DNA from: Streptomyces sp. P9-A4
GTDB lineage: Bacteria > Actinomycetota > Actinomycetes > Streptomycetales > Streptomycetaceae
Direction of reading: 5' to 3'
DNA length: 64,000 bases
NCBI RefSeq assembly: GCF_036634195.1
Contig: NZ_JAZIFY010000002.1
Location: forward strand, 372,001-436,000
Each line of letters begins with the position of its first letter. Positions within the stretch are counted from its first letter, which is position 1. Position numbers and translations under genes: made by a program. The notes beneath the pieces are model-generated. The model was not told the origin of the DNA. It did no database searches and saw only the letters and a list, made by a program, of their open reading frames with translations. Positions 1 to 64,000 of the stretch are shown piece after piece.

Positions 1-447
1 CGGGTGCTGCGGCGGGCCCCGCACCGCCTCGCCGCGTTCTGTCTGCTGCTGGGCGGCGGACAGGCCGTCGCCGCGACGCTCTGGGGCGGGGCGCTGCTGC
101 TCGTCCCGGACCGGCTCGGCAAGCTGGTGCTCGGCGGCGTCTGGCACTCCGCCTCCCAGCTCATCGTGCCGGTCACCCTCGGCGTCGCGGGCGCCGGGCT
201 CGGCACCGGCGCGGCGGCCGGGCTGCGCGCGCTCGGCGCGGCCCGGCGCAGTCTGCGCAGCCAACTGATCGCCTCCGCCTGCTACGTCGTCGGCGGACTC
301 GGTGGCGCCGCCGCGGCCGGCACGGCCGGCTCGGCCTGGGGCGTGGCCGCCGCCACCCTGGGCAGCTCGGCCGTGTGGTGGCTGCAGCTGCGTGCCGCCC
401 TGCGCGAGCACCACCGGAATCCCATCCCCGAAGTGAGGACCTCATGA
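1..447 (+). CDS. C-terminal end of a multi-pass membrane protein, probably a polysaccharide flippase/exporter (partial)
   Basis: The frame is open at the left edge, so the start lies outside the window; the GTG at 4 need not be the real start. The visible 148 codons hold about four hydrophobic segments rich in Ala, Gly and Leu separated by short Arg-rich loops, and end in a short polar tail. That fits the last helices of a Wzx/MATE-like polysaccharide exporter. The call rests mainly on context: the stop overlaps the start of a family 2 glycosyltransferase (ATGA), which begins a coupled glycan operon. No diagnostic motif is visible in this fragment, so another membrane protein of the same operon is possible. 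Confidence 0.55.
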   Translation, partial: RVLRRAPHRLAAFCLLLGGGQAVAATLWGGALLLVPDRLGKLVLGGVWHSASQLIVPVTLGVAGAGLGTGAAAGLRALGAARRSLRSQLIASACYVVGGLGGAAAAGTAGSAWGVAAATLGSSAVWWLQLRAALREHHRNPIPEVRTS

Positions 448-1391
448 CCGCCCGCCCCAGGCTGAGCATCGGCCTGCCCGTGTACAACGGCGAGGAGTAC
501 CTCGCCGAATCGCTCGAAGCCCTGCTCGGCCAGACCTACGAGGACTTCGAGCTGGTCATCTCCGACAACGCCTCGACCGACGGGACCCGGGACGTCTGCC
601 GTACGTACGCCGCGCGGGACTCGCGCATCCGGTACATCCGGCTGCCCCGGAACATCGGCGCCGCACCGAACCACAACTACGTGTTCACCGAGTGCCGCGG
701 CGAGCTGTTCAAGTGGGCCTCGCACGACGACCTGTACGCCCGGGACCTGCTGCGGCGCTGCGTGGAGGCGCTGGACGAGCGCCCCGAGGTGATCCTCGCC
801 CACGCCGACCAGGCGGTCATCGACGGCGAGGGCCAGGTGAAGGTCCCGTACGAGTACGGGCTCGCCACCGCCTCCCCCCGCCCGCCGGAGCGCTTCCGCA
901 GCATGCTGTTCGAGCCCGGCGGCGACGACTTCTACGGGGTGATGCGGGCCGACGTGCTGCGCCGGGTGAAGCCGCACGACAGCTACCACCACGCGGACCG
1001 CACGTTCGTCGCCGAGATCGGCCTGAACGGCCCCTTCCACCAGGTGCCGGAGCTGCTGTACTTCCGCCGGGACCACCCCACCCGCGCCGAGCGGGCGAAC
1101 CCGTCCAAGCGCTCCCGGTGCGTCAACCTGGACCCGCGCCGGGCGGGCCCGCTGCACCCGACGCCCCGGCTGCTCGCCGAGTACGTCTGGGGCTTCGTCG
1201 CGGCGATCCGGCGGGCGCCGCTGTCCCCGGCCGACCGGCGCGCGTGCTACCGGCACCTGGCCGAGTGGGCGGGCAGCCGGGCCCGTCCCGGCGCCGGGGA
1301 GCGGGTCGAGGACCGCGCGCCGGTCGATCCGGCGCTGCTCACCGTCTCCCTCGACGCCATCGTCGCCGGGCGCGAGGGGAGGCGGGCGTGA
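444..1391 (+). CDS. Family 2 glycosyltransferase
   Basis: A 315-residue GT-A type enzyme predicted to move a sugar from a nucleotide donor onto a growing glycan at the inner membrane face. The N-terminus has the GT2 signature: GLPVYNGEEYL, then LLGQTYEDFELVISDNAS and TDGT (residues about 9-47). An acidic SHDD motif near residue 93 stands where the DXD metal/nucleotide site is expected. No membrane helix is seen. The ATG at 444 was chosen because it overlaps the previous stop (ATGA) and puts the GT2 fold at the N-terminus; longer upstream in-frame starts would run through the preceding gene. Sugar specificity cannot be read from the sequence. Confidence 0.9.
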   Translation: MTARPRLSIGLPVYNGEEYLAESLEALLGQTYEDFELVISDNASTDGTRDVCRTYAARDSRIRYIRLPRNIGAAPNHNYVFTECRGELFKWASHDDLYARDLLRRCVEALDERPEVILAHADQAVIDGEGQVKVPYEYGLATASPRPPERFRSMLFEPGGDDFYGVMRADVLRRVKPHDSYHHADRTFVAEIGLNGPFHQVPELLYFRRDHPTRAERANPSKRSRCVNLDPRRAGPLHPTPRLLAEYVWGFVAAIRRAPLSPADRRACYRHLAEWAGSRARPGAGERVEDRAPVDPALLTVSLDAIVAGREGRRA

Positions 1392-2611
1392 CTCCGGTGC
1401 GCGTCGGGGTGTTCGGCCTGCTCGGCTCCGGCAACCTCGGCAACGACGGCTCGCTGGAGGCCGTGCTCGGTTACCTCCGCGCCGAGCACCCGCAGGCGGC
1501 CGTGGACGCGCTGTGCGGCGGCCCCGAGACCGTCGCGGCCCGGTACGGCATCCCCGCGACGCGGCTGCACTGGTACCGCGGGGAGTACCGGACCGCCTCA
1601 CGGGCGGGCGCGATCGTGGGGAAGGGTCTGGGCAAGCTCGTCGACGTCTTCCGCACCGCCGCCTGGGTGCGCCGGCACGACGTGGTGATCGTGCCGGGCA
1701 TGGGCGTCCTGGAGGCCACGCTGCCGCTGCGGCCGTGGGGATTCCCGTACTCGCTGTTCCTGCTCTGCGCCTCGGGCCGGCTGCTCGGCACCCGGGTCGC
1801 ACTGGTCGGGGTCGGCGCCGCCGCGATCCGCGAGCGGCCGACGCGGGCCCTGGTGCGCTGGTCGGCCCGGCTCGCCGCGTACCGGTCGTACCGGGATTCC
1901 CTCTCGCGCGACGCGATACGGGCGATGGGCGTGGACACCGCGCGCGACGAGGTCTACCCCGACCTCGCGTTCGCCCTGCCCACGCCACGGTCGGGCACGC
2001 CCTCGGGCCCGCCGGGCACGGTCTGCGTCGGCGTCATGGACTTCCACGGGAGCAACGACGACCGCGACCGCGCCGAGGAGATCCACCGGCGCTACGTCGA
2101 AGGGACGACCCGCTTCGTCCGCACGCTCGTCGGGGAGGGCAGACCGGTCCGGCTCCTGACCGGCGACGCGTGCGACGCGACGGTGGTCGCCGCGATCCTC
2201 GACGCGGTGGACTCGCCGCTGGTCACCGCCGCCGACGCGGCCTCGCTCACCGACCTGATGCAGGAGATGGCGGCGGCCGACACCGTGGTCGCCACCCGCT
2301 ACCACAACCTGGTCTGCGCGCTGAAGGTCGGAACTCCGACGCTCGCGCTGGGCTACGCGGCGAAGAGCGACGCCCTCATGGACCGGATGGGCCTGGCCGT
2401 GTACTGCCACCCGGCGCGCGAGGTCGACGCCGACCGGCTGCTCGAACAGTTCCGGGCCCTGGAGAAGCGGTCGGCCGAGCTGCGGCAGACCCTCACCGAG
2501 CGGAACCTCGCCGCCGCCCTGCGCCTCCAGCACCAGTTCGACGCCCTGACCGCGGCCCTGTTCCCGGGGGCCGCCCACACCCACGCACCCGCGTATCGAG
2601 AGGCTCCATGA
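1388..2611 (+). CDS. Polysaccharide pyruvyl transferase family protein
   Basis: A 407-residue protein of the CsaB/WcaK-like family, which adds ketal pyruvate to sugars using PEP or carries out related glycan modification. Visible family features are the N-terminal GLLGSGNLGNDGSLEA glycine-rich segment, a central DLAFALP stretch, and the C-terminal RYHNLVCALKVGTPTLAL segment followed by YAAKSDALM, which resembles the conserved R-x-H and Y-x-x-K region. The GTG at 1388 overlaps the glycosyltransferase stop (GTGA), so the two are translationally coupled. It probably adds an acidic group to the glycan made by this operon; that role is inferred from family and context. Confidence 0.85.
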   Translation: MTPVRVGVFGLLGSGNLGNDGSLEAVLGYLRAEHPQAAVDALCGGPETVAARYGIPATRLHWYRGEYRTASRAGAIVGKGLGKLVDVFRTAAWVRRHDVVIVPGMGVLEATLPLRPWGFPYSLFLLCASGRLLGTRVALVGVGAAAIRERPTRALVRWSARLAAYRSYRDSLSRDAIRAMGVDTARDEVYPDLAFALPTPRSGTPSGPPGTVCVGVMDFHGSNDDRDRAEEIHRRYVEGTTRFVRTLVGEGRPVRLLTGDACDATVVAAILDAVDSPLVTAADAASLTDLMQEMAAADTVVATRYHNLVCALKVGTPTLALGYAAKSDALMDRMGLAVYCHPAREVDADRLLEQFRALEKRSAELRQTLTERNLAAALRLQHQFDALTAALFPGAAHTHAPAYREAP

Positions 2612-3159
2612 AAGCGACCGCAGTACCGGAGATCGCCGGCGCGTACCTGTTCGAGCCGACGCCGTACGCCGACGAACGCGGCTTCTTCAGCCGCACCTTC
2701 GACGCCGACGTGGTCCGCTCGGTCGGCCTCGACCCGGGCGCCTTCGTCCAGGACAGCCTGTCCCGCTCGGTCCGGGGCGTGCTGCGCGGCCTGCACCTGC
2801 GCTCCGGCGACGGTGAGGCCAAGCTCGTGCGGTGCTCGTACGGGAGGATCTTCGACGTCGTCGTGGACCTGCGGCCGGACTCGCCGACCTACCGCAACCG
2901 GGCCTTCTTCGAACTGTCCGACGAGACGCAGACGACCCTGTACATCCCCGCGGGGTGCGCGCACGGCTTCCAGGCGCTGACCGACACCGCCGACACCTCG
3001 TACCGGATCGACCGGCCGCACGATCCGGCCGAGGACGTGACGATCGCCTTCGACGACCCGGAGCTCGCCATTCCATGGCCGCTGCCGGCCACCTCGATGT
3101 CCCGGCGGGACCGGGAGGCGCCGAGCCTCGCCGAGGTCCTCAAGCAGAAGGAGAGCTGA
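2608..3159 (+). CDS. dTDP-4-dehydrorhamnose 3,5-epimerase family protein (RmlC-like)
   Basis: A 183-residue cupin epimerase acting on dTDP-4-keto-6-deoxyhexoses. The RmlC active-site framework is present: RGVLRGLHLR with His63, AKLVR with Lys72, IPAGCAHGFQAL with His119, and Tyr132, matching the catalytic His, Lys and Tyr of characterised RmlC enzymes. The length is normal for the family. It starts at an ATG overlapping the previous stop (ATGA) and is followed after 7 bp by an aminotransferase. No rmlA, rmlB or rmlD lies beside it here, so it may serve a modified deoxysugar rather than plain rhamnose, and 3-epimerase-only activity is possible. Confidence 0.88.
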   Translation: MKATAVPEIAGAYLFEPTPYADERGFFSRTFDADVVRSVGLDPGAFVQDSLSRSVRGVLRGLHLRSGDGEAKLVRCSYGRIFDVVVDLRPDSPTYRNRAFFELSDETQTTLYIPAGCAHGFQALTDTADTSYRIDRPHDPAEDVTIAFDDPELAIPWPLPATSMSRRDREAPSLAEVLKQKES

Positions 3160-3166
3160 GAGAGCC

Positions 3167-4486
3167 GTGACCACCGAAGAGTTCGAGCTCCCCAGGTCGC
3201 GGCAGGCGAACGAGCGGCTGCACGCCCTGATCCCCGGCGGCGCGCACACCTACGCCAAGGGCGACGACCAGTACCCCGAGGGCCTGGCACCGGTCATCAG
3301 CCACGGCCGGGGTGCCCATGTGTGGGACGTCGACGGAAACCGCTACATCGAGTACGGCTCCGGCCTGCGGTCGGTCAGCCTCGGGCACGCCCACCCGCGC
3401 GTGACCGAGGCGGTGCGGCGCGAGATCGACCGCGGCGGCAACTTCGTCCGGCCGTCGATCGTGGAGGTCGAGGCGGCGGAACGCTTCCTCGCCACCGTGC
3501 CGACCGCCGACATGGTCAAGTTCGCGAAAAACGGCTCCGACGCCACCACCGCCGCCGTGCGGCTCGCCCGCGCCGTCACCGGGCGCCCCCGGGTGGCCCT
3601 CTGCGGCGACCATCCGTTCTTCTCCGTCGACGACTGGTTCATCGGTACGACGCCGATGTCGGCGGGCATCCCGGCCACCGACCTCACGGTGACGTTCCCG
3701 TACGGGGACCTGCCCGCCACGGAGGAACTGCTCACCCGCCACGAGGGCGAGATCGCCTGTCTGATCCTCGAACCCGCCACCCACACCGAGCCTCCGCCCG
3801 GGTATCTCGCCGGTCTGCGCGAGCTGGCCGACCGGCACGGCTGCGTGCTGGTCTTCGACGAGATGATCACCGGCTTCCGCTGGTCGGAGGCGGGCGCCCA
3901 GGGCCTGTACGGCGTGGTCCCCGACCTCTCCACCTTCGGCAAGGCGCTGGGCAACGGATTCGCCGTCTCCGCGCTGGCCGGGCGCCGCGAACTGATGGAG
4001 TGGGGCGGGCTGCGCCACTCCGGCGACCGGGTGTTCCTGCTGTCCACCACGCACGGCGCGGAGACCCACTCGCTGGCCGCCGCGATGGCGGTGCAGACCA
4101 CGTACGCCGAAGAGGGCGTCACCGCGCGGCTGCACGCCCTCGGCGAGCGGCTGGCCGCCGGTGTCCGCGGCGCGGCCGAGGCCATGGGCGTCGCTGACCA
4201 CCTCGTCGTACGGGGCCGGGCCAGCAATCTGGTGTTCGCGACCCTCGACGAGAGCGGGCGGCCGTCGCAGGAGTACCGCACCCTGTTCCTGCGCCGGCTC
4301 CTCGCGGGCGGGGTGCTCGCCCCGTCGTTCGTGGTGAGCGGCGCGCTCGGCGAGGACGACATCGACCGGACCGTCGACGTGGTGGCCCAGGCGTGCGCGG
4401 TGTACCGGAAGGCGCTGGACGCCGGGGACCCCGGCCCCTGGCTCGCCGGGCGGCCGGTGAAGCCGGTGTTCCGCCGCTCGGTGTGA
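3167..4486 (+). CDS. Class III PLP-dependent aminotransferase (glutamate-1-semialdehyde aminomutase-like)
   Basis: A 439-residue fold-type I PLP enzyme. The phosphate-binding segment FAKNGSDATTAAVRLA lies near residues 119-134, the ring-contacting Asp is in VFDEMITGFR (near 231), and the Schiff-base lysine is probably Lys259 in STFGKALGNGF. The nearest recognisable family is glutamate-1-semialdehyde 2,1-aminomutase, but placement as the last gene of a sugar operon makes a role in amino-sugar or glycan decoration more likely than haem synthesis. The GTG start has a purine-rich GAGAGAG stretch just upstream. The true substrate is unknown. Confidence 0.82.
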   Translation: MTTEEFELPRSRQANERLHALIPGGAHTYAKGDDQYPEGLAPVISHGRGAHVWDVDGNRYIEYGSGLRSVSLGHAHPRVTEAVRREIDRGGNFVRPSIVEVEAAERFLATVPTADMVKFAKNGSDATTAAVRLARAVTGRPRVALCGDHPFFSVDDWFIGTTPMSAGIPATDLTVTFPYGDLPATEELLTRHEGEIACLILEPATHTEPPPGYLAGLRELADRHGCVLVFDEMITGFRWSEAGAQGLYGVVPDLSTFGKALGNGFAVSALAGRRELMEWGGLRHSGDRVFLLSTTHGAETHSLAAAMAVQTTYAEEGVTARLHALGERLAAGVRGAAEAMGVADHLVVRGRASNLVFATLDESGRPSQEYRTLFLRRLLAGGVLAPSFVVSGALGEDDIDRTVDVVAQACAVYRKALDAGDPGPWLAGRPVKPVFRRSV

Positions 4487-4529
4487 GATGAGATGAGGTG
4501 CGGCGGCGCCGCCGTGACGTGCGGAAGCG

Positions 4530-5225
4530 TCAGCGGCGGGCCCGCCGACCGGCGTCGGCCGTCCGCTCGGCGGTGCGTCCGGCCAGCCGGTCGGCCGTCC
4601 GGTCCACCAGCCACGCGGTCGCCGGAACCACCGCCAGCGCGGTGGACCAGCCGCCGAGGGCGTCGGTCGGGTAGTGCGCGCCCAGGGCGACCTGCGCCCA
4701 GCCCATGGCGGTGCCTGCGAGCAGCCCCATGATGAGTACGAGCGAGGTGCCGGCCGTTCTGCCGAGGCCGAGCCGGCCGGTCACGAGCAGCGCCACCACC
4801 AGGGCGAACGCGGTGAGAAAGGCGGTGTGCCCGCTCGGGAAGGACAGGTTCTCCTCGCCGTGGATGGTGCGTCCCACCAGGGACTTGAGGAGTTTCGTCG
4901 TCCCCACCGCCAGGCCGACGCCGCCGACGACGAGCACCGCCGCGCGGGGCAGGCGCAGCAGCAGACAGCCCGTCACCGCGGCCACGACCAGCGTCGCCGC
5001 TCCCACCGGCTCCCCCAGGAAGTCCACGGCCAGCGCGACGTCCCGCCACGGCGGCGCCACACCGTCCACCGCCGCCAGGATCCGCGCGTCCACCCTGCCG
5101 GGGGCGCCGGCATCCGCGTACAGCACCCCGAGCGCGAGGACCACCAGCGCGGCGAGGGCCGCGACCGGCCCGAGCCACGCGCGCAGCGGCGCGGGCAGTA
5201 CCGGGGGCGCCGGGCGGCCGGTCAC
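4530..5225 (-). CDS. PAP2-family phosphatase, integral membrane
   Basis: A 231-residue membrane phosphatase with about five hydrophobic segments, likely acting on lipid phosphates such as undecaprenyl pyrophosphate. The three phosphatase motifs can be located: KLLKSLVGR (C1), SFPSGHTAFLT (C2, with the usual PSGH) and GAHYPTDALGG (C3, with the catalytic His and Asp). In C3 the Arg normally six residues before the His is Gln (WAQVALGAH), an unusual change. The GTG at 5225 places the first helix right after a short polar start; the open frame runs further upstream but that part is not protein-like. The gene converges on the glycan operon, where a lipid-carrier phosphatase would fit. Confidence 0.85.
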   Translation of the reverse strand: MTGRPAPPVLPAPLRAWLGPVAALAALVVLALGVLYADAGAPGRVDARILAAVDGVAPPWRDVALAVDFLGEPVGAATLVVAAVTGCLLLRLPRAAVLVVGGVGLAVGTTKLLKSLVGRTIHGEENLSFPSGHTAFLTAFALVVALLVTGRLGLGRTAGTSLVLIMGLLAGTAMGWAQVALGAHYPTDALGGWSTALAVVPATAWLVDRTADRLAGRTAERTADAGRRARR

Positions 5226-5434
5226 CGGCCCACCGTGCCCGGTCGGTCCACGGTGATCCACCGGCTGTCGGTGACCTTCGACTCCGCCGTGCGCAGCAAC
5301 GTCCACTCCCCCGGTCCCCCACGGACGGTCCCCCGACCGTCCCCCGGGCACCCTAGCCAACAGCGCGGGCGCGCACAGCGGGTGGCCCGAAGGAGCGCAT
5401 GCCCGGAGAAGCGTTCGAACGGTAGGTTGAGCCG

Positions 5435-5986
5435 GTGACCACTTCGCCCTTGATCCTGCTGCTGTCGGGAAGCCTGCGCTCCGGGTCCACCAACGAGGCC
5501 GTGCTGCGCACCGCGCAGGACCTGGCGCCGTCCGTGAAGGTGCGTGCCGTCCTGTACGACGGTCTGGCACGGCTCCCGCACTTCAACCCCGACGAGGACG
5601 CCGACCCGCTGCCCGCCCCCGTGAGCGAGCTGCGCGCGGCGATCGACGCGGCGGCGGGGATCCTGATCTGCGCCCCGGAGTACGCGGGCACGCTGCCGGG
5701 TTCCTTCAAGAACCTGCTCGACTGGACGGTCGGCGGAACCGAGATCTGCGACAAGCCGACCGCCTGGATCAACGCGGCCGCCCCCGGCCGGGGCCAGGGC
5801 GCGGACGCCACCCTGCGGACCGTACTGGGCTACACCGGCGCCGACATCGTGGAACCGGCCTGTGTGAGGCTCCCGGTCGACCGTGGGAAGGTCGACGCGG
5901 AGGGTCTGATCACCGACCCGGACGTGCGCCGCGACATCGCCCGGGTGATGGACCTGCTGGCCACGGGGACGACCACGACCGGCTAG
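5435..5986 (+). CDS. NADPH-dependent FMN reductase family protein
   Basis: A 183-residue flavodoxin-fold oxidoreductase. The FMN phosphate loop GSLRSGSTNEAVL is at residues 11-23, and the second flavin-contacting segment CAPEYAGTLPGSFKNLLDW follows around 78-96, both typical of the chromate/azo/quinone reductase group. It is probably a soluble flavin or quinone reductase. The GTG at 5435 gives a normal N-terminus just before the first beta strand. It is monocistronic and converges with the SHOCT gene, their stop codons sharing bases at 5983-5986. Confidence 0.88.
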   Translation: MTTSPLILLLSGSLRSGSTNEAVLRTAQDLAPSVKVRAVLYDGLARLPHFNPDEDADPLPAPVSELRAAIDAAAGILICAPEYAGTLPGSFKNLLDWTVGGTEICDKPTAWINAAAPGRGQGADATLRTVLGYTGADIVEPACVRLPVDRGKVDAEGLITDPDVRRDIARVMDLLATGTTTTG

Positions 5987-6270
5987 CCGAGGATGCGGCG
6001 CTTCTGCGCCTCGAACTCCTCGGCGGTCAGCACGCCCTGTTCCTTGAGCTCACCCAGCTGCTTCAGCTGGTCGATCTTGGAGGTCATGTCGTCACCGGCG
6101 GGCGCCGGGGCCGGTGGCGGCGGCTGCTGGGGCTGGGGCTGCTGCTGGTACTGCGGTTCCTCCTGCTGCGCCCAGCGTCCCGCCTGCCGGCGTGACACAC
6201 GGTTGGACACGGCGGTGGCCGTACCCGCCACCACGGCGGTACGGGCGACGCCACGAAGAAGTCCGGGCAT
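5983..6270 (-). CDS. Small SHOCT-domain protein
   Basis: A 95-residue protein with an N-terminal hydrophobic, Arg-flanked segment (about residues 1-25), a Gln/Pro-rich low-complexity linker, and a C-terminal SHOCT motif (LKQLGELKEQGVLTAEEF then EAQKRRIL). SHOCT domains are short helical hairpins attached to many bacterial membrane or DNA-binding proteins; their molecular role is poorly defined. A GGGAG site precedes the ATG. It lies 56 bp downstream of the DUF6325-like gene on the same strand and is probably co-transcribed with it. A second SHOCT protein occurs at 12862-13317 in the same island. Confidence 0.8.
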   Translation of the reverse strand: MPGLLRGVARTAVVAGTATAVSNRVSRRQAGRWAQQEEPQYQQQPQPQQPPPPAPAPAGDDMTSKIDQLKQLGELKEQGVLTAEEFEAQKRRILG

Positions 6271-6326
6271 GTTCAGTCATCTCCCAGGAACACGAGATAC
6301 GGAGCGGGCAGCGACGACGGCACGGT

Positions 6327-6773
6327 TCACGCCGCCTCCTCCGCCGCCTCCAGCGAGGCCAGCAGCGCCTGGACGGGAATCCGCCCGCCGGCCACCACCT
6401 GGCCGCCACCGCGCCGCATGGCCCGTGCGAACGGGGCCGCCCACACGTTCTCGTACACGATGATCCCGGCGGAGTTGCCGGGCTCCAGCGCACCACCGGC
6501 ATCGTCGATGTCGCTCTGGTCCAGCAGCCCCGACGAGGCCCCCTCGAACACCGAGAGGTCGATCTCGCCCCCCATGTCCCTCAGTTCCAGCACGGACACC
6601 GAACCGTCCTCGCCCTTGCGGACGAACAGCAGGTCGAGCACCCGGATGATGCCCCGGTCGACCAGGTCGACGAGCAGGGGGAACCCCTCACCCGTCATCC
6701 GGCTGCCGGGAAACTCGACGATCAGGTAGTCGACGGGCCCCATGTCCTGGAGCTCCCGGAAATCCTCGCTCAT
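6327..6773 (-). CDS. DUF6325-like protein of unknown function
   Basis: A 148-residue soluble acidic protein. The start MSEDFRELQDMGPVDYLIVEFPGS and the VDRGIIRVLDLLFVRK segment match the Streptomyces family I know as DUF6325, usually found beside small stress-related membrane proteins. The body looks like a compact alpha/beta domain with no membrane segment or signal peptide. The ATG at 6773 has a clear AAGGAG site. It heads a two-gene unit with the SHOCT gene and is divergent from the large LAL regulator, so it is a plausible regulatory target. No biochemical function is known to me. Confidence 0.72.
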   Translation of the reverse strand: MSEDFRELQDMGPVDYLIVEFPGSRMTGEGFPLLVDLVDRGIIRVLDLLFVRKGEDGSVSVLELRDMGGEIDLSVFEGASSGLLDQSDIDDAGGALEPGNSAGIIVYENVWAAPFARAMRRGGGQVVAGGRIPVQALLASLEAAEEAA

Positions 6774-6989
6774 CGCCACTCCTTCACCTTCGGGGCCCAC
6801 GCCCCGGGGCGCGGGAGGCACTCCTGCCATTCCAACACCACCCGCCATCCCCCGCACCTGTTGTCCCCTCGCCCTCGGAGCAGGTGCCGGACGCCCTCCG
6901 CCCGGCCCGCCTTCCGCCCGGACCGTGCGCCGAGCCGCGTATCGGCGGATCCTGGAGGAGGGAGCGCCGAAGGTCGACCGGTACGACGG

Positions 6990-9860
6990 ATGGTGACGGT
7001 GAGCGCCGTGGCAGAGACCGACGAGTACCCGCCGGGCGACGCCCGCACCCGGACCGATCCCCCGGGCGACCCGCTCGGCGATCCCCTGGGTGACCCCCTC
7101 GGCGATCCTCCGGGCCCGCCCCTCGGAGACCCCTTCCTCCGGACGCGGATCGTGCCGCCGACGCGGCCCGCCACGTTCCTGCGGCGGCAGCGGCTCGTCG
7201 AGCACCTCGGCCGGGCCCGTGGAACGCCCCTGACGCTGGTGAACGGCCCCGCCGGGGCCGGCAAGACCCTGCTGACCGCCGACTGGGCGGCCACCCTGGG
7301 CCGCCCGGTCGCCTGGCTCACCGCCGAGGCCGGGGACGAGCGCCCGGCGGTGTTCTGGACGTACGTCCTCCGGGCCCTGCGCGGCAGCGGTACGCCCCTG
7401 CCCCGCGCGCTGGCGGTCCCGCCGGACGCCGCCGAGGTGGACCCCAGGCTGCTGGAGGCACTCGCGGCCCGGCTGAGCGAGCTCGCCGAGCCCGCGGTGC
7501 TGGTCATCGACGAGTTCGACCGGGTGACCTCCCCGGAGGTCGCGGAGCAGCTGGCACTCGTCCTGCGCCACGCCGGCCTCGGCCTGCGCCTGGTCATCGG
7601 CAGCCGCACGGAGCCCCTGATGCCCCTGCACGACTACCGGCTGGCCGGCCGGCTGACGGAGATCCGCGCCGCGGAGCTGGCCTTCACCCGTGAGGAGGCC
7701 GGCGCCCTGCTCGACCTGCACGGTCTGAGCCTGTCGGCCGAGGCGGTGGGCTCCCTGGTGGACCGTACCCGCGGATGGGCCGCCGGCCTGCGGCTCTGCG
7801 CGCTGGCCGCGCGCGAGAGCCCCGACCCGGAGGCGTACCTCAAGGAGTTCGAGGCGGACCGGAGCACGGTGGCGGACTTCCTGCTCGCGGAAGTGCTCAA
7901 AGGACGGCCGGAGGAGGCCCAGGACCTGCTGCTGCGGGTCAGTGTCCTGACCCGGTTCAACCCCGACCTGGCGAACGCCCTCACCGGCCGGATCGACGCC
8001 GAGCCGCTGCTGTGCGGGCTGGTCCGCGAGAACGCCTTCGTCGAGGCCCTCGGGCACTCCTCGTACCGGCTCCACCCGCTGTTCAGGGAGATACTCCGGG
8101 CCCATCTGCGGGAACGACTCCCCGCCCTGGAGCCGGAACTGCACCGCAGGGCCGCCCGCTGGCTGCGCCGTTCCGGGTCCCTGTACGAGACGCTCGCCCA
8201 CAGCACCGCCGCGGGCGAATGGGGCTTCACCGCCGCCACGCTCGTCGAGGACCTGGCCATGGGGCAGCTCTTCACCGGCCTGCGCTCCGACGACCTGGTC
8301 CGGTTGTGCTCCGAGATGCCGCCCGAGGCCACGGGCGTGGCGCCGGAGCTCGTACGGGCGGCCCTGGACCTGTCCCGGTACGACCTCCCCCGCGGCCTCG
8401 TCCATCTGCGGCGGGCCGGGGAGGAACTCGCGGCCTCCCCTGCCCCGGACGCGCCCGCCGCGCAGCTCGGCCGGGCGCTCCTCGAAGCGCTGGCCGGTCG
8501 GCTCACGGGCTGTCCCGAACGGGCCGAGCAGGCAGCGGAGGCAGCCGTACGGCTGAGGCAGGAGGTGCCCGCCCGGCTCCTGGACGGACACCCCGAGCAC
8601 GGGGCGCTCCTGGGGACGCATCTGGGCTCCGCGCTCCTGTGGGCGGGGCGGTTCGAGGACGCGCGCGCCGCCCTGACCGCCGTGGCCGAGACCTCCCGCT
8701 CGGCCTCCGTCGCGCTCCCCCTGGAGGAGTCGGGAGAGCACCTGGCGCTGATCGACTACCTGAACGGCTGGCCCGGCAGGGCCGAACGCAGGGTGCTGGC
8801 CGGGTCGTCCGAGGCGGAGCGGCACGGCCCGCCCCCGCCGTCCGGGTCCGGGTCCGGCCTCCGACCCGAACCCGGTCCCGGAACCGGCCCCGAGCGCGGT
8901 CCCGCCCCCGAGCCGCCTCCCGAGTCCGGCCTCGGCGCCGGACTGGGACTCGGATTCGGCCCGGGGCAGGGGCTCGGGCGCATCGTCCTGGCGGCGGTGG
9001 CCGTGGACCGGGACGAGCTGGACCGGGCGCGGGCGCTCCTCGACGAGACGGCGCAGCTCGACGCGACCGCGCACGATCCGGTGACCGCGGCGGGACTGGC
9101 CCTCGCCCTGGGCCGTCTCCTGCTGGTCCAGGGGCATCCGCGCGCCGCCGCCGCGGCGGCGCACCCCGCGGTCACCGCCGCCGTCGACTCGCCCTGGGCG
9201 GCGAGCCACGAGGCGCTGCTCGTCTCAGCGGCCCACCTGGCCGAAGGGCGGGCGGAGCAGGCCGCCGAGGTACTCGACGGCGTGTCCATGGATCATCCGG
9301 CGTGTGCCGTGGAGGCGGCGCGGCTGCTGCTCGACGCGGGCCGCACCGGAGCGGCGGCCGAACTCGTCGACGGCGTCCGGGCCGGCGGCCGGACCGGACC
9401 GGCGGTGACCGTCCGGGCGGCGCTGGTCAGGGCGCACATCGCGGAGGAGGCGGGGGACGGCGACACCGCGCGCAAGCTCGTCGCGCAGGCGCTCCTCGAC
9501 GCCCGGCGCGAGCGGCTGCGGCGGCCGTTTCTGGACGCCAGGCCGTGGATACGGCACCTCCTGGCCGCACCGCCCCTGCGGGAGCTGGCCGCCGGGTGGC
9601 TCGCTCCCGGCCCGGCATCGGCAGGCGCTCCGGGGGCGGGTGAGGCGGGTTCCGCCCCGCTCACCGTGGTGGAACTGAGCGAGCGCGAGCGCGATGTGCT
9701 GCGGCGGCTGGCCCTGATGATGTCGACGGAGGAGATCGCCGCCGACCTGTACCTCTCGGTGAACACGGTGAAGACCCATCTCAAGGGGGCCTACCGGAAG
9801 CTGGCGGTGAACCGGCGCAACGACGCGGTGCGCCGCGCGCGCGAGCTCCGGCTGCTGTGA
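6990..9860 (+). CDS. LAL-type LuxR family ATPase transcriptional regulator
   Basis: A protein of about 956 residues with MalT/LAL architecture. After a Pro/Gly/Asp-rich N-terminal run of GDPL repeats (residues 25-48) comes a P-loop GPAGAGKT (86-93), a Walker B-like VLVIDEFD near 170, a long helical middle region with TPR-like character, and a C-terminal LuxR HTH (about 892-955, with STEEIAADLYLSVNTVKTHL). A Pro/Gly/Ser-rich insertion occupies about 611-665. Such proteins sense an unknown ligand, hydrolyse ATP and activate promoters. ATG 6990 was taken; GTGs at 6993 and 6999 are possible. The shared inverted-repeat motif before downstream genes makes it the best candidate local activator, an inference from position. 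Confidence 0.88.
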   Translation: MVTVSAVAETDEYPPGDARTRTDPPGDPLGDPLGDPLGDPPGPPLGDPFLRTRIVPPTRPATFLRRQRLVEHLGRARGTPLTLVNGPAGAGKTLLTADWAATLGRPVAWLTAEAGDERPAVFWTYVLRALRGSGTPLPRALAVPPDAAEVDPRLLEALAARLSELAEPAVLVIDEFDRVTSPEVAEQLALVLRHAGLGLRLVIGSRTEPLMPLHDYRLAGRLTEIRAAELAFTREEAGALLDLHGLSLSAEAVGSLVDRTRGWAAGLRLCALAARESPDPEAYLKEFEADRSTVADFLLAEVLKGRPEEAQDLLLRVSVLTRFNPDLANALTGRIDAEPLLCGLVRENAFVEALGHSSYRLHPLFREILRAHLRERLPALEPELHRRAARWLRRSGSLYETLAHSTAAGEWGFTAATLVEDLAMGQLFTGLRSDDLVRLCSEMPPEATGVAPELVRAALDLSRYDLPRGLVHLRRAGEELAASPAPDAPAAQLGRALLEALAGRLTGCPERAEQAAEAAVRLRQEVPARLLDGHPEHGALLGTHLGSALLWAGRFEDARAALTAVAETSRSASVALPLEESGEHLALIDYLNGWPGRAERRVLAGSSEAERHGPPPPSGSGSGLRPEPGPGTGPERGPAPEPPPESGLGAGLGLGFGPGQGLGRIVLAAVAVDRDELDRARALLDETAQLDATAHDPVTAAGLALALGRLLLVQGHPRAAAAAAHPAVTAAVDSPWAASHEALLVSAAHLAEGRAEQAAEVLDGVSMDHPACAVEAARLLLDAGRTGAAAELVDGVRAGGRTGPAVTVRAALVRAHIAEEAGDGDTARKLVAQALLDARRERLRRPFLDARPWIRHLLAAPPLRELAAGWLAPGPASAGAPGAGEAGSAPLTVVELSERERDVLRRLALMMSTEEIAADLYLSVNTVKTHLKGAYRKLAVNRRNDAVRRARELRLL

Positions 9861-9916
9861 GCCCGAGGCCCGCGCGCCGCATCCCGCGCCTGCCCTGCCT
9901 CCCCCGACCGCCCCGC

Positions 9917-9937
9917 CTCCCCCGCGACGGGTGAAGC
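9917..9937 (+). promoter_or_regulatory. Shared 21-bp inverted-repeat promoter motif, copy 1 (before the MFS exporter)
   Basis: This copy reads CTCCCC, then CGCGACG, then GGTGAAGC. It is the weakest of three copies: the left arm has CCCC where the others have CACC. It lies about 97 bp upstream of the MFS gene start. Copies 2 and 3 sit at 11725-11745 and 12770-12790 at comparable distances from their genes. The consensus is CTCMCC, seven variable bases, then GGTGARGC. It could be an activator operator or an alternative sigma-factor promoter element. Confidence 0.5.
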
Positions 9938-10033
9938 GCCGTGCCGGTCCCTCCGCTCCAATGGGACGGGCGGCAGGCCGCTCCGGGCCGCCGCACGGCC
10001 GGCACCGTCCGTGGCCCGGCCTGAGAGGGCGAG

Positions 10034-11710
10034 GTGGACAGCGTGAGGCGCTGGAGCGCTCTGATCGTCCTGGGGACGGCGCAGTTCCTGATGGTGCTGG
10101 ACTCCTCCGTCATGAACGTCTCCATCAGCCAGCTGGTGGAGGACTTCGACACCGAGGTCACCGCCATCCAGGCCGTCATCACGCTGTACGCGCTGGTCAT
10201 GGCCGCGTTCATGCTCATCGGCGGACGGTTCGGGGACATCCTGGGGCGCCGCCGGGTGTTCCTCCTCGGGCTGGTCGTCTACGCCACGGGGTCGGCACTG
10301 ACCGCCGTGGCACCCACCCTGTGGGTGCTCACCCTCGGCTGGTCCGTCATCGAGGGGCTGGGCGCCGCCCTGGTGCTGCCGGCGATGGCCGCCCTCGTCG
10401 CGGAGTCGTACCGGGGCCGGGACCGGGCCGTCGCCTACGGGGTCATCGGCGGTCTCGCCGGCGCCGGAATCGCGATCGGCCCGCTGCTCGGCGGCTGGGT
10501 GACGACATACCTCACCTGGCGGCTGGTCTTCGCCGGCGAGGTCGTGGTCGTCCTGGCCATCCTGTGCGCGCAGCGGGTGATCCCGAAGACCCCGACCACC
10601 GGCCGGCGGCCCCGTCTGGACGGCGTCGGCGCCGCGCTCTCGGCGGCGGGGCTGGGGCTCGGTGTGCTCGGCGTACTGCAGAGCAGCACGTGGGGGTGGG
10701 TGGAGCCGCGCAATCCGCCCTTCACGATCTTCGGGTTCGCGCCGACGCTGTTCGTCGTCGCCGCCGGGATCGTCCTCCTGCTGCTCTTCAGGAGCTGGGA
10801 GCGGCGGCGCGAGGAGAAGGGCGCCGACCCCCTCGTGCATCTGTCCCTGCTGCGCAGGCCGACGCTGCGCTCCGGGCTGATGACCCTCGTGAGCCAGAAC
10901 CTCATCCTGCTCGGGCTGTTCTTCACGATCCCCCTCTACCTCCAGGTGGTGCAGGGGTTCAACGCCTTCGAGACGGGGGTGCGGCTGCTCCCGGTGTCCG
11001 TCGCGATGGTCGTGGTGTCGCTGTCCGGTACGGCGCTCGGGCGGTGGGTGGGGCCGCGCCGGGTGGTCCGGCTGGCCCTGGTGACCCTGCTGGGCGCCGT
11101 CGTGTGGCTGCTGGCCACCATCGACCCGGTCATCGACGACGCGCAGTTCGCCGGCGCCATGGCGGTGCTGGGCGTGGGCATGGGGCTGCTGGCCTCGCAG
11201 CTGGGCAACATCGTGCAGTCCAGCGTCGGCGAGGGCGAGCGCAGCGAGGTCGGCGGGTTCCAGTTCACGGCGCAGAACCTCGGCTCCGCGCTGGGCACCG
11301 CGCTCATCGGTTCGATCCTGATCGGCTCCCTGGCCAATGCCTTCACCACCCAGGTGGCGAACGACCCCCGGCTTTCCGACGAGGCCCGCCACCAGACCGG
11401 TGTGGCGCTGGAGGCCGGGATCAACTTCGTCTCCACCGATCAGGTGCATACGGCGGCCGAGGAGGCCGGGTTGCCGGCCGCGGAGGTCGACGCCGTCACG
11501 GAGTCGTACGCCTCGGCGCAGCTCGACGGGCTCAAGGCGGCGATTCTCGCCACCGGTGGCATCGCCCTCGCGAGCTTCGCGGTGACACGGCACCTGCCGA
11601 CGGGCCGTTCCGCGGGGCCGGACGCCGCCTCCCCGCCCGGCGCGGGCCCCGAGCCCGACACGGGAGCGGACGAGGGCGTGGACGGAAACGGGGACAGGCC
11701 GGTGTCCTGA
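10034..11710 (+). CDS. MFS transporter, DHA2-type (14-TM) drug/proton exporter
   Basis: A 558-residue membrane protein with about fourteen hydrophobic segments. Motifs of the DHA2 drug antiporter group are visible: LDSSVMNVSISQL in the first helix (family form LDxTIVNVAL), GGRFGDILGRRRVF between helices 2 and 3 (motif A), and a Gly-rich AGAGIAIGPLLGGWV in helix 5 (antiporter motif C). It probably exports a small amphipathic compound. A second in-frame GTG at 10043 has a slightly better spaced GAGG site, so the first three residues are uncertain. Motif copy 1 lies upstream. The tail after about residue 510 is polar and disordered. Confidence 0.88.
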   Translation: MDSVRRWSALIVLGTAQFLMVLDSSVMNVSISQLVEDFDTEVTAIQAVITLYALVMAAFMLIGGRFGDILGRRRVFLLGLVVYATGSALTAVAPTLWVLTLGWSVIEGLGAALVLPAMAALVAESYRGRDRAVAYGVIGGLAGAGIAIGPLLGGWVTTYLTWRLVFAGEVVVVLAILCAQRVIPKTPTTGRRPRLDGVGAALSAAGLGLGVLGVLQSSTWGWVEPRNPPFTIFGFAPTLFVVAAGIVLLLLFRSWERRREEKGADPLVHLSLLRRPTLRSGLMTLVSQNLILLGLFFTIPLYLQVVQGFNAFETGVRLLPVSVAMVVVSLSGTALGRWVGPRRVVRLALVTLLGAVVWLLATIDPVIDDAQFAGAMAVLGVGMGLLASQLGNIVQSSVGEGERSEVGGFQFTAQNLGSALGTALIGSILIGSLANAFTTQVANDPRLSDEARHQTGVALEAGINFVSTDQVHTAAEEAGLPAAEVDAVTESYASAQLDGLKAAILATGGIALASFAVTRHLPTGRSAGPDAASPPGAGPEPDTGADEGVDGNGDRPVS

Positions 11711-11724
11711 ACCCGGGCCGCCGA

Positions 11725-11745
11725 CTCACCTGTACGAGGTGAGGC
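11725..11745 (+). promoter_or_regulatory. Shared 21-bp inverted-repeat promoter motif, copy 2
   Basis: Reads CTCACC, TGTACGA, GGTGAGGC, with arms CTCACC/GGTGAG as a perfect inverted repeat. It is 80 bp before the 66-residue protein gene. Copies 2 and 3 also share a GCACGCT element 19-20 bp downstream of the motif, which may belong to the core promoter. Confidence 0.6.
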
Positions 11746-11824
11746 GGGCGGCGCGTCCCCTGCGCACGCTCGTAGGGAGAGAGTCGCCCGTCCGTCTCCC
11801 CAGGCCACCGCGGGAGAGCTGCTG

Positions 11825-12025
11825 ATGCACTACGAGATCCGCGTCGAGGGTCACATGTCGGACACGCTGGCCAACGCGTTCCCGGAGTTCAGTCATGTGG
11901 TGATGGCCGGCCAGACGGTGCTGTTCGGCCCCGTCGTCGACGAGGCGCACCTGTACGGGCTGCTGGCCCGCCTCCAGTCGCTGGGCCTGCACCTCGTGGA
12001 GATGCGCCGGCTGCCGGGGCACTGA
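11825..12025 (+). CDS. Small soluble protein of unknown function (66 aa)
   Basis: A 66-residue protein starting MHYEIRVEGHMSDTLANAF, with a GGGAGAG site before the ATG. It looks like one small alpha/beta unit (strand, helix, two strands, helix, strand) without Cys clusters or membrane segments. I recognise no named family. The stop at 12023-12025 lies 60 bp before the DUF308 gene, so they probably share a transcript driven from motif copy 2. Codon usage matches the neighbours, supporting a real gene. Confidence 0.72.
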   Translation: MHYEIRVEGHMSDTLANAFPEFSHVVMAGQTVLFGPVVDEAHLYGLLARLQSLGLHLVEMRRLPGH

Positions 12026-12084
12026 TGCGCCCGACGGGACCCGGCGCGTCGAGAACCGTGATCCCGACCGAACGAGGAGGAGAC

Positions 12085-12747
12085 ATGACCACGTCGCCTG
12101 GCCCGGCGCCCAGCGCCGGACCGGAACCCATGGCCGGCGGCGCGCCTTCCGCGCCGGACCCCGCGGACCAGCTGGCGCGGCTCGGCCGCTCGTGGACCTG
12201 GATCATGGGCGCGGCCGTCGCGACCCTGGTGCCGGGCATCCTGGCACTGGTCTGGCCGGATGTGACCCTGCACGTCCTGGCCGTGCTCATCGGTCTGTAT
12301 CTGCTGGTGATCGGGGTGTTCCGGTTCGTGGCCGTGTTCGCGCGCGAGGAGTCCGGCGAGCGTCTGCCGGGGCTGCTCCTGGCCGTGCTGTGCGTCCTCG
12401 GCGGGGTGCTGTGCCTGCGGAACCCGCTGCAGACGATCGCCGCGCTCTCCCTGATCGTCGGCGCCGTCTGGCTCGTCTCGGGCATCTTCAGCCTCTACAC
12501 CGCCATCTCCACCAGGAACCTGCCGCACCGCGGTGTCGTCATGGCCGTCGGGATCCTCGGCATCGTCGCGGGAATCGTGGTCCTCGCGCTGCCCTCCGAG
12601 TCGGCGCAGGCCCTGACGCGGCTGCTGGGCCTGTGGCTCGTCCTGCTCGGCGCGGCCGAGGCCGCGGTCGCCCTGGCGTGGCGGTCCACGCTCCGCAGGG
12701 CGGGCGTCAAGGGCGGCCGGGACGAGACCGGGACGGCGGCCCCCTGA
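12085..12747 (+). CDS. DUF308/HdeD-family membrane protein
   Basis: A 220-residue integral membrane protein with a Pro/Ala-rich cytoplasmic N-terminus followed by six hydrophobic helices in three similar pairs, with motifs such as VPGILALVWP and GLYLLVIGVFRFV, typical of HdeD/DUF308 proteins. In enterobacteria HdeD is linked to acid resistance; the actinobacterial members are uncharacterised. The ATG at 12085 is preceded by GAGGAGGAG, which decides the start; the open frame begins earlier at 12025 but that part has no such site. It follows the 66-residue gene and precedes a SHOCT membrane protein. Confidence 0.83.
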   Translation: MTTSPGPAPSAGPEPMAGGAPSAPDPADQLARLGRSWTWIMGAAVATLVPGILALVWPDVTLHVLAVLIGLYLLVIGVFRFVAVFAREESGERLPGLLLAVLCVLGGVLCLRNPLQTIAALSLIVGAVWLVSGIFSLYTAISTRNLPHRGVVMAVGILGIVAGIVVLALPSESAQALTRLLGLWLVLLGAAEAAVALAWRSTLRRAGVKGGRDETGTAAP

Positions 12748-12769
12748 TCACCCACCGGGGGCCCGCCCA

Positions 12770-12790
12770 CTCACCCGTGCCGGGTGAGGC
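12770..12790 (+). promoter_or_regulatory. Shared 21-bp inverted-repeat promoter motif, copy 3 (before the SHOCT membrane protein)
   Basis: Reads CTCACC, CGTGCCG, GGTGAGGC, differing from copy 2 only within the seven-base spacer. It sits 72 bp upstream of the ATG at 12862. The three copies share arm sequence, spacer length and distance to the gene, which argues against chance even in GC-rich DNA. Confidence 0.6.
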
Positions 12791-12861
12791 ACCCACCTCC
12801 TCGCCATGGGCACGCTGAAGAGGAGAGCCGACCGGAGGTCGGCCGCCGGATCGGAGGAGAC

Positions 12862-13317
12862 ATGTACCTGGCGTACGACTTTCCGCTGCTGAGCACCTTC
12901 TGGGCGCTGCTCTGGTTCTTCCTGTGGATCCTGTGGTTCGTGCTCCTCTTCCGGATCATCGTCGACATCTTCCGCGACGACGACATGAACGGATGGGCGA
13001 AGGCGGGCTGGCTGGCCTTCGCGATCCTGCTGCCCTTCCTCGGCGTCTTCGTCTACGTGATCGCCCGCGGCAAGGGCATGGGACACCGTGAGATAGCGCA
13101 GGCCCGAGCCCAGCAGAAGGAGTTCGACTCGTACATCCGCGAGACCGCGTCCGCCCCCGCCCGGCCGAGCAGCGTCGACGAACTGGCCAGGCTGTCCGAA
13201 CTCCGCTCCCGGGGAGACATCACCGACGAGGAGTTCCGCCAGGCGAAGGCGCTGGTCCTGACCGAGAACGGCCCGGCCGTGAGCTCCCCTCCCACGGAGA
13301 CCGCCCCCGGGCACTGA
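12862..13317 (+). CDS. SHOCT-domain membrane protein with PLDc_N-like helices
   Basis: A 151-residue protein. Residues about 7-32 form an aromatic-rich helix (FWALLWFFLWILWFVLLF), and a second helix lies near 48-68, the pattern of the phospholipase-D-nuclease N-terminal membrane domain. A cytoplasmic linker leads to a C-terminal SHOCT motif (LARLSELRSRGDITDEEF then RQAKALVL). The ATG has a GGAGGAGA site. This architecture is common in Streptomyces and its role is unknown; a membrane-stress or scaffold function is only a guess. It is preceded by motif copy 3 and followed after 33 bp by another small membrane protein. Confidence 0.85.
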   Translation: MYLAYDFPLLSTFWALLWFFLWILWFVLLFRIIVDIFRDDDMNGWAKAGWLAFAILLPFLGVFVYVIARGKGMGHREIAQARAQQKEFDSYIRETASAPARPSSVDELARLSELRSRGDITDEEFRQAKALVLTENGPAVSSPPTETAPGH

Positions 13318-13350
13318 CCCCCTGTCCGGCACACGAATCGAGGCATCGAG

Positions 13351-13776
13351 ATGGCCGCCACGCACACTCCGCACGCGGTACACACGACGAGACAGGCATG
13401 GGCCGGCGGGGTGACGATCTTCGCCGCCGTCATGCTCGGCATCACCGGTGTCGTCGGGATCTTCCGGGGCATCATGGCGATCGCCGAGGACGAGGTATTC
13501 GTCAACACGCCCAACTACGTCTTCAAGTTCGACCTGACCAGCTGGGGCTGGATCCACCTCGCCCTGGGTGTCGTCGCCGTGATCGTGAGCCTGGGACTGC
13601 TCCGGCCGACGATGTGGGCGCGGGTGGCCGGCGTGGGCATCGCCGGACTCATCATCATCGCCAACTTCATGTCCCTGCCGTACTACCCGGTCTGGTCGGT
13701 CCTCATGGTCGCCATGTCGGGGTTCGTCATCTGGGCACTGTGCGTGGGCGGAGGGGACAGGACCACGACGGAGTGA
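13351..13776 (+). CDS. Four-helix small membrane protein (DUF7144-like)
   Basis: A 141-residue protein with four hydrophobic helices and the conserved-looking features WAGGVTIFAAVMLGITGVVG, FDLTSWGWIHLALG and NFMSLPYYPVWS. This matches the actinobacterial family I know as DUF7144, found beside stress-response genes. The ATG at 13351 follows an ATCGAGGCATCGAG stretch, a weak ribosome site, so it may be read through from the SHOCT gene 33 bp upstream. It ends the rightward run of the island. Confidence 0.78.
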   Translation: MAATHTPHAVHTTRQAWAGGVTIFAAVMLGITGVVGIFRGIMAIAEDEVFVNTPNYVFKFDLTSWGWIHLALGVVAVIVSLGLLRPTMWARVAGVGIAGLIIIANFMSLPYYPVWSVLMVAMSGFVIWALCVGGGDRTTTE

Positions 13777-13822
13777 ACGGGAGTGCACCGGGGGCGGCCG
13801 GGGCGGCGGCGCGGGGCGACCC

Positions 13823-13967
13823 TCACCGCCGCTCCTCGGCGTCCCACTGCTCGTGCGCGGAGCGGACGCGGTGCCACAGCTCCGCCCTCGCCGTGGCGTC
13901 GACGTCGGTGAGGTCCAGCCGGAACACGCCGGTCAGTACGTCGTACCAGTCGTCGGCCGCCCTGCCC
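13823..13967 (-). pseudogene. Short coding-like remnant downstream of the DUF4389 gene
   Basis: Reading leftward in the frame that ends at TGA 13823-13825 gives protein-like sequence (ADDWYDVLTGVFRLDLTDV then HRVRSAHEQWDAEERR), unlike a random frame of GC-rich DNA. It has no ATG and no ribosome site; the only common start is a GTG at 13927, which would give 34 residues. It begins directly at the DUF4389 stop. I read it as the 3' end of a decayed gene, or a very short coupled ORF. The family is not recognised. Confidence 0.35.
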
Positions 13968-14762
13968 TTATTCCGTCGCCGCGGCCGGGCTCGGGGAGGC
14001 CGCGTGGTAGTCGTCCGAGTCGCTCCGGACCGTGCCGGAGGTGATGTGTCCGGCGAGTCCGAGAAGCAGGAAGAGCCAGACCAGAACCTGTGCGGGCGTA
14101 CCCAGGACGAGCGGCCGGGTGGCGGACGTCGGCTGCGCGGCGGCGGGCTGGGGGGTGTCGCCCAGGAGTCCCTTGGGGTACACGGGCGTCAGCATCATCG
14201 CGTAGGCGGTCAGCCGCATCCGGTACCGGACGACGGCCGCCGTGGCGCCGAAGACCGGCTCGGGCAGGCGTCCCAGGACGATGCCGATCAGCCAGAACAC
14301 CCAGCCGATCGCGAACCAGCCGGTCTGCGCGAGGCTGGCGACGATCGAGGCCGGGATCATCAGGATCAGCCGGAAGAACACCGCCCAGCGGTTGAGCGGA
14401 GTGCTGCGCAGCTCGATCCGGACCGGGTGGCCGGGGGCTTCGAAGGAGAACGGCGGGTAGCTGTCGACGAGGAGGGTCGCGCTCGCCAGGACCCGTGTCT
14501 GGTAGGCGAGGACCGAGCCGAGGAAGGACGCGATCGGATCGGGGAGCCGCCCCAGGACGAGTGCGCTGAACCAGCCCGCGATCGTCACGAAGAACGCCGC
14601 GAGGGACAGTACGGCGACAACGATGAACTGCGGCACGAGCAGCAGCCAGCGCAGCAGCACCGTCCAGCGGCGCTGGCGGCCCGGTGGGGGCACGTCGAGG
14701 ACCGGGCGCCATTCACCGCCGTCGAGATCGTCCGAGGTGCGGGGGTCCCAGCCTGTCGCCAT
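13968..14762 (-). CDS. DUF4389-domain membrane protein
   Basis: A 264-residue membrane protein with two similar halves, each made of a hydrophobic pair around an FSALVLGRLPDPIASF- or FWLIGIVLGRLPEPVFG-type motif followed by a YQTRV/YRMRLTAY segment, the DUF4389 pattern. A final helix near residues 226-244 precedes a Ser/Pro/Ala tail. The N-terminal 35 residues are polar and cytoplasmic. An AGGAGGAGAC site lies upstream of the ATG. The function is unknown, though it recurs in Streptomyces envelope islands. A looser variant of the shared motif (TCACCTCGATGGTGG, 14794-14808) lies about 32 bp upstream with a five-base spacer. Confidence 0.82.
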   Translation of the reverse strand: MATGWDPRTSDDLDGGEWRPVLDVPPPGRQRRWTVLLRWLLLVPQFIVVAVLSLAAFFVTIAGWFSALVLGRLPDPIASFLGSVLAYQTRVLASATLLVDSYPPFSFEAPGHPVRIELRSTPLNRWAVFFRLILMIPASIVASLAQTGWFAIGWVFWLIGIVLGRLPEPVFGATAAVVRYRMRLTAYAMMLTPVYPKGLLGDTPQPAAAQPTSATRPLVLGTPAQVLVWLFLLLGLAGHITSGTVRSDSDDYHAASPSPAAATE

Positions 14763-14932
14763 GGTCGGCTCCGTCTCCTCCTGGATTCCGCGGTCACCTC
14801 GATGGTGGCGCGGCCCGCCCGGCCCCGCACCAGGACAGCGGCCACTGGGGGGGACGGCGGGGGAAGGAGTGAGGGCGGCTCCGCCCCGAACCGTGACGCG
14901 CGTCGGCGGCTCGCGGGCAGGGGCCGGGTCCG

Positions 14933-16657
14933 CTACTCGGCCATCTCGTACGCGCCCGAGAGCGCCTCGACGTCCTTCCAGACCCGGGCCGAGCGCGCCG
15001 CGTCGACGACCGGGCGACGGACCGCTCCGAGCGCCCAGGCCTGCTGCGCCCCGGTGGCGGAGTCCTTGCCGTGGAGTTCGACGGCGTGCGCGGAGAAGTC
15101 CCGTACGAGTACGGCGAACAGCTCGTCGAGGACGTCCTCGTCGAGTTCCGTCAGGCGGGCCTGCTCCAGGACCAGCTGCCCGTGGACGACGAGCGCGAAC
15201 AGCTGGCCGACGGCGAGCAGCAGGTCCAGGTCGCGGCTCTGCTCCTCGTCGGGCGCGGCGGTGGTGACGAACGCGCAGAGGGCGTCGGCCTGCTCACGGA
15301 AGCGGCCGACGTTGGGCAGGTGGGCGTACGCCTCGTACGCGGGCCGCCAGTCGTGGAAGCGTACGGATCCCAGGCCGCGGGCCGGGCCCTGCCGGAAGAG
15401 GAAGGTGTCGTCCGCGCCGTCCAGGCGGGTCGGGACGGGCTCGTACGCGGCCGGGTCGAGCAGGTGGTTCCGCATGAACTTGAGGATCAGCGCCAGGTTG
15501 ACGTGGACGGTGCCCTCCAGCTTCGGCAGGCCGCGGATCTCCACCGCCGCCTGGGCGAAGTAGTTGTCCTTCTCGAAGCCCTTGGCGGCGATGACGTCCC
15601 ACATCAGGTCGATGACCTTCTCGCCCTCCGTGGTCACCTTCATCTTCGTCATCGGGTTGAAGAGGAGGTAGCGGCGGTCGTCGGGTCCTGCCGAGCGGAA
15701 GTAGTCGACGGCGCGGTCGCTGAACAGCTTCATGCCGACGAGCCGGACGTACGCGTCGGTCAGCTCGCGCCGCACGTGCGGGAAGGCGGTGACGGGACGG
15801 CCGTACAGGACGCGGTTGTGGGCGTGGGTGACCGCCTCGTACATCGCGTGCTCGCAGATGCCGATCGAGGCGGTGCACAGGTTGAACTTGCCGACGTTGA
15901 CGGTGTTGAGGGCGGCGTCGAAGGCGGCACGGCCGGTGTGCAGGACGTCCTCGGCGGCCACCGGGTAGTCCTCAAGGCGGAACTCGCTCACGAACTTCGA
16001 CGAGTCGACGACGTTCTTGACGAGGTGGTACGCCGGGTGGCGGCTGTCGGCGGCGAAGAAGACGTACCCCTCGGGGCCCTCGACGTCGGTGCGGCGACCG
16101 AAGACGGAGACGAGTCCGGCGGCGTTGCCGTTGCCGATGTAGTACTTCGAACCGGTGGCCCGGAACCCGCCCGTGGCGTCGGGCTCCAGGAGCATGTCGG
16201 TGGAGTAGATGTCGGCGCCGTGGGACTTCTCGGAGAGGCCGAAGGCGAACACCTCGCCCTGGGAGAGGAGTCCGGCGGCGCGGGCGCGGGCGGCCGCGTT
16301 GCCGCTCTGCCAGACCGGGCCGAGGCCGAGGACGGTGACCTGCCAGGCGTACCAGTAGTCGAGGCCGTAGAAGCCGAGGATTTCGTTGAGGGCGGCGATG
16401 CGCGCGGTGTCCCAGCGCTTGTCGGACTGCCCCACGGCGGCTTCGGCGGAGGGCGTCAGGAAGGTCTCGAACAGTCCCTCCTCGGCGGAGAAGGCGAGGA
16501 AGTCGCCCAGCCAGGCCCGGGTGCGGTAGTCCTCGATCAGCCGGCACCTGCCGCGCGCCTCGAACCAGTCGACGGTGGCGCGCAGCAGCCGCCGGGTCTC
16601 GGGGTCGAAGTGCGCGGGGTCGTAGGTGTGGGGGTTGAACAGCGGCGAGTCGGCCAT
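14933..16657 (-). CDS. Acyl-CoA dehydrogenase family protein
   Basis: A 574-residue flavoenzyme larger than the usual 380-residue acyl-CoA dehydrogenases and closer to acyl-CoA oxidase-like members. Features are the flavin-contacting segment FAFGLSEKSHGADIYSTD near residues 137-154, ATGSKYYIGNGNAAGLVSVF, then the helical C-terminal domain with NVGKFNLCTASIGICEHAMY and LTDAYVRLVGMKLF. It probably performs alpha,beta-dehydrogenation of an acyl-CoA. The ATG is 59 bp downstream of the PadR stop, so the two form an operon controlled by the palindrome at 17302-17315. The substrate is unknown. Confidence 0.87.
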   Translation of the reverse strand: MADSPLFNPHTYDPAHFDPETRRLLRATVDWFEARGRCRLIEDYRTRAWLGDFLAFSAEEGLFETFLTPSAEAAVGQSDKRWDTARIAALNEILGFYGLDYWYAWQVTVLGLGPVWQSGNAAARARAAGLLSQGEVFAFGLSEKSHGADIYSTDMLLEPDATGGFRATGSKYYIGNGNAAGLVSVFGRRTDVEGPEGYVFFAADSRHPAYHLVKNVVDSSKFVSEFRLEDYPVAAEDVLHTGRAAFDAALNTVNVGKFNLCTASIGICEHAMYEAVTHAHNRVLYGRPVTAFPHVRRELTDAYVRLVGMKLFSDRAVDYFRSAGPDDRRYLLFNPMTKMKVTTEGEKVIDLMWDVIAAKGFEKDNYFAQAAVEIRGLPKLEGTVHVNLALILKFMRNHLLDPAAYEPVPTRLDGADDTFLFRQGPARGLGSVRFHDWRPAYEAYAHLPNVGRFREQADALCAFVTTAAPDEEQSRDLDLLLAVGQLFALVVHGQLVLEQARLTELDEDVLDELFAVLVRDFSAHAVELHGKDSATGAQQAWALGAVRRPVVDAARSARVWKDVEALSGAYEMAE

Positions 16658-16716
16658 GTGCTCCGCCTTTCGGGTCCGGTGGACGAGGGGGTCGGTCGGG
16701 TTCGGGAGGGCGCCTC

Positions 16717-17286
16717 TCAGTGCCCGGGGGCGAGCCGGTGCAGGGTGGCGAGGACGTCGTCGAGCCAGGCGAGCGTCATCCGCTCGTACGCGATGCCGCC
16801 GCGCAGCACGACGTGCTGGAGTTCCCGGCCCGCGTCGGGCGGGCCTCCGGCCGCGCCGGGCGCATCGGGTCCCGTGAAGTCGCGCTCCTCACCGGCGAGG
16901 TAGTGCGCGAGGCGTTCCGTGTGCGCCTGCCTGTGCCGTTCCACCTCGTGGATCAGAGCGGCGGGGTCGTCGAAGGCCGCGCCCCGGATCTTCACCGCGA
17001 GGTCGTGCCGGAGGCTCTCGGGTTCGACGGGCCGGTGCAGCCAGGCGGACAGGGCGCTCCGGCCGGGGTCCGCGACGGAGTACTCCTTCTTGTCCGGGCG
17101 GCCCTGCTGGGGCACGTCCCGGACGTCGATCCAGCCGTCGCCCTCCATGCGCTTGAGCACGCGGTAGATCTGCTGATGGCTGGCCGTCCAGAAGTAACCG
17201 ATGGAACGCTCGAAGCGCCGGGCCAGCTCGTAGCCGGACCCGGGCTTCTCCAGCAGGGACACGAGAATCGCGTGTTCGATCGCCAC
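16717..17286 (-). CDS. PadR family transcriptional regulator
   Basis: A 189-residue regulator with the PadR winged helix at the N-terminus (IEHAILVSLLEKPGSGYEL, RRFERSIGYFWTASHQQIY, then RVLKRMEGDGWI) and a C-terminal helical dimerisation region typical of the Vir-type subgroup. GTG 17286 was chosen over ATG 17316 and an upstream start at 17352 because a perfect TGCAAC/GTTGCA palindrome covers the ATG at 17316, which makes sense as an operator in the leader, and because PadR proteins normally start right before IEHAIL. It likely represses itself and the downstream acyl-CoA dehydrogenase, responding to an acyl or phenolic ligand. Confidence 0.88.
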   Translation of the reverse strand: MAIEHAILVSLLEKPGSGYELARRFERSIGYFWTASHQQIYRVLKRMEGDGWIDVRDVPQQGRPDKKEYSVADPGRSALSAWLHRPVEPESLRHDLAVKIRGAAFDDPAALIHEVERHRQAHTERLAHYLAGEERDFTGPDAPGAAGGPPDAGRELQHVVLRGGIAYERMTLAWLDDVLATLHRLAPGH

Positions 17287-17301
17287 ACCGGAATCTTTCT
17301 G

Positions 17302-17315
17302 TGCAACTCGTTGCA
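17302..17315. promoter_or_regulatory. Probable PadR operator
   Basis: TGCAAC-TC-GTTGCA, a perfect 14-bp inverted repeat of lower GC content than its surroundings, 16 bp upstream of the padR GTG. PadR-like proteins typically autorepress by binding short AT-richer dyads over their own promoter. The position strongly suggests autoregulation, with acyl-CoA dehydrogenase control through read-through. Confidence 0.65.
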
Positions 17316-17371
17316 TAGACAAGTCGGCGCGGCCGGATGAGACGCGGCTCACCGCGGGAGGGGCCCGCTCG

Positions 17372-18508
17372 CTACGGTGCGACGTCCGCGCGCCGTCCGC
17401 GCCGGAGCATCGCCAGGCGGCTCGCCGTACGGTCCAGGTCGCGCAGGAGGCCGGAGTCCTCGGACAGTCCGGCCAGTGGGTCGGCGCCGATCAGGACCAG
17501 GCGTATGTCGCGGTCGCAGCAGACGTCCACCAGGTTGGCGAAGCGCTGGCGTCCGTCCGCCGTGCACGAGGCGAGCGGGGGTACGTCGTCCAGGACGAGG
17601 GTGCCGAATCGCTCGGCGAGGGCCAGGTAGTCGGGCACCGCGGTGGTGGCCTCGCACAGTGCGTCGAAGCCGAACCACACCAGGTCGGCGCGGGCTGCCT
17701 TGGCGGACAGCTCGCGATGGTGCGCGGCCACGAGAACGGCCTCACCGGGCCGCGGCGCGTCCGGTCCCGGCTCGCCCGGCAGGGCGTCGGCCCCCTCCGT
17801 CAGGACGCCTCCTTCCGTGAGGTGGGCCCCGTCCGTCAGGCGGGCCCCTTCGGCGAACCTCCGTGCGCCGTGGGCCGGCGCGGGGAGGCGCCGGAAGTCC
17901 GTCGGGCCGGACACGTCGAGGACGTCCATCCGCTCCTCGATCCGCTGGATCGTGGGCTCGAAGAGATGGTGGTAGAGGGGGTCGGGCATCAGGCCGGCGG
18001 GTGGGTAGTTGGAGGTGGTGACGAGGGTGATGCGCCGGTCGAGGAGTGTCCGGAAGAGCCGGGCGACGAGCATCGCGTCGCCCGCGTCGTGGGCGTGGAA
18101 CTCGTCGAAGACCAGGAGCCGGCAGTCGCCGAGCAGTTCGTCCACCGCCCGGTCCACGGCGCTGTGCCCGCCGTCGCGTACCTGACCTTCACGGGCCACG
18201 CCGTCGTGCAGGGCGCGGAAGAAGTCGTGGAAGTGCAGCCGCCGCTTGCGACGGAGCGGCAGGCCGTCGAAGAAGGTGTCCACGAGCCAGCTCTTGCCGC
18301 GCCCGACCGGGCCCCACACGTAGAGGTTGCGGGGCGAGGGACGGGACCGGCGGAACAGGCCACCGGTTCCGGCCAGTTCACCGGCCAGCAGGCTGAGCCG
18401 CTCGACGGCCCGCTCCTGGGCCGCGGAGAGGGTGAAACCCCGCTGTTCCGAAGCCTGTTGAAAGTGGCGGCGCATGGCCTCGTGCTGCTCGCGTGTCTTC
18501 TGATTCAC
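17372..18508 (-). CDS. zapE: ZapE/AFG1-family ATPase
   Basis: A 378-residue P-loop ATPase of the ZapE/Lace1 family, linked in other bacteria to cell division and protein quality control. Visible features are the N-terminal helices ending RRHFQQASEQRGFTLSAAQE, Walker A GPVGRGKSWLVD, HFHDFFRALHD, Walker B LLVFDEFHAHD, then LVTTSNYPPAGLMPD and the C-terminal LVLIGADPLAGL. GTG 18508 starts the conserved NQKTREQHE region; the open frame further upstream is part of a GH15 relic. An LT(E/D)G repeat insertion (LTDGAHLTEGGVLTEGA) sits in the middle and looks like slippage. There is no adjacent operon partner. Confidence 0.85.
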   Translation of the reverse strand: MNQKTREQHEAMRRHFQQASEQRGFTLSAAQERAVERLSLLAGELAGTGGLFRRSRPSPRNLYVWGPVGRGKSWLVDTFFDGLPLRRKRRLHFHDFFRALHDGVAREGQVRDGGHSAVDRAVDELLGDCRLLVFDEFHAHDAGDAMLVARLFRTLLDRRITLVTTSNYPPAGLMPDPLYHHLFEPTIQRIEERMDVLDVSGPTDFRRLPAPAHGARRFAEGARLTDGAHLTEGGVLTEGADALPGEPGPDAPRPGEAVLVAAHHRELSAKAARADLVWFGFDALCEATTAVPDYLALAERFGTLVLDDVPPLASCTADGRQRFANLVDVCCDRDIRLVLIGADPLAGLSEDSGLLRDLDRTASRLAMLRRGRRADVAP

Positions 18509-18539
18509 GCGCGGGGAGACTAGCACCGGGCATGAACAC

Positions 18540-18748
18540 GCCTGTCGCCGAGGTGCGTTCGGCCACGGCTTGTCCATCGCGTAGCGGGCCTGTTCGAGCC
18601 GGCGCCTCCACGTAGAGGAAGCCGCACAGCGAGAAGGTGCCCTCGGCGCCGCGCGGGCCGTCGGGGGACGCCTCGGGGTCGTACCGGCAGACGAGGCCGT
18701 CCGTGACGAGTCCACGCCCCATGGCGTCCGCGACGCTGCGTTCGCCCG
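18540..18748 (-). pseudogene. Relic of a GH15 (glucoamylase/trehalase-like) gene, C-terminal fragment
   Basis: Reading leftward from about 18748 gives ERSVADAMGRGLVTDGL, then VCRYDPEASPDGPRGAEG and TFSLCGFLYVEA, which match the late catalytic region of GH15 enzymes (family pattern DGLV-RYD, GEGTF, C-FW-VEALA). The reading then shifts frame and continues as RRLEQARYAMDKPW, the expected next segment. There is no start, at least one frameshift, and everything upstream is missing. It lies between the zapE start and the carboxylate-amine ligase stop. The family assignment is from remembered motifs. Confidence 0.72.
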
Positions 18749-18755
18749 GCCCCCG

Positions 18756-20234
18756 TCAGTCCACCGGCCAGGTGTGGGCCGGCGCGTTCAGATGCATGTA
18801 CTCGACGTACTGCTCCGTCATCCGCCGCAGGGCCTCGTGCCGGTCGGCGTGCCCGTGCTCCTGGAGGTGACGGACCGTCTCCGCCTGCCACACGGCGCCG
18901 TTGCGCCCGGTGACGCACCGCTGCTCGATGACCCCGAGGAGCGGCTCCCGCCGGGCCGCGTCCAGACCCATCCGCTCCAGGCCCCGGTCCGCCAGCGGCA
19001 GCAGGCGCCGCAGCACCAGCTCCGTCACCGGGACCTCGCCCGCCCCGGGCCAGTACAGCTGCGCGTCGATGCCGTGCCGCGCCGCGGTGTGCAGGTTCTC
19101 CTCCGCCGCCGCGAAGGACATCCGCGACCAGACCGGCCGGTCCTCGTCGACGAGGGCGCGGACCAGACCGTAGTAGAACGCGCCGTTCGACAGCACGTCG
19201 GCCACCGTGGGGCCCGCCGGCAGGACCCGGTTCTCCACCCGCAGGTGGGGGACGCCGTCGACCACGTCGTACACGGGCCGGTTCCAGCGGTAGACCGTCC
19301 CGTTGTGCAGGGTGAGCTCGGAGAGGGCGGGGGTCCCGCCGCGCGCGAGCGTCTCCTCCGGGTCCTCGTCGTCGCACAGCGGCAGCAGCGCGGGGAAGTA
19401 CCGCGCGTTCTCCTCGAAGAGGTCGAAGACGGAGGTGATCCACCGCTCGCCGAACCACACCCGCGGCCGGACCCCCTGCACCTTGATCTCGTCCGGCCGG
19501 GTGTCGGTGGCCTGCTCGAACAGCGGGATGCGCGTCTCGCGCCACAGCTCCTTGCCGAACAGGAACGGCGAGTTCGCCGCCAGGGCCACCTGCACGCCCG
19601 CCACGGCCTGCGCGGCGTTCCAGCAGCCGGCGAACTCGTCCGGCGCGACCTGCAGATGGAACTGGGTGCTGGTGCACGCCGCCTCCGGCGTGATCGTCCC
19701 GGCGTAGGTCCGCAGCCGTTCCACGCCGTCGACCGAGATCAGCAGGTCTTCTCCCCGCGCGGCGAAGATCTGTTCGTTCAGCAGGTGGTAGCGCGGGTTC
19801 TCGGAGAGCGATTCGGGGCCCGTGTCCTTCAGCTCCAGCGTCGGCAGGATCCCGATCATGACCAGGTGCGCGCCGATCGCCGCCGCCTTCTCCTCGGCGT
19901 GGTTCAGCGCGCCGCGGATCTCCCGCTCCCAGGAGTCGGGGCCGCCAGCCGCCAGCCGCCGGGGCTCGATGTTGATCTCCAGGTTGAACCTGCCGAGCTC
20001 GGTCGACCAGGAGGGGTCCGCGATCGCCGCCAGCACGTCCGGGCCGCGCATCGCGGGCTCGGCGGCGCCGTCCACGAGGTTCAGTTCGATCTCGAGACCC
20101 ACCTGTGGCCGTTCGAAGTCGAAGCGCGACTCGCGCAGCATCCGCGCGAACACGTCCAGGCAGGTGTGCGCCTTGTTCCGGAACCGGCGACGGTCTTCAC
20201 GGGTGAAATCCAGCGCCGGGACATCACGTCCCAT
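18756..20234 (-). CDS. Carboxylate-amine ligase / glutamate-cysteine ligase family protein
   Basis: A 492-residue ATP-grasp-like enzyme of the GCS2 superfamily. Conserved-looking segments are GLEIELNLVD (residues about 46-55), GRFNLEINIEP, YAGTITPEAACTSTQFHLQV, LAANSPFLFGKELW and HLRVENRVLPAGPTVADVL, the usual ATP/Mg and glutamate-binding core. Such proteins join glutamate to an amine; true glutathione synthesis is unlikely in Streptomyces, so another gamma-glutamyl product is probable. ATG 20234 was chosen because GLEIE then lies at a typical distance from the start. It is transcribed away from the DUF4139 pair. Confidence 0.85.
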   Translation of the reverse strand: MGRDVPALDFTREDRRRFRNKAHTCLDVFARMLRESRFDFERPQVGLEIELNLVDGAAEPAMRGPDVLAAIADPSWSTELGRFNLEINIEPRRLAAGGPDSWEREIRGALNHAEEKAAAIGAHLVMIGILPTLELKDTGPESLSENPRYHLLNEQIFAARGEDLLISVDGVERLRTYAGTITPEAACTSTQFHLQVAPDEFAGCWNAAQAVAGVQVALAANSPFLFGKELWRETRIPLFEQATDTRPDEIKVQGVRPRVWFGERWITSVFDLFEENARYFPALLPLCDDEDPEETLARGGTPALSELTLHNGTVYRWNRPVYDVVDGVPHLRVENRVLPAGPTVADVLSNGAFYYGLVRALVDEDRPVWSRMSFAAAEENLHTAARHGIDAQLYWPGAGEVPVTELVLRRLLPLADRGLERMGLDAARREPLLGVIEQRCVTGRNGAVWQAETVRHLQEHGHADRHEALRRMTEQYVEYMHLNAPAHTWPVD

Positions 20235-20483
20235 CGGTCTCTCCGGGTCTGGTCGGCACGGACCCCCACCCCTCAGCGTCGCACTCCGAAGGCTGCCCAA
20301 CCACCGAAGCCCGGCCCGGCGCCGTCCCGTCCCGTCCCGTCACGCCAGGTCCGGGCCACGTTCGGGGCAGGTCCCCGGGTTCCGGGTCCTCCGGTCGCCG
20401 CCCGCCCACGTACCGCCCCGGCGTAGGCTTCGCCGGAAAGGACGCTGTGGGGCACGGGCCGGTCTTGACCGGGCCGGGCGGGG

Positions 20484-22652
20484 ATGGACGGGGGCGGGGC
20501 GATGACGGCCGGTACGGAACGGACGACAGGTACGGCGGGGACGGCGACGGGCACGCCGGGGACGTGGGGTTCGGCCCTGGATTCGGTCGTGGTGTACGCC
20601 CAGGGCGCGCTGTGCCGCCGGCTGGCCCGGGGCGCCGTACCGTCCGACGGCCGGGTACGGGTGACCGGGCTCCCCCGCACCCTGGACCCCGGCTCGCTCC
20701 GGGCGCGCGTCCTCGGCGCCTCCGGCCTGCGGGTGACCGAGGCCCGGATCGAGGTCGGGGCGGAGCCGCTCGACACGGACGACGGTTCCCGGGACGCCCT
20801 GCGGCACGAGGTGGAGCGGCTGCGTGACGCGGCCTCGGCCGTGCGGGGACGCCGGGACCGGCAGCTGGGCCTGATCGCCGAGGCCGGCGGACTGCACCCG
20901 GTGGCCCCGGCCCGCAAGCGCGACGACCCGCACCGCCGTACGCCCGTCGACGCATGGCTGGAACTCGCCGATTTCGTCGACGCCCGACTGGCCGGACTGC
21001 ACACCCGGCTCGACGAGCTCGAAGAGGCCCTGGAGCACGCCGACCACGCGTTCGACGTCGCCTCGGACCGGCTGGCCCGCGCCTCCGACGACGCTCCGCC
21101 GGCGCACGTGGAGACGACGGTCTCCGCGGTCCTCACCCTCGCCGGGGACGGATCCGACGCCGAGGCGGAGGATGTGGAGCTGGAGGTGGAGTACGGCGTC
21201 CCGGGCGCCGTCTGGGTCCCCGCGTACCGGCTCACCCACCGTCAGGGCGACGGCACCGGGCGGCTGGTACTGCGCGCCTCGGTCGCCCAGCGCACCGGCG
21301 AGGACTGGACCGGGGTGCGCCTCGCCCTCGCCACCGCCGACCTCCGGCGCCGCACCGACCTGCCGAAACTCCGCTCGATCAGGATCGGCCGCCGCCAGGA
21401 GGCCCCCGCTCCGTCCGGCTGGCGTGAGCCTCCGACGGGCCTCGCCGACCTCTTCACCGGGTACGAGGCCGCCGGCCCCCGGCCCCTCACGGCAGGCGGC
21501 TTCGCTGTCGGCGCTGCCGCTTCCGCACCCGCCATGGCCGGGGACACCGGCATGGCCGTCGGCGGCGCCGCGCCCGGCTCGTATCCGCCCCCGTCGACAG
21601 GGCTCCCCGTCCCCGGCGGCGCGTACGGCGCCGCCCCCGACGCCTTCGGCGGTGCGGGGTCGCCCGACTTCGCCCCCCCGCGCCCCGCTGCGCCCGGCCT
21701 GGCCCGGACCGCCCGCCCCGCCTTCGGGGGGCCGCCGCCGGCCCACGCCGCCGCTCCCGCTCCCGCTCCGCCCGGCGGCATGCCCGTGCCGCCGCCCCCG
21801 CCTCCGGTTCCCGGTCCACCGCAGCCCAGCGCGGACGACCTCGACTACGCCTCCCTCGTCCTGAGCGGCCCCGACGGTCCGGGCGAGCGCCGGGGCCGGC
21901 TGTTCCCCGGGACCGGCGTCGACGCGGTGGCCGTCGAGTACCGCCGCCGTGCCGAGGCCGTGGCCTTCCTGCCGCTGCCCGGACACGCCGTGCGCCCGCG
22001 AGAGTCGGCCGGTTCCTTCGACCACCGCTTCGACGCCGTCGCCCGTGTGGACGTCCCCTCGGACCGCACCTGGCACACCGTCACCGTCGCGGAGATCCCG
22101 GTCGGCCTGCGCACCGAGTACGTCTGCGCGCCCTCCGTGGAGCAGACCGTGTACGCGACGCTCGTGCTCTCCAACGCCACCGGTCAGGCCCTCCTCGCGG
22201 GCCCGGTCGAGGTCACCGTCGACGACGAGTTCCTGCTGACCGCCGCTCTGCCCACGCTCGCCCCCGGCGGCGTCAGCCGGGTGGGGCTCGGCCCGGCCGA
22301 GGGCATCCGGGTCACCCGCCGCGCGAACCTGCGCGAGTCCACGGCGGGCCTGCGCAACAACGTCACCGTGCTCGGCCACCACGTCCACGTGGAACTGGCC
22401 AACGGGCTCAAGGGGCCCGCCGCCGTCGAGGTCCGCGAACGGGTGCCGGTGACCTCCGATCCGGACGTCCGGATCGAGGAAGACGCCGACTGGGCCGCTC
22501 CGGACGACGGGGCCGGACCCGAACAGCACGCCCCGGGCACCCGTATCTGGCGGGTCGAGCTGCCCGCCGGCGCCACCACCGTCCTCGACGGCCGTTACGA
22601 GATCCGCATCCCGGCCGGCAAAGCCCTGGTCGGCGGCAACCGCAGGAGCTGA
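20484..22652 (+). CDS. DUF4139-domain protein, MuiA-like (first of a pair)
   Basis: A protein of up to 722 residues. The N-terminal part matches DUF4140 (early strand VVVYAQGALCRRLARG), followed by a coiled-coil (about residues 95-200) and the DUF4139 beta region (VEYGVPGAVWVPAYRLTHR, QRTGEDWTGVRLALATADL). A long Pro/Ala/Gly-rich, probably disordered insertion (DNA about 21481-21840) splits the DUF4139 domain, which ends LPAGATTVLDGRYEIRIPAG. ATG 20502 is an alternative start. The family includes mucoidy inhibitor A; its activity is unknown. It is followed after 6 bp by a paralogue, implying a common complex. Confidence 0.83.
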   Translation: MDGGGAMTAGTERTTGTAGTATGTPGTWGSALDSVVVYAQGALCRRLARGAVPSDGRVRVTGLPRTLDPGSLRARVLGASGLRVTEARIEVGAEPLDTDDGSRDALRHEVERLRDAASAVRGRRDRQLGLIAEAGGLHPVAPARKRDDPHRRTPVDAWLELADFVDARLAGLHTRLDELEEALEHADHAFDVASDRLARASDDAPPAHVETTVSAVLTLAGDGSDAEAEDVELEVEYGVPGAVWVPAYRLTHRQGDGTGRLVLRASVAQRTGEDWTGVRLALATADLRRRTDLPKLRSIRIGRRQEAPAPSGWREPPTGLADLFTGYEAAGPRPLTAGGFAVGAAASAPAMAGDTGMAVGGAAPGSYPPPSTGLPVPGGAYGAAPDAFGGAGSPDFAPPRPAAPGLARTARPAFGGPPPAHAAAPAPAPPGGMPVPPPPPPVPGPPQPSADDLDYASLVLSGPDGPGERRGRLFPGTGVDAVAVEYRRRAEAVAFLPLPGHAVRPRESAGSFDHRFDAVARVDVPSDRTWHTVTVAEIPVGLRTEYVCAPSVEQTVYATLVLSNATGQALLAGPVEVTVDDEFLLTAALPTLAPGGVSRVGLGPAEGIRVTRRANLRESTAGLRNNVTVLGHHVHVELANGLKGPAAVEVRERVPVTSDPDVRIEEDADWAAPDDGAGPEQHAPGTRIWRVELPAGATTVLDGRYEIRIPAGKALVGGNRRS

Positions 22653-22658
22653 GACACC

Positions 22659-26641
<3,983 letters not shown>

Positions 26642-26643
<2 letters not shown>

Positions 26644-26760
26644 GAGCGCCGCTCGCAACGGAGACCGCTGCCCCGGTCCGAGAGCGCCGCTCTCGACCGA
26701 GGTCGCCGCTCCGGCCCGAGAGCGGCGCTCCGGCCCGAGAGCAGTGCCCCGGTCGGCCGT
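26642..26760. terminator. Repeat-rich terminator region downstream of katG
   Basis: GAGAGCGCCGCTC occurs just after the stop and again at 26680-26694 as GAGAGC-GCC-GCTCTC, a perfect hairpin. Variants CCCGAGAGCGGCGCTCC and CCCGAGAGCAG follow at about 26717-26745. The block is a cluster of short inverted and direct repeats, likely acting as terminator. It lies between katG and the convergent DUF1684 gene. Confidence 0.5.
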
Positions 26761-26793
26761 ATGCCGGCCGGCCGGGGCCGCGCGCTCACGGGG

Positions 26794-27633
26794 TCACGGG
26801 TTCACGGGCCCCCGCTCATGGGGGATCTTCTCCCCCGCTTCGACGGCGACGGGGAGCCGGTTCTCGGCCGGCGGCAGCGGGCAGGTCGCGAAGTCGGTGT
26901 AGGCGCAGGGCAGATTGCTCGCGCGGTTGAAGTCGAGGTGCACCGTGCCGTCGGGTCCCGGCGCGTCGATCCGGAGGGAGCGGTTGGCCGCGTAGGTGGT
27001 GACGCCGGAAGTGGCGTCGGTGAAGAGGACGGTGAAGCCGCCGGGCGTGTACCCGTTGAAGGCCGTCAGGCTCAGCTCCTGGCCGTCGAGCCGGAAGTCG
27101 ATCCGGCCCGGGGCGTCGTACACGTGCTTCAGTCCTTCGACGCTCGCGCCGACGGTGGTCGGGCGCGGTTCGGCGAAGGGGACGTACCGGCCGGTGACCG
27201 CCCAGCGCGGATCGGGCGCGTACGCGGGCGTTCCGCCGAAGGCGGCCCGCAGCGGATGGCCGGGGTGGCGAGGCCGGACCACATGGTGGCCGCCGCGCTT
27301 GGCGACCTCGATCACCGCATCGCCCCAGACGGCGTCGACGCCGCCGCGCTCGGGGACGAAGCCGAAGTCGTACCGACCCCGGACGGCGGTCCCGTCCACG
27401 AGAAGTTCCGTCCCCTCCTCCAGTTCCACGGTCACGCCCCCGGGTCCGGTCGACCAGAGTCCGGGGGCGTCGGGGACGCGCTGCGGCTCGGCGGTGAGCC
27501 AGTGCAGTCCCGTGATGGCGAGGAAGCCGTGCTCTGCGGCGAGCCGGGCGTCCTTGCCCCGGTGCCACTCCTCCCATTCCGCGGTGAACAGGTCGGGGTC
27601 GGCGGGCGGCTCGGGGGTGTTCCGTACGCTCAT
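26794..27633 (-). CDS. DUF1684-domain protein
   Basis: A 279-residue soluble protein. It begins with W-rich helices (FTAEWEEWHRGKDARL), then FLAITGLHWL and the DUF1684 beta-rich body with GRYDFGFVPERGG, RYVPFAEPRP and the C-terminal LDFNRASNLPCAYTDFATCP containing two conserved Cys. The family is widespread and uncharacterised. The ATG at 27633 follows a GGAGGACCC site. A cysteine-containing leader ORF of the actinobacterial RHVD type lies 195 bp upstream on the same strand, suggesting control by cysteine or sulfur supply; that link is inferred. Confidence 0.83.
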   Translation of the reverse strand: MSVRNTPEPPADPDLFTAEWEEWHRGKDARLAAEHGFLAITGLHWLTAEPQRVPDAPGLWSTGPGGVTVELEEGTELLVDGTAVRGRYDFGFVPERGGVDAVWGDAVIEVAKRGGHHVVRPRHPGHPLRAAFGGTPAYAPDPRWAVTGRYVPFAEPRPTTVGASVEGLKHVYDAPGRIDFRLDGQELSLTAFNGYTPGGFTVLFTDATSGVTTYAANRSLRIDAPGPDGTVHLDFNRASNLPCAYTDFATCPLPPAENRLPVAVEAGEKIPHERGPVNP

Positions 27634-27960
27634 GGGTCCTCCAGGTGTGGTGCGCGCGTGCGTGGGCGCGGGTCGTGGCTCGCTGCACGGGGAGGCCGCT
27701 CGCGCCGAAGACGACGACGGGTCCGTACGGGGTCCCGCACGGGTCCGTCCGAAGGGCGCGCTCAGGGTGTGCCGGGGGCGCGGTGGTCGCGCGGGCGACG
27801 GCCGGCTGCCGGGACGAGGGCCTCGGTGTCAGCCGGAACAGGACGTGGTCGTGACGCGCACGTAGTCCACGTGTCGGCGCGTCACGAGCGGGGTCATACG
27901 ACCAGCAAAGCACAACTCCAGGACCGTCGTGCGGTGTTCTTCCCGAATGAGATCGCCCCC
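27634..27960 (-). promoter_or_regulatory. Leader region of the DUF1684 gene
   Basis: A 327-bp stretch with no gene besides the 22-residue leader ORF. Between leader stop (27829) and DUF1684 start (27633) are 195 bp of GC-rich DNA with a partly repeated GGACCCGT/GTACGGACCCGT segment that could form alternative hairpins. The 63 bp between the GlxA stop and the leader ATG are relatively AT-rich, the most likely promoter site, but no convincing -35/-10 pair stands out. Confidence 0.45.
27829..27897 (-). CDS. 22-residue putative leader peptide (RHVD type) upstream of the DUF1684 gene
   Basis: ATG at 27897 to TGA at 27829 encodes 22 residues with RRHVDYVRV in the middle and TSCSG at the end. This matches the recurring actinobacterial leader peptides (R-x-HVD-x-x-RV, then Cys) found before sulfur-metabolism genes, which are thought to act by cysteine-codon attenuation. 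The coding region lies in an RNA hairpin: arms CGTGACGCGC (27850-27859) and GCGCGTCACG (27877-27886) pair perfectly over a 17-nt loop. No strong ribosome site is visible. Confidence 0.7.
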   Translation of the reverse strand: MTPLVTRRHVDYVRVTTTSCSG

Positions 27961-29022
27961 CTAGACGCCGTCGTCCGGGGCGGCCGTCCCGGCCGTGCGG
28001 CGGAAGGCGGTCCGGTGGGCGCTGGGCCGGTGGCCGGTGTGGCGGGCGAAGAGCGCGGCGAAGGTACCGGGGTCCTGGTAGCCGACGGCCGCGGCGACGG
28101 CGGCGACGGTGCGGTCGGTGGTCTCCAGGAGGTGGCGGGCGCGGCGCACCCGGGAGGCCTGGAGATGCGCGAGCGGGCTGTGTCCGGTCTCTTCGGCGAA
28201 GCGGCGCAGCAGGGTGCGGGTGCTGACCCGGAAGGCGTCCGCGAGCGCGGCGAGGTCGTAAGGCTCGGCAAGGTTCTGGTCGAGCCGCCGCATGACCCGC
28301 TGGGAGAACTCCCGGCCCGGCTGTGGGAGGAGCCGGGGGTCGACGTACGGGGTCTGGGAGCTCCGGGCGTCGTCGACGAGGGTCAGGCGTGCGGTGGTAC
28401 GGGCGACCCGGGCGCCGCTGTGCCGGCGGATCAGGTCCATCGCGAAGTCGTACATGGCGCTGAACGCGGCCGTGGTGGTCACCCCGCTGTCGGTCACGAC
28501 CAGGTGCTCGGGCCGTACGTCGGCCTCCGGGCAGCGCCTGGCCAGTTCGCCCGCGTGCAGCCAGGAGGTGGTGGCCCGGCGGCCGTCGAGGAGCCCGGCC
28601 TCGGCGAGCAGGAACGCGCCGACGCAGAGGGAGACGACGGCGGTGCCGCTCGCGGCCTGCGCGCGGATCGCCGCGATCTCGGGGGTGAGCCGGGCGAGCC
28701 GTTCGTCGAGGTCCGCGTCCGGCCGGAGTTCGAAGCCGGGGACGACGAGGACGTCGACCTCGCGCAGCGGCCGTACGTCCAGGACCGCGCCGCCCGAGGC
28801 GGTGACCCGGCGGCGGGGCGAGACGACCGTCACCCGGTAGCCGGGCGCGTCGGGCCCGGCGATGTGCCCGGCCATCGTCAACAGGTCGGGGACGCCGAAC
28901 ACTTCGGACGCGAAGCAGTCCGGGTAGGCCAGGATCCCGATGCGCAGCGCGCCCGGGTCGGCGTCCGCCCGTACGAGGTCCGCCGCGGCGATCTCGCCCG
29001 CCTGCCGAGTCGTCTCCACCAT
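27961..29022 (-). CDS. GlxA family transcriptional regulator (DJ-1/PfpI plus AraC HTH)
   Basis: A 353-residue regulator. Residues about 26-195 form a DJ-1/PfpI-like domain with the nucleophile-elbow segment AVVSLCVGAFLLAEAGLL (Cys present), usually a non-catalytic ligand sensor in this family. The C-terminal 100 residues are an AraC-type double HTH (DLAALADAFRVSTRTLLRRF, then DRTVAAVAAAVGYQDPGTF). It is divergent from a dienelactone hydrolase gene across 99 bp, which is its likely target. The first 25 residues are variable and the start could be a few codons later. Confidence 0.88.
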   Translation of the reverse strand: MVETTRQAGEIAAADLVRADADPGALRIGILAYPDCFASEVFGVPDLLTMAGHIAGPDAPGYRVTVVSPRRRVTASGGAVLDVRPLREVDVLVVPGFELRPDADLDERLARLTPEIAAIRAQAASGTAVVSLCVGAFLLAEAGLLDGRRATTSWLHAGELARRCPEADVRPEHLVVTDSGVTTTAAFSAMYDFAMDLIRRHSGARVARTTARLTLVDDARSSQTPYVDPRLLPQPGREFSQRVMRRLDQNLAEPYDLAALADAFRVSTRTLLRRFAEETGHSPLAHLQASRVRRARHLLETTDRTVAAVAAAVGYQDPGTFAALFARHTGHRPSAHRTAFRRTAGTAAPDDGV

Positions 29023-29121
29023 CGCCTCCTGCCTCCCGCCCCCCTCGCGTGGCGAGATTACCCCTGACCCAGGCGATCCCGCCCCTCACACGGCGGGCGG
29101 CCACGGGGCCAGGCTGACCAC

Positions 29122-29958
29122 ATGAGAGACGACGATCCGATCGACGACTTCACCCGCCGGAGCATGACCGTGGAGGGGGTGGAGAAGACGGTGTACGTGG
29201 CCGGGGCGGGGCCCGCGGTCGTGGTGCTGCCCGAGATGCCGGGCATCAGTCCCGACGTCCTGCGGCTCGCGCGCTGGGTGCGGGACGCGGGCTTCACCGT
29301 CCATGTGCCCTCCCTGTTCGGGACGGACGGCGCCTTCCCCACGGTCGAGGGCGGTCAGGAGGTCGTCCGCCGCGCCTGTGTCAGCGCCGAGTTCCGGGCG
29401 TTCGCCGGGGGCGGCACCAGCCCGGTCACGCGCTGGCTGCGCGGCCTGGCCCGTCGGGCCCACGCCGCCTGCGGCGGGCCGGGGGTGGGCGCGATCGGCC
29501 TGTGCTTCACCGGCAACTTCGCCCTCACCATGGCCCTGGAGCCTTCGGTGATCGCGCCGGTGGTCAACCATCCGTCACTGCCGCTCGACGACCCCGGCGG
29601 GCTCGAACTCGACGAGGCGGACGCACGTGCGGTGCGCGACCGCCTCGCCCGGGACGGACTCACCGTCCTCGCCTACCGCTTCGAGGGCGACCGCTGGTGC
29701 ACGGGGCAGCGTTTCGCGGCCTATCGAGCGCTGCTCGGCGAGGCCTTCGACGGGCGCGTCCTCCCGGACGGCGCCGCCAACCCGGCCCCGCCGCCGTTCT
29801 TCGGCGAGGTGGTCGGCACCCCGCACAGCGTCGTCACCGCCCACCTGGTCGACGAGGCGGGCCATCCCACGGTCCGGGCCCGCGACGAGATCCTGGCCTT
29901 CCTCGCCGACCGCCTGCACCCGCACGGGAACCCGGGACCGTCCCAGGAGCCGGCCTGA
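29122..29958 (+). CDS. Dienelactone hydrolase family protein
   Basis: A 278-residue alpha/beta hydrolase. The nucleophile elbow is GAIGLCFTGN, with Cys as in dienelactone hydrolases; PEMPGISPDVL matches the early oxyanion segment, and VDEAGHPTV supplies the late His. The substrate is probably a lactone or ester; the family name does not prove aromatic degradation. The ATG at 29122 directly starts the family-typical region. It is paired divergently with the GlxA regulator and ends 15 bp before the convergent chitinase stop. Confidence 0.82.
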   Translation: MRDDDPIDDFTRRSMTVEGVEKTVYVAGAGPAVVVLPEMPGISPDVLRLARWVRDAGFTVHVPSLFGTDGAFPTVEGGQEVVRRACVSAEFRAFAGGGTSPVTRWLRGLARRAHAACGGPGVGAIGLCFTGNFALTMALEPSVIAPVVNHPSLPLDDPGGLELDEADARAVRDRLARDGLTVLAYRFEGDRWCTGQRFAAYRALLGEAFDGRVLPDGAANPAPPPFFGEVVGTPHSVVTAHLVDEAGHPTVRARDEILAFLADRLHPHGNPGPSQEPA

Positions 29959-29973
29959 TCCGGAAGACAGTCC

Positions 29974-31047
29974 CTAGCGACCCTGGAGCGCCTTGACGTT
30001 GTCGCCGAACGTCCAGCCCTTCGACCCGTCCCAGTTCGCCGACCAGGTCATCAGGCCCTTCAGCCCACCGCCGTAGTGGTTCCAGGCCTGGGCGACCGCG
30101 GACGGTGCCATGTGGCCGCCGCCCGCGCCGGGCTGCGCGGGGAGCCCGGGGACCTGCTTGTCGTACGGCACCCGGATGGTGGTGCCCTGGATCACGAGGC
30201 CCCTGTTCAGGCAGTCGGTCTGCGCGACGAACCCGGCGACGGTCCCGGCGGAGTACGAGTCGCCCGAGCAGCCGTACATGCTGCCGTTGTAGTACTGCAT
30301 GTTGAGCCACCACAGGCGCCCGTTGTCCGCGTACTTCTTGACGATCGGCAGGTACGCGCCCCAGATCGAGCCGTAGGCCACGCTGCCCCCGGTGACGTAC
30401 GCGGTCTCGGGGGCCATCGTCAGCCCGAAGCCCGCGGGCATGCGGGCGAGGACGCCGTCGATGATGTGCACCAGGTTGGCCTGGGAGGTGGAGAGGGTGC
30501 CGATGCTGCCGCTGCCGACCAGGCCGGTCTCGATGTCGATGTCGATCCCGTCGAAGTTGTACGTCTTCAGGATCGGGACGACGGTCTCGATGAACCGGTC
30601 GGCGACGGCCCGGGAGCTGAGGTCGATCCCGGCGGCGGCGCCGCCGATCGACAGCAGGAGGGTCGCGCCGGCGGCCTTGGCCCGGCACATCTCCGCCGGG
30701 GTGGCGACCCGGACGGTGCTGTCCATGCCGTCCTCCCACAGCACGGTGCCGTCCGAACGGATCACGGGGAAGGCGGCGTTGATGACGTTGTAGCCGTGGG
30801 CGGCGAAGCGCGGGTCGTCGATGGGGGCCCAACCGAAGGGCGGGTGGACGCCGTTGGCCGCGCCGTCCCAGTTCTCCCAGTACCCTTGGAGCACCTTCCC
30901 GGCGGGCTTGGGCTTGAGGGCGCAGGTCTCCGCCGCCGCATCGGACGCGGAGGCGGGCGCGGCGAGGGCCGGGGCGGCGAGGGCGGCTGCCGTGAGCAGG
31001 GCGGTGAGACCCGCTCCGAGGACACGGGGGATCCGGAGGCCAGGCAT
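29974..31047 (-). CDS. Secreted GH18 chitinase
   Basis: A 357-residue chitinase. Residues 1-33 are a signal peptide (Arg near the start, Leu/Ala core, cleavage near ASA). The GH18 barrel starts LQGYWENWDGA; the catalytic motif is FDGIDIDIE (D-x-D-x-D-x-E with the acid Glu last); LTMAPETAYV and LMTWSANWDG are the later substrate-contacting strands. There is no carbohydrate-binding domain, so it resembles a minimal ChiC/ChiD-type catalytic unit. It has a perfectly spaced promoter with an internal DasR box, indicating induction by chitin-derived GlcNAc. Confidence 0.92.
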   Translation of the reverse strand: MPGLRIPRVLGAGLTALLTAAALAAPALAAPASASDAAAETCALKPKPAGKVLQGYWENWDGAANGVHPPFGWAPIDDPRFAAHGYNVINAAFPVIRSDGTVLWEDGMDSTVRVATPAEMCRAKAAGATLLLSIGGAAAGIDLSSRAVADRFIETVVPILKTYNFDGIDIDIETGLVGSGSIGTLSTSQANLVHIIDGVLARMPAGFGLTMAPETAYVTGGSVAYGSIWGAYLPIVKKYADNGRLWWLNMQYYNGSMYGCSGDSYSAGTVAGFVAQTDCLNRGLVIQGTTIRVPYDKQVPGLPAQPGAGGGHMAPSAVAQAWNHYGGGLKGLMTWSANWDGSKGWTFGDNVKALQGR

Positions 31048-31102
31048 GCGTGCTCCTTGGGACGTGGGGGGATGGTCCTAGGCATGGCGCGCGTTCCAGC
31101 AG

Positions 31103-32795
<1,693 letters not shown>

Positions 32796-32802
32796 CACCG
32801 AG

Positions 32803-32860
32803 GTCTCCGCGTACGGAGACGGGCCGGCGGGCCGGATCCGTCGGACGACGGGTCCGGCCC
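32803..32860. terminator. Bidirectional terminator between rox and the 2-MIB operon
   Basis: Two hairpins in the convergent gap: GTCTCCG/CGGAGAC (32803-32820, 4-nt loop) and a 14-bp stem with one mismatch, GGGCCGGATCCGTC/GACGGGTCCGGCCC (32829-32860, GGAC loop). Both lie between the rox stop and the methyltransferase stop. Confidence 0.65.
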
Positions 32861-32878
32861 TCCCGTCGGGGCGTCCGG

Positions 32879-33763
32879 TCAGACCCGGTCGGCCGCGATC
32901 AGGACGTACTGGAAGGAGCCGTCCTTGTACGACTCGATGAACGCCTCCTCGATGCCGGTGACCAGCGACGACGTGGCGCGCAGCTCCCAGTACGGCAGCG
33001 TGTCGGGCGTCAGGTCGATGACGGCCTGCGGGACGAGGCGGTTGTCGGCCATGGCGCGCAGGTACTCGCGGCGGGAGTGGATGTTGCACTCGAAGTGCGC
33101 GTTGATCTGGGAGACCCACTTCGAGGGCTGGCCGTAGCGCGGGTTCCAGCAGCCGGTGATGGTCACGTAGCGGCCACCGACCTTGAGGAAGCGCGAGTGC
33201 TCGGCGAAGAGGTCGTCGAGGTCGACGTACATGGTCGACTCGTTGTTCCACGAGCCGGCGATGGTGCCCTTCTCGAAGGGTGTGTCGAGCATGTTGCAGA
33301 CCTGGGCGTGGACGTGGTCGTCGATGCCCAGCTCCTTCGCGCGCCGGTTGCCGAAGTCGGCCTGCGTGGAGGAGAGGGTGACGCCCTCGACCTTGCAGCC
33401 GAAGCGCTGGTGGGCCATGACGCTCGAACCGCCGCGACCGCAGCCCGCGTCCACCAGCGTGTCGTCCCGCCCGATGGTGCCGAGGTTGTCCAGGAGGACC
33501 TCGGCCTGCGCGGACTCCAGGCGGTGCAGCTCGGCGATCAGCTTCTTCTCGTACTCGCTGTCCTCGGTGTCCCCGAGCGCGGAGTGGTCGACGGCGCCGA
33601 TGCCGTAGTGGTGGTGGTAGAGCCCGTCCACATCACCGAGGCGCAGGTTCACCGGCCTGGCCTCGGCGTTCCAGTAGCGGGCGATGTCACCTTGGTACGG
33701 CGTCGCCGGGGACGGGACGAACGCGGAAGTACCGTTGAGAGTGGTGAACTCGGTGCTGGTCAC
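32879..33763 (-). CDS. Geranyl diphosphate 2-C-methyltransferase (2-MIB pathway)
   Basis: A 294-residue SAM-dependent methyltransferase that makes 2-methyl-GPP for 2-methylisoborneol. The SAM loop LVDAGCGRGGSSVM is at residues 103-116; YWNAEARPVNLRLGDVDGLYH and HHYGIGAVDH near the N-terminus are typical of GPP methyltransferases and support GPP specificity over generic C-methylation. It starts at GTG 33763, 15 bp after the synthase stop, so the two are co-transcribed. The C-terminal part (IEEAFIESYKDGSFQYVLIAADRV region) is intact and the length is normal. Confidence 0.93.
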   Translation of the reverse strand: MTSTEFTTLNGTSAFVPSPATPYQGDIARYWNAEARPVNLRLGDVDGLYHHHYGIGAVDHSALGDTEDSEYEKKLIAELHRLESAQAEVLLDNLGTIGRDDTLVDAGCGRGGSSVMAHQRFGCKVEGVTLSSTQADFGNRRAKELGIDDHVHAQVCNMLDTPFEKGTIAGSWNNESTMYVDLDDLFAEHSRFLKVGGRYVTITGCWNPRYGQPSKWVSQINAHFECNIHSRREYLRAMADNRLVPQAVIDLTPDTLPYWELRATSSLVTGIEEAFIESYKDGSFQYVLIAADRV

Positions 33764-33778
33764 AGATGATTCCGTTTC

Positions 33779-35104
33779 TTACCAGAAGTCGGGCAGGCTG
33801 TAGCGGTAGGTGTTGGTCTGGTGCCAGTAGTGGTTGCCGTCGACCCACACGGCGACTCCCCGCAGGAAGCGCAGCACGCTCGGGACGGGGCAGGCCTCGG
33901 CGAGGGCGGCGGCTTCGGCCTCGAAGTCGCGCATCAGGTCGTTGTGGACCTCGACGGCCTTCAGGTAGCCGTCCCGGTCGGAGAGGCCCTCCCGGTCGGC
34001 GATCACCACGGGCAGGTTCAGATGGGTGCCGGGACTGGCGAGTTCCTTCATGTACGAGTAGAGGTCGTTCACGATGGTGGTGGCGTTCCCGGCCAGGGCG
34101 AGGACGCGCTGCATGGCCGGCTGGGCGTGCAGGTCCGCCGGCAGTTCGTAGCCGCCGACGGTGTCCGTGATCGTGGGGCAGGGGCGGAAGTTGTTGAACT
34201 GGCGCATCGCCAGGTACTCCCACACCTCCGGCACGTGGTCCGTCTCGGACCAGGCGGCCTCCGCGAGGTAGCCCAGGTGGAGCCGGGCCATGTCGTGGCG
34301 GAAGCGGTCGGCCTGGGAGGGGGTGGACTGCTTGACGAAGTAGTCCATGGCGGAGCGGTACGCGCGGCGCGGGGCGTCGGCGTGGAGCGACTCCGCCCAC
34401 CCGGGCTCGTACTCCTTCGTCGTGTGCAGGGGGTCGAGGGCGGTGTGGGCGAGGAGCAGCCGCCCGCCGAGTCCGATGGGCGAGCCGCCGTGGTCCTCGC
34501 AGTAGCAGTCGTCGACGGCGTTCTCGGCGACCATCAGACGGGTGGCGACCATCAGGTGCTCGACCGTCGGGGCGTCCGGGTGGCAGGCCACCATGTAGCG
34601 CCCGACGGAGAAGCCGTCGAACTCGCCCTCCCAGTCGTCGGGGTAGAGCTGCACCTCGTCCAGGGCCCAGGCCTTGATCCTGCGGCTGACCTCGTCCACC
34701 CGTACCGGGTCCGGATCGGGGACGGGGTGGAAGTAGAGGCCCGGGATCGGGCGGCCCTGGGCCGGGGCGGCGGGTGCCGGAGACTCCGGCGCGGCCGGTG
34801 CCTCCGAGCGCCGGGCCAGGGACAGGGCCGCCGTGCCCAGTCCGGTGGGTCCGCTCAGGACCCACGCCGGGGCGAGGGCCTCCGGCGCGGATACGCCGAC
34901 GGCCTCGGCCGACGGAGCGGAGACGACGCCCGGCAGGGCGGGAGCGACGGCCGGCGGGGCCGGGGCGGCCGTCGTCGGCGTGGCGACGACGGCCCCCTCC
35001 CCCACGGGCGTCGCGATCTTGAACTGGGCGAGCACATGTGCCCCGAAGTGGGCCGCGGCGGAGGGCAGGCTCGACTGCAGAGGGGAAGGCCCGGGTTCGG
35101 GCAT
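33779..35104 (-). CDS. 2-methylisoborneol synthase
   Basis: A 441-residue class I terpene cyclase turning 2-methyl-GPP into 2-methylisoborneol, an earthy odorant. The catalytic domain begins near residue 120; the Asp-rich motif is VDDCYCED (197-204), the NSE motif is NDLYSYMKE (346-354), and an RY pair lies near the C-terminus (TYRYSLPDFW). Residues 1-118 are a Pro/Ala-rich disordered extension with a more conserved-looking block LSGPTGLGTAALSLARR at about 83-99. In related systems this extension carries the signals that load the enzyme into the family 2B encapsulin, whose gene lies upstream. Confidence 0.93.
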   Translation of the reverse strand: MPEPGPSPLQSSLPSAAAHFGAHVLAQFKIATPVGEGAVVATPTTAAPAPPAVAPALPGVVSAPSAEAVGVSAPEALAPAWVLSGPTGLGTAALSLARRSEAPAAPESPAPAAPAQGRPIPGLYFHPVPDPDPVRVDEVSRRIKAWALDEVQLYPDDWEGEFDGFSVGRYMVACHPDAPTVEHLMVATRLMVAENAVDDCYCEDHGGSPIGLGGRLLLAHTALDPLHTTKEYEPGWAESLHADAPRRAYRSAMDYFVKQSTPSQADRFRHDMARLHLGYLAEAAWSETDHVPEVWEYLAMRQFNNFRPCPTITDTVGGYELPADLHAQPAMQRVLALAGNATTIVNDLYSYMKELASPGTHLNLPVVIADREGLSDRDGYLKAVEVHNDLMRDFEAEAAALAEACPVPSVLRFLRGVAVWVDGNHYWHQTNTYRYSLPDFW

Positions 35105-35212
35105 CCTTGACTCCTCGGTGAGATAAGTGGACTGTCCCGGACCCCGGGCACTCCGGGCCGGCCCGGGAAGATCCGGACTGTCACGGCCGCCGTGGCGGCC
35201 GGCGGGCGGCCC

Positions 35213-35226
35213 GACGACAGGCCCTA
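35213..35226. repeat. Stray terminal inverted repeat abutting the MITE
   Basis: GACGACAGGCCCTA directly abuts the left end of MITE copy 1, forming GACGACAGGCCCTAG followed by its mirror GGCCTGTCGTC. Only about 14 bp of this extra end are present. It could be the remains of a second element, or a target that happened to resemble the terminal repeat. Confidence 0.5.
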
Positions 35227-35399
35227 GGGCCTGTCGTCACACTCCCGTCGTCGCCCGAAGGGCGGCCCCGCGGCGTCTGGTGCGTGCTCTCGGCGTGCCG
35301 GGCGGAAGCCCTCGTACTGGACGTACTCGGGCTTTCGCCCGGTGCGGCGAGAGCGCGTGCCAGGCGTCGTGGGGCAGGCGGGAGTGTGACGACAGGTCC
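35227..35399. mobile_element. MITE copy 1 (173 bp, TA target) between encapsulin and 2-MIB synthase genes
   Basis: Terminal inverted repeats GGGCCTGTCGTCACACTCCC and the mirror GGGAGTGTGACGACAGGTCC are flanked by TA on both sides (35225-35226 and 35400-35401), as for IS630/Tc1-type insertions. The interior is an imperfect full-length hairpin with no coding capacity. Copy 2 lies inverted at 43559-43732 and is nearly identical. The right end plus target TA supplies the TAG stop of the encapsulin gene. Confidence 0.85.
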
Positions 35400-36811
35400 T
35401 AGTCGCGCCTGCGGGCGATCTGCACGTTCTCCAGCACGCCCAGCGCGTTGGGCACGAGGATGGCGGCGGAGTAGTAGGTGGTGACGAGGTAGGACATGAT
35501 CGCCTGCTCGCTGATGCCCATGAAGCGGACCGAGAGGCCGGGCTCGTACTCCTCCGGGAGGCCGGTCTGACGCAGGCCGATGACGCCCTGGTTGTCCTCG
35601 CCGAGACGCATCGCGAGGATCGAGGTGGTGTTCTCCTGGCTGATGGGGATCTTGTTGCACGGGAGGATCGGGACCCCGCGCCAGCTCGGGACCTGGTGCC
35701 CGTCGAGGTCGACGGTGTCCGGGTACAGCCCGCGGGCGTTCCACTCGCGTCCGATGGCCGCGATGGCCTTGGGGTGGGCGAGGAAGAGCTTGGTGCCGCG
35801 GCGGCGGCAGAGCAGCTCGTCGAGGTCGTCCGGGGTGGGCGGGCCGGAGTGGGTCTGGATCCGCTGCTTGAAGTCGGCGTTGTGGAGGAGGCCGAACTCG
35901 CGGTTGTTGACGAGCTCGTGCTCCTGGCGCTCGCGCAGCGCCTCGACGGTGAGCCTGAGCTGCTCCTCCGTCTGGTTCATCGGCCCGTTGTAGAGGTCGG
36001 CGACCCTGGTGTGGACCCGCAGGACGGTCTGGGCGACGGAGAGTTCGTACTCGCGCGGCTTGAGCTCGTAGTCGACGAAGGCGCCCGGCAGCGCGATCTC
36101 GCCGGTGTGGCCGGCCGACATCCCGATCTCGGCCTCGCCGTGACGGTTCTGCCGCTGGAGCGGCAGCGAGCTGAACTCCTGGAGGTGGGCCCGCAGGCCC
36201 GGCGCCGAGGCCTGGACGGCGGCGAACTCGGCCCGGGAGAGGGTGAGCAGCGTGCCGGAGGTCTCGGCGGTGGCGGTGTAGTCCCATCGGGCGTCGGCGT
36301 CCAGAAGGGCGTTCTCACCGAACCGGTCGCCGTCGGCGAGCACGGCCACGGCCACGGCGTCGCCGTACTTGCCGACCGAGGTCTGGTTGATCCGGCCGTG
36401 GGCGATCAGGTGGATCTCGTCGGCGGGCGTGCCGCGCTCGACCAGTACCTCTCCGGCGCTGAAGTCGCGCTGGACGCAGCGGCCGGCCAGGGCGTTCAGC
36501 ACCTCCTCGTCCTCGAAGCCGCGCAGCAGCGCGAGTTCGCCGAGCTCGCGCGGGATGACCCGGACGTGGGCGCCGTCCTGGACGAACTCGATGCGCCCGT
36601 CCCCGACGGTGTAGCTGAGCCGGCGGTTGACCCGGTAGGCGCCGCCCTTGGTCTCCACCCAGGGGAGCATCCGCAGCAGCCAGCGGGAGCTGATCTCCTG
36701 CATCTGGGGTGCGGACTTGGTCGTGGTGGCGAGGTTCCGGGCAGCCGCGGTGCTCAGGCTGGACTGCTTCGGCGCGTCCAGCTGTGCGTCCGGGCTCGTG
36801 TCAACGCTCAT
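35399..36811 (-). CDS. Family 2B encapsulin shell protein with cNMP-binding-like domain (EshA-like)
   Basis: A 470-residue protein often labelled Crp/Fnr regulator but lacking an HTH. Order: polar N-terminal arm (1-60), start of the HK97-like fold, a cyclic-nucleotide-binding-like insertion (about 95-200, with [18 protein letters not shown] and [17 protein letters not shown]), then the rest of the shell fold ([28 protein letters not shown]-like helices, [33 protein letters not shown]). This is the encapsulin 2B architecture associated with terpene cyclases in Streptomyces. ATG 36811 has a GGAGAG site. The TAG stop is formed by the MITE end, so the native C-terminus may have been changed. Confidence 0.88.
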
Positions 36812-37167
36812 GGGGCGGGCTCTCCTTGGGAGGCGTGTTGACGGGCACATGGCTGTGCCGGTCGGAGTGAGGAGAAAGGGGGAGAAATCTCTGGGAATCC
36901 GTCCAGATCCCGGGGAACAGTAACGACCGGTACCGCCGTGCACCCCATCGGATCGAAGGCATTACCTCGAAACGGGGATCTTGCTCCGTAAGAGGTTTAA
37001 GTGGGCGAACAGCGGTATTCGGTCGGCCTGGCCGAGAGTCCTCCGATGCACGGGCGCACGCGGCGAGTTCGTGCACATACGGATCCGGCCGCCCCTCCGT
37101 GGAGGGACGGCCGGATCGAGGGGGTGGGGCTCCGCCGCCGCCCGGAGGGCAGGGCCCACCCGGCGGG
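36812..37167 (-). promoter_or_regulatory. Upstream region of the encapsulin/2-MIB operon
   Basis: 356 bp without a convincing gene. The part next to the encapsulin start is pyrimidine/purine biased (TTTCTCCCCCTTTCTCCTCA on the operon strand), and 36950-37030 is comparatively AT-rich and probably holds the promoter. I could not settle -35/-10 boxes. The distal part carries the SMP-30 gene terminator. Confidence 0.4.
37081..37117 (-). terminator. Terminator of the SMP-30 gene
   Basis: A 17-bp inverted repeat (37082-37098 and 37101-37117, two-base loop) starting GATCCGGCCG. The single mismatch is C-A on the plus strand but a G-U wobble in minus-strand RNA, so the hairpin is complete in the SMP-30 transcript, which ends at 37168. 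Confidence 0.7.
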
Positions 37168-38088
37168 TCAGCGGGCCACGCGGGGAAGTCCGGTGACGCT
37201 CATGACCAGGGAGTAGAGCGAGCTGGTGGCCGTGATGAACATGCGGTTGTTCTTCGGCCCGCCGAAGGCGATGTTGGAGACCGGCTCGGGCACCCGCAGC
37301 CGGCCGATCAGGGTGCCGTCCGGGTCGTAGCAGTGGACGCCGTCCTCGAAGGCGGCCGCCCACAGCCGCCCTCCGTCGTCGAAGCGGATGTTGTCGAAGC
37401 CGCCCTGGGCGCGCTCGGCGAAGACCGTGCCGTCGGAGAGGGTGCCGTCCTCGCGCACCTCGAAGGCGCGGATCCGGCGGCCCCGGGTGTCGGCGACGTA
37501 CAGCCGCCGTTCGTCCGGCGAGAAGACGATGCCGTTGGGACCGCCGAAGCCGTCCGCGACGCGGCGCACCTCGGTGGTGACCGGGTCGATCCGGTAGACG
37601 TCGCAGCTGCCGATCTCGCTCTCGGCGCGATGGCCCTCGTAGTCGCTGGTGATGCCGAAGTCCGGGTCGGTGAACCAGATCGAGCCGTCGGAGCGAACGA
37701 CCGCGTCGTTCGGACTGTTGAGGCGCTTGCCCTCGAAGCGGTCGGCGAGGACGGTCACGCGTCCGTCGTGTTCGGTACGAGTCACCCGCCGGTTGCCCTG
37801 CTCACAGCTGATCAGCCGGCCCTCGCGGTCGAGGGTGTTGCCGTTGACGTGCCCGGCCGGGTTGCGGAACTCGGTGACCGCCCCCGAGACCTCGTCCCAG
37901 CGGAGCAGGCGGTCGTTGGGGATGTCGCTCCAGATCAGCTGCCGCCAGGCGGGCAGGTAGAGCGGCCCTTCGGCCCAGCGGCAGCCCGCGTGGAGCCGTT
38001 CGAGGCGCGCGTCCCCGAAGGCACAGCGTCCGGTGCGGAAGCGCTCGTCCAGAATCACATACGGATCGACGTCGATGTCGCCGGTCAT
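37168..38088 (-). CDS. SMP-30/gluconolactonase/LRE family protein
   Basis: A 306-residue six-bladed beta-propeller lactonase-like protein. Family features: AGCRWAEGPLYLPAWRQLIW with the metal-ligand Glu, HVNGNTLDREGRLISCEQG with the central Asn, LNSPNDAVVRSDGSIWFTDP with the Asn/Asp of the active site, and PNGIVFSPDERRLYVADT with the late Asn and Asp. It probably hydrolyses a sugar lactone. The ATG is divergent from an Lrp/AsnC regulator across 76 bp, which is the likely controller. No signal peptide, so cytoplasmic. Confidence 0.88.
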   Translation of the reverse strand: MTGDIDVDPYVILDERFRTGRCAFGDARLERLHAGCRWAEGPLYLPAWRQLIWSDIPNDRLLRWDEVSGAVTEFRNPAGHVNGNTLDREGRLISCEQGNRRVTRTEHDGRVTVLADRFEGKRLNSPNDAVVRSDGSIWFTDPDFGITSDYEGHRAESEIGSCDVYRIDPVTTEVRRVADGFGGPNGIVFSPDERRLYVADTRGRRIRAFEVREDGTLSDGTVFAERAQGGFDNIRFDDGGRLWAAAFEDGVHCYDPDGTLIGRLRVPEPVSNIAFGGPKNNRMFITATSSLYSLVMSVTGLPRVAR

Positions 38089-38164
38089 GACCCACCCCTA
38101 CCCATGATCCACTGAATGACATTCGGAACGATCTCAGTATGACAGGACAGGGTATGGTTCCGGC

Positions 38165-38623
38165 ATGGGAATGACGGACGGGATACTCGACGGAACGGAC
38201 CGGGCGCTCATCGCGGAGCTCCAGCGGGACGCCACGCAGGCGTACGCCGCGCTCGGCAGGACGGTCGGTCTGTCGGCCGGAGCGGCGCACGAGCGGGTGC
38301 GGAAGCTGCGGGAGCGCGGCGTGATCCGGCGGACCACCGTGGAGGTCGACCCGGCCGCGCTCGGGCGGGACGTACTGGCCTTCGTCATGGTCGACTCGAC
38401 CGCCTGGATGGGGGAATCGGCGGAGGCCTTCGCTGCCATCCCCGAGATCCAGGAGGCGCACGTCATCGCGGGCAGCGCCTCGGTCCTGGTCAAGGTCCGC
38501 ACCCCCACAACGGTCCAACTCCAGGACGTGCTGCGGCGGTTGTACGCGATCGAGGGTGTGAGCGGCACCCAGGCCACGGTGTCCCTGGAGACCTTCTTCG
38601 AGCGTCCGGTCTCCGCTCTCTGA
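38165..38623 (+). CDS. Lrp/AsnC family transcriptional regulator
   Basis: A 152-residue regulator with N-terminal HTH (LDGTDRALIAELQRDATQAY, then LGRTVGLSAGAAHERVRKLR) and a C-terminal RAM ligand-binding domain (FAAIPEIQEAHVIAGSASVL). It starts at ATG 38165 close to its promoter. The 76-bp divergent gap contains GAATGACATTC (38113-38123), a dyad that could be its operator for control of itself and the SMP-30 gene. The effector is unknown. Confidence 0.88.
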   Translation: MGMTDGILDGTDRALIAELQRDATQAYAALGRTVGLSAGAAHERVRKLRERGVIRRTTVEVDPAALGRDVLAFVMVDSTAWMGESAEAFAAIPEIQEAHVIAGSASVLVKVRTPTTVQLQDVLRRLYAIEGVSGTQATVSLETFFERPVSAL

Positions 38624-38646
38624 TCTCTGACCGGGGGCAGGCCCCG

Positions 38647-39099
38647 TCAGGCGGTCGCGCCGCTCTCCAGGATCCCCTTGAGGGTCCGCTCGTCCCTCGG
38701 CATCTCCTTCCGCACGTGCGGCCGGACGACCAGGGGGACGAGGGCCTTGCCGATGCCGTGCCCCTCGAAGTCGAGGGAGAGCGTCACGCGTGAGCGCTCG
38801 CCGTCCTCCAGCGGCATGATCGTGCCCCGGATGTCGCCGCGCACCGGTCCGTCGATGCCGTGCACGTGCCAAGACCGCGGCGGGTCGAGTTCGATGACCT
38901 GCATGGTCGAGGTCATCACCCGACGTCCGAGCCGCCGGGTGACGGCGACCTTGGAGCCGACCGCCAGGGGTTCGTTCCCGATCCTGCGGACCGAGACCGC
39001 GCTCTCCTGCCACTCGGGCAGGTGCTCGGGGTCGGTCACGTAGGAGAAGACCTCCGTCGGCCGCCGGGAGATGTCGATGGTTTCCGTGATGACAGGCAT
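38647..39099 (-). CDS. SRPBCC family protein
   Basis: A 150-residue START/polyketide-cyclase-like fold: first strand MPVITETIDISRRPTEVFSY, the typical VTDPEHLPEWQ segment, and the long C-terminal helix starting KEMPRDERTLKGIL. Such proteins bind a hydrophobic ligand in an internal cavity; most small stand-alone members are of unknown function. ATG 39099 fits the family start. It converges on the Lrp gene with a 23-bp gap and is not obviously in an operon. Confidence 0.85.
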   Translation of the reverse strand: MPVITETIDISRRPTEVFSYVTDPEHLPEWQESAVSVRRIGNEPLAVGSKVAVTRRLGRRVMTSTMQVIELDPPRSWHVHGIDGPVRGDIRGTIMPLEDGERSRVTLSLDFEGHGIGKALVPLVVRPHVRKEMPRDERTLKGILESGATA

Positions 39100-39333
39100 G
39101 ACGCCCTCTTCGTCCCACAGGAGTCCCCGCCGGTACGTGTTTCTCGGCGCGTCCCTCGAAGCGTTCCCCGACGCGGGGCTCGTTGGCGCTTCGTACAAAT
39201 CGTCCCACGGACGGGGAGGACCCGGCAACGGGCGGCGGGGCGTCGCGGGGATCTGAGTAGCGGTACTCATGCCGGAGCCCGCCGACGGCGGGACCATGGC
39301 GCCAGACCGGGGAATGGGCGCGGAGGGGGCGGC

Positions 39334-40113
39334 ATGAGCAAGGTCGTGGGCGTGTTCGTGGCCGCGGGGCTCGCGGTGGGCGCACTGGTGCTGGCGTACG
39401 CGGTGGGGGTACCGCCCGGGACCCTGCTGGCCGTGGGGGCGGGTACCCTCGGCCTGCTCTGGCTGCTGCTCCTCCTCACCGCCCCCTGGAACCTGTACTT
39501 CCGGGCGCAGGCGGTGCTGGCCGAGATCGCGGTCAGCAGGGAGAAGGGCATCGACGTCGCCGGGGAGCGGGACGGCGAGGCGCGGCGCATCGCCCGCGTG
39601 ATGCTGCGGGTGGCCGTCGCCGGGCATGTGGTGACGGCCGCCGCGGCGCTTGCCGTCGCCGCAGCGACGGGCCGCGGGGCGGGTTACTGGTTCGCCGGGT
39701 TCTTCCTCCTGAGCACGTTCTTCCGGCCGGCGGGCGCGTACTTCGGGCAGTTGCGGCGCAGGCTCCGGGTGCTGCTCAGGGACGTGACGTTCCCGCGCGA
39801 CGACGTGGTGGCGCTGACGGGTCGGGTGGCTGCCCTGGAGAGCGGGGCCACGGTCCTGGACGGCAAGGCCGAGGAGCAGTACAGGGCCCTCGCGGAGCTG
39901 CGCCGCACCGTGGACGCGGTGGGGCTCTCCGCACACGGCCGCGCCGACGACACCGACCGACGGATCGAAGCGCTCGCACGGGAGTTCGAGGCGACGGTGA
40001 ACCGGCTCACCGACAACGAGGAGATCATCACCGGTCTGAAGGCCTTCCTGAGGCTTCTCCGGGCCACCGACGCGCGGGATGCCGCACCGAGCACGGCGAC
40101 GCACGGCCAGTGA
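39334..40113 (+). CDS. Membrane protein with C-terminal coiled-coil, unknown function
   Basis: A 259-residue protein with two N-terminal helices (GVFVAAGLAVGALVLAYAV and LLAVGAGTLGLLWLLLLLTA), a second helix pair around residues 85-130 and, after about 145, a soluble heptad-rich region (VVALTGRVAALESGATVLDG, then LTDNEEIITGLKAFLRLL). The ATG has a GGAGGGGGCGGC upstream. I recognise no named family. The layout suggests a membrane-anchored oligomer. The 234 bp between its start and the SRPBCC start hold no other gene. Confidence 0.72.
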   Translation: MSKVVGVFVAAGLAVGALVLAYAVGVPPGTLLAVGAGTLGLLWLLLLLTAPWNLYFRAQAVLAEIAVSREKGIDVAGERDGEARRIARVMLRVAVAGHVVTAAAALAVAAATGRGAGYWFAGFFLLSTFFRPAGAYFGQLRRRLRVLLRDVTFPRDDVVALTGRVAALESGATVLDGKAEEQYRALAELRRTVDAVGLSAHGRADDTDRRIEALAREFEATVNRLTDNEEIITGLKAFLRLLRATDARDAAPSTATHGQ

Positions 40114-40234
40114 GGGGTGGGGTCACCCGCTTGCCGGTCTCCGGCTTGACGCTAATGTCGATATATAGGCCAGATGTGCATCCTCGTTCCCGCGCTCACG
40201 AGAGGTGGGAAGGGGAGTGCGAAAGGAGCCTCCC

Positions 40235-41326
40235 ATGACCCGTACATTGCGGGGCGCGATAGCCCTGGCCGGAGCCACGGCCTTCTGCCTGGGCGCGGTG
40301 GCGACCAGCGGGGCGGCCCAGCCGGGCGCGGCCCCGGCACAGCAGGGCGAGGTGAAGATCGGCCTGCTGCTGCCGGAGAGCAAGACCACGCGGTACGAGA
40401 AGTTCGACCGGCCGTACATCGAGGCCAAGATCCAGGAACTGGTTCCCGGGGCGCACGTCGACTACTACAACGCCGCCGAGAGCGCCACCACCCAGCAGCA
40501 GCAGGTGAACACCGCGCTCGCCAAGGGCGACAAGGTGCTGATCCTGGACGCCGTGGACGCCAAGTCGATCCAGTCCTCGGTGCAGAAGGCCCATGACGCG
40601 GGCGTGAAGGTCGTGGCGTACGACCGTCTCGCGCAGGGTCCGGTCGACTCGTACGTCTCGTACGACAACCACAAGGTGGGCGAGCTCCAGGGCAAGGCCC
40701 TCCTCGCCGCGCTGGGCGACAAGGCCAAGAGCGGCGAGATCGTGATGCACAACGGGTCGCCGACCGACCCGAACGCGGCCGAGTTCAAGGCCGGCGCGCA
40801 CTCGGTGCTGGACGGCAAGGTGAAGATCGGCAAGGAGTACGACACACCGAACTGGGACCCGAACAACGCCAACCAGCAGATGTCCGGCGCCATCAGCGCG
40901 CTCGGCAAGGACAAGATCGTCGGCGTCTACTCGGCCAACGACGGCCTGGCGGCCGGTATCGCCACCGCTCTGAAGTCGGCGGGCATGAACGTGCCGCTGA
41001 CCGGCCAGGACGCGCAGCTCGACGCGATCCAGCGCATCCTGCTCGGCACCCAGACGATCACGGTCGAGAAGCCGTACAAGCCGGAGGCGGACATCGCGGC
41101 GACCATGGCCGTCAACTTCGCCCAGGGCAAGCCCCTGCCGGCCGACCTGACGCCCACGACCGCCACCAGCGGCAGCGGTCAGAAGGTCCCGGCCACCCTG
41201 CTCACGCCGATCGTGGTCGACAAGAGCAACATCAAGGACACGGTCGTGAAGGACGGGCTGTACACCGTCGCGGAGATCTGCACTCCGACCTATGCCGCGG
41301 CCTGCAAGGACGCCGGACTCCAGTAG
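40235..41326 (+). CDS. Sugar ABC transporter substrate-binding protein (xylose-type, XylF-like)
   Basis: A 363-residue periplasmic-binding-protein-like lipoprotein or secreted protein. The N-terminus is a signal peptide (GAIALAGATAFCLGAVATSG). The Peripla_BP_4 body shows KIGLLLPESKTTRYEKFDRP, VDYYNAAESATTQQQQVNTA, VKVVAYDRLAQGPVDSYVSY and VYSANDGLAAGIATAL followed by PLTGQDAQLDAIQ, matching the XylF group. GAAAGGAG precedes the ATG. It is the first gene of a three-gene importer operon; the strong hairpin just downstream should leave its message more abundant than the rest. Confidence 0.9.
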   Translation: MTRTLRGAIALAGATAFCLGAVATSGAAQPGAAPAQQGEVKIGLLLPESKTTRYEKFDRPYIEAKIQELVPGAHVDYYNAAESATTQQQQVNTALAKGDKVLILDAVDAKSIQSSVQKAHDAGVKVVAYDRLAQGPVDSYVSYDNHKVGELQGKALLAALGDKAKSGEIVMHNGSPTDPNAAEFKAGAHSVLDGKVKIGKEYDTPNWDPNNANQQMSGAISALGKDKIVGVYSANDGLAAGIATALKSAGMNVPLTGQDAQLDAIQRILLGTQTITVEKPYKPEADIAATMAVNFAQGKPLPADLTPTTATSGSGQKVPATLLTPIVVDKSNIKDTVVKDGLYTVAEICTPTYAAACKDAGLQ

Positions 41327-41333
41327 CCGGTCC

Positions 41334-41360
41334 GCCGGCCGACCCCAGCTGTCGGCCGGC
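41334..41360 (+). other. Intergenic stem-loop in the sugar ABC operon
   Basis: GCCGGCCGAC (41334-41343) and GTCGGCCGGC (41351-41360) pair perfectly with a 7-nt loop directly after the binding-protein stop. There is no T-run. Such hairpins between binding protein and ATPase usually protect or attenuate transcripts so that the binding protein is made in excess. Confidence 0.65.
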
Positions 41361-41428
41361 ATCGGACGCCGGGCACCAGCAGCCGTCGGCCGCCAGCGGT
41401 CGCGGCACGTCTCCAGGAGGCGGTTCCC

Positions 41429-42208
41429 TTGCCGGAGTCACCCGTGCTCACCCTGCGGGGAATCTCCAAACGGTTCGGCGCCGTCCAGGCGCTGCAGGGC
41501 TTCGACCTGGACGTGCATCCCGGTGAGGTGGTCGCGCTGGTCGGCGACAACGGCGCCGGCAAGTCCACCGCGGTCAAGGCGATAGCCGGGGTGAACCCGC
41601 CCGACGCGGGCGTGATCACCTGGGAGAGCCGGCCGGTCTCCATCAGCCGGCCGCACGACGCCCAGAACCTCGGCATCGCCACCGTCTACCAGGACCTGGC
41701 GCTCTGCGACAACCTCGATGTGGTCGCCAACCTGTACCTGGGCCGCGAGCTGCGCCGCTTCGGCGTCCTGGACGAGGTGCGGATGGAGCAGCGGGCGCGC
41801 GAGCTGCTCGACACGCTGTCGATCCGCATCCCGAGCGTCCGCATCCCCGTCGCCTCGCTCTCCGGCGGTCAGCGCCAGACGGTGGCCATCGCCCGTTCGC
41901 TGATCGGGTCGCCGAAGGTGGTGATCCTGGACGAGCCCACCGCCGCGCTGGGCGTGGAGCAGACGGCCGAGGTCCTCGACCTGGTCGAGCGGCTCCGCGA
42001 GCAGGGTCTCGGGACGATTCTGATAAGCCACAACATGGTGGATGTGATGGCGGTCGCGGACCGCATCGCGGTGATGCGCCTCGGCCGCAACAACGGCTTC
42101 TTCGACAGGCGCTCCACGACCACGGAGGAGATCATCTCCGCCATCACCGGGGCCACCGACAGCGCCGTCACGCGCCGCCAGGCCCGTAAGCGGGAGGAAG
42201 AGCGATGA
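41429..42208 (+). CDS. Sugar ABC transporter ATP-binding protein (XylG-like, single domain)
   Basis: A 259-residue ABC ATPase: Walker A GDNGAGKSTAVK, Q-loop YQDLALCDNLDVVANLYLG, signature LSGGQRQTVAIAR, Walker B KVVILDEPTAALG, and switch His in LISHNMVDV. It has one nucleotide-binding domain rather than the two of E. coli XylG, as is common in Streptomyces. The start is TTG 41429 with AGGAGG eight bases upstream; a GTG five codons later lacks such a site. It couples to the permease by an ATGA overlap at 42205-42208. Confidence 0.9.
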   Translation: MPESPVLTLRGISKRFGAVQALQGFDLDVHPGEVVALVGDNGAGKSTAVKAIAGVNPPDAGVITWESRPVSISRPHDAQNLGIATVYQDLALCDNLDVVANLYLGRELRRFGVLDEVRMEQRARELLDTLSIRIPSVRIPVASLSGGQRQTVAIARSLIGSPKVVILDEPTAALGVEQTAEVLDLVERLREQGLGTILISHNMVDVMAVADRIAVMRLGRNNGFFDRRSTTTEEIISAITGATDSAVTRRQARKREEER

Positions 42209-43494
42209 GACGCGACCGGGGCCGCGGCCCCTCCGGCGCCGACGACGCCACCCGCGAACCGGCGTCCGGTGCCGTGCCGGCCGTCGACACCCGTCTCCTC
42301 GTCCGCGCGGAGGGCGTCAAGGGGTACGCCGACGAGTTCCGGCGCAAGATGCGGAGCGGAGAGCTGGGCTCACTGCCCGTCGTCCTGGCCGTGATCATCA
42401 TCTGGACGGTGTTCGGCAGCCTGAACAGCACCTTCCTCTCGGCCCAGAACCTCTCCGACCTCAGCCAGCAGATCGTCGGCACCGGCATGATCGCCGTCGG
42501 CATCGTCTTCGTTCTGCTGCTCGGCGAGATCGACCTCTCGGTCGGATCGGTGAGCGGTCTGTGCGCCGCGATCTTCGCCGTGCTCAATGTCATCAACGGC
42601 ATGAACCAGTGGGTGGCGCTGCTCGTCGCCATCGCGGGCGGCGCGGCCGTCGGGCTCATCCAGGGGTTCTTCTTCGCGAAGGTCGGCGTGCCGGCGTTCG
42701 TGGTCACCCTCGCGGGCAATCTCGCCTGGAACGGGCTGATGCTCCAGGTGCTCGGCAGCAGCGGCACGGTCAACATCCCCGGCGAGAGCATCGTCTCGAA
42801 GCTCTACTCGACGATCTACCACAGCCCGGCCGCCGCCTATGCGGCGGCGGCCGTGGGCGTCGGACTGTTCCTGGCCGCCTCGCTGCTGGACGCCAACCGG
42901 CGCCGGAGAGCCCGGGTGCCGTTCCGGCCGGTCGCCGAGATCGTGCTGCGTACGGTCGCGCTCGCGGCGATCGCGTTCGCCGCCGCGTACATCCTCAACA
43001 GGTACCAGGGTCTGCCGCTCGCGCTTCTGATCTTCCTGATCCTGCTGGTGCTCCTGGACTTCGTGCTCCGGCGCACCACGTACGGCCGCCGGATCTTCGC
43101 GGTCGGCGGCAACATCGAGGGCGCGCGCAGGGCGGGCATCAGCGTGCCGTTCGTGCGGATGACCGTGTTCTCGATCGCCGGGACGATGGCCGCGATCGGC
43201 GGCCTCTTCCTGGCGGGCCAGATCCAGTCGGCGAGCCAGACCTCGGGCGGCGGCAATCTCCTGATGAACGTCATCGCCGCCGCCGTCATCGGCGGCACGA
43301 GCCTGTTCGGCGGCCGGGGCTCGGTGTGGTCCGCGCTGCTCGGCGCACTGGTGATCGGGTCCATCCAGTCGGGCATGAACATCATGGGCGTCAGCAACGC
43401 CGTCCAGTTCATGATCACCGGCTCGGTGCTGCTGGCCGCCGTGGTCGTCGACTCCTTGTCCCGCCGCACCCAGAAGGCGGCGGGGCGGGCGTGA
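42205..43494 (+). CDS. Sugar ABC transporter permease (XylH-like)
   Basis: A 429-residue permease with a polar N-terminal extension of about 50 residues and about ten membrane segments. Family markers are LLLGEIDLSVGSVSGLCAAI, GVPAFVVTLAGNLAWNGLML, TTYGRRIFAVGGNIEGARRA (the EAA-type loop contacting the ATPase) and AVIGGTSLFGGRGSVWSALL. Its ATG overlaps the ATPase stop. It is the last gene of the operon; 63 bp after its stop begins MITE copy 2. Confidence 0.9.
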   Translation: MRRDRGRGPSGADDATREPASGAVPAVDTRLLVRAEGVKGYADEFRRKMRSGELGSLPVVLAVIIIWTVFGSLNSTFLSAQNLSDLSQQIVGTGMIAVGIVFVLLLGEIDLSVGSVSGLCAAIFAVLNVINGMNQWVALLVAIAGGAAVGLIQGFFFAKVGVPAFVVTLAGNLAWNGLMLQVLGSSGTVNIPGESIVSKLYSTIYHSPAAAYAAAAVGVGLFLAASLLDANRRRRARVPFRPVAEIVLRTVALAAIAFAAAYILNRYQGLPLALLIFLILLVLLDFVLRRTTYGRRIFAVGGNIEGARRAGISVPFVRMTVFSIAGTMAAIGGLFLAGQIQSASQTSGGGNLLMNVIAAAVIGGTSLFGGRGSVWSALLGALVIGSIQSGMNIMGVSNAVQFMITGSVLLAAVVVDSLSRRTQKAAGRA

Positions 43495-43558
43495 CGGGAG
43501 GGGGTCGCGACCGGTGGTCTGAGCGTGTGTGCCAGGCGGGCCTCTCCGGCACGGCTTA

Positions 43559-43732
43559 GGGCCTGTCGTCAAACTCCCGCCTGCCCCACGACGCCTGGCA
43601 CGCGCTCTCGCCGCACCGGGCGAAAGCCCAAGTACGGTCCAGTACGAGGGCTTCCGCCCGGCACGCCGAGAGCACGCACCAGACGCCGCGGGGCCGCCCT
43701 TCGGGCGACGACGGGAATTTGACGACAGGCCC
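43559..43732. mobile_element. MITE copy 2 (174 bp, TA target), inverted relative to copy 1
   Basis: Ends GGGCCTGTCGTCAAACTCCC and the mirror GGGAATTTGACGACAGGCCC, flanked by TA (43557-43558 and 43733-43734). Reverse-complemented it aligns with copy 1 along its whole length with a handful of differences, mostly near the ends plus one extra base in the centre. No ORF of its own. Its right end with the target TA forms the TAG stop codon of the BCCT transporter. Confidence 0.88.
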
Positions 43733-45480
43733 TAGCCCCTGTCGTCCGCCGACCCCGGGGAGCCGGGGCCGATACGCAGCTCGAAGTCGCCGTCGTACTG
43801 CTCGTGGCCAGCGATCACGGCGAGTTCGACGACCTCGACCCCCACCTCGCCGCGCACGATCAGCGGGTCCTTGCGCAGGTCGCGCATGAGGGCCACGCAC
43901 ATGCCGATCATCACCAGGACGAACGGCGCCGCCACCAGGATGGTGAGGTTCTGCAGGCCCGCGAGCGCGTCGCCCTGCCCGTCGCCGATCAGGAGCATGA
44001 TCGCGGCGACCGCCCCGGTCACCACACCCCAGAACACCACGACGAGTCGGGCGGGTTCGAAGGCGCCGCGCTGGGAGAGCGTGCCCATGACGATCGACGC
44101 GGCGTCGGCGCCCGACACGAAGAAGATCCCGACGAGGACCATCACGAGCAGACTCATCGCGCCGGCCATCGGGAACTCCTTGAGCACGCCGAAGAGTTGC
44201 CCCTCGGGGGTGGTCTCCCCCGCAAGTTCGCCCTGCTCGCTGAGCTTCATCGCCGTACCGCCGAAGATCGCGAACCACACGAGGCTGACGGTGCTGGGGA
44301 CCAGGATGACCCCGCCGATGAACTGGCGGATGGTCCGGCCCCGGCTGATCCGGGCGATGAACATCCCGACAAAGGGCGTCCAGGAAATCCACCACGCCCA
44401 GTAGAAGACCGTCCAACTGCCCAGCCAGCTATGGATGTTCTGGCCGCTGGTCGCCTCGGTGCGGCCGGCCAGCTGGGCCAGGTCACCGACGTACGCGGCG
44501 ATCGAGGTGGGGAGCAGGTCGAGCACGATGATGGTGGGGCCGGCCACGAAGACGAAGACGGCGAGCACGGCCGCCAGCACCATGTTGATGTTGGAGAGCC
44601 ACTGGATGCCCTTCTCCACACCGGACACGGCGGACAGGACGAAGGCCACGGTCAGTACGGCGATGATGGCGACGAGCAGCCCGGTGCCAGCCTTCTCCAT
44701 CCAGCCCAGCTCCTCGAAGCCGCTGCCGATCTGGAGCGCGCCGAGCCCCAGCGAGGCCGCGGAGCCGAAGAGCGTGGCGAAGATGGCCAGGATGTCGATG
44801 AACCGCCCGGGTCCGCCGTACGCCCGCCGCTCCCCCATCAGCGGGACGAACACCGCGCTGATGGTCTGGCGGCGGCGCCGCCGGAACGTCGAGTACGCGA
44901 TGGCGAGTCCGACGACGGCGTAGATCGCCCACGGGTGGAGCGTCCAGTGGAAGAGGGTGGTGGCCATCGCGGTCTGCATCCGCTCCGCCGAGTCGGCGGG
45001 GTGGGTGCCGGGCGGCGGGGTGCCGTAGTGGGCGAGCGGCTCGCTCACCCCGTAGAACATCAGGCCGATGCCCATGCCCGCGCTGAACATCATGGCGATC
45101 CATGACACCGTCCGGAACTCCGGCCCCTCGCCCTCCTGGCCGAGGGTGATCCGGCCGTAGCGGCTGATGGCGAGCCACAGCGCGAAGACGACGAAGCCGG
45201 AGGCCGCGAGCATGAAGGCCCAGCCGCCGTTGCGGATCAGCCCGTCGAGCAGGCTGCTCGACGCGCTCTCCAGGCTGTCCGTGGCCGTGGCACCCCAGAC
45301 GACGAAGGCCACGGTGAGGACGGCGCTGACACCGAACACGATCCGGTCGGTGCGGGCGTGATGGTGGTGGTCGGGGCGGCCAGGGAGGTCCGCCGTGACC
45401 GGCAGCCCTTCCCTGCCGCCCCGTTCGGCACCGGTTCGGCGCCCGTCCGGCCTCTCGTCTTCCTGCGACACAGATGACAC
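43732..45480 (-). CDS. BCCT family betaine/choline/carnitine transporter
   Basis: A 582-residue transporter of the BetP/BCCT type, importing a trimethylammonium or betaine osmolyte with Na+ or H+. It has twelve hydrophobic helices; family motifs are MMFSAGMGIGLMFYGVSEPL (unwound helix 3), YWAWWISWTPFVGMFIARIS (helix 8 aromatic box) and SRGRTIRQFIGG. The N-terminal tail holds an HHHH run. GTG 45480 is the longest start; a GTG at 45471 is also possible. The C-terminus ends at a TAG made by the adjacent MITE, so the last residues (GPGSPGSADDRG) may not be ancestral. Confidence 0.92.
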   Translation of the reverse strand: MSSVSQEDERPDGRRTGAERGGREGLPVTADLPGRPDHHHHARTDRIVFGVSAVLTVAFVVWGATATDSLESASSSLLDGLIRNGGWAFMLAASGFVVFALWLAISRYGRITLGQEGEGPEFRTVSWIAMMFSAGMGIGLMFYGVSEPLAHYGTPPPGTHPADSAERMQTAMATTLFHWTLHPWAIYAVVGLAIAYSTFRRRRRQTISAVFVPLMGERRAYGGPGRFIDILAIFATLFGSAASLGLGALQIGSGFEELGWMEKAGTGLLVAIIAVLTVAFVLSAVSGVEKGIQWLSNINMVLAAVLAVFVFVAGPTIIVLDLLPTSIAAYVGDLAQLAGRTEATSGQNIHSWLGSWTVFYWAWWISWTPFVGMFIARISRGRTIRQFIGGVILVPSTVSLVWFAIFGGTAMKLSEQGELAGETTPEGQLFGVLKEFPMAGAMSLLVMVLVGIFFVSGADAASIVMGTLSQRGAFEPARLVVVFWGVVTGAVAAIMLLIGDGQGDALAGLQNLTILVAAPFVLVMIGMCVALMRDLRKDPLIVRGEVGVEVVELAVIAGHEQYDGDFELRIGPGSPGSADDRG

Positions 45481-45501
45481 CTTTCGCGGAAAAGCGGCAT
45501 T

Positions 45502-45519
45502 TCATCAGATACATGATGA
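45502..45519. promoter_or_regulatory. Inverted repeat upstream of the BCCT gene
   Basis: TCATCA-GATACA-TGATGA, 22 bp upstream of the GTG at 45480, in a locally AT-rich stretch. Position and symmetry suggest an operator or promoter overlap. No known consensus was recognised. Confidence 0.35.
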
Positions 45520-45611
45520 TGTCTCTGTAAGGCAGTACCACAGGCGGGGCCGAACTCCAGGGACCAACAGGCCTCCGGGGCTTGACGGGCGGGGAACCGG
45601 AGCCCTCCCCC

Positions 45612-46634
45612 TCACCGCTCCGGCCCCCAGAACACGGTGGCCGGGGCGAAGAGTTCACGCACCCAGTACGCGCTCGCCTCGGCGCATCCGGTCGTCGGCG
45701 TACCGGGGAAGAGGCGGAACCACGAGGCCGCCCTGCCGATGGCTGCGAGGCGGGTGGCGAGCGCCGCCGCGCGGCGCAGCTCCGGAAGGGAGTGACCGAG
45801 GTCGGTCCACGGGTCCAGATAGGCGTCGCGCAGCCGGTGCGTGTACGCGGGGCCGTGCCGCTCCCGCACGGTGCGCGCGGGGATCAGAAGGCTGCCGAAG
45901 GGGTGGGCGACGAGGGCGTCACCCCAGTCGAAGAACGAGAAGCGGCCCGGCGCCGGGGCCAGGACCTGGGCGTCGTGCAGGTCGCAGTGGTCCAGCGAGT
46001 CCGGGATGCCGTACGCGTCGAGTTCCGCGCACCAGTCGAGCAGCCGGGGCCGCTGCTCCCGGAACGCGGTCCGGGCGGCCGGGTCCAGGCTCGCGTTGTC
46101 CTCGACGAGGCCGTCGAACAGAAGCGGCAGCGCGGCGGTTCGGGCGCGCGGCACACCGAGGGCGGCCAAGCGGTCCGCATACGGGATCAGCGCCCGCTGC
46201 ATGCGCGCGTACTGACCGAGCGCCCGCGTCCAGTCCTCCGCACCCGCGCCGCCCGCGTCGAGGACGTGCCGGAAGAGGGGTCCGCCGTCGGGGAGGAGGA
46301 TCCAGCCCTGTCCGGCGTCGACCGCCAGCGGCGCCACGACGTGCTCGGGCACCCACTCGGCGAGCGCGCCGCCGAGTGCGGCCTCGAACGCGGCGGCCGG
46401 AGCACTGGCCTTGAACCACACCGCGTCCCGCTCTCCGGCTCCGGTCCGGAACCGCACGATGACCGACCAGGGCCTGACCCGGACTTCGCGGGGTCCGGAC
46501 TCGCGCAGGCCCTGCCGGGCGAGCTCCCGCTCGGACCAGCCGAGGGCGGCGGCCCGCCAGGCCTCGTCCTCCCAGGGGGTGACCGCGTCCGCGAACCGAC
46601 TCCGGTCGACCGTCATGGAGATCTCATGTGACAT
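45612..46634 (-). CDS. Aminoglycoside phosphotransferase-like protein (APH family)
   Basis: A 340-residue kinase-like fold. The catalytic loop is LDHCDLHDAQVL (HxDxxxxN-like, with Gln in place of the usual Asn) and the metal-binding segment is FFDWGDALVAHP (DFG equivalent). The N-lobe is less conserved, with VWFKASAPAAAFEAAL carrying the ATP Lys. Such proteins phosphorylate antibiotics, choline or other small molecules; resistance cannot be claimed from sequence. ATG 46634 or 46616 may be the start. Divergent from the GntR fragment at 46803. Confidence 0.78.
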   Translation of the reverse strand: MSHEISMTVDRSRFADAVTPWEDEAWRAAALGWSERELARQGLRESGPREVRVRPWSVIVRFRTGAGERDAVWFKASAPAAAFEAALGGALAEWVPEHVVAPLAVDAGQGWILLPDGGPLFRHVLDAGGAGAEDWTRALGQYARMQRALIPYADRLAALGVPRARTAALPLLFDGLVEDNASLDPAARTAFREQRPRLLDWCAELDAYGIPDSLDHCDLHDAQVLAPAPGRFSFFDWGDALVAHPFGSLLIPARTVRERHGPAYTHRLRDAYLDPWTDLGHSLPELRRAAALATRLAAIGRAASWFRLFPGTPTTGCAEASAYWVRELFAPATVFWGPER

Positions 46635-46802
46635 CGGATGATTCGATCACCGAGGGGCGTGGGCGGCACGCGAATTTCGGCGGCGTGGGAGCGGGCGGGG
46701 TGGGAGTGGGCGCGGATGTCGCGATGCCCGCGGCTCGCAGAGGGCTCGACGTATCCTCGGGCCCGGGCAACCCCACAACGCGTACGGAAGAGGTCGGAAC
46801 AG

Positions 46803-47015
46803 GTGGCGGACAGACGCAGGACCGGCTCGCCGGCCGGGACCCCGACCCACACCCCGCCCCAGAGCCGGCCGCAGCCCCAGCCCCCGGCGTCGCTCGGTAC
46901 GCGCGCGCGTGAGGCGGTCCTGCAGCGGATCGTCGACCGGCGGTACGCCCAGGGCGCGCGTCTCGTCGAACGGGAGGTCGCCGAGGAACTGGGCATGTCC
47001 CCCGTACCGTGGCGC
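46803..47015 (+). pseudogene. Truncated GntR-family regulator (5' fragment)
   Basis: From GTG 46803 the reading gives a Pro-rich arm and then TRAREAVLQRIVDRRYAQG and ARLVEREVAEELGMSPVP, the first half of a GntR winged helix. The expected continuation VREAL is missing; the sequence runs into a short unrelated stretch and then deaminase coding sequence. A deletion has removed the rest of the regulator and the start of the next gene. Confidence 0.72.
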
Positions 47016-47859
47016 GCGGGCGATGCGCGCCCATGCCGACGTGGCCCCGGCGTACGGTCTGGCGGGTCCGGAGGGCGTGGCCGAGGCGCGTGAGAGGCTG
47101 CGGCACGCGCTGGACGTGCAGATCGTCGCGTTCCCGCAGCACGGTGTCGTCCGTACACCGGGTACGGCCGCACTACTGGAGCAGGCGGCGCGCAAGGGGC
47201 TGATCGACATGATCGGCGGCATCGACCCGATCGGCTTCGACCAGGCGCTCGACGAGCAGCTGGACATCGTGTTCGGGATCGCGGACCGGCAGGGCGTCGG
47301 GGTGGACATCCACCTGCACGACCGGGGCGAGAAGGGTAGGCGGGCGATGCGTGGCATCGTGGACCGGACGCGTGCGCTCTCGCTCGCGGGCAAGGTGACG
47401 GTCAGCCATGTGCTCTGTCTTCCGGGGCTCAGTGATCGTTAACTCGGCTCCATAGCGGCCGACTTGGGTGCCCAGGACATCGCCCTCACGACGATCGCTC
47501 CGTCGGACTCCCTGGTGCTGCCGATCGCGCGCCTGCGGGAGTACGGGGTGCGGGTGGGCCTCGGCTCCGACGGGGTGCGGGACTCGTGGAGCCCGTTCGG
47601 AAACGCCGACATGGTGCACCGCGCGCACATCCTCGGGTGGGTGACGGACGTCCGTCTGGACGAGGAACTGAAGGGCTGTTACGACGGGGGCGCGGACGTG
47701 ATGGGCCTGGCCCACGCCGACTTCAAGGCGGGCGCCCCGGCCGACTTCGTCCTGGTCAGGGGCGAGTGCCTGCCCCAGGTGGTCGTGGACATGCCCCGGC
47801 GGGACATGGTGGTGCACGGGGGCGTCGTGGTGGCCCGCGACGGCGAGTTCCTCCACTGA
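47016..47859 (+). pseudogene. Cytosine deaminase-like amidohydrolase, truncated and with an in-frame stop
   Basis: Starting MRAHADVAPAYGLAGPEGVA the sequence follows a cytosine deaminase/amidohydrolase: VQIVAFPQHGVVRTPGTAAL, IGGIDPIGFDQALDEQLDIV, VDIHLHDRGEKG, VTVSHVLCLPGLSD. A TAA at 47440-47442 interrupts it, then the same frame resumes with LTTIAPSDSLVLPIARLREY, GLGSDGVRDSWSPFGNADM and ADFVLVRGECLPQVVVDMPR to 47859. The N-terminal metal-binding HxH part is gone. Three later metal-site regions remain recognisable. With GntR it once formed a pyrimidine-salvage locus. Confidence 0.8.
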
Positions 47860-48546
47860 CGAACCCTGGGCCGGCCGGACGGACTCGTCGTGGGCCTCGT
47901 GGTAGACATCCGCTTCGCCCCCGTCCTCCGCTCGAAGCAGGGAGAAGCCTTCCTCCGGACCGCCCGCCACCACGTACGGCTTCGTCACCTGCCGAAGCCC
48001 TTCGACGTCAGGACTGCCGTCCCAGGCCGGAAGTTCGGCAGCGGTGACAACGCTGCGGACGCCCAGATCCGCCCGCCGGGCCGGGGCCGTCTGGTCGACG
48101 ACGACGGAGCAGCCGGCCCACTGCCCGCCGCACTTTTCGACCATTGACCGCACGGCCGACGCCTGGCTGCCCGTCTCGATCCAGTCGTCGACCAGCAGCA
48201 CCCGGTCCCCGGGGCCCACCGCCGCCCGCTGCAGACGCAGTTCCTGGCGAGTGCCCCGATAGTCGGGGTCGCTGCGCCAGGTGACCTTCTCGCCCGGGAA
48301 GATCCCCTCGCCCTTGCGTACTGCTACGAAGCCGACGCCGAGCTCGACAGCCACCGCCGCGCCGAGCAGGAATCCCCGCGACTCGATGCCGCAGACGGCC
48401 GTGACGCCGTCGTCCCGGAACGACCCGGCCAGGCCCCGGACCACCGCGGCGAGCGCCCCAGGATCGCGGAATATCTGCCAGACGTCGGCGTGGCCGCCGA
48501 TCCACCGGAAGTGTTCGAGGGCCAGGGCACGTGCGTGAGACGTCAT
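47173..48546 (-). CDS. Adenine phosphoribosyltransferase-like protein with abnormal read-through C-terminus
   Basis: The first 180 codons form a type I phosphoribosyltransferase: VCGIESRGFLLGAAVAVELG, AVRKGEGIFPGE and the PRPP loop VLLVDDWIETGSQASAV (about 117-133). A normal protein would end near residue 180-200. Here the frame stays open to codon 457; residues from about 229 onward are simply the antisense of the deaminase relic (His/Val/Arg-rich, no fold). The native stop was apparently lost in the rearrangement that truncated the locus. The domain may still be functional with a junk tail, or the gene may be dying. Confidence 0.65.
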   Translation of the reverse strand: MTSHARALALEHFRWIGGHADVWQIFRDPGALAAVVRGLAGSFRDDGVTAVCGIESRGFLLGAAVAVELGVGFVAVRKGEGIFPGEKVTWRSDPDYRGTRQELRLQRAAVGPGDRVLLVDDWIETGSQASAVRSMVEKCGGQWAGCSVVVDQTAPARRADLGVRSVVTAAELPAWDGSPDVEGLRQVTKPYVVAGGPEEGFSLLRAEDGGEADVYHEAHDESVRPAQGSSVEELAVAGHHDAPVHHHVPPGHVHDHLGQALAPDQDEVGRGARLEVGVGQAHHVRAPVVTALQFLVQTDVRHPPEDVRAVHHVGVSERAPRVPHPVGAEAHPHPVLPQARDRQHQGVRRSDRREGDVLGTQVGRYGAELTITEPRKTEHMADRHLARERERTRPVHDATHRPPTLLAPVVQVDVHPDALPVRDPEHDVQLLVERLVEADRVDAADHVDQPLARRLLQ

Positions 48547-48842
48547 GATCGCAAGTCTGCGGGTGGACTGGCAGTCCAGGCGACCGGACTGTCATTCGGG
48601 GAACGCAGACTGCCGGGCGACACACCGCCTTCGCCGTGATCCTGATCTGGACCCGAAACCGACCAAAGTGCCAGGCCCTGGGAGCCGTCTGACAATTTGA
48701 GTCGGCTCAGGCCGGGGCGGCCTCGTAGCGGAGCTACTGGGGGTTTCGGCCGTACAGTAGGCGGCCTTCCTGCCCGACGACGGGCAAGGAGGGGTAGTTC
48801 CGGACCAGACGGGCCAGCCCGGCGAGAGGTGTCAGGAAGGCC
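48547..48842. other. Intergenic stretch with hairpins
   Basis: 296 bp without a gene. It holds the palindrome at 48564-48578, a short stem GTAGC-GGA-GCTAC (48725-48737), and TGCCCG-ACGA-CGGGCA (48771-48786). The last is probably the terminator of the gene ending at 48843. An unusually AT-rich TCTGACAATTTGAG at about 48689 stands out and may be a boundary of mobile DNA. Confidence 0.4.
48564..48578. promoter_or_regulatory. Palindrome upstream of the phosphoribosyltransferase gene
   Basis: TGGACTG-G-CAGTCCA, a perfect 15-bp palindrome 18 bp before the ATG at 48546, with an extra half-site GGACTGTCA at 48587-48595. It is a likely operator; the binding protein is unknown. Confidence 0.45.
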
Positions 48843-49397
48843 CTAATCCCAGCGGCTCGGATCATGGACGGCCCGGATCCACTGGGCCTCGAACTCCTCT
48901 CGGCCGATCACGAACGGCACCCACGCGGGGTCGTAGCGATCCACACACGGAGGGTTGAAAGGCCAGTCCTCCGGAGTGCTCTGGTAGGCCGCCCCGTCCT
49001 CGGTCAGCTCGACCTGGCGGAGCCGACGACCGTCGGGGCCGACCTCCATCAGGTAGACCATCGGGTCGTCGTCCTCGTCCCAACGCCGGCGCAGGTACAG
49101 CAGGTTGCGGCCGGCCAGGGCGCCGAAGCCCGGCATGCTGCGCTGGGCGTCCCGTTCGGCTCGAGCCTCGGCCAAGCCGGCCGGTGTGGTCGGTCCGTCG
49201 ACGTCCGCCTCGTCGAGGTCCCACGTCTCGGCCTCCGCACGGGTGGCCTCGGTATGCACGACCTCCACGTCGGCAAAGGTCTTCAGCACCTCCTGTTCGG
49301 ACCGGGCGTGGACCCACCACCAGGCGCCGCCCATACCGTAGTCGTGCAGAACCAGAAAGCGCGTCTTCGATGTGCTGTCAGAGGGGGCCACCCGCAC
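48843..49397 (-). CDS. Hypothetical protein (184 aa)
   Basis: A 184-residue acidic, Trp-rich soluble protein: FLVLHDYGMGGAWWWVHARS near the N-terminus, a charged middle helix, NLLYLRRRWDEDDDPMVYLM, and a C-terminal DPAWVPFVIGREEFEAQWIR. It looks intact and I have seen similar uncharacterised Streptomyces proteins, but no function or named domain is recognised. GTG 49391 is an alternative start. It lies just beside transposase debris, so it may be part of accessory DNA. Confidence 0.68.
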   Translation of the reverse strand: MRVAPSDSTSKTRFLVLHDYGMGGAWWWVHARSEQEVLKTFADVEVVHTEATRAEAETWDLDEADVDGPTTPAGLAEARAERDAQRSMPGFGALAGRNLLYLRRRWDEDDDPMVYLMEVGPDGRRLRQVELTEDGAAYQSTPEDWPFNPPCVDRYDPAWVPFVIGREEFEAQWIRAVHDPSRWD

Positions 49398-49454
49398 ACC
49401 CTAAGGCGTGCCCAATGAGTTGATCTCGGGGCAGGTCGAGGTGAGGTCACGGAC

Positions 49455-49765
49455 ATGGCGTGGGAGCGAACAGCGCCCCTTTCGCCGCTGGTGGACGGGC
49501 GTGGGCACCCGTAGCGGGACCACCGCCAGATGGCCAACGGCGCGCTGTGGCGTCTGCGCGCCGGGGCTCCGTGGCGTGACCTACCGGAACGTACGGGCCG
49601 TGGCAGACCCTCCATGAGCGGTACTACCGCCGGGAAGCGGACGGACGGGACGAGGCTGCTGGAGCACGTCCGAGTCCCTGAAGACGCGGTGGGCCGGGTG
49701 GAGGAGACCGTCTCGGTCGTCTCCACGATCAACCGGGCACGCCAGCATCGTCACGTACCTGCACG
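49455..49765 (+). pseudogene. IS5-family transposase, N-terminal half, degenerate
   Basis: From ATG 49455: MAWERTAPLSPLVDGRGHP, a TAG at 49512 where Trp is expected, then RDHRQMANGALWRLRAGAPW and RDLPER. A one-base loss then shifts the frame (GPWQTLHERYYRREADG reads in another frame) before the original frame returns as LLEHVRVPEDAVGRVEETVS and STINRARQH. This is the first half of an IS5-type transposase. The other half lies 1.3 kb downstream at 51099-51377. Confidence 0.75.
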
Positions 49766-50122
49766 TGCTCCAGCAGGCTCGCGGTCCGAATCGCGCACCG
49801 TGTCTGCCACGAACCGGCTGAGCCGATAGGTGCTCTGTTCCACGGGGCGTCGGCAATGATCGGCCTGCTCGGCACGAGGACCCCGCGACTGGACCGTGCC
49901 CACGACATCACCGCCGGCCACGCCCCGTCGAACACTGCTTCGCCCCCTCAAGGACTGGAGCATCCTCACGAAGCTCCGCACCGCCCCACCCATGGCCGGC
50001 ACGAGCACCCAGTAGTTGAATCACACCATCGCGCATGGCCCGGTGTCAGGCGGCCCGGGTCCGGAATCGCATTTAGGCGATTGCCGGGCAACCGGGTCCC
50101 CTTGCCGACCGGCCGCATGCTG
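49766..50122. other. Scrambled DNA between transposase half and GNAT gene
   Basis: No gene is supported. On the minus strand LLEHVQVRDDAG appears (about 49740-49780), an inverted copy of the transposase segment LLEHVRV, so TGCTGGAGCACGT (near 49660) and ACGTGCTCCAGCA (near 49762) form an inverted pair. The rest has no clear homology to anything I recognise. Confidence 0.45.
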
Positions 50123-50989
50123 TCAGTCCGTCCGGATGCGGTCCCGTACCTCCGGCCGTGCCTCGAACCCGGCCGCCTTGTACGTGGCGATGCCACCGAC
50201 GTTGGAACTCAGCGTGCAGACGCGCACGCTCGACGAGCCCATCTCCCGCAGCGCGGCCGCCCCGGCCACGGTGATCGCCCGGCCGTAGCCGCGACCGCGG
50301 TGGTCCTCGTGTACGCCCATCGGCTCGACCAGCCCCGGCTTCCCCGGGCCGGCCGACCACACCGTCACCACCGCCGCCACGCTGCCCTGATCGTCATAGG
50401 CGCCCAGACAGCGGGCGTCCTCGTAGAACGGTCCCGCCGACATCGCGTGCCAGTACTCGCGCGTAGGCCTTGACGTGTTGAACGCCGACCGCAGGACGTC
50501 GGCGAAGTCCTGCGCCTGCTCCGGGCCGATCGCCCCGATCCGCACGCCGGGGTCCTCCACCGGCTCCGCGAGGTCGCGGAAGAGCGGCGTCCACGGCTCG
50601 TCGACCCCCCAGCCCTCCTTGGCCAACAGGTCGTGGAGCAGCAGGCCCGGCGGCGCCTCGATCGACACCGCTCCTGCCGGCAGCACGCCGCGCTCAGGAA
50701 GCGAGAAGTCCTCAACGAGCCGCCGCGCCAAGCCCTCGTCCTGGAAGGCGTCCGGAGCGACCGTCATCCGCACCACCGTCGGCGAGTCCAGAATCCCGAC
50801 CGCGAGGATCCGCCCGTCCCGGCTCCAGGTCCGGACCACCGCGGCCGTCTCGGCCGTTCCGAACCGGTAGTTCCAGCCGATGTCCCCCGAATGCAATTGC
50901 ATCGGCGCTCCGTCGTACTGCCATACCCGCAGCGCGGCCATGACCTCGCGCACCCCGTCGACCGCCGGCGTTCCCAGCACAATCGTCAT
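50123..50989 (-). CDS. GNAT family N-acetyltransferase
   Basis: A 288-residue protein with two GNAT-like parts; the C-terminal one is clear, with motif A VHEDHRGRGYGRAITVAGAA (R-G-x-G-x-G acetyl-CoA loop) and a late SSNVGGIATYKAAGFEAR. ATG 50989 is preferred over the 51049 start, which lies in junk sequence. The gene lies inside what looks like a segment that splits an IS5-type transposase, so it probably arrived as a mobile passenger. The substrate is unknown. Confidence 0.78.
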   Translation of the reverse strand: MTIVLGTPAVDGVREVMAALRVWQYDGAPMQLHSGDIGWNYRFGTAETAAVVRTWSRDGRILAVGILDSPTVVRMTVAPDAFQDEGLARRLVEDFSLPERGVLPAGAVSIEAPPGLLLHDLLAKEGWGVDEPWTPLFRDLAEPVEDPGVRIGAIGPEQAQDFADVLRSAFNTSRPTREYWHAMSAGPFYEDARCLGAYDDQGSVAAVVTVWSAGPGKPGLVEPMGVHEDHRGRGYGRAITVAGAAALREMGSSSVRVCTLSSNVGGIATYKAAGFEARPEVRDRIRTD

Positions 50990-51098
50990 AGCCGGGATCA
51001 GACACCCCACCCCGAAGCCCCGCAACCGATTAACCGACCGGTAGTGCACTCGCAGCTGCCCGACGAACTTGCAGAAGGAACCACCCGGCGGCGTGTGT

Positions 51099-51377
51099 AC
51101 CGAGCCCGGTGATCACGGGCTGGGACGCTGGCGCGGCGGATTCACCACCAAGCTGCACCCTCGCCGTCGAGCATGCCGACCAGGCCCGCAACCGTCAGAA
51201 GCTCGGCTCCCACGACGGCCGGGCCGCCACTCGTCGATCCGGCCGGCTACCGGGAGCGTCACGCGGTCGGGTGCGGGATTCAACCGCCTCAAGAGGTACC
51301 GCGCTGTCGCCACGCGCTACGACAAGCCGGCGGTCCGCTACGAGGCGACTGTGCTGGTCGCAGCGATCAACCATTGA
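51099..51377 (+). pseudogene. IS5-family transposase, C-terminal fragment, degenerate
   Basis: EPGDHGLGRWRGGFTTKLH is the start of the catalytic part; a frame slip leads to LAVEHADQARNRQKLGSHDG, from which the central catalytic core is missing, and a further slip gives NRLKRYRAVATRYDKPAVRY then EATVLVAAINH and the stop at 51377. It has the same orientation as the N-terminal fragment at 49455, the two together spanning a transposase broken by about 1.3 kb. Confidence 0.75.
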
Positions 51378-51532
51378 CTTCCTCCGGGCGTGAACCGGCC
51401 ACCCGGCGTCTGCGGCATTGGCTTGCCGCAGGCGCCGGCCAGTCCCCGTGGGCGGGGAATACAGCCCCCGCCCCTCAGTGGTCACCCGCCCGTCGGGGGC
51501 GGTCGTTCACCCGGTCCGGACCCCCGCCTGCT

Positions 51533-51907
51533 CTAGAGGTACGGTCGCGTGATCAGTTCGAAAGCGTGCCCTGCCGGGTCCTTGAAGTAGACACCTCGGC
51601 CGCCGTGTTCGGTGTTCGTTTCGCCGGGGCGCTTCATCTGCGGGTCTGCCCAGTGCTCGATGCCCTGGTCGCACAGCCGCGCGTACGCCCGGTCGAAGAG
51701 TTCGTCGTCGACGAGGAACGCGTAGTGCTGCATCTGGATCTCGACCGGGGGCTCGGCGAACTGGATCAGTACCCCGTCGGCGAGCTGGACGTTGAGGAAG
51801 GGACCCCAGGACGGCGCCTCGGGGAGTTCCAGCAACTCCCGGAAGAAGCGCGCCGATTCCTCGCGGTTCTTCGCCGCGATGATGGTGTGGTTGAAGCTGA
51901 CTGCCAT
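51533..51907 (-). CDS. VOC family protein (glyoxalase/bleomycin-resistance-like)
   Basis: A 124-residue vicinal-oxygen-chelate protein with two beta-alpha-beta-beta-beta units: FNHTIIAAKNREESARFFRE (first metal His), QMQHYAFLVDDELFDRAYAR and GGRGVYFKDPAGHAFELIT (last His and Glu). It may be a small dioxygenase, glyoxalase or binding protein; the family alone does not decide. The ATG has no strong purine site. It stands alone between transposase debris and the pectate lyase relic. Confidence 0.83.
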   Translation of the reverse strand: MAVSFNHTIIAAKNREESARFFRELLELPEAPSWGPFLNVQLADGVLIQFAEPPVEIQMQHYAFLVDDELFDRAYARLCDQGIEHWADPQMKRPGETNTEHGGRGVYFKDPAGHAFELITRPYL

Positions 51908-52267
51908 GTGGATGACCTCGCTGTGGATTCGGCTTGAAAGGGACTCTCAGTGCTGGAGCACTGGGGGTCCGCGCGCCGATCCGCCGGGGTGCCTTCGCGG
52001 CACCCGCAGAGCGATCAGTCGTCCACCGGATGGCCCGTCTGTGTGTGGCGTCGAAGCGCCGGTCCGGTGTTCACGTCGAGCGACGCTACTTGACCGATCT
52101 CGCCGTGGCAAGGCGGTATCCCGGCATGCACGGGACCTTGCCACTCCCCCGGGTCCCCTATCGGCCCGCCATGGAAAGCCTTTTCCATACCCTTTCCGGA
52201 CGGCCTTCTCAGGGTTGCCCCGGGGCGGGTCATTCCCGACCGTTCACCGACGAGAAGGACGGCGAGC
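51908..52267. promoter_or_regulatory. Upstream region of the pectate lyase relic
   Basis: 360 bp without a gene. GGAAAGCCTTTTCC at 52173-52186 resembles a LacI-type GAAAnnnTTTC operator, and CATACCCTTTCCGG follows. The unusually low GC of 52165-52200 marks the likely promoter of the former pectate lyase gene. The rest is featureless. Confidence 0.45.
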
Positions 52268-53182
52268 GTGCGACGGCCCATCCCACTTCGACTGCACGCG
52301 GCACTGGCCACCCTGGCCCTCACCGCCGCCACCGGCGTGGTGCTTTCGATGCCCCAGGCATCGGCGGCGACCGGCGGAGTCACCGGATACGCGACCCAGA
52401 ACGGCGGCACCACCGGAGGCGCGGGCGGGCAGACCGTACGGGTCACGACCGGGACCGCGATCCACACGGCCCTGTACAACCGGGCGAGCAGCAGCACCCC
52501 GACCACCATCGAGGTCGAGGGAGCCATCAACCACGCGAACACCGCCAAGGTGTCCGGCCCCAGCTGCGACACAGCCAACCCGGCCGGCCCTGACCCGCAG
52601 TCCAACACCACCGTGGCGATCCCGTACGCCCACACCCTCGACCCGGCCGCGTGCGTGCCGGACGTCGTCGGCCGAACAACCGCTGCCCGTAGGGGACTTC
52701 AGGTATCGGACGGCAACTGCTCACCGCAGACTCCCGCGCCCACCACCCCCACCCCGAGTTCGCCCGCTCCTACGACCCCCACCCCGTCGCCCGCGAGCGG
52801 ACCCATCCAGCCCGGCGGGACCAACCTCGGCATCGGAGCCGACTCGGACGGTTCGAGCAAGGCCGACGGCACGAGCTCCGGCAAGGTGCGGGACGCCGAC
52901 CCCGGCACCTGCTGGCCACCGGCCGGTCCGACCGGTTCCGTGTCGATCAAGTGGGGTACCGCCACCACTGTCTCCGTCCTCGCCATCCGCGAGGCGACGG
53001 GGTCCGGGGCTCCCTGCGCCGGACCGACGCACCGTCGCGAGCGGGGTGCATCCACCATCGCGAGCCGCAGCCGATCAGCTCCCAGCTCCCCAACTGCCCA
53101 GCCCTCAGCCCTCAACCAACGAACTCCCGGTCGCCATACTGCACTTGGGCTTCACCCCAGTCCGCCCCCAGAGCTTCCGTGA
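52268..53182 (+). pseudogene. Pectate lyase (PL1) relic lacking the catalytic core
   Basis: GTG 52268 with an AGAAGGA site begins a signal peptide (cleavage after PQASA) and the PL1 start ATGGVTGYATQNGGTTGGAG. After NHANTAKVSGPSCDTA it jumps straight to NPAGPDPQSNTTVAIPYAHT, which in intact enzymes lies near the end of the catalytic domain: roughly 200 residues with the Ca-binding and catalytic sites are gone, in frame. A TP-rich linker leads into a galactose-binding-like domain (NLGIGADSDGSSKADGTSS, SVSIKWGTATTVSVLAIREA) that breaks off after about 53020, where junk frame overlaps the convergent gene. Confidence 0.82.
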
Positions 53183-53789
53183 ACGTCCGGGCCAGCGGCA
53201 GGTCGGCGATCTCCGCGATCAGTACGAGCCGTCCGTCGAGCGTCACCGAGCCGCCGCCCAGCTTCTCCCGCGCCTCCGGGTCCGCGACGAGGCCCTTCCT
53301 CAGATCGCTCGCCTTGACGCCGGGCACCTCGATCTCGACCGCGTCGGTCTCCGGCGACGTACGGGGCAGGCAACGGAAGGTGAGCACGGCCTCCTGGTCG
53401 TACTGCTTCGCGATGATGCCCGCGATGTCCCTCAGCCTTTCGGGGCCGACGCGGTTGACGTCGAACTCCCGAGAGCGTTCGTACGTCGTCTGCTTCAGCT
53501 CGTCCGACCAGAAGACGCCGTCGAGGAGCGTCGAGTCGCCCGGCCTGGCGCCGTGGGCGCGGATGATCCCGCGCACCTCGTGGTCGAAGTGGCGCAGCCG
53601 GGTCGTGAGCCGGGGGTCGTCCGGGTCGGTGATGATCGCGGTGTTGTCGGTCGCGAAGATCTCCGCCGCCGGACAGCTCGGGAGGACGGGGCTCGCGTAC
53701 GTGCTCTGCGCGCCGGTGATCCCGAGCAGGAGGGCGGCTACGCCTGTGGTCAGGAGGCGGAACGGTCGGCGGGGGGTGACGTTCTTCAT
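53112..53789 (-). CDS. Secreted protein of unknown function
   Basis: A 225-residue protein with a signal peptide (RRPFRLLTTGVAALLLGITG, cleavage near YAS) and a mature domain beginning PVLPSCPAAEIFATDNTAII. DPDDPRLTTRLRHFDHEVRG, LLDGVFWSDELKQTTYERSR and SVTLDGRLVLIAEIADLPLA suggest a compact alpha/beta fold with one Cys pair. No named family is recognised. The ATG at 53789 starts with MKNVTPRR. Its 3' end overlaps the broken pectate lyase frame by 71 bp, another sign that the latter is not native there. Confidence 0.7.
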   Translation of the reverse strand: MKNVTPRRPFRLLTTGVAALLLGITGAQSTYASPVLPSCPAAEIFATDNTAIITDPDDPRLTTRLRHFDHEVRGIIRAHGARPGDSTLLDGVFWSDELKQTTYERSREFDVNRVGPERLRDIAGIIAKQYDQEAVLTFRCLPRTSPETDAVEIEVPGVKASDLRKGLVADPEAREKLGGGSVTLDGRLVLIAEIADLPLARTFTEALGADWGEAQVQYGDREFVG

Positions 53790-53953
53790 GGCGTGATCAA
53801 CGAGCCGGGGCGGGGACCGTTGCGTACGTCGCCGTCAGCCGTGCCGGGCAGGCGGGGCGGCCGGCGTCGCGCGGTGCGTGGTGGCCCTCGTCGACGCCGG
53901 GTCGATCAGGGGCTCGTGTTCGCGTCGACCTGCGGGGCAGGTCCGTGCGCGCA

Positions 53954-53999
53954 CCCCGTCGAGTGTCTTGGATTCAGCGCATCCGAAACACTCGACGGG
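53954..53999. terminator. Long hairpin terminator downstream of the alcohol dehydrogenase
   Basis: CCCCGTCGAGTGT and ACACTCGACGGGG form the base of a 20-bp stem with two imperfect pairs and a TCAGCGC loop (53974-53980). It lies 20 bp after the minus-strand dehydrogenase stop at 54020. Confidence 0.7.
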
Positions 54000-54019
54000 G
54001 CGATCGGCACGGGTCGCGT

Positions 54020-55060
54020 TCAGCCGTGGGGCAGGATCACCGCGCGCCCGTTCACGCGCCCTTCGTGCAGCCGCTCGTAGGCCTTCGGCGCGTCGTCCAT
54101 GCCGTACGTCTCGACGTGGACGTCCACCGCACCCGAACGGGCCAGGTCGAGCACCTCGATCAGCTCGGCCCGGGTGCCCCAGTACGGGGAGGTCACCGAG
54201 ACCTCGTACGGCAGGGCCCCGAACCCGACGGGGAGCGCGCCGCCGCCGAGTCCGACGATGGTGACGTCACCCTCGACCGCGGCCATCGCGCCGGCGGACG
54301 TCACCGTGGGCTGGGCTCCCACGAAGTCGAGGACGACCTCGGCGCCCCGGCCGCCGGTCAGTTCACGGACCGAGGCGGCGGCCTTCGCGTCGGACAGGAC
54401 CGTCTCGTGCGCGCCGACGGTGCGGGCGAGGGCGAGCTTCTCCTCCGTGACGTCCAGGGCCACGACCCTGGCTGCGGTCATCGCGCGCAGGAGCTGGATG
54501 GCGACGTGGCCGAGACCGCCCGTGCCGATCACGACGGCGGTGCTGCCGGGGACGAGCTTCGGGAGGGACCGCTTGACCGCGTGGTACGGGGTGAGGCCGG
54601 CGTCCGTGAGCGGTACGGCCCGCACGGGGTCGAGGTCGCCGAGCGGCACGAGGTGACGGGGGCTGTCGACGATCATGTACTCGGCGATGGCACCGGGGGC
54701 GCCGAGCCCGGGCGGCATGATGCCCAGCTCCGCGGCCCGCAGGCAGTAGTTCTCCTTGCCCTGGGCACACATCGCGCAGGTGCCGCAGCCCCAGGGGCCG
54801 TACACGGCGACGGCCTCACCGACGGCGAAGCCCTCGGCACCGGGGCCGAGGGCCGCGACGGTGCCCACGCCCTCGTGTCCGAGGGTCAGCGGCAGCGGGA
54901 ACGGCAGCTGGTCGGCGGACCAGCTCATGACCGCGATGTCGGAGTGGCAGACGCCGGCCGCGGTGACCTTCAGGAGCACCTGGCCGGGCCCGGGCTCCGG
55001 GTCGGGGACGGTGACGACCTCGGGCGCGGCGCCCACCGTGCGGTACTGCAATGCCTTCAT
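54020..55060 (-). CDS. Zinc-dependent alcohol dehydrogenase (MDR family)
   Basis: A 346-residue NAD(P)-dependent dehydrogenase. Catalytic zinc ligands are Cys38 (AAGVCHSD), His62 and Glu63 (GHEGVG); structural zinc Cys92, Cys95, Cys98 and Cys106 are all present. The Rossmann motif is VIGTGGLGHVAIQLL. All key residues intact. ATG 55060 is preceded by GGAAAGCGT. It is 53 bp downstream of an SDR gene on the same strand, so they form a two-gene redox operon, likely under the TetR regulator farther upstream. The alcohol substrate is unknown. Confidence 0.92.
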   Translation of the reverse strand: MKALQYRTVGAAPEVVTVPDPEPGPGQVLLKVTAAGVCHSDIAVMSWSADQLPFPLPLTLGHEGVGTVAALGPGAEGFAVGEAVAVYGPWGCGTCAMCAQGKENYCLRAAELGIMPPGLGAPGAIAEYMIVDSPRHLVPLGDLDPVRAVPLTDAGLTPYHAVKRSLPKLVPGSTAVVIGTGGLGHVAIQLLRAMTAARVVALDVTEEKLALARTVGAHETVLSDAKAAASVRELTGGRGAEVVLDFVGAQPTVTSAGAMAAVEGDVTIVGLGGGALPVGFGALPYEVSVTSPYWGTRAELIEVLDLARSGAVDVHVETYGMDDAPKAYERLHEGRVNGRAVILPHG

Positions 55061-55113
55061 GACGCTTTCCTCTCCAGTTCGTTCGTGTGCGGTCCCGACC
55101 GGTGCCGACGGCC

Positions 55114-55887
55114 TCAGCGGGCCGCGTAGGCGCCGTCGACCAGGTGGTAGCTGCCGTGCACGAAGGACGCCCGCTCGGAGAGCAGGAACGCGACGAGCTC
55201 GGCGACCTCCTCCGCCCGGCCCAGCCGCCCCGCCGGATGCAGGGCCACCAGGGCCTCGTACGCCTCCTCGCCGACCCCCGCGAGGAGGGGCGTGTCGATG
55301 TATCCGGGGCCGACGGCGTTGATACGTACCCCCTGGGAGGCGTGTTCGAGTGCCGCCGTCTTGGTGAGGCCGACGACGCCGTGCTTGGCCGCGACGTAGG
55401 CGGCGCTGCCCGCGGAGCCGTTCGTGCCGAGGATGGAGGCCATGTTCACGACGGCGCCGCCGCCGGAGGCGAGGATCGCGGGCAGTTCGTGGCGGAGCGA
55501 GTAGAAGACGCCGTCCAGGTTGGTGGAGACGACGCGCCGCCATTCCTCGGCGGGGGTCTCGACGATCGGGGCGGGGTCGCCGGCGACCCCGGCGTTGTTG
55601 ACGGCCAGGTGAAGGCCGCCGAAGGCGGCGACCGTGGCCTCGACGCCGGCCTGTACGGAGGCGTCGTCGGTGACGTCCATCCGTACGGCGAGGGCGCGGG
55701 CGCCGTCCTCGGTCAGCTCGGCGACGGCGGCGGTGGCGCGGTCGGCGTTGTGGTCGGCGACGGCCACGGCTGCACCCGCGTGGGCGAGACGGCGGGCGAC
55801 GGCGAGTCCGATGCCGGAGGCGCCGCCGGTGACGAGCGCGATCCGGCCGGCGAACTCCTGGGGGTGGGTGGTCGGGGAGAGGGTCAT
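55114..55887 (-). CDS. SDR family oxidoreductase
   Basis: A 257-residue classical short-chain dehydrogenase: cofactor loop TGGASGIG (20-27), NNAG (97-100), catalytic Ser151, Tyr164 and Lys168, and the PG motif GPGYIDTP. The Asp at about 45 (VADHN) suggests NAD(H) preference. All catalytic residues are intact. Co-directional with the alcohol dehydrogenase and TetR genes, suggesting a small catabolic or detoxification unit. Confidence 0.92.
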   Translation of the reverse strand: MTLSPTTHPQEFAGRIALVTGGASGIGLAVARRLAHAGAAVAVADHNADRATAAVAELTEDGARALAVRMDVTDDASVQAGVEATVAAFGGLHLAVNNAGVAGDPAPIVETPAEEWRRVVSTNLDGVFYSLRHELPAILASGGGAVVNMASILGTNGSAGSAAYVAAKHGVVGLTKTAALEHASQGVRINAVGPGYIDTPLLAGVGEEAYEALVALHPAGRLGRAEEVAELVAFLLSERASFVHGSYHLVDGAYAAR

Positions 55888-56016
55888 TTCGGGTCCTTGG
55901 AAGCGGGCGGTGGGCGGGATGGTGGTTCAGGTGGGTGGGAGGGACGTCGGGGCGCCTGGCCCCTGCCCTTCCTACGGCGGCTCGGCCGGTGGCGGCTCCG
56001 CCGGTGACAGCTCGGC

Positions 56017-56664
56017 CTACGGCGGCTCGGCCGGTGGCGGCTCGCCCGGCGGCGGCTCGGTCCCGAGGAGGGCGAAGGCCTCCTCCACCAGGTCGGGCAG
56101 CGCCTCCGGGGCGCCGCCGGTCACCCAGGCGCGGGTGGCCGCCATGAGCGCCGCCGCGCCGGAGCCGACGGCCACGGCGGGCCTCAGGTCACGGGCCGCG
56201 TCGGCGTCGATCCGGTCGGCGACCAGCCGCACGGATGCGGCCTCCCCCTCCAGAAGGATGCGTCGGAGCACGGCGCGCAGGGGCGCCTCGTCCTCGGCGA
56301 GACGGAAGACCTCCCGTACTCCCGTCCTGCGGTGCCAGGCCGGGACGGCCGGGTCTGAGAGCCAGACCCGCAGGGCCGCCCGGTAGGCGGTGAGCGGGGT
56401 CTCGCGCGCCGGACGGGCGGCGAGGGCGTCGTTGATCCGTACGCAGTCGGCGCGGATGCCGTCGAGGACGGCCTCCTCCTTGGAGGCGAAGTAGCGGCTG
56501 AAGGTGCGCCGGGAGACTCCGACCGCGTCGGTGACGTCCTCCACGGAGACTCCGGCCGTTCCTCGCTCCAGAACGAGCCGGAGCGCGGCCTCACCCAGTG
56601 CCTCGCGGGTCCGCGTCCCCTTCGGGCCGCGCCTCGGGCTTCGGCGTTCTCGCTCCGTACTCAT
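56017..56664 (-). CDS. TetR family transcriptional regulator
   Basis: A 215-residue regulator with N-terminal HTH (TREALGEAALRLVLERGTAG, VSVEDVTDAVGVSRRTFSRY then FASKEEAVLD) and a helical ligand domain. It ends in a Pro/Glu-rich repeat (EPPPGEPPPAEPP) encoded by GGCGGCTCG-type repeats that continue past the gene (about 55977-56060), showing slippage. ATG 56664 was chosen over 56679. It lies 129 bp upstream of the SDR gene and 156 bp from the GH16-like gene on the other strand; TATTAAT at 56680-56686 is a likely -10 region. Confidence 0.85.
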   Translation of the reverse strand: MSTERERRSPRRGPKGTRTREALGEAALRLVLERGTAGVSVEDVTDAVGVSRRTFSRYFASKEEAVLDGIRADCVRINDALAARPARETPLTAYRAALRVWLSDPAVPAWHRRTGVREVFRLAEDEAPLRAVLRRILLEGEAASVRLVADRIDADAARDLRPAVAVGSGAAALMAATRAWVTGGAPEALPDLVEEAFALLGTEPPPGEPPPAEPP

Positions 56665-56820
56665 ATTTGCACCGTACACCTATTAATGTCGCAGTGGGAC
56701 ATTCCGGATAACTCGGGTAACCCCGACGACGGAAGGACCCGTGACGACTTGTCGCCAATCACCGTTTTCGATGGTCTGCGCAGTGCATGGTGGGGGTTGC
56801 CCCACCGGAAGGAGCGTGCC

Positions 56821-57573
56821 GTGCTGTCCGACCTCTTCGACCGCTTGTTGAGACGCGGTGCCGGATCCGGCCCCGTCACAGGAACCAGCCCCGGCCCCGG
56901 CGGCATCGGGCGTCCCAGGTCGCCCGGGACCCTCGTCCTCGACGCCGACTTCTCCTCCGCCGCGCAGTGGACCGCCGGCCGTTCCTGGGCCTATCCCGAC
57001 GGCGGGCCGACCAACCCGGGCGACAACAAACTCGACCACCTCGTGGACGACCCCACGTACAGCCGGACGGGGCTCTTCCGGGCGACCCGCCGGAGCGACG
57101 GGTACTGGGACGCGGGGCTGCTCACGACGGAGGGCAGCCCGGAGGGCTTCCTGGTGCGCGCGGGTGACGTACTGGAGGCGCGGGTGCGCCTGCCGGAGGA
57201 GACGGGCGCCTGGCCGGCTATCTGGACCTGGCTCGACGGCGGACAGGAGATCGATGTCTTCGAGTACCACCCCGACAATCCCGACCTGCTCGAACTGTCG
57301 AACCGGATCCGGGGCCGCCACCACTACTTCCGGGACCCGGCCGTCCGCCCCGGGGCGTGGGTCGACCTGCGGGTCGACTTCGGCTCACGGAACGTCGTCT
57401 GGTGGGTGAACGGCGCCCGGGTCTTCGACGACCGCCGGGGGGTCGGACGTTCATGGCGGGCCCACCTGATCGTCAACCTCTCGGTCTGCGCGGGCCGGTA
57501 CCATCCGGCGCCGGACGCCGACGCGTCGGAGATGTCGTACGAGGTCGCGGAGTTGCGCGTGTACCGCGACTGA
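56821..57573 (+). CDS. GH16-like glycoside hydrolase or lectin-fold protein
   Basis: A 250-residue jelly-roll protein with the GH16 catalytic pattern E-I-D-x-x-E: GGQEIDVFEYH, where Glu143 and Glu148 would be nucleophile and acid/base and Asp145 the helper. WPAIWTWLDG just before it and WVDLRVDFGSRNVVWWVNG after it fit beta-glucanase-type proteins. GTG 56821 has an AAGGAG site and is preferred to ATG 56686. No signal peptide is seen, which is odd for a GH16 enzyme, so an intracellular or non-classically secreted role is possible. Confidence 0.75.
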   Translation: MLSDLFDRLLRRGAGSGPVTGTSPGPGGIGRPRSPGTLVLDADFSSAAQWTAGRSWAYPDGGPTNPGDNKLDHLVDDPTYSRTGLFRATRRSDGYWDAGLLTTEGSPEGFLVRAGDVLEARVRLPEETGAWPAIWTWLDGGQEIDVFEYHPDNPDLLELSNRIRGRHHYFRDPAVRPGAWVDLRVDFGSRNVVWWVNGARVFDDRRGVGRSWRAHLIVNLSVCAGRYHPAPDADASEMSYEVAELRVYRD

Positions 57574-57692
57574 CACGTCGTCGCGCGCGTCGCAGGGGGC
57601 AGCGGGCTCCGCGGGAACGGGTGTTGCGTAGGCTCGAACAGAGCGTTCCGCGCCCGCGCACCACGCTGTCCCGTACGACGAGGAGGACCCCC

Positions 57693-58445
57693 ATGAACAC
57701 CGCCGACGAGGGACGGCAGCAGCAGCTGGACGCGGCCAGCGTCGTCAACGCGAAGAAGACGCTCCTCCAGCTGCTCGCCCGCGCGGGCGTCTACACCGGC
57801 GACGCCGAGGAGCTCATCGGCCTCGTCGAGGCCGGCGCCCTCTCTCTCGCCCACGCGGAGCTCTCCGGGATCCGGGAGAACCCCCCTCAGGGGACGGGGA
57901 AGGAGAGCGGGAACGGGGAGGAGTACGCGTCCGGGTGGGCCGACGGCGCACGGGCCGCCGCCGACGCGCTCGGGGTCCTCTCCGAGCAGGCCCTGATCCG
58001 GGCCGTCACCGCGGGCCCGTCGTCCGACGCCGGTGACGAGCACTCCCCCGTCGGCAGGGCGGAGATGGAGCGGACCAAGGTCGCGGTCACACCGCTGTAC
58101 CTCTCGTTCAGTGACGTCTCCGACCTCGACCCCGAGGTCACCGAGCAGGTGCTCGGCGCCGTCCTCCGTACGATGAGCCCCCGTCAGCGGGCCGGGTACC
58201 CGGGGCGCCTCACCGAGTTCACGTCGGCCCATCACGGCCATCTGGAGCGGCTGTACGCGGAGTACGGGCCCGGCAGCCCGATCGCCGTCCACGGCCGGTA
58301 CTCCCTCGTCCACTCCCCCACCAGCGTCGCCGTGCTGGAGCGGCTCGCGGCGACGCCCTCGGCCCTGCACGAGGAGTGGGACGCCGCCGAGCTGCCGCCC
58401 GCGTGGCTGGACGGGCTGACGTCCGCCTGGGGTTCGCCCGCCTGA
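57693..58445 (+). CDS. Hypothetical protein (250 aa)
   Basis: A 250-residue soluble, helix-rich acidic protein with no signal peptide, Cys cluster or recognised motif. It starts [20 protein letters not shown] behind AGGAGG and contains [20 protein letters not shown] and [21 protein letters not shown] likely disordered linker lies around residues 65-80. Codon usage is normal for the genome. No function can be proposed. Confidence 0.7.
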
Positions 58446-58654
58446 GGGAGCGGCGGCGGCACGCCGACTCGTACCCCCGCCCGCCCGGCGAATCGTTCTT
58501 CCGTCTGCCACCACGGGGCAAGGGTCCGTCCACGGTCGCGGTACCCGATTCCCGCACGGTGCACGTGCGGGGTGGCCGTCGATCCGAACGCCCGCCACTC
58601 CGCCTCCCCCGGCCTGCCCGAAGGGCCTGGCCCGCCCGTGAATGGAGTGGCTCC

Positions 58655-59602
58655 GTGACCGTCACCGTGACCGCCGCCCGTGAACTCCTCACCCACGGGA
58701 TGGACGACGGGGTGGCCTCCACTTCGGTGCCCCGGGGCCGGACCGTCGTCGTCAAGTGCGGCGGCAGCACCCTCGTGGACGCCTCCCTCCGGCGCTCGTT
58801 CGCGCAGGACGTCGTCGAGCTGCGGCGCGCGGGGCTTCACCCGGTGGTGGTGCACGGCGGCGGTCCGCAGATCAGCGCGATGCTCGACCGGCTCGCCCTG
58901 GAGGTCCGTTTCGAGGCGGGCATGCGGGTGACCACTCCGGAGACCATGGACGTGGTCCGCATGGTCCTGACCGGCCAGGTCCAGCGGGAGCTGGTCGGCG
59001 CCATCAACGCCCACGGGCCCTTCGCCGTGGGCCTGTCCGGGGAGGACGCGCACACGCTGACGGCGGAGCGCCGCCCGGCGCTGGTGGACGGGCGCCCCGT
59101 GGACATCGGCCTGGTCGGCGATGTCGTGGCCGTGGCTCCGGACACCGTCAGGAACCTGCTCGCCGACGGGCGCGTCCCGGTGGTCTCCCCCGTCGCGCGC
59201 GGCAGGGACGGTCGGGTCTACAACGTGAACGCCGATCTGGCGGCCTCGGCCCTCGCCGTCGCCCTCGGCGCCGACCGGCTCGTGATGCTCACGGACGTTC
59301 CCGGGCTGTACGCGGACTGGCCGCACAGCACCGAGGTCGTCGCGCGCCTGACGGCCGGTGAACTGGACGCGCTGCTACCCGGTCTCGCCGGCGGAATGCT
59401 CCCGAAGATGGAGGGCTGCCTGCGCGCCGTCCGTTCGGGCGTCGGGCGCGCCCATGTCCTCGACGGACGGGTCCCGCACGCGGTGCTCCGGGGCGTACTC
59501 ACCGAGGAGAACCCGGGCACCACGGTCCTGCCCGACCCGGCGGCCGACGGCTCGGACAGCTCAGACGGCTCAGACGGCTCAGACAGCTCAACCGCCGCCT
59601 GA
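58655..59602 (+). CDS. argB: Acetylglutamate kinase (ArgB paralogue)
   Basis: A 315-residue amino-acid kinase phosphorylating N-acetylglutamate in arginine synthesis. [10 protein letters not shown] is the phosphate loop, [14 protein letters not shown] the substrate loop, [20 protein letters not shown] and [10 protein letters not shown] the ATP part, with [15 protein letters not shown] near the end. GTG 58655 follows GGAG. It is not next to argC, argJ or argD, and its C-terminus carries a Ser/Asp/Gly repeat tail ([18 protein letters not shown]) from 9-bp DNA repeats. It may be a second copy serving a specialised pathway rather than the housekeeping enzyme. Confidence 0.85.
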
Positions 59603-59749
59603 CGGGCGCGACACCTGTACCCGTACGGGCAGGCCCCCGACACCCGTCCCTGTACCCGCACCCGTACGGGGACCAGCACCACCACCCGTACCGACACCGG
59701 TACCGCCCGCTCTCCGGCCCCGTCCTCTGGCGCCCAGCCCCAGCCGGAG

Positions 59750-59768
59750 ATAGGTTAGGCTCACCTAA
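59750..59768. promoter_or_regulatory. Iron box (DmdR/DtxR-type) upstream of the siderophore importer
   Basis: ATAGGTTAGGCTCACCTAA matches the DmdR1/IdeR consensus TTAGGTTAGGCTAACCTAA at 17 of 19 positions. It lies 96 bp before the binding-protein ATG. The importer is therefore expected to be repressed by Fe(II)-bound DmdR1 and induced by iron starvation. Confidence 0.88.
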
Positions 59769-59864
59769 CAAGCGCCTCGCGTTGGCCGCTGCCCCGCACA
59801 CACCTGTCTGTGGGGGTGTCAGGCGGGGCGGCAGTACACCCCTGCCCGGAGACAAGGATCCACC

Positions 59865-60917
59865 ATGCCTTCTGTGTTCACCCCCGTTCGCCGCCGCGTC
59901 CTCGTGGCGGGTGCCGCCGCGGTCTCGCTCGGCCTCATGGTGACCGGGTGCGGCTCGGACGACAAAAAGGACGACGCCGCGGGCTCGGCGGCCAAGGCCC
60001 CGGCGGGTGCTTTCCCGGTGACCATCAAGAGCGCGCTCGGCGAGGCCGTCATCAAGGAGAAGCCGAAGCGCGTGGTGACCCTCGGTCAGGGCTCCGCGGA
60101 GACCGCGATCGCGCTGGGCAACGTCCCGGTCGGCATCGAGAGCTACCCGTGGGGCAGCGACAAGACCGGCTACCTGCCCTGGATCCACGACGCCGTGAAG
60201 AAGTCCGGCGCGACGCTGCCCAAGCAGTTCGACGGTGGCGAGGAGCTCGACATCGAGGCCATCACCGAGCTGGAGCCCGACGTCATCCTCGCCCCGTGGT
60301 CGGGCATCACGCAGAAGCAGTACGACATCCTCAAGGACATCGCGCCCACCGTCGCCTACCCGGACAAGGCGTGGAGCACGAACTGGGACCAGCAGATCGA
60401 GATCATCTCGAAGGCGCTCGGCCAGCCGGAGAAGGCCAAGGAGCTGACGTCGAAGATCGACAAGCAGCTCACCGACGCCGCCGCGAGCCGTCCCAACTAC
60501 AAGAACGTCACGTTCTCGTACATCTACAACACCGGCCCCGGCACCCTCGGCATCTTCAAGCCCGAGGAGCAGCGCGTGTCGATGGTGTCCAAGCTCGGTC
60601 TGAAGGTCGACCCGGTCGTCAACACGTTCAAGGAGACCGACGGCACCGACTCGGCCCTGATCGGTCTGGAGAACGCCAACAAGCTGTCCGCCAGCGACAT
60701 CGCCTTCACCTTCTACATGGACGACAAGTCCCGCAAGGAGATCGAGGCCCAGCCCCTGTACGCGGCGATCCCCGCCGTGAAGAAGGGCGCGCTCGTGTAC
60801 AGCGACGACCAGCCGTTCGTCACCGCCTCGTCGATGATCAACCCGCTGACGGTGCCGTACAGCATCGAGCGCTACCTGCCGATGATCGACAAGGCCGTCG
60901 CCAAGGCCGGGAAGTAA
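59865..60917 (+). CDS. Iron-siderophore ABC transporter substrate-binding lipoprotein
   Basis: A 350-residue FecB/FepB-type protein. The signal peptide ends in a lipobox (LMVTGC, Cys29), so it is anchored to the outer face of the membrane. Two alpha/beta lobes: KRVVTLGQGSAETAIALG, ELEPDVILAPWSGITQKQYD, then VTFSYIYNTGPGTLGIFK. It delivers a ferric siderophore, class unknown, to the permease pair. It is under the iron box at 59750 and 15 bp before the first permease. Confidence 0.92.
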   Translation: MPSVFTPVRRRVLVAGAAAVSLGLMVTGCGSDDKKDDAAGSAAKAPAGAFPVTIKSALGEAVIKEKPKRVVTLGQGSAETAIALGNVPVGIESYPWGSDKTGYLPWIHDAVKKSGATLPKQFDGGEELDIEAITELEPDVILAPWSGITQKQYDILKDIAPTVAYPDKAWSTNWDQQIEIISKALGQPEKAKELTSKIDKQLTDAAASRPNYKNVTFSYIYNTGPGTLGIFKPEEQRVSMVSKLGLKVDPVVNTFKETDGTDSALIGLENANKLSASDIAFTFYMDDKSRKEIEAQPLYAAIPAVKKGALVYSDDQPFVTASSMINPLTVPYSIERYLPMIDKAVAKAGK

Positions 60918-60932
60918 CCACAGGTCCACAGC

Positions 60933-61967
60933 GTGACCACCATCTCCCGGATCGGCCAGGGCCCCGCCGTCGTACGGCGGGGCCTCGGCCGGCATGCAAT
61001 CGCCGCCGTCCTGTGCCTGGTCCTGCTCGCCCTGGCCCTGTTCGCCAGCGTGATGTTCGGCAGCAAGCCGACGTCCTTCGGCGACGTCCTGCGGGTCATC
61101 ACCGGTGACGCCGACGACTACACCCGTACCGTCGTCGAAAGCCGCTACCCCCGTACCGTCCTCGGAGTGCTCGCGGGGCTCTGCCTCGCCGTCGCCGGCA
61201 CCCTGATGCAGGGCATCACGCGCAATCCGCTCGCCGAGCCGGGGCTTCTCGGCATCAACGCCGGCGCCTCGGCGAGCATCGTCGCCGCCACCGCGTTCCT
61301 CGGCGCCTCCGGGCAGCGGGAGACCGTCTGGTGGGCCCTCGCGGGCGCGCTCGCGATCGGTGTCGTCGTCCATCTCCTCGGTACCGCAGGCGGAGGCGGC
61401 GGCCCGGTGCGGCTGGTCCTCGCGGGCGCTGTCCTCTCCGCCGTCCTCGCCGCGTTCATCCAGGCCGTCGCGCTGTCGAGGCCCCAGGTCTTCGACACCT
61501 ACCGCTACTGGGTGGTGGGCGCGCTCGGCGGGCGCGGCTACGACGCGTTCTGGGCGGTCCTGCCGTTCGCGGCGGTCGGCTTCGTCCTCGCCCTGCTGCT
61601 CGCGCCCGGCCTCAACGCCATGGCCATGGGCGACGACAAGGCCGCGTCCCTCGGCATCAGCCCGGCCCGCGTCAAGGGCGCCGGGCTGCTCGCGGCGACC
61701 CTGCTGGCCGCCGCCGCGACGGCGGCCGTCGGCCCCATCGCCTTCGTCGGCCTCGCCGTCCCGCACATGGTCCGGGCGCTCGTGGGCGCCGACTTCCGCG
61801 CCCAGGTCGTCTTCACCTCCCTCGCGGGGCCCACGCTGCTGCTCTTCGCCGATGTCATCGGCAGGGTCCTGCTGCGCCCCCAGGAACTCATGGTCGGCGT
61901 CGTCACCGCCTTCGTCGGTGCGCCGGCCCTGCTCTTCGCCGTTCGCCGTATGAGGGGGGCTTCATGA
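60933..61967 (+). CDS. FecCD-family iron-siderophore permease 1
   Basis: A 344-residue permease with about ten helices. Family signatures: RYPRTVLGVLAGLCLAVAGT, LMQGITRNPLAEPGLLGINA, and GPIAFVGLAVPHMVRALVGA, which ends in the cytoplasmic loop that contacts the ATPase. The GTG start is 15 bp after the binding-protein stop. It works as a heterodimer with the next gene. No ATPase gene is in the operon, so a shared ATPase elsewhere must be used. Confidence 0.92.
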   Translation: MTTISRIGQGPAVVRRGLGRHAIAAVLCLVLLALALFASVMFGSKPTSFGDVLRVITGDADDYTRTVVESRYPRTVLGVLAGLCLAVAGTLMQGITRNPLAEPGLLGINAGASASIVAATAFLGASGQRETVWWALAGALAIGVVVHLLGTAGGGGGPVRLVLAGAVLSAVLAAFIQAVALSRPQVFDTYRYWVVGALGGRGYDAFWAVLPFAAVGFVLALLLAPGLNAMAMGDDKAASLGISPARVKGAGLLAATLLAAAATAAVGPIAFVGLAVPHMVRALVGADFRAQVVFTSLAGPTLLLFADVIGRVLLRPQELMVGVVTAFVGAPALLFAVRRMRGAS

Positions 61968-63133
61968 AGACCGCCGCCGACCGGGCCGGGCTTCCGGACG
62001 CTTCCGTCGACCAGGACACGGGTACGGGCAGGGGCTCCTATACGGGTACGGACACGGGCTCCGATACGGGTACGGGCTCCGCTGCGGGCGGCGGGCAGCG
62101 GCCCCCCGCACGCGGCGTCCTGCGGATCGGCCCGTGGATCGCCGTGCCCGTACGCCGTACCTCCGTGATCGCCGCCGTGGTGACCCTCCTGCTGCTCGCC
62201 GGGGCGGCCGTGGCCACCCTGTCGATGGGGCGGCTCGGCATCGGCCTCGCCGACCTTCCGTCCGCCCTCGCGGGCGAGGCGACGGGCAAGAACGCCTTCG
62301 TCCTCAATCGGCTGCGCGGCCCGAGGCTCGTGGTGGCCATCGCCACCGGCGCGGCCTTCGGTCTGTCCGGGGCGCTGTTCCAGTCCGTCACCCGCAACCC
62401 GCTGGGCAGTCCGGACGTGATCGGGCTCGGCGCCGGTGCCGGTGCGGGGGCCGCGGCGGCGGCGCTGTTCCTGCCCGATGTGCTGCCGGTGCCCGTCGGG
62501 GCGCTGCTCGGCGCGGTGCTCGCGATGGTGGTCGTGTTCCTCGCCACCGGGACCGGATTCCGCAGCCCGGGACGGCTCGTGGTCGCCGGTATCGGCGTGG
62601 CCGCGATGGCGACGGCGCTGACCCAGTACGTCGTCTACTCCGTCGAGCGCGACAAGGCCAGCGCGCTGACCGCGTACATCAACGGCAGCCTCGCCGCCCG
62701 TTCCTGGGACGACGCGACGACCATCTGGACGGTGCTGCTGCTCTCCCTGCCGTTCGCGGCGCTCCTCGCGCGGCCTCTGTCCGTCGGCGAGATGGGCGAC
62801 GACCTCGCCACCGGCCTCGGTGCCCGGCCGGGCCGGACGGCCACCGCGGCGGTCGCGCTGTCCATCGTGCTCTCGGCGGCGGCCGTCGGCGTCGCGGGAC
62901 CCATCGCGTTCGTCTCCCTGACGGCGCCGCAGATCGCCAAGCGCGTCACGCGCAGCGGCGGCCCGCACCTGGTCATGTCGACCCTGCTGGGGGCCCTGCT
63001 CCTGGTCCTGGCCGACCTCACGGCGCAGCAGCTGCCGCTGTTCGACAACCTGCCGGTCGGTCTGTACACGATGGCCCTCGGGGGCACGTACCTGGGCTAT
63101 CTCCTGCTGAGGGAGTGGAAGCGCCCCGTGTGA
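61964..63133 (+). CDS. FecCD-family iron-siderophore permease 2
   Basis: A 389-residue permease. Its first 50 residues are an unusual Gly/Thr/Asp-rich repeat (TGTDTGSDTGTG) encoded by GGGTACGG-type repeats at about 62013-62085. The membrane part has LRGPRLVVAIATGAAFGLSG, LFQSVTRNPLGSPDVIGLGA and GPIAFVSLTAPQIAKRVTRS. Its ATG overlaps the permease 1 stop (ATGA). The operon ends here, followed by a terminator hairpin. Confidence 0.92.
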   Translation: MKTAADRAGLPDASVDQDTGTGRGSYTGTDTGSDTGTGSAAGGGQRPPARGVLRIGPWIAVPVRRTSVIAAVVTLLLLAGAAVATLSMGRLGIGLADLPSALAGEATGKNAFVLNRLRGPRLVVAIATGAAFGLSGALFQSVTRNPLGSPDVIGLGAGAGAGAAAAALFLPDVLPVPVGALLGAVLAMVVVFLATGTGFRSPGRLVVAGIGVAAMATALTQYVVYSVERDKASALTAYINGSLAARSWDDATTIWTVLLLSLPFAALLARPLSVGEMGDDLATGLGARPGRTATAAVALSIVLSAAAVGVAGPIAFVSLTAPQIAKRVTRSGGPHLVMSTLLGALLLVLADLTAQQLPLFDNLPVGLYTMALGGTYLGYLLLREWKRPV

Positions 63134-63158
63134 CGCGGGCGGTGAGGCGGAGGAAGTG

Positions 63159-63199
63159 CGGCGTACGGCCCGGGTCATCCCGATCCGGGCCGTACGCCG
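63159..63199. terminator. Bidirectional terminator after the siderophore importer
   Basis: CGGCGTACGGCCCGG (63159-63173) and CCGGGCCGTACGCCG (63185-63199) pair perfectly over 15 bp with an 11-nt loop, 26 bp after the permease stop and 39 bp from the convergent phosphatase stop. Confidence 0.85.
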
Positions 63200-63237
63200 A
63201 TTCCGTTCACGGCCGATGGAGAGGGCCGCCGGTGGTT

Positions 63238-63816
63238 CTACTCGGATTCGGGGCGGAGGGTCTCGCCGACGCGTAGGTTCCAGCGCCCGGCACGGCCACT
63301 GAAGTGGACGGCGACCAAGGGGCGGACGTCGAGCCGCAGGGCGGCCTCGTCCGGGGCCGCGAGCGCGTGGACCGTCGCGGCGCGGATCACGTCGGGTTCG
63401 GCGACGACGTGGACGCGTCCGGAGCCGGCCTGGAGGGTGTCGAGCCAGCCGCCGACCCGTACGCGGAGGTCGCGCAGGGACTCCCCGCCGTGGGGTGCCG
63501 CCGTCGGGTCGGACAACCAGGCGGCGACGGCGGGTTCCTCGGCGGCGGCGACGGCCGCGAGGGACCGGCCGCGCCACCGTCCCATGGAGCAGCCGGCCAG
63601 TTCGGCCACCGCCTCGGGGGCGAGTCCGAGGGCCCGCGCGGTGCGCAGGCAGCGCGCGGACGGCGAGCAGTACGCGCGCGTGGAGGCGGCCACGGCGGAG
63701 GCGACGGCCTCGGCGCGCGCGATGCCCTCGTCGTCCAGGGGGCTGTCGTCGTCGAAGCGGACGTCGCGCAGCGCTCCGCTCGTTCCGGGGGAGATCAGCG
63801 TCAGCCGGACGGTCAT
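63238..63816 (-). CDS. Histidine phosphatase family protein
   Basis: A 192-residue protein of the phosphoglycerate-mutase-like fold. The usual catalytic RHG at the N-terminus is SPG here (TLISPGTSGALR), so the nucleophilic His is absent at the expected site; the middle part has CSPSARCLRTARALGL (usual R of SPL-R-T-A) and GCSMGRWRGRSL, and HVVAEPDVIRAATVHAL stands where the second His usually lies. Loss of the RHG suggests a non-catalytic or altered member. Similar genes sit beside siderophore importers in Streptomyces. ATG 63816 was chosen as the start of the first strand. Confidence 0.78.
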   Translation of the reverse strand: MTVRLTLISPGTSGALRDVRFDDDSPLDDEGIARAEAVASAVAASTRAYCSPSARCLRTARALGLAPEAVAELAGCSMGRWRGRSLAAVAAAEEPAVAAWLSDPTAAPHGGESLRDLRVRVGGWLDTLQAGSGRVHVVAEPDVIRAATVHALAAPDEAALRLDVRPLVAVHFSGRAGRWNLRVGETLRPESE

Positions 63817-64000
63817 CGGGGTCCTTCTCGGTCGGCGAGGGGCGGGCGCGGCGTGGGGCGAGGTGAGGGGGCGTGGGTTTCGGTGGGGGGTGTGATGGGG
63901 CGTGCAGGGGGAGCGTACGGGGGGCCGGGGCGGGTGATCCATGCCTCACGCCCTTGGCGGCGGACTCGGCGCGCGGTACCGTCGGGCGACATTTGAAGAA
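63817..64000. other. Window edge, no gene supported
   Basis: 184 bp upstream of the histidine phosphatase gene, strongly G/C biased with repeated GGGG tracts. Open frames here look like shadows. The last 30 bases (ending ACATTTGAAGAA) are more AT-rich and may begin another gene or promoter. Confidence 0.35.

Follow-up and report, generated by a model that had tools for sequence, protein, structure and literature searches.

A CTAG-flanked miniature element on the stop codon of the shell gene of a family 2B encapsulin in Streptomyces sp. P9-A4, and other elements at the same stop in relatives

Family 2B encapsulin operons with a terpene cyclase are described, in the passages that deal with them, as combining a shell protein carrying a cNMP domain with a 2-MIBS-like cyclase and a C-methyltransferase (PMC8346489). 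In S. coelicolor, the cyclase and methyltransferase genes are presented as a two-gene operon with the cnb gene upstream, and in another part of the same paper gaps of <100 bp are taken as an argument for a single operon of all three (PMC3072421). As for mobile elements of comparable type, the Chunjie MITE of Geobacter uraniireducens is presented, in the relevant part of a review, as short, non-autonomous and located in an operon, and a title cited there speaks of operon structure being undisturbed; among the phosphate uptake operons, one copy is disrupted by full-length Chunjie, and neither 'stop codon' nor 'CTAG' appears in the review's main text (PMC10969869). The Acinetobacter element MITEAba12 is presumed to depend for its mobility on ISAba12, a co-resident insertion sequence with matching ends, and generates 9-bp AT-rich target duplications, stop-codon targeting being absent from the passages concerned (PMC6382973). 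The locus analysed here, in a 64,000-nucleotide stretch of the Streptomyces sp. P9-A4 genome (the window), shares the three components of the family 2B operons described in those passages of PMC8346489, its sole unusual feature against them being an inserted element. Like Chunjie, the inserted element is short and non-autonomous and lies within an operon, and, like MITEAba12, it may be moved by a resident transposase; it differs from full-length Chunjie in leaving the shell protein intact and from MITEAba12 in its target. Among the matches listed in a search of open-licence papers by title, none concerned CTAG-targeting MITEs at Streptomyces stop codons.

The shell, synthase and methyltransferase genes are co-oriented, as the original prediction held, and their identities were obtained from NCBIfam profiles, all three matches exceeding the cut-off of 400 bits that applies to each of NF041163, NF041167 and NF041943 (Table 1); the NCBIfam name of NF041167 is family 2 encapsulin cargo terpene cyclase. 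Profile search thus recovered both hallmarks of family 2B, namely an SrpI-like shell with a cNMP domain and, adjacent to it, a 2-MIBS-like cyclase with a C-methyltransferase. The shell stop and the synthase start are 294 bp apart, in agreement with the roughly 290 bp given previously, while the palindrome between them, formerly put at 173 bp, is 171 bp long: the inverted repeat was detected at 35224-35402 and the CTAG on each side was trimmed.

Table 1. Coordinates of the features discussed, as positions in the window
Feature	Position	Strand	Details
Geranyl diphosphate 2-C-methyltransferase gene	32879-33763	-	NF041943 480.4 bits
2-MIB-synthase-type terpene cyclase, putative cargo	33779-35104	-	PF19086; NF041167 494.2 bits
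72-nt synthase leader	35105-35176	-	ribosome site GAGGAG; kept in many relatives
11-bp stretch GACGACAGGCC	35213-35223	.	11/12 match to family-A end
Second CTAG of target duplication	35224-35227	.	from sequence
171-bp palindromic MITE, family A	35228-35398	.	ends GGCCTGTCGTCACACTCCCG / GACCTGTCGTCACACTCCCG
CTAG, one target-duplication copy (preceding C + shell stop TAG)	35399-35402	.	from sequence
Family 2B encapsulin shell gene	35399-36811	-	470 aa; cNMP-binding domain + SrpI-like; PF19307 464 bits, PF00027 56 bits, NF041163 774.5 bits
Second family-A copy	43560-43731	.	97% identical; on TAG stop of BCCT transporter gene; other flank TTAG
BCCT transporter gene	43732-45480	-	PF02028 580 bits

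The claim that a MITE lies between the shell and 2-MIB synthase genes was borne out, in that the element is short, has terminal repeats, lacks a transposase, is flanked by a CTAG duplication and is present in many copies; on these features of its sequence we classify it as a non-autonomous MITE. Its terminal repeat matches at 15 of 16 positions, a value reached by none of 200 shuffles. Two observations extend the earlier account. Firstly, the shell gene ends in GAC-TAG and the insertion sits exactly on the TAG; since the flanking CTAG contains the stop codon that the shell gene already had, its protein is unaltered. Secondly, other elements occupy the same stop in relatives. Beyond the far CTAG lies GACGACAGGCC, which probably derives from an earlier family-A end that abutted the same CTAG; this stretch is missing from the empty sites of two relatives (L181 and L069). 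We consider it very probable that an IS5-type MITE, moved by a CTAG-duplicating transposase, landed recently on the C-TAG stop of the shell gene and was tolerated there. The transposase would insert the non-autonomous element at CTAG and duplicate the tetramer, and because the duplicate restores the TAG the shell protein would remain as it was and the insertion be tolerated, with an effect on the operon that may be close to neutral.

The genome of P9-A4 contains at least 19 full or near-full family-A copies (91-100% identity) and shorter copies besides; the count comes from 40 scored candidates out of 130, and the 76 matches register many places twice, as a palindrome is matched on both strands. 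CTAG flanks 17 of the 19 on both sides. Matches were also found in 27 of 72,556 plasmid records (25 from Streptomyces and two from Embleya), and of two match regions inspected, one carries seven annotated genes and no transposase and the other is unannotated. In a 400-kb sample CTAG is rare, occurring 68 times against approximately 1008 expected from base composition, and 17 of the 68 sites are gene-like stops. Of 18 family-A copies tested, 14 coincide with the TAG that ends a gene-like ORF, compared with 10 of 49 control CTAG sites (p = 2.8e-5, one-sided Fisher test); seven further CTAG sites, four of them at gene-like stops, had been dropped from this control because they adjoin family-A ends. 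The contrast was much smaller under a looser gene test (11 of 18 copies versus 55 of 146 CTAG sites at 80 loci and 7 of 10 CTAG sites in the window). Given that CTAG is scarce in so GC-rich a genome and that gene-like stops account for a fifth to a quarter of its sites, surviving insertions would gather at gene ends. Each insertion would, moreover, leave CTAG on both sides as a landing place for the next element. Five of 18 copies adjoin another CTAG element or remnant; abutting family-A ends, at 3 of 36 sides, were no commoner than among control CTAG sides (7 of 136, a set that itself contains element ends).

A candidate source of the transposase is a resident IS5-family element, whose six copies all lie between CTAG and CTAG (898 bp including both) and which carries NF033580, DUF4096 and DDE_Tnp_1. 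The CTAG flanks are common to this element and the MITE, and the transposase frames are found in the former alone. Its two ends differ from each other; compared with one family-A end variant they match at 14 and 11 of 16 bases, and the end types of the window copy match its better end at 12 and 11 of 16. A second candidate parent, a DDE_5 element at C1:332.25-333.70 kb that we take to be of IS701 type, is CTAG-flanked too but was rejected because its ends differ.

Presence in all orthologous operons had been named beforehand as the outcome that would speak against the original prediction, and this is not what was found, since 71 of 84 shell-synthase junctions have no recognised element. The remaining 13 have an element or remnant, with labels that were not assigned blind and that rest in five cases on a partial end match assessed visually. 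With these junctions holding other hairpins, the MITE is neither a conserved part of the operon nor unique. All 13 are among the 46 junctions with a C-TAG stop and none among the 38 others, yet in tree-independent pairs the link between C-TAG and occupancy was not significant (median p 0.5 over 11 pairs, of which 1.5 on average were informative). Unassigned gaps of at least 150 bp occur in 6 of the 38 non-C-TAG rows, including L075, with a weak anchored repeat (12/16), and L183, in which an end resembling that of L074 is located away from the stop. Complete hairpins are present at eight of the 13 occupied junctions, and five or more types of end are represented; in three of the eight (the window, L038 and L074) the distal flank reads exactly CTAG. 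One clean empty site was identified: once the 193-bp element and a single CTAG-like copy are taken out, L032 corresponds to L030 nearly base for base across the stop codon. No such site was obtained for L038, L074 and L180, whose flanks resemble the nearest empty relative poorly. That one stop holds differing hairpins would follow from the targeted CTAG doubling as the gene end. An alternative, which we regard as unlikely, is that the junction was filled once in an ancestor and that the elements diverged by recombination with other copies instead of by separate insertions. Inner arms and centres are indeed common to element kinds with differing ends, L031 looks composite, and 11 of 14 members of one clade have an element or remnant; however, beyond the shared arms the terminal repeats are not alike, the elements of the window, L038 and L074 lie between exact CTAG copies, and the element-free junctions of L030, L069 and L181 are nested in that same clade.

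It is less probable still that selection holds a hairpin at the shell-cargo junction, the elements being retained for a function in the encapsulin operon. The at least five kinds of ends at a single site would suit such retention, as would the complete hairpins at 7 of 46 C-TAG shell stops (window left out) compared with 0 of 18 other C-TAG stops at the same loci. The latter difference has p = 0.086, however, 2 of 17 C-TAG stops are occupied in the sample from P9-A4 itself, and most junctions are without a recognised element; a special hotspot at the encapsulin operon is not supported, the difference being short of significance. Among BCCT orthologs (15 of 22 matches, seven distant ones having been dropped) the stop was never C-TAG and no anchored hairpin was present, which fits the proposed target rule and is silent on hotspots.

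In P9-A4 the insertion leaves the 72-nt synthase leader and its ribosome site in place. Mean column identity of the leader is 75% in an alignment of 41 sequences picked out of 67. A conserved RNA hairpin within it was considered and rejected: the drawn stem was present in 83.5% of cells, against 14-62% for slid versions, yet its covariation did not exceed that of shuffles, 323 of 500 being equally high for the 41 sequences, and RNAalifold gave another, weak structure instead of the drawn stem and predicted none over 67 sequences. The element region itself folds, as sense-strand RNA, with -200.5 kcal/mol for 328 nt (z = -8.5, equalled by 0 of 100 shuffles). Compatible with recent insertion, and in our view a tentative possibility, is that this hairpin is transcribed along with the shell and cargo genes that it separates and that it terminates, processes or attenuates the message, so shifting the shell:cargo ratio. 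Besides its stability, MITE RNA in Neisseria and Yersinia is described, in the passages concerned, as acting on neighbouring mRNA (PMC2229807). Against this, a consensus scan of 34900-35500 for a GC-rich stem with a T-run (loops of 3-8) found no intrinsic terminator, and no sigma-70-like promoter was found in the same interval, although a long GC-rich hairpin without a T-run could still act on the transcript; nor is the element conserved at the site. Moreover, the two-gene operon given for S. coelicolor in that part of PMC3072421 implies that shell and cargo may be carried on separate messages.

A wider proposal, which we offer as improbable, is that miniature elements of modular build, whose ends are interchangeable and whose inner arms are shared, target CTAG and use C-TAG stops across the genus Streptomyces as safe landing pads, the encapsulin junction being a serial pad at which changing hairpins would retune the cargo per shell. 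The insertion on the shell stop suggests a low-cost means by which elements may spread in a compact GC-rich genome, through a tetramer that is scarce, is often at a stop and is restored on insertion. The natural variants, in which the hairpin between these two genes is absent, short, long or tandem, are material for testing the effect of an intergenic hairpin on the balance of shell and cargo in an encapsulin operon.

The element lying between the shell and synthase genes of the family 2B encapsulin locus is a real finding and was well described in the original prediction; the shell, synthase and methyltransferase genes are positioned as proposed there and are all co-oriented on the minus strand. 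The distance from the shell stop to the synthase start is 294 bp in the window. The shell gene ends in GAC-TAG, and the CTAG found there is one copy of the duplicated target, so that the TAG stop is restored.

Features of the encapsulin locus and family-A copies in the window
Feature	Position	Strand	Description
Shell gene	35399-36811	minus	NCBIfam NF041163, above cut-off; Pfam SrpI-like and cNMP domains
Cargo cyclase (synthase) gene	33779-35104	minus	NCBIfam NF041167, above cut-off
GPP methyltransferase gene		minus	NCBIfam NF041943, above cut-off
Palindrome at the junction	35224-35402		Counting one CTAG per side
Second family-A copy	43560-43731		Sits at the TAG that ends a BCCT transporter gene

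A search of the same genome for this palindromic MITE family (family A) gave 76 matches, which is not a copy number because many are one place read on both strands and scoring covered only 40 of 130 candidates. Among the candidates scored, 19 were full or nearly full-length copies of 91-100% identity, 17 of them with CTAG on either side, and others were shorter derivatives. Another CTAG element or remnant abuts 5 of 18 copies, the neighbours being family-A ends (three cases), an IS5-family element (one) and a DDE_5 element (one); the frequency of abutting family-A ends alone was not above control. One full copy (L006, G000:C1:2228770) is arranged in tandem with another family-A end, a single CTAG between them; it occupies the stop of a gene with a C-terminus that looks like that of a principal sigma factor.

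CTAG is scarce in this genome, with 68 sites observed against about 1008 expected in a 400-kb sample, and gene-like stops make up 17 of the 68. Eighteen family-A copies have a usable TAG, and in 14 of them it is the stop codon of a gene-like open frame; among 49 CTAG sites without an adjacent family-A end, 10 are at a gene-like stop (one-sided p = 2.8e-5). A looser gene-like definition lowers the contrast (11/18 copies versus 55/146 in 80 loci and 7/10 in the window), so the size of the stop-codon excess depends on the gene test. The rule holds for both family-A copies of the window. The final residues of the BCCT gene product, DDRG, appear by eye to be derived from an older element end (9/12 match). 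Among gene-like ORF stops in the 400-kb sample (L108-L127), C-TAG is rare (17/504) while G-TAG is common (180/504), so CTAG seems to be avoided even at stop codons.

Among the synthase loci of relatives, L032 is a near base-for-base match to L030 across the stop codon once the 193 bp of its element are subtracted together with one CTAG-like copy. The flanks of the window element match L181 and L069 except for a short stretch beside the CTAG, in which 11 bp correspond to an end of an older family-A element, and the nearest relative, L028, carries a 60-bp version of the element on the same stop codon. On these alignments, we read the window element as a younger copy that would have inserted at the CTAG of an earlier element, now decayed.

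The same genome carries an IS5-family element that measures 898 bp with both CTAG included; its frames match NF033580 and DUF4096/DDE_Tnp_1, and CTAG is on both sides in 6/6 copies compared. Its ends agree with one family-A end variant at 14/16 bases at one end and 11/16 at the other, and the end types of the window MITE agree with the better IS5-family end at 12/16 and 11/16. We infer that the resident IS5-family transposase, or a relative, moves the family-A MITE. Other transposase elements also lie between CTAG copies: a DDE_5 element (L017/L142, G000:C1:332209-333879), which has its own ends, TAGGGCTTGGTCAGG, and is neighboured by one partial and one full family-A MITE, and an element of about 900 bp (L157, L158), whose ends, GCCGTTTCCTTCGGATCA, are similar to the family-B hairpins that other species carry at the shell stop.

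Related synthase loci comprised the best 80 of 260 from a scan of genome contigs, together with loci from two whole-genome searches (61 and 71 genomes, partly shared), the 12 most distant matches of the first (L187-L198) being left out. Of 101 loci processed, including the window's own (L179), no complete shell was found beside the synthase in 11 (L054, L055, L068, L073, L076, L081, L082, L084, L090, L104 and L203), some of which are cut by contig ends. With L095, L182, L201 and L202 (taken as duplicates) removed, as well as L067 for its wrong neighbour and L040 for its short shell, the tree held 84 loci.

At eight junctions (the window, L032, L035, L036, L037, L038, L074 and L180) the gap exceeds 150 bp and a complete hairpin is anchored on the stop codon. 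The repeat test by itself also accepts L059, L069 and L181, whose gaps are 105-110 bp; these are not in the count. The ends of the complete hairpins are of at least five kinds, with inner arms and centres partly common, and an exact far-side CTAG is found in three of the eight (the window, L038 and L074). L028, L029, L031, L033 and L199 were labelled by eye as remnants or composites, with partial matches. All 13 occupied junctions fall within the 46 C-TAG rows and 0/38 rows with other stops were labelled occupied, the labels not being blind; 11 of the 13 belong to a single clade of 14 rows, and a pair test allowing for the tree of 84 loci was not significant. Gaps of at least 150 bp without assignable content occur in 8 C-TAG rows and 6 rows with other stops, and L183, a non-C-TAG row with a gap of at least 150 bp, has an end resembling that of L074 located away from the stop. 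The encapsulin junction showed no significant excess of complete hairpins over other C-TAG stops (7/46 C-TAG shell stops, window left out, versus 0/18 for the remaining gene-like C-TAG stops of those loci; p = 0.086). In the own-genome sample, complete hairpins occur at 2/17 C-TAG stops.

The original prediction had also proposed that the hairpin could alter the ratio of shell to cargo, the latter a putative 2-MIB-synthase-type terpene cyclase. The junction RNA folds far more stably than shuffled sequences, and a consensus scan of the junction found neither a T-run terminator nor a sigma-70-like promoter. The sequence of the 72-nt synthase leader with its ribosome site is conserved across 41 chosen relatives, whether or not they carry an element, and covariation gives no support for structure in it; the leader is not kept universally, just its final portion being recognisable in L035 and L036 and L038 having no start motif that we could find. 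A study of Streptomyces coelicolor describes the cyclase and methyltransferase as an operon of two genes that has the cnb gene upstream of it, its authors arguing from short gaps that all the genes should be one operon (PMC3072421). On this evidence an altered shell:cargo ratio is possible, and the insertion can be accounted for without it. As the best explanation we favour a mobile element that happens to have the shell stop as its target, and that recurs there in related species, over a purposeful break in the encapsulin operon.
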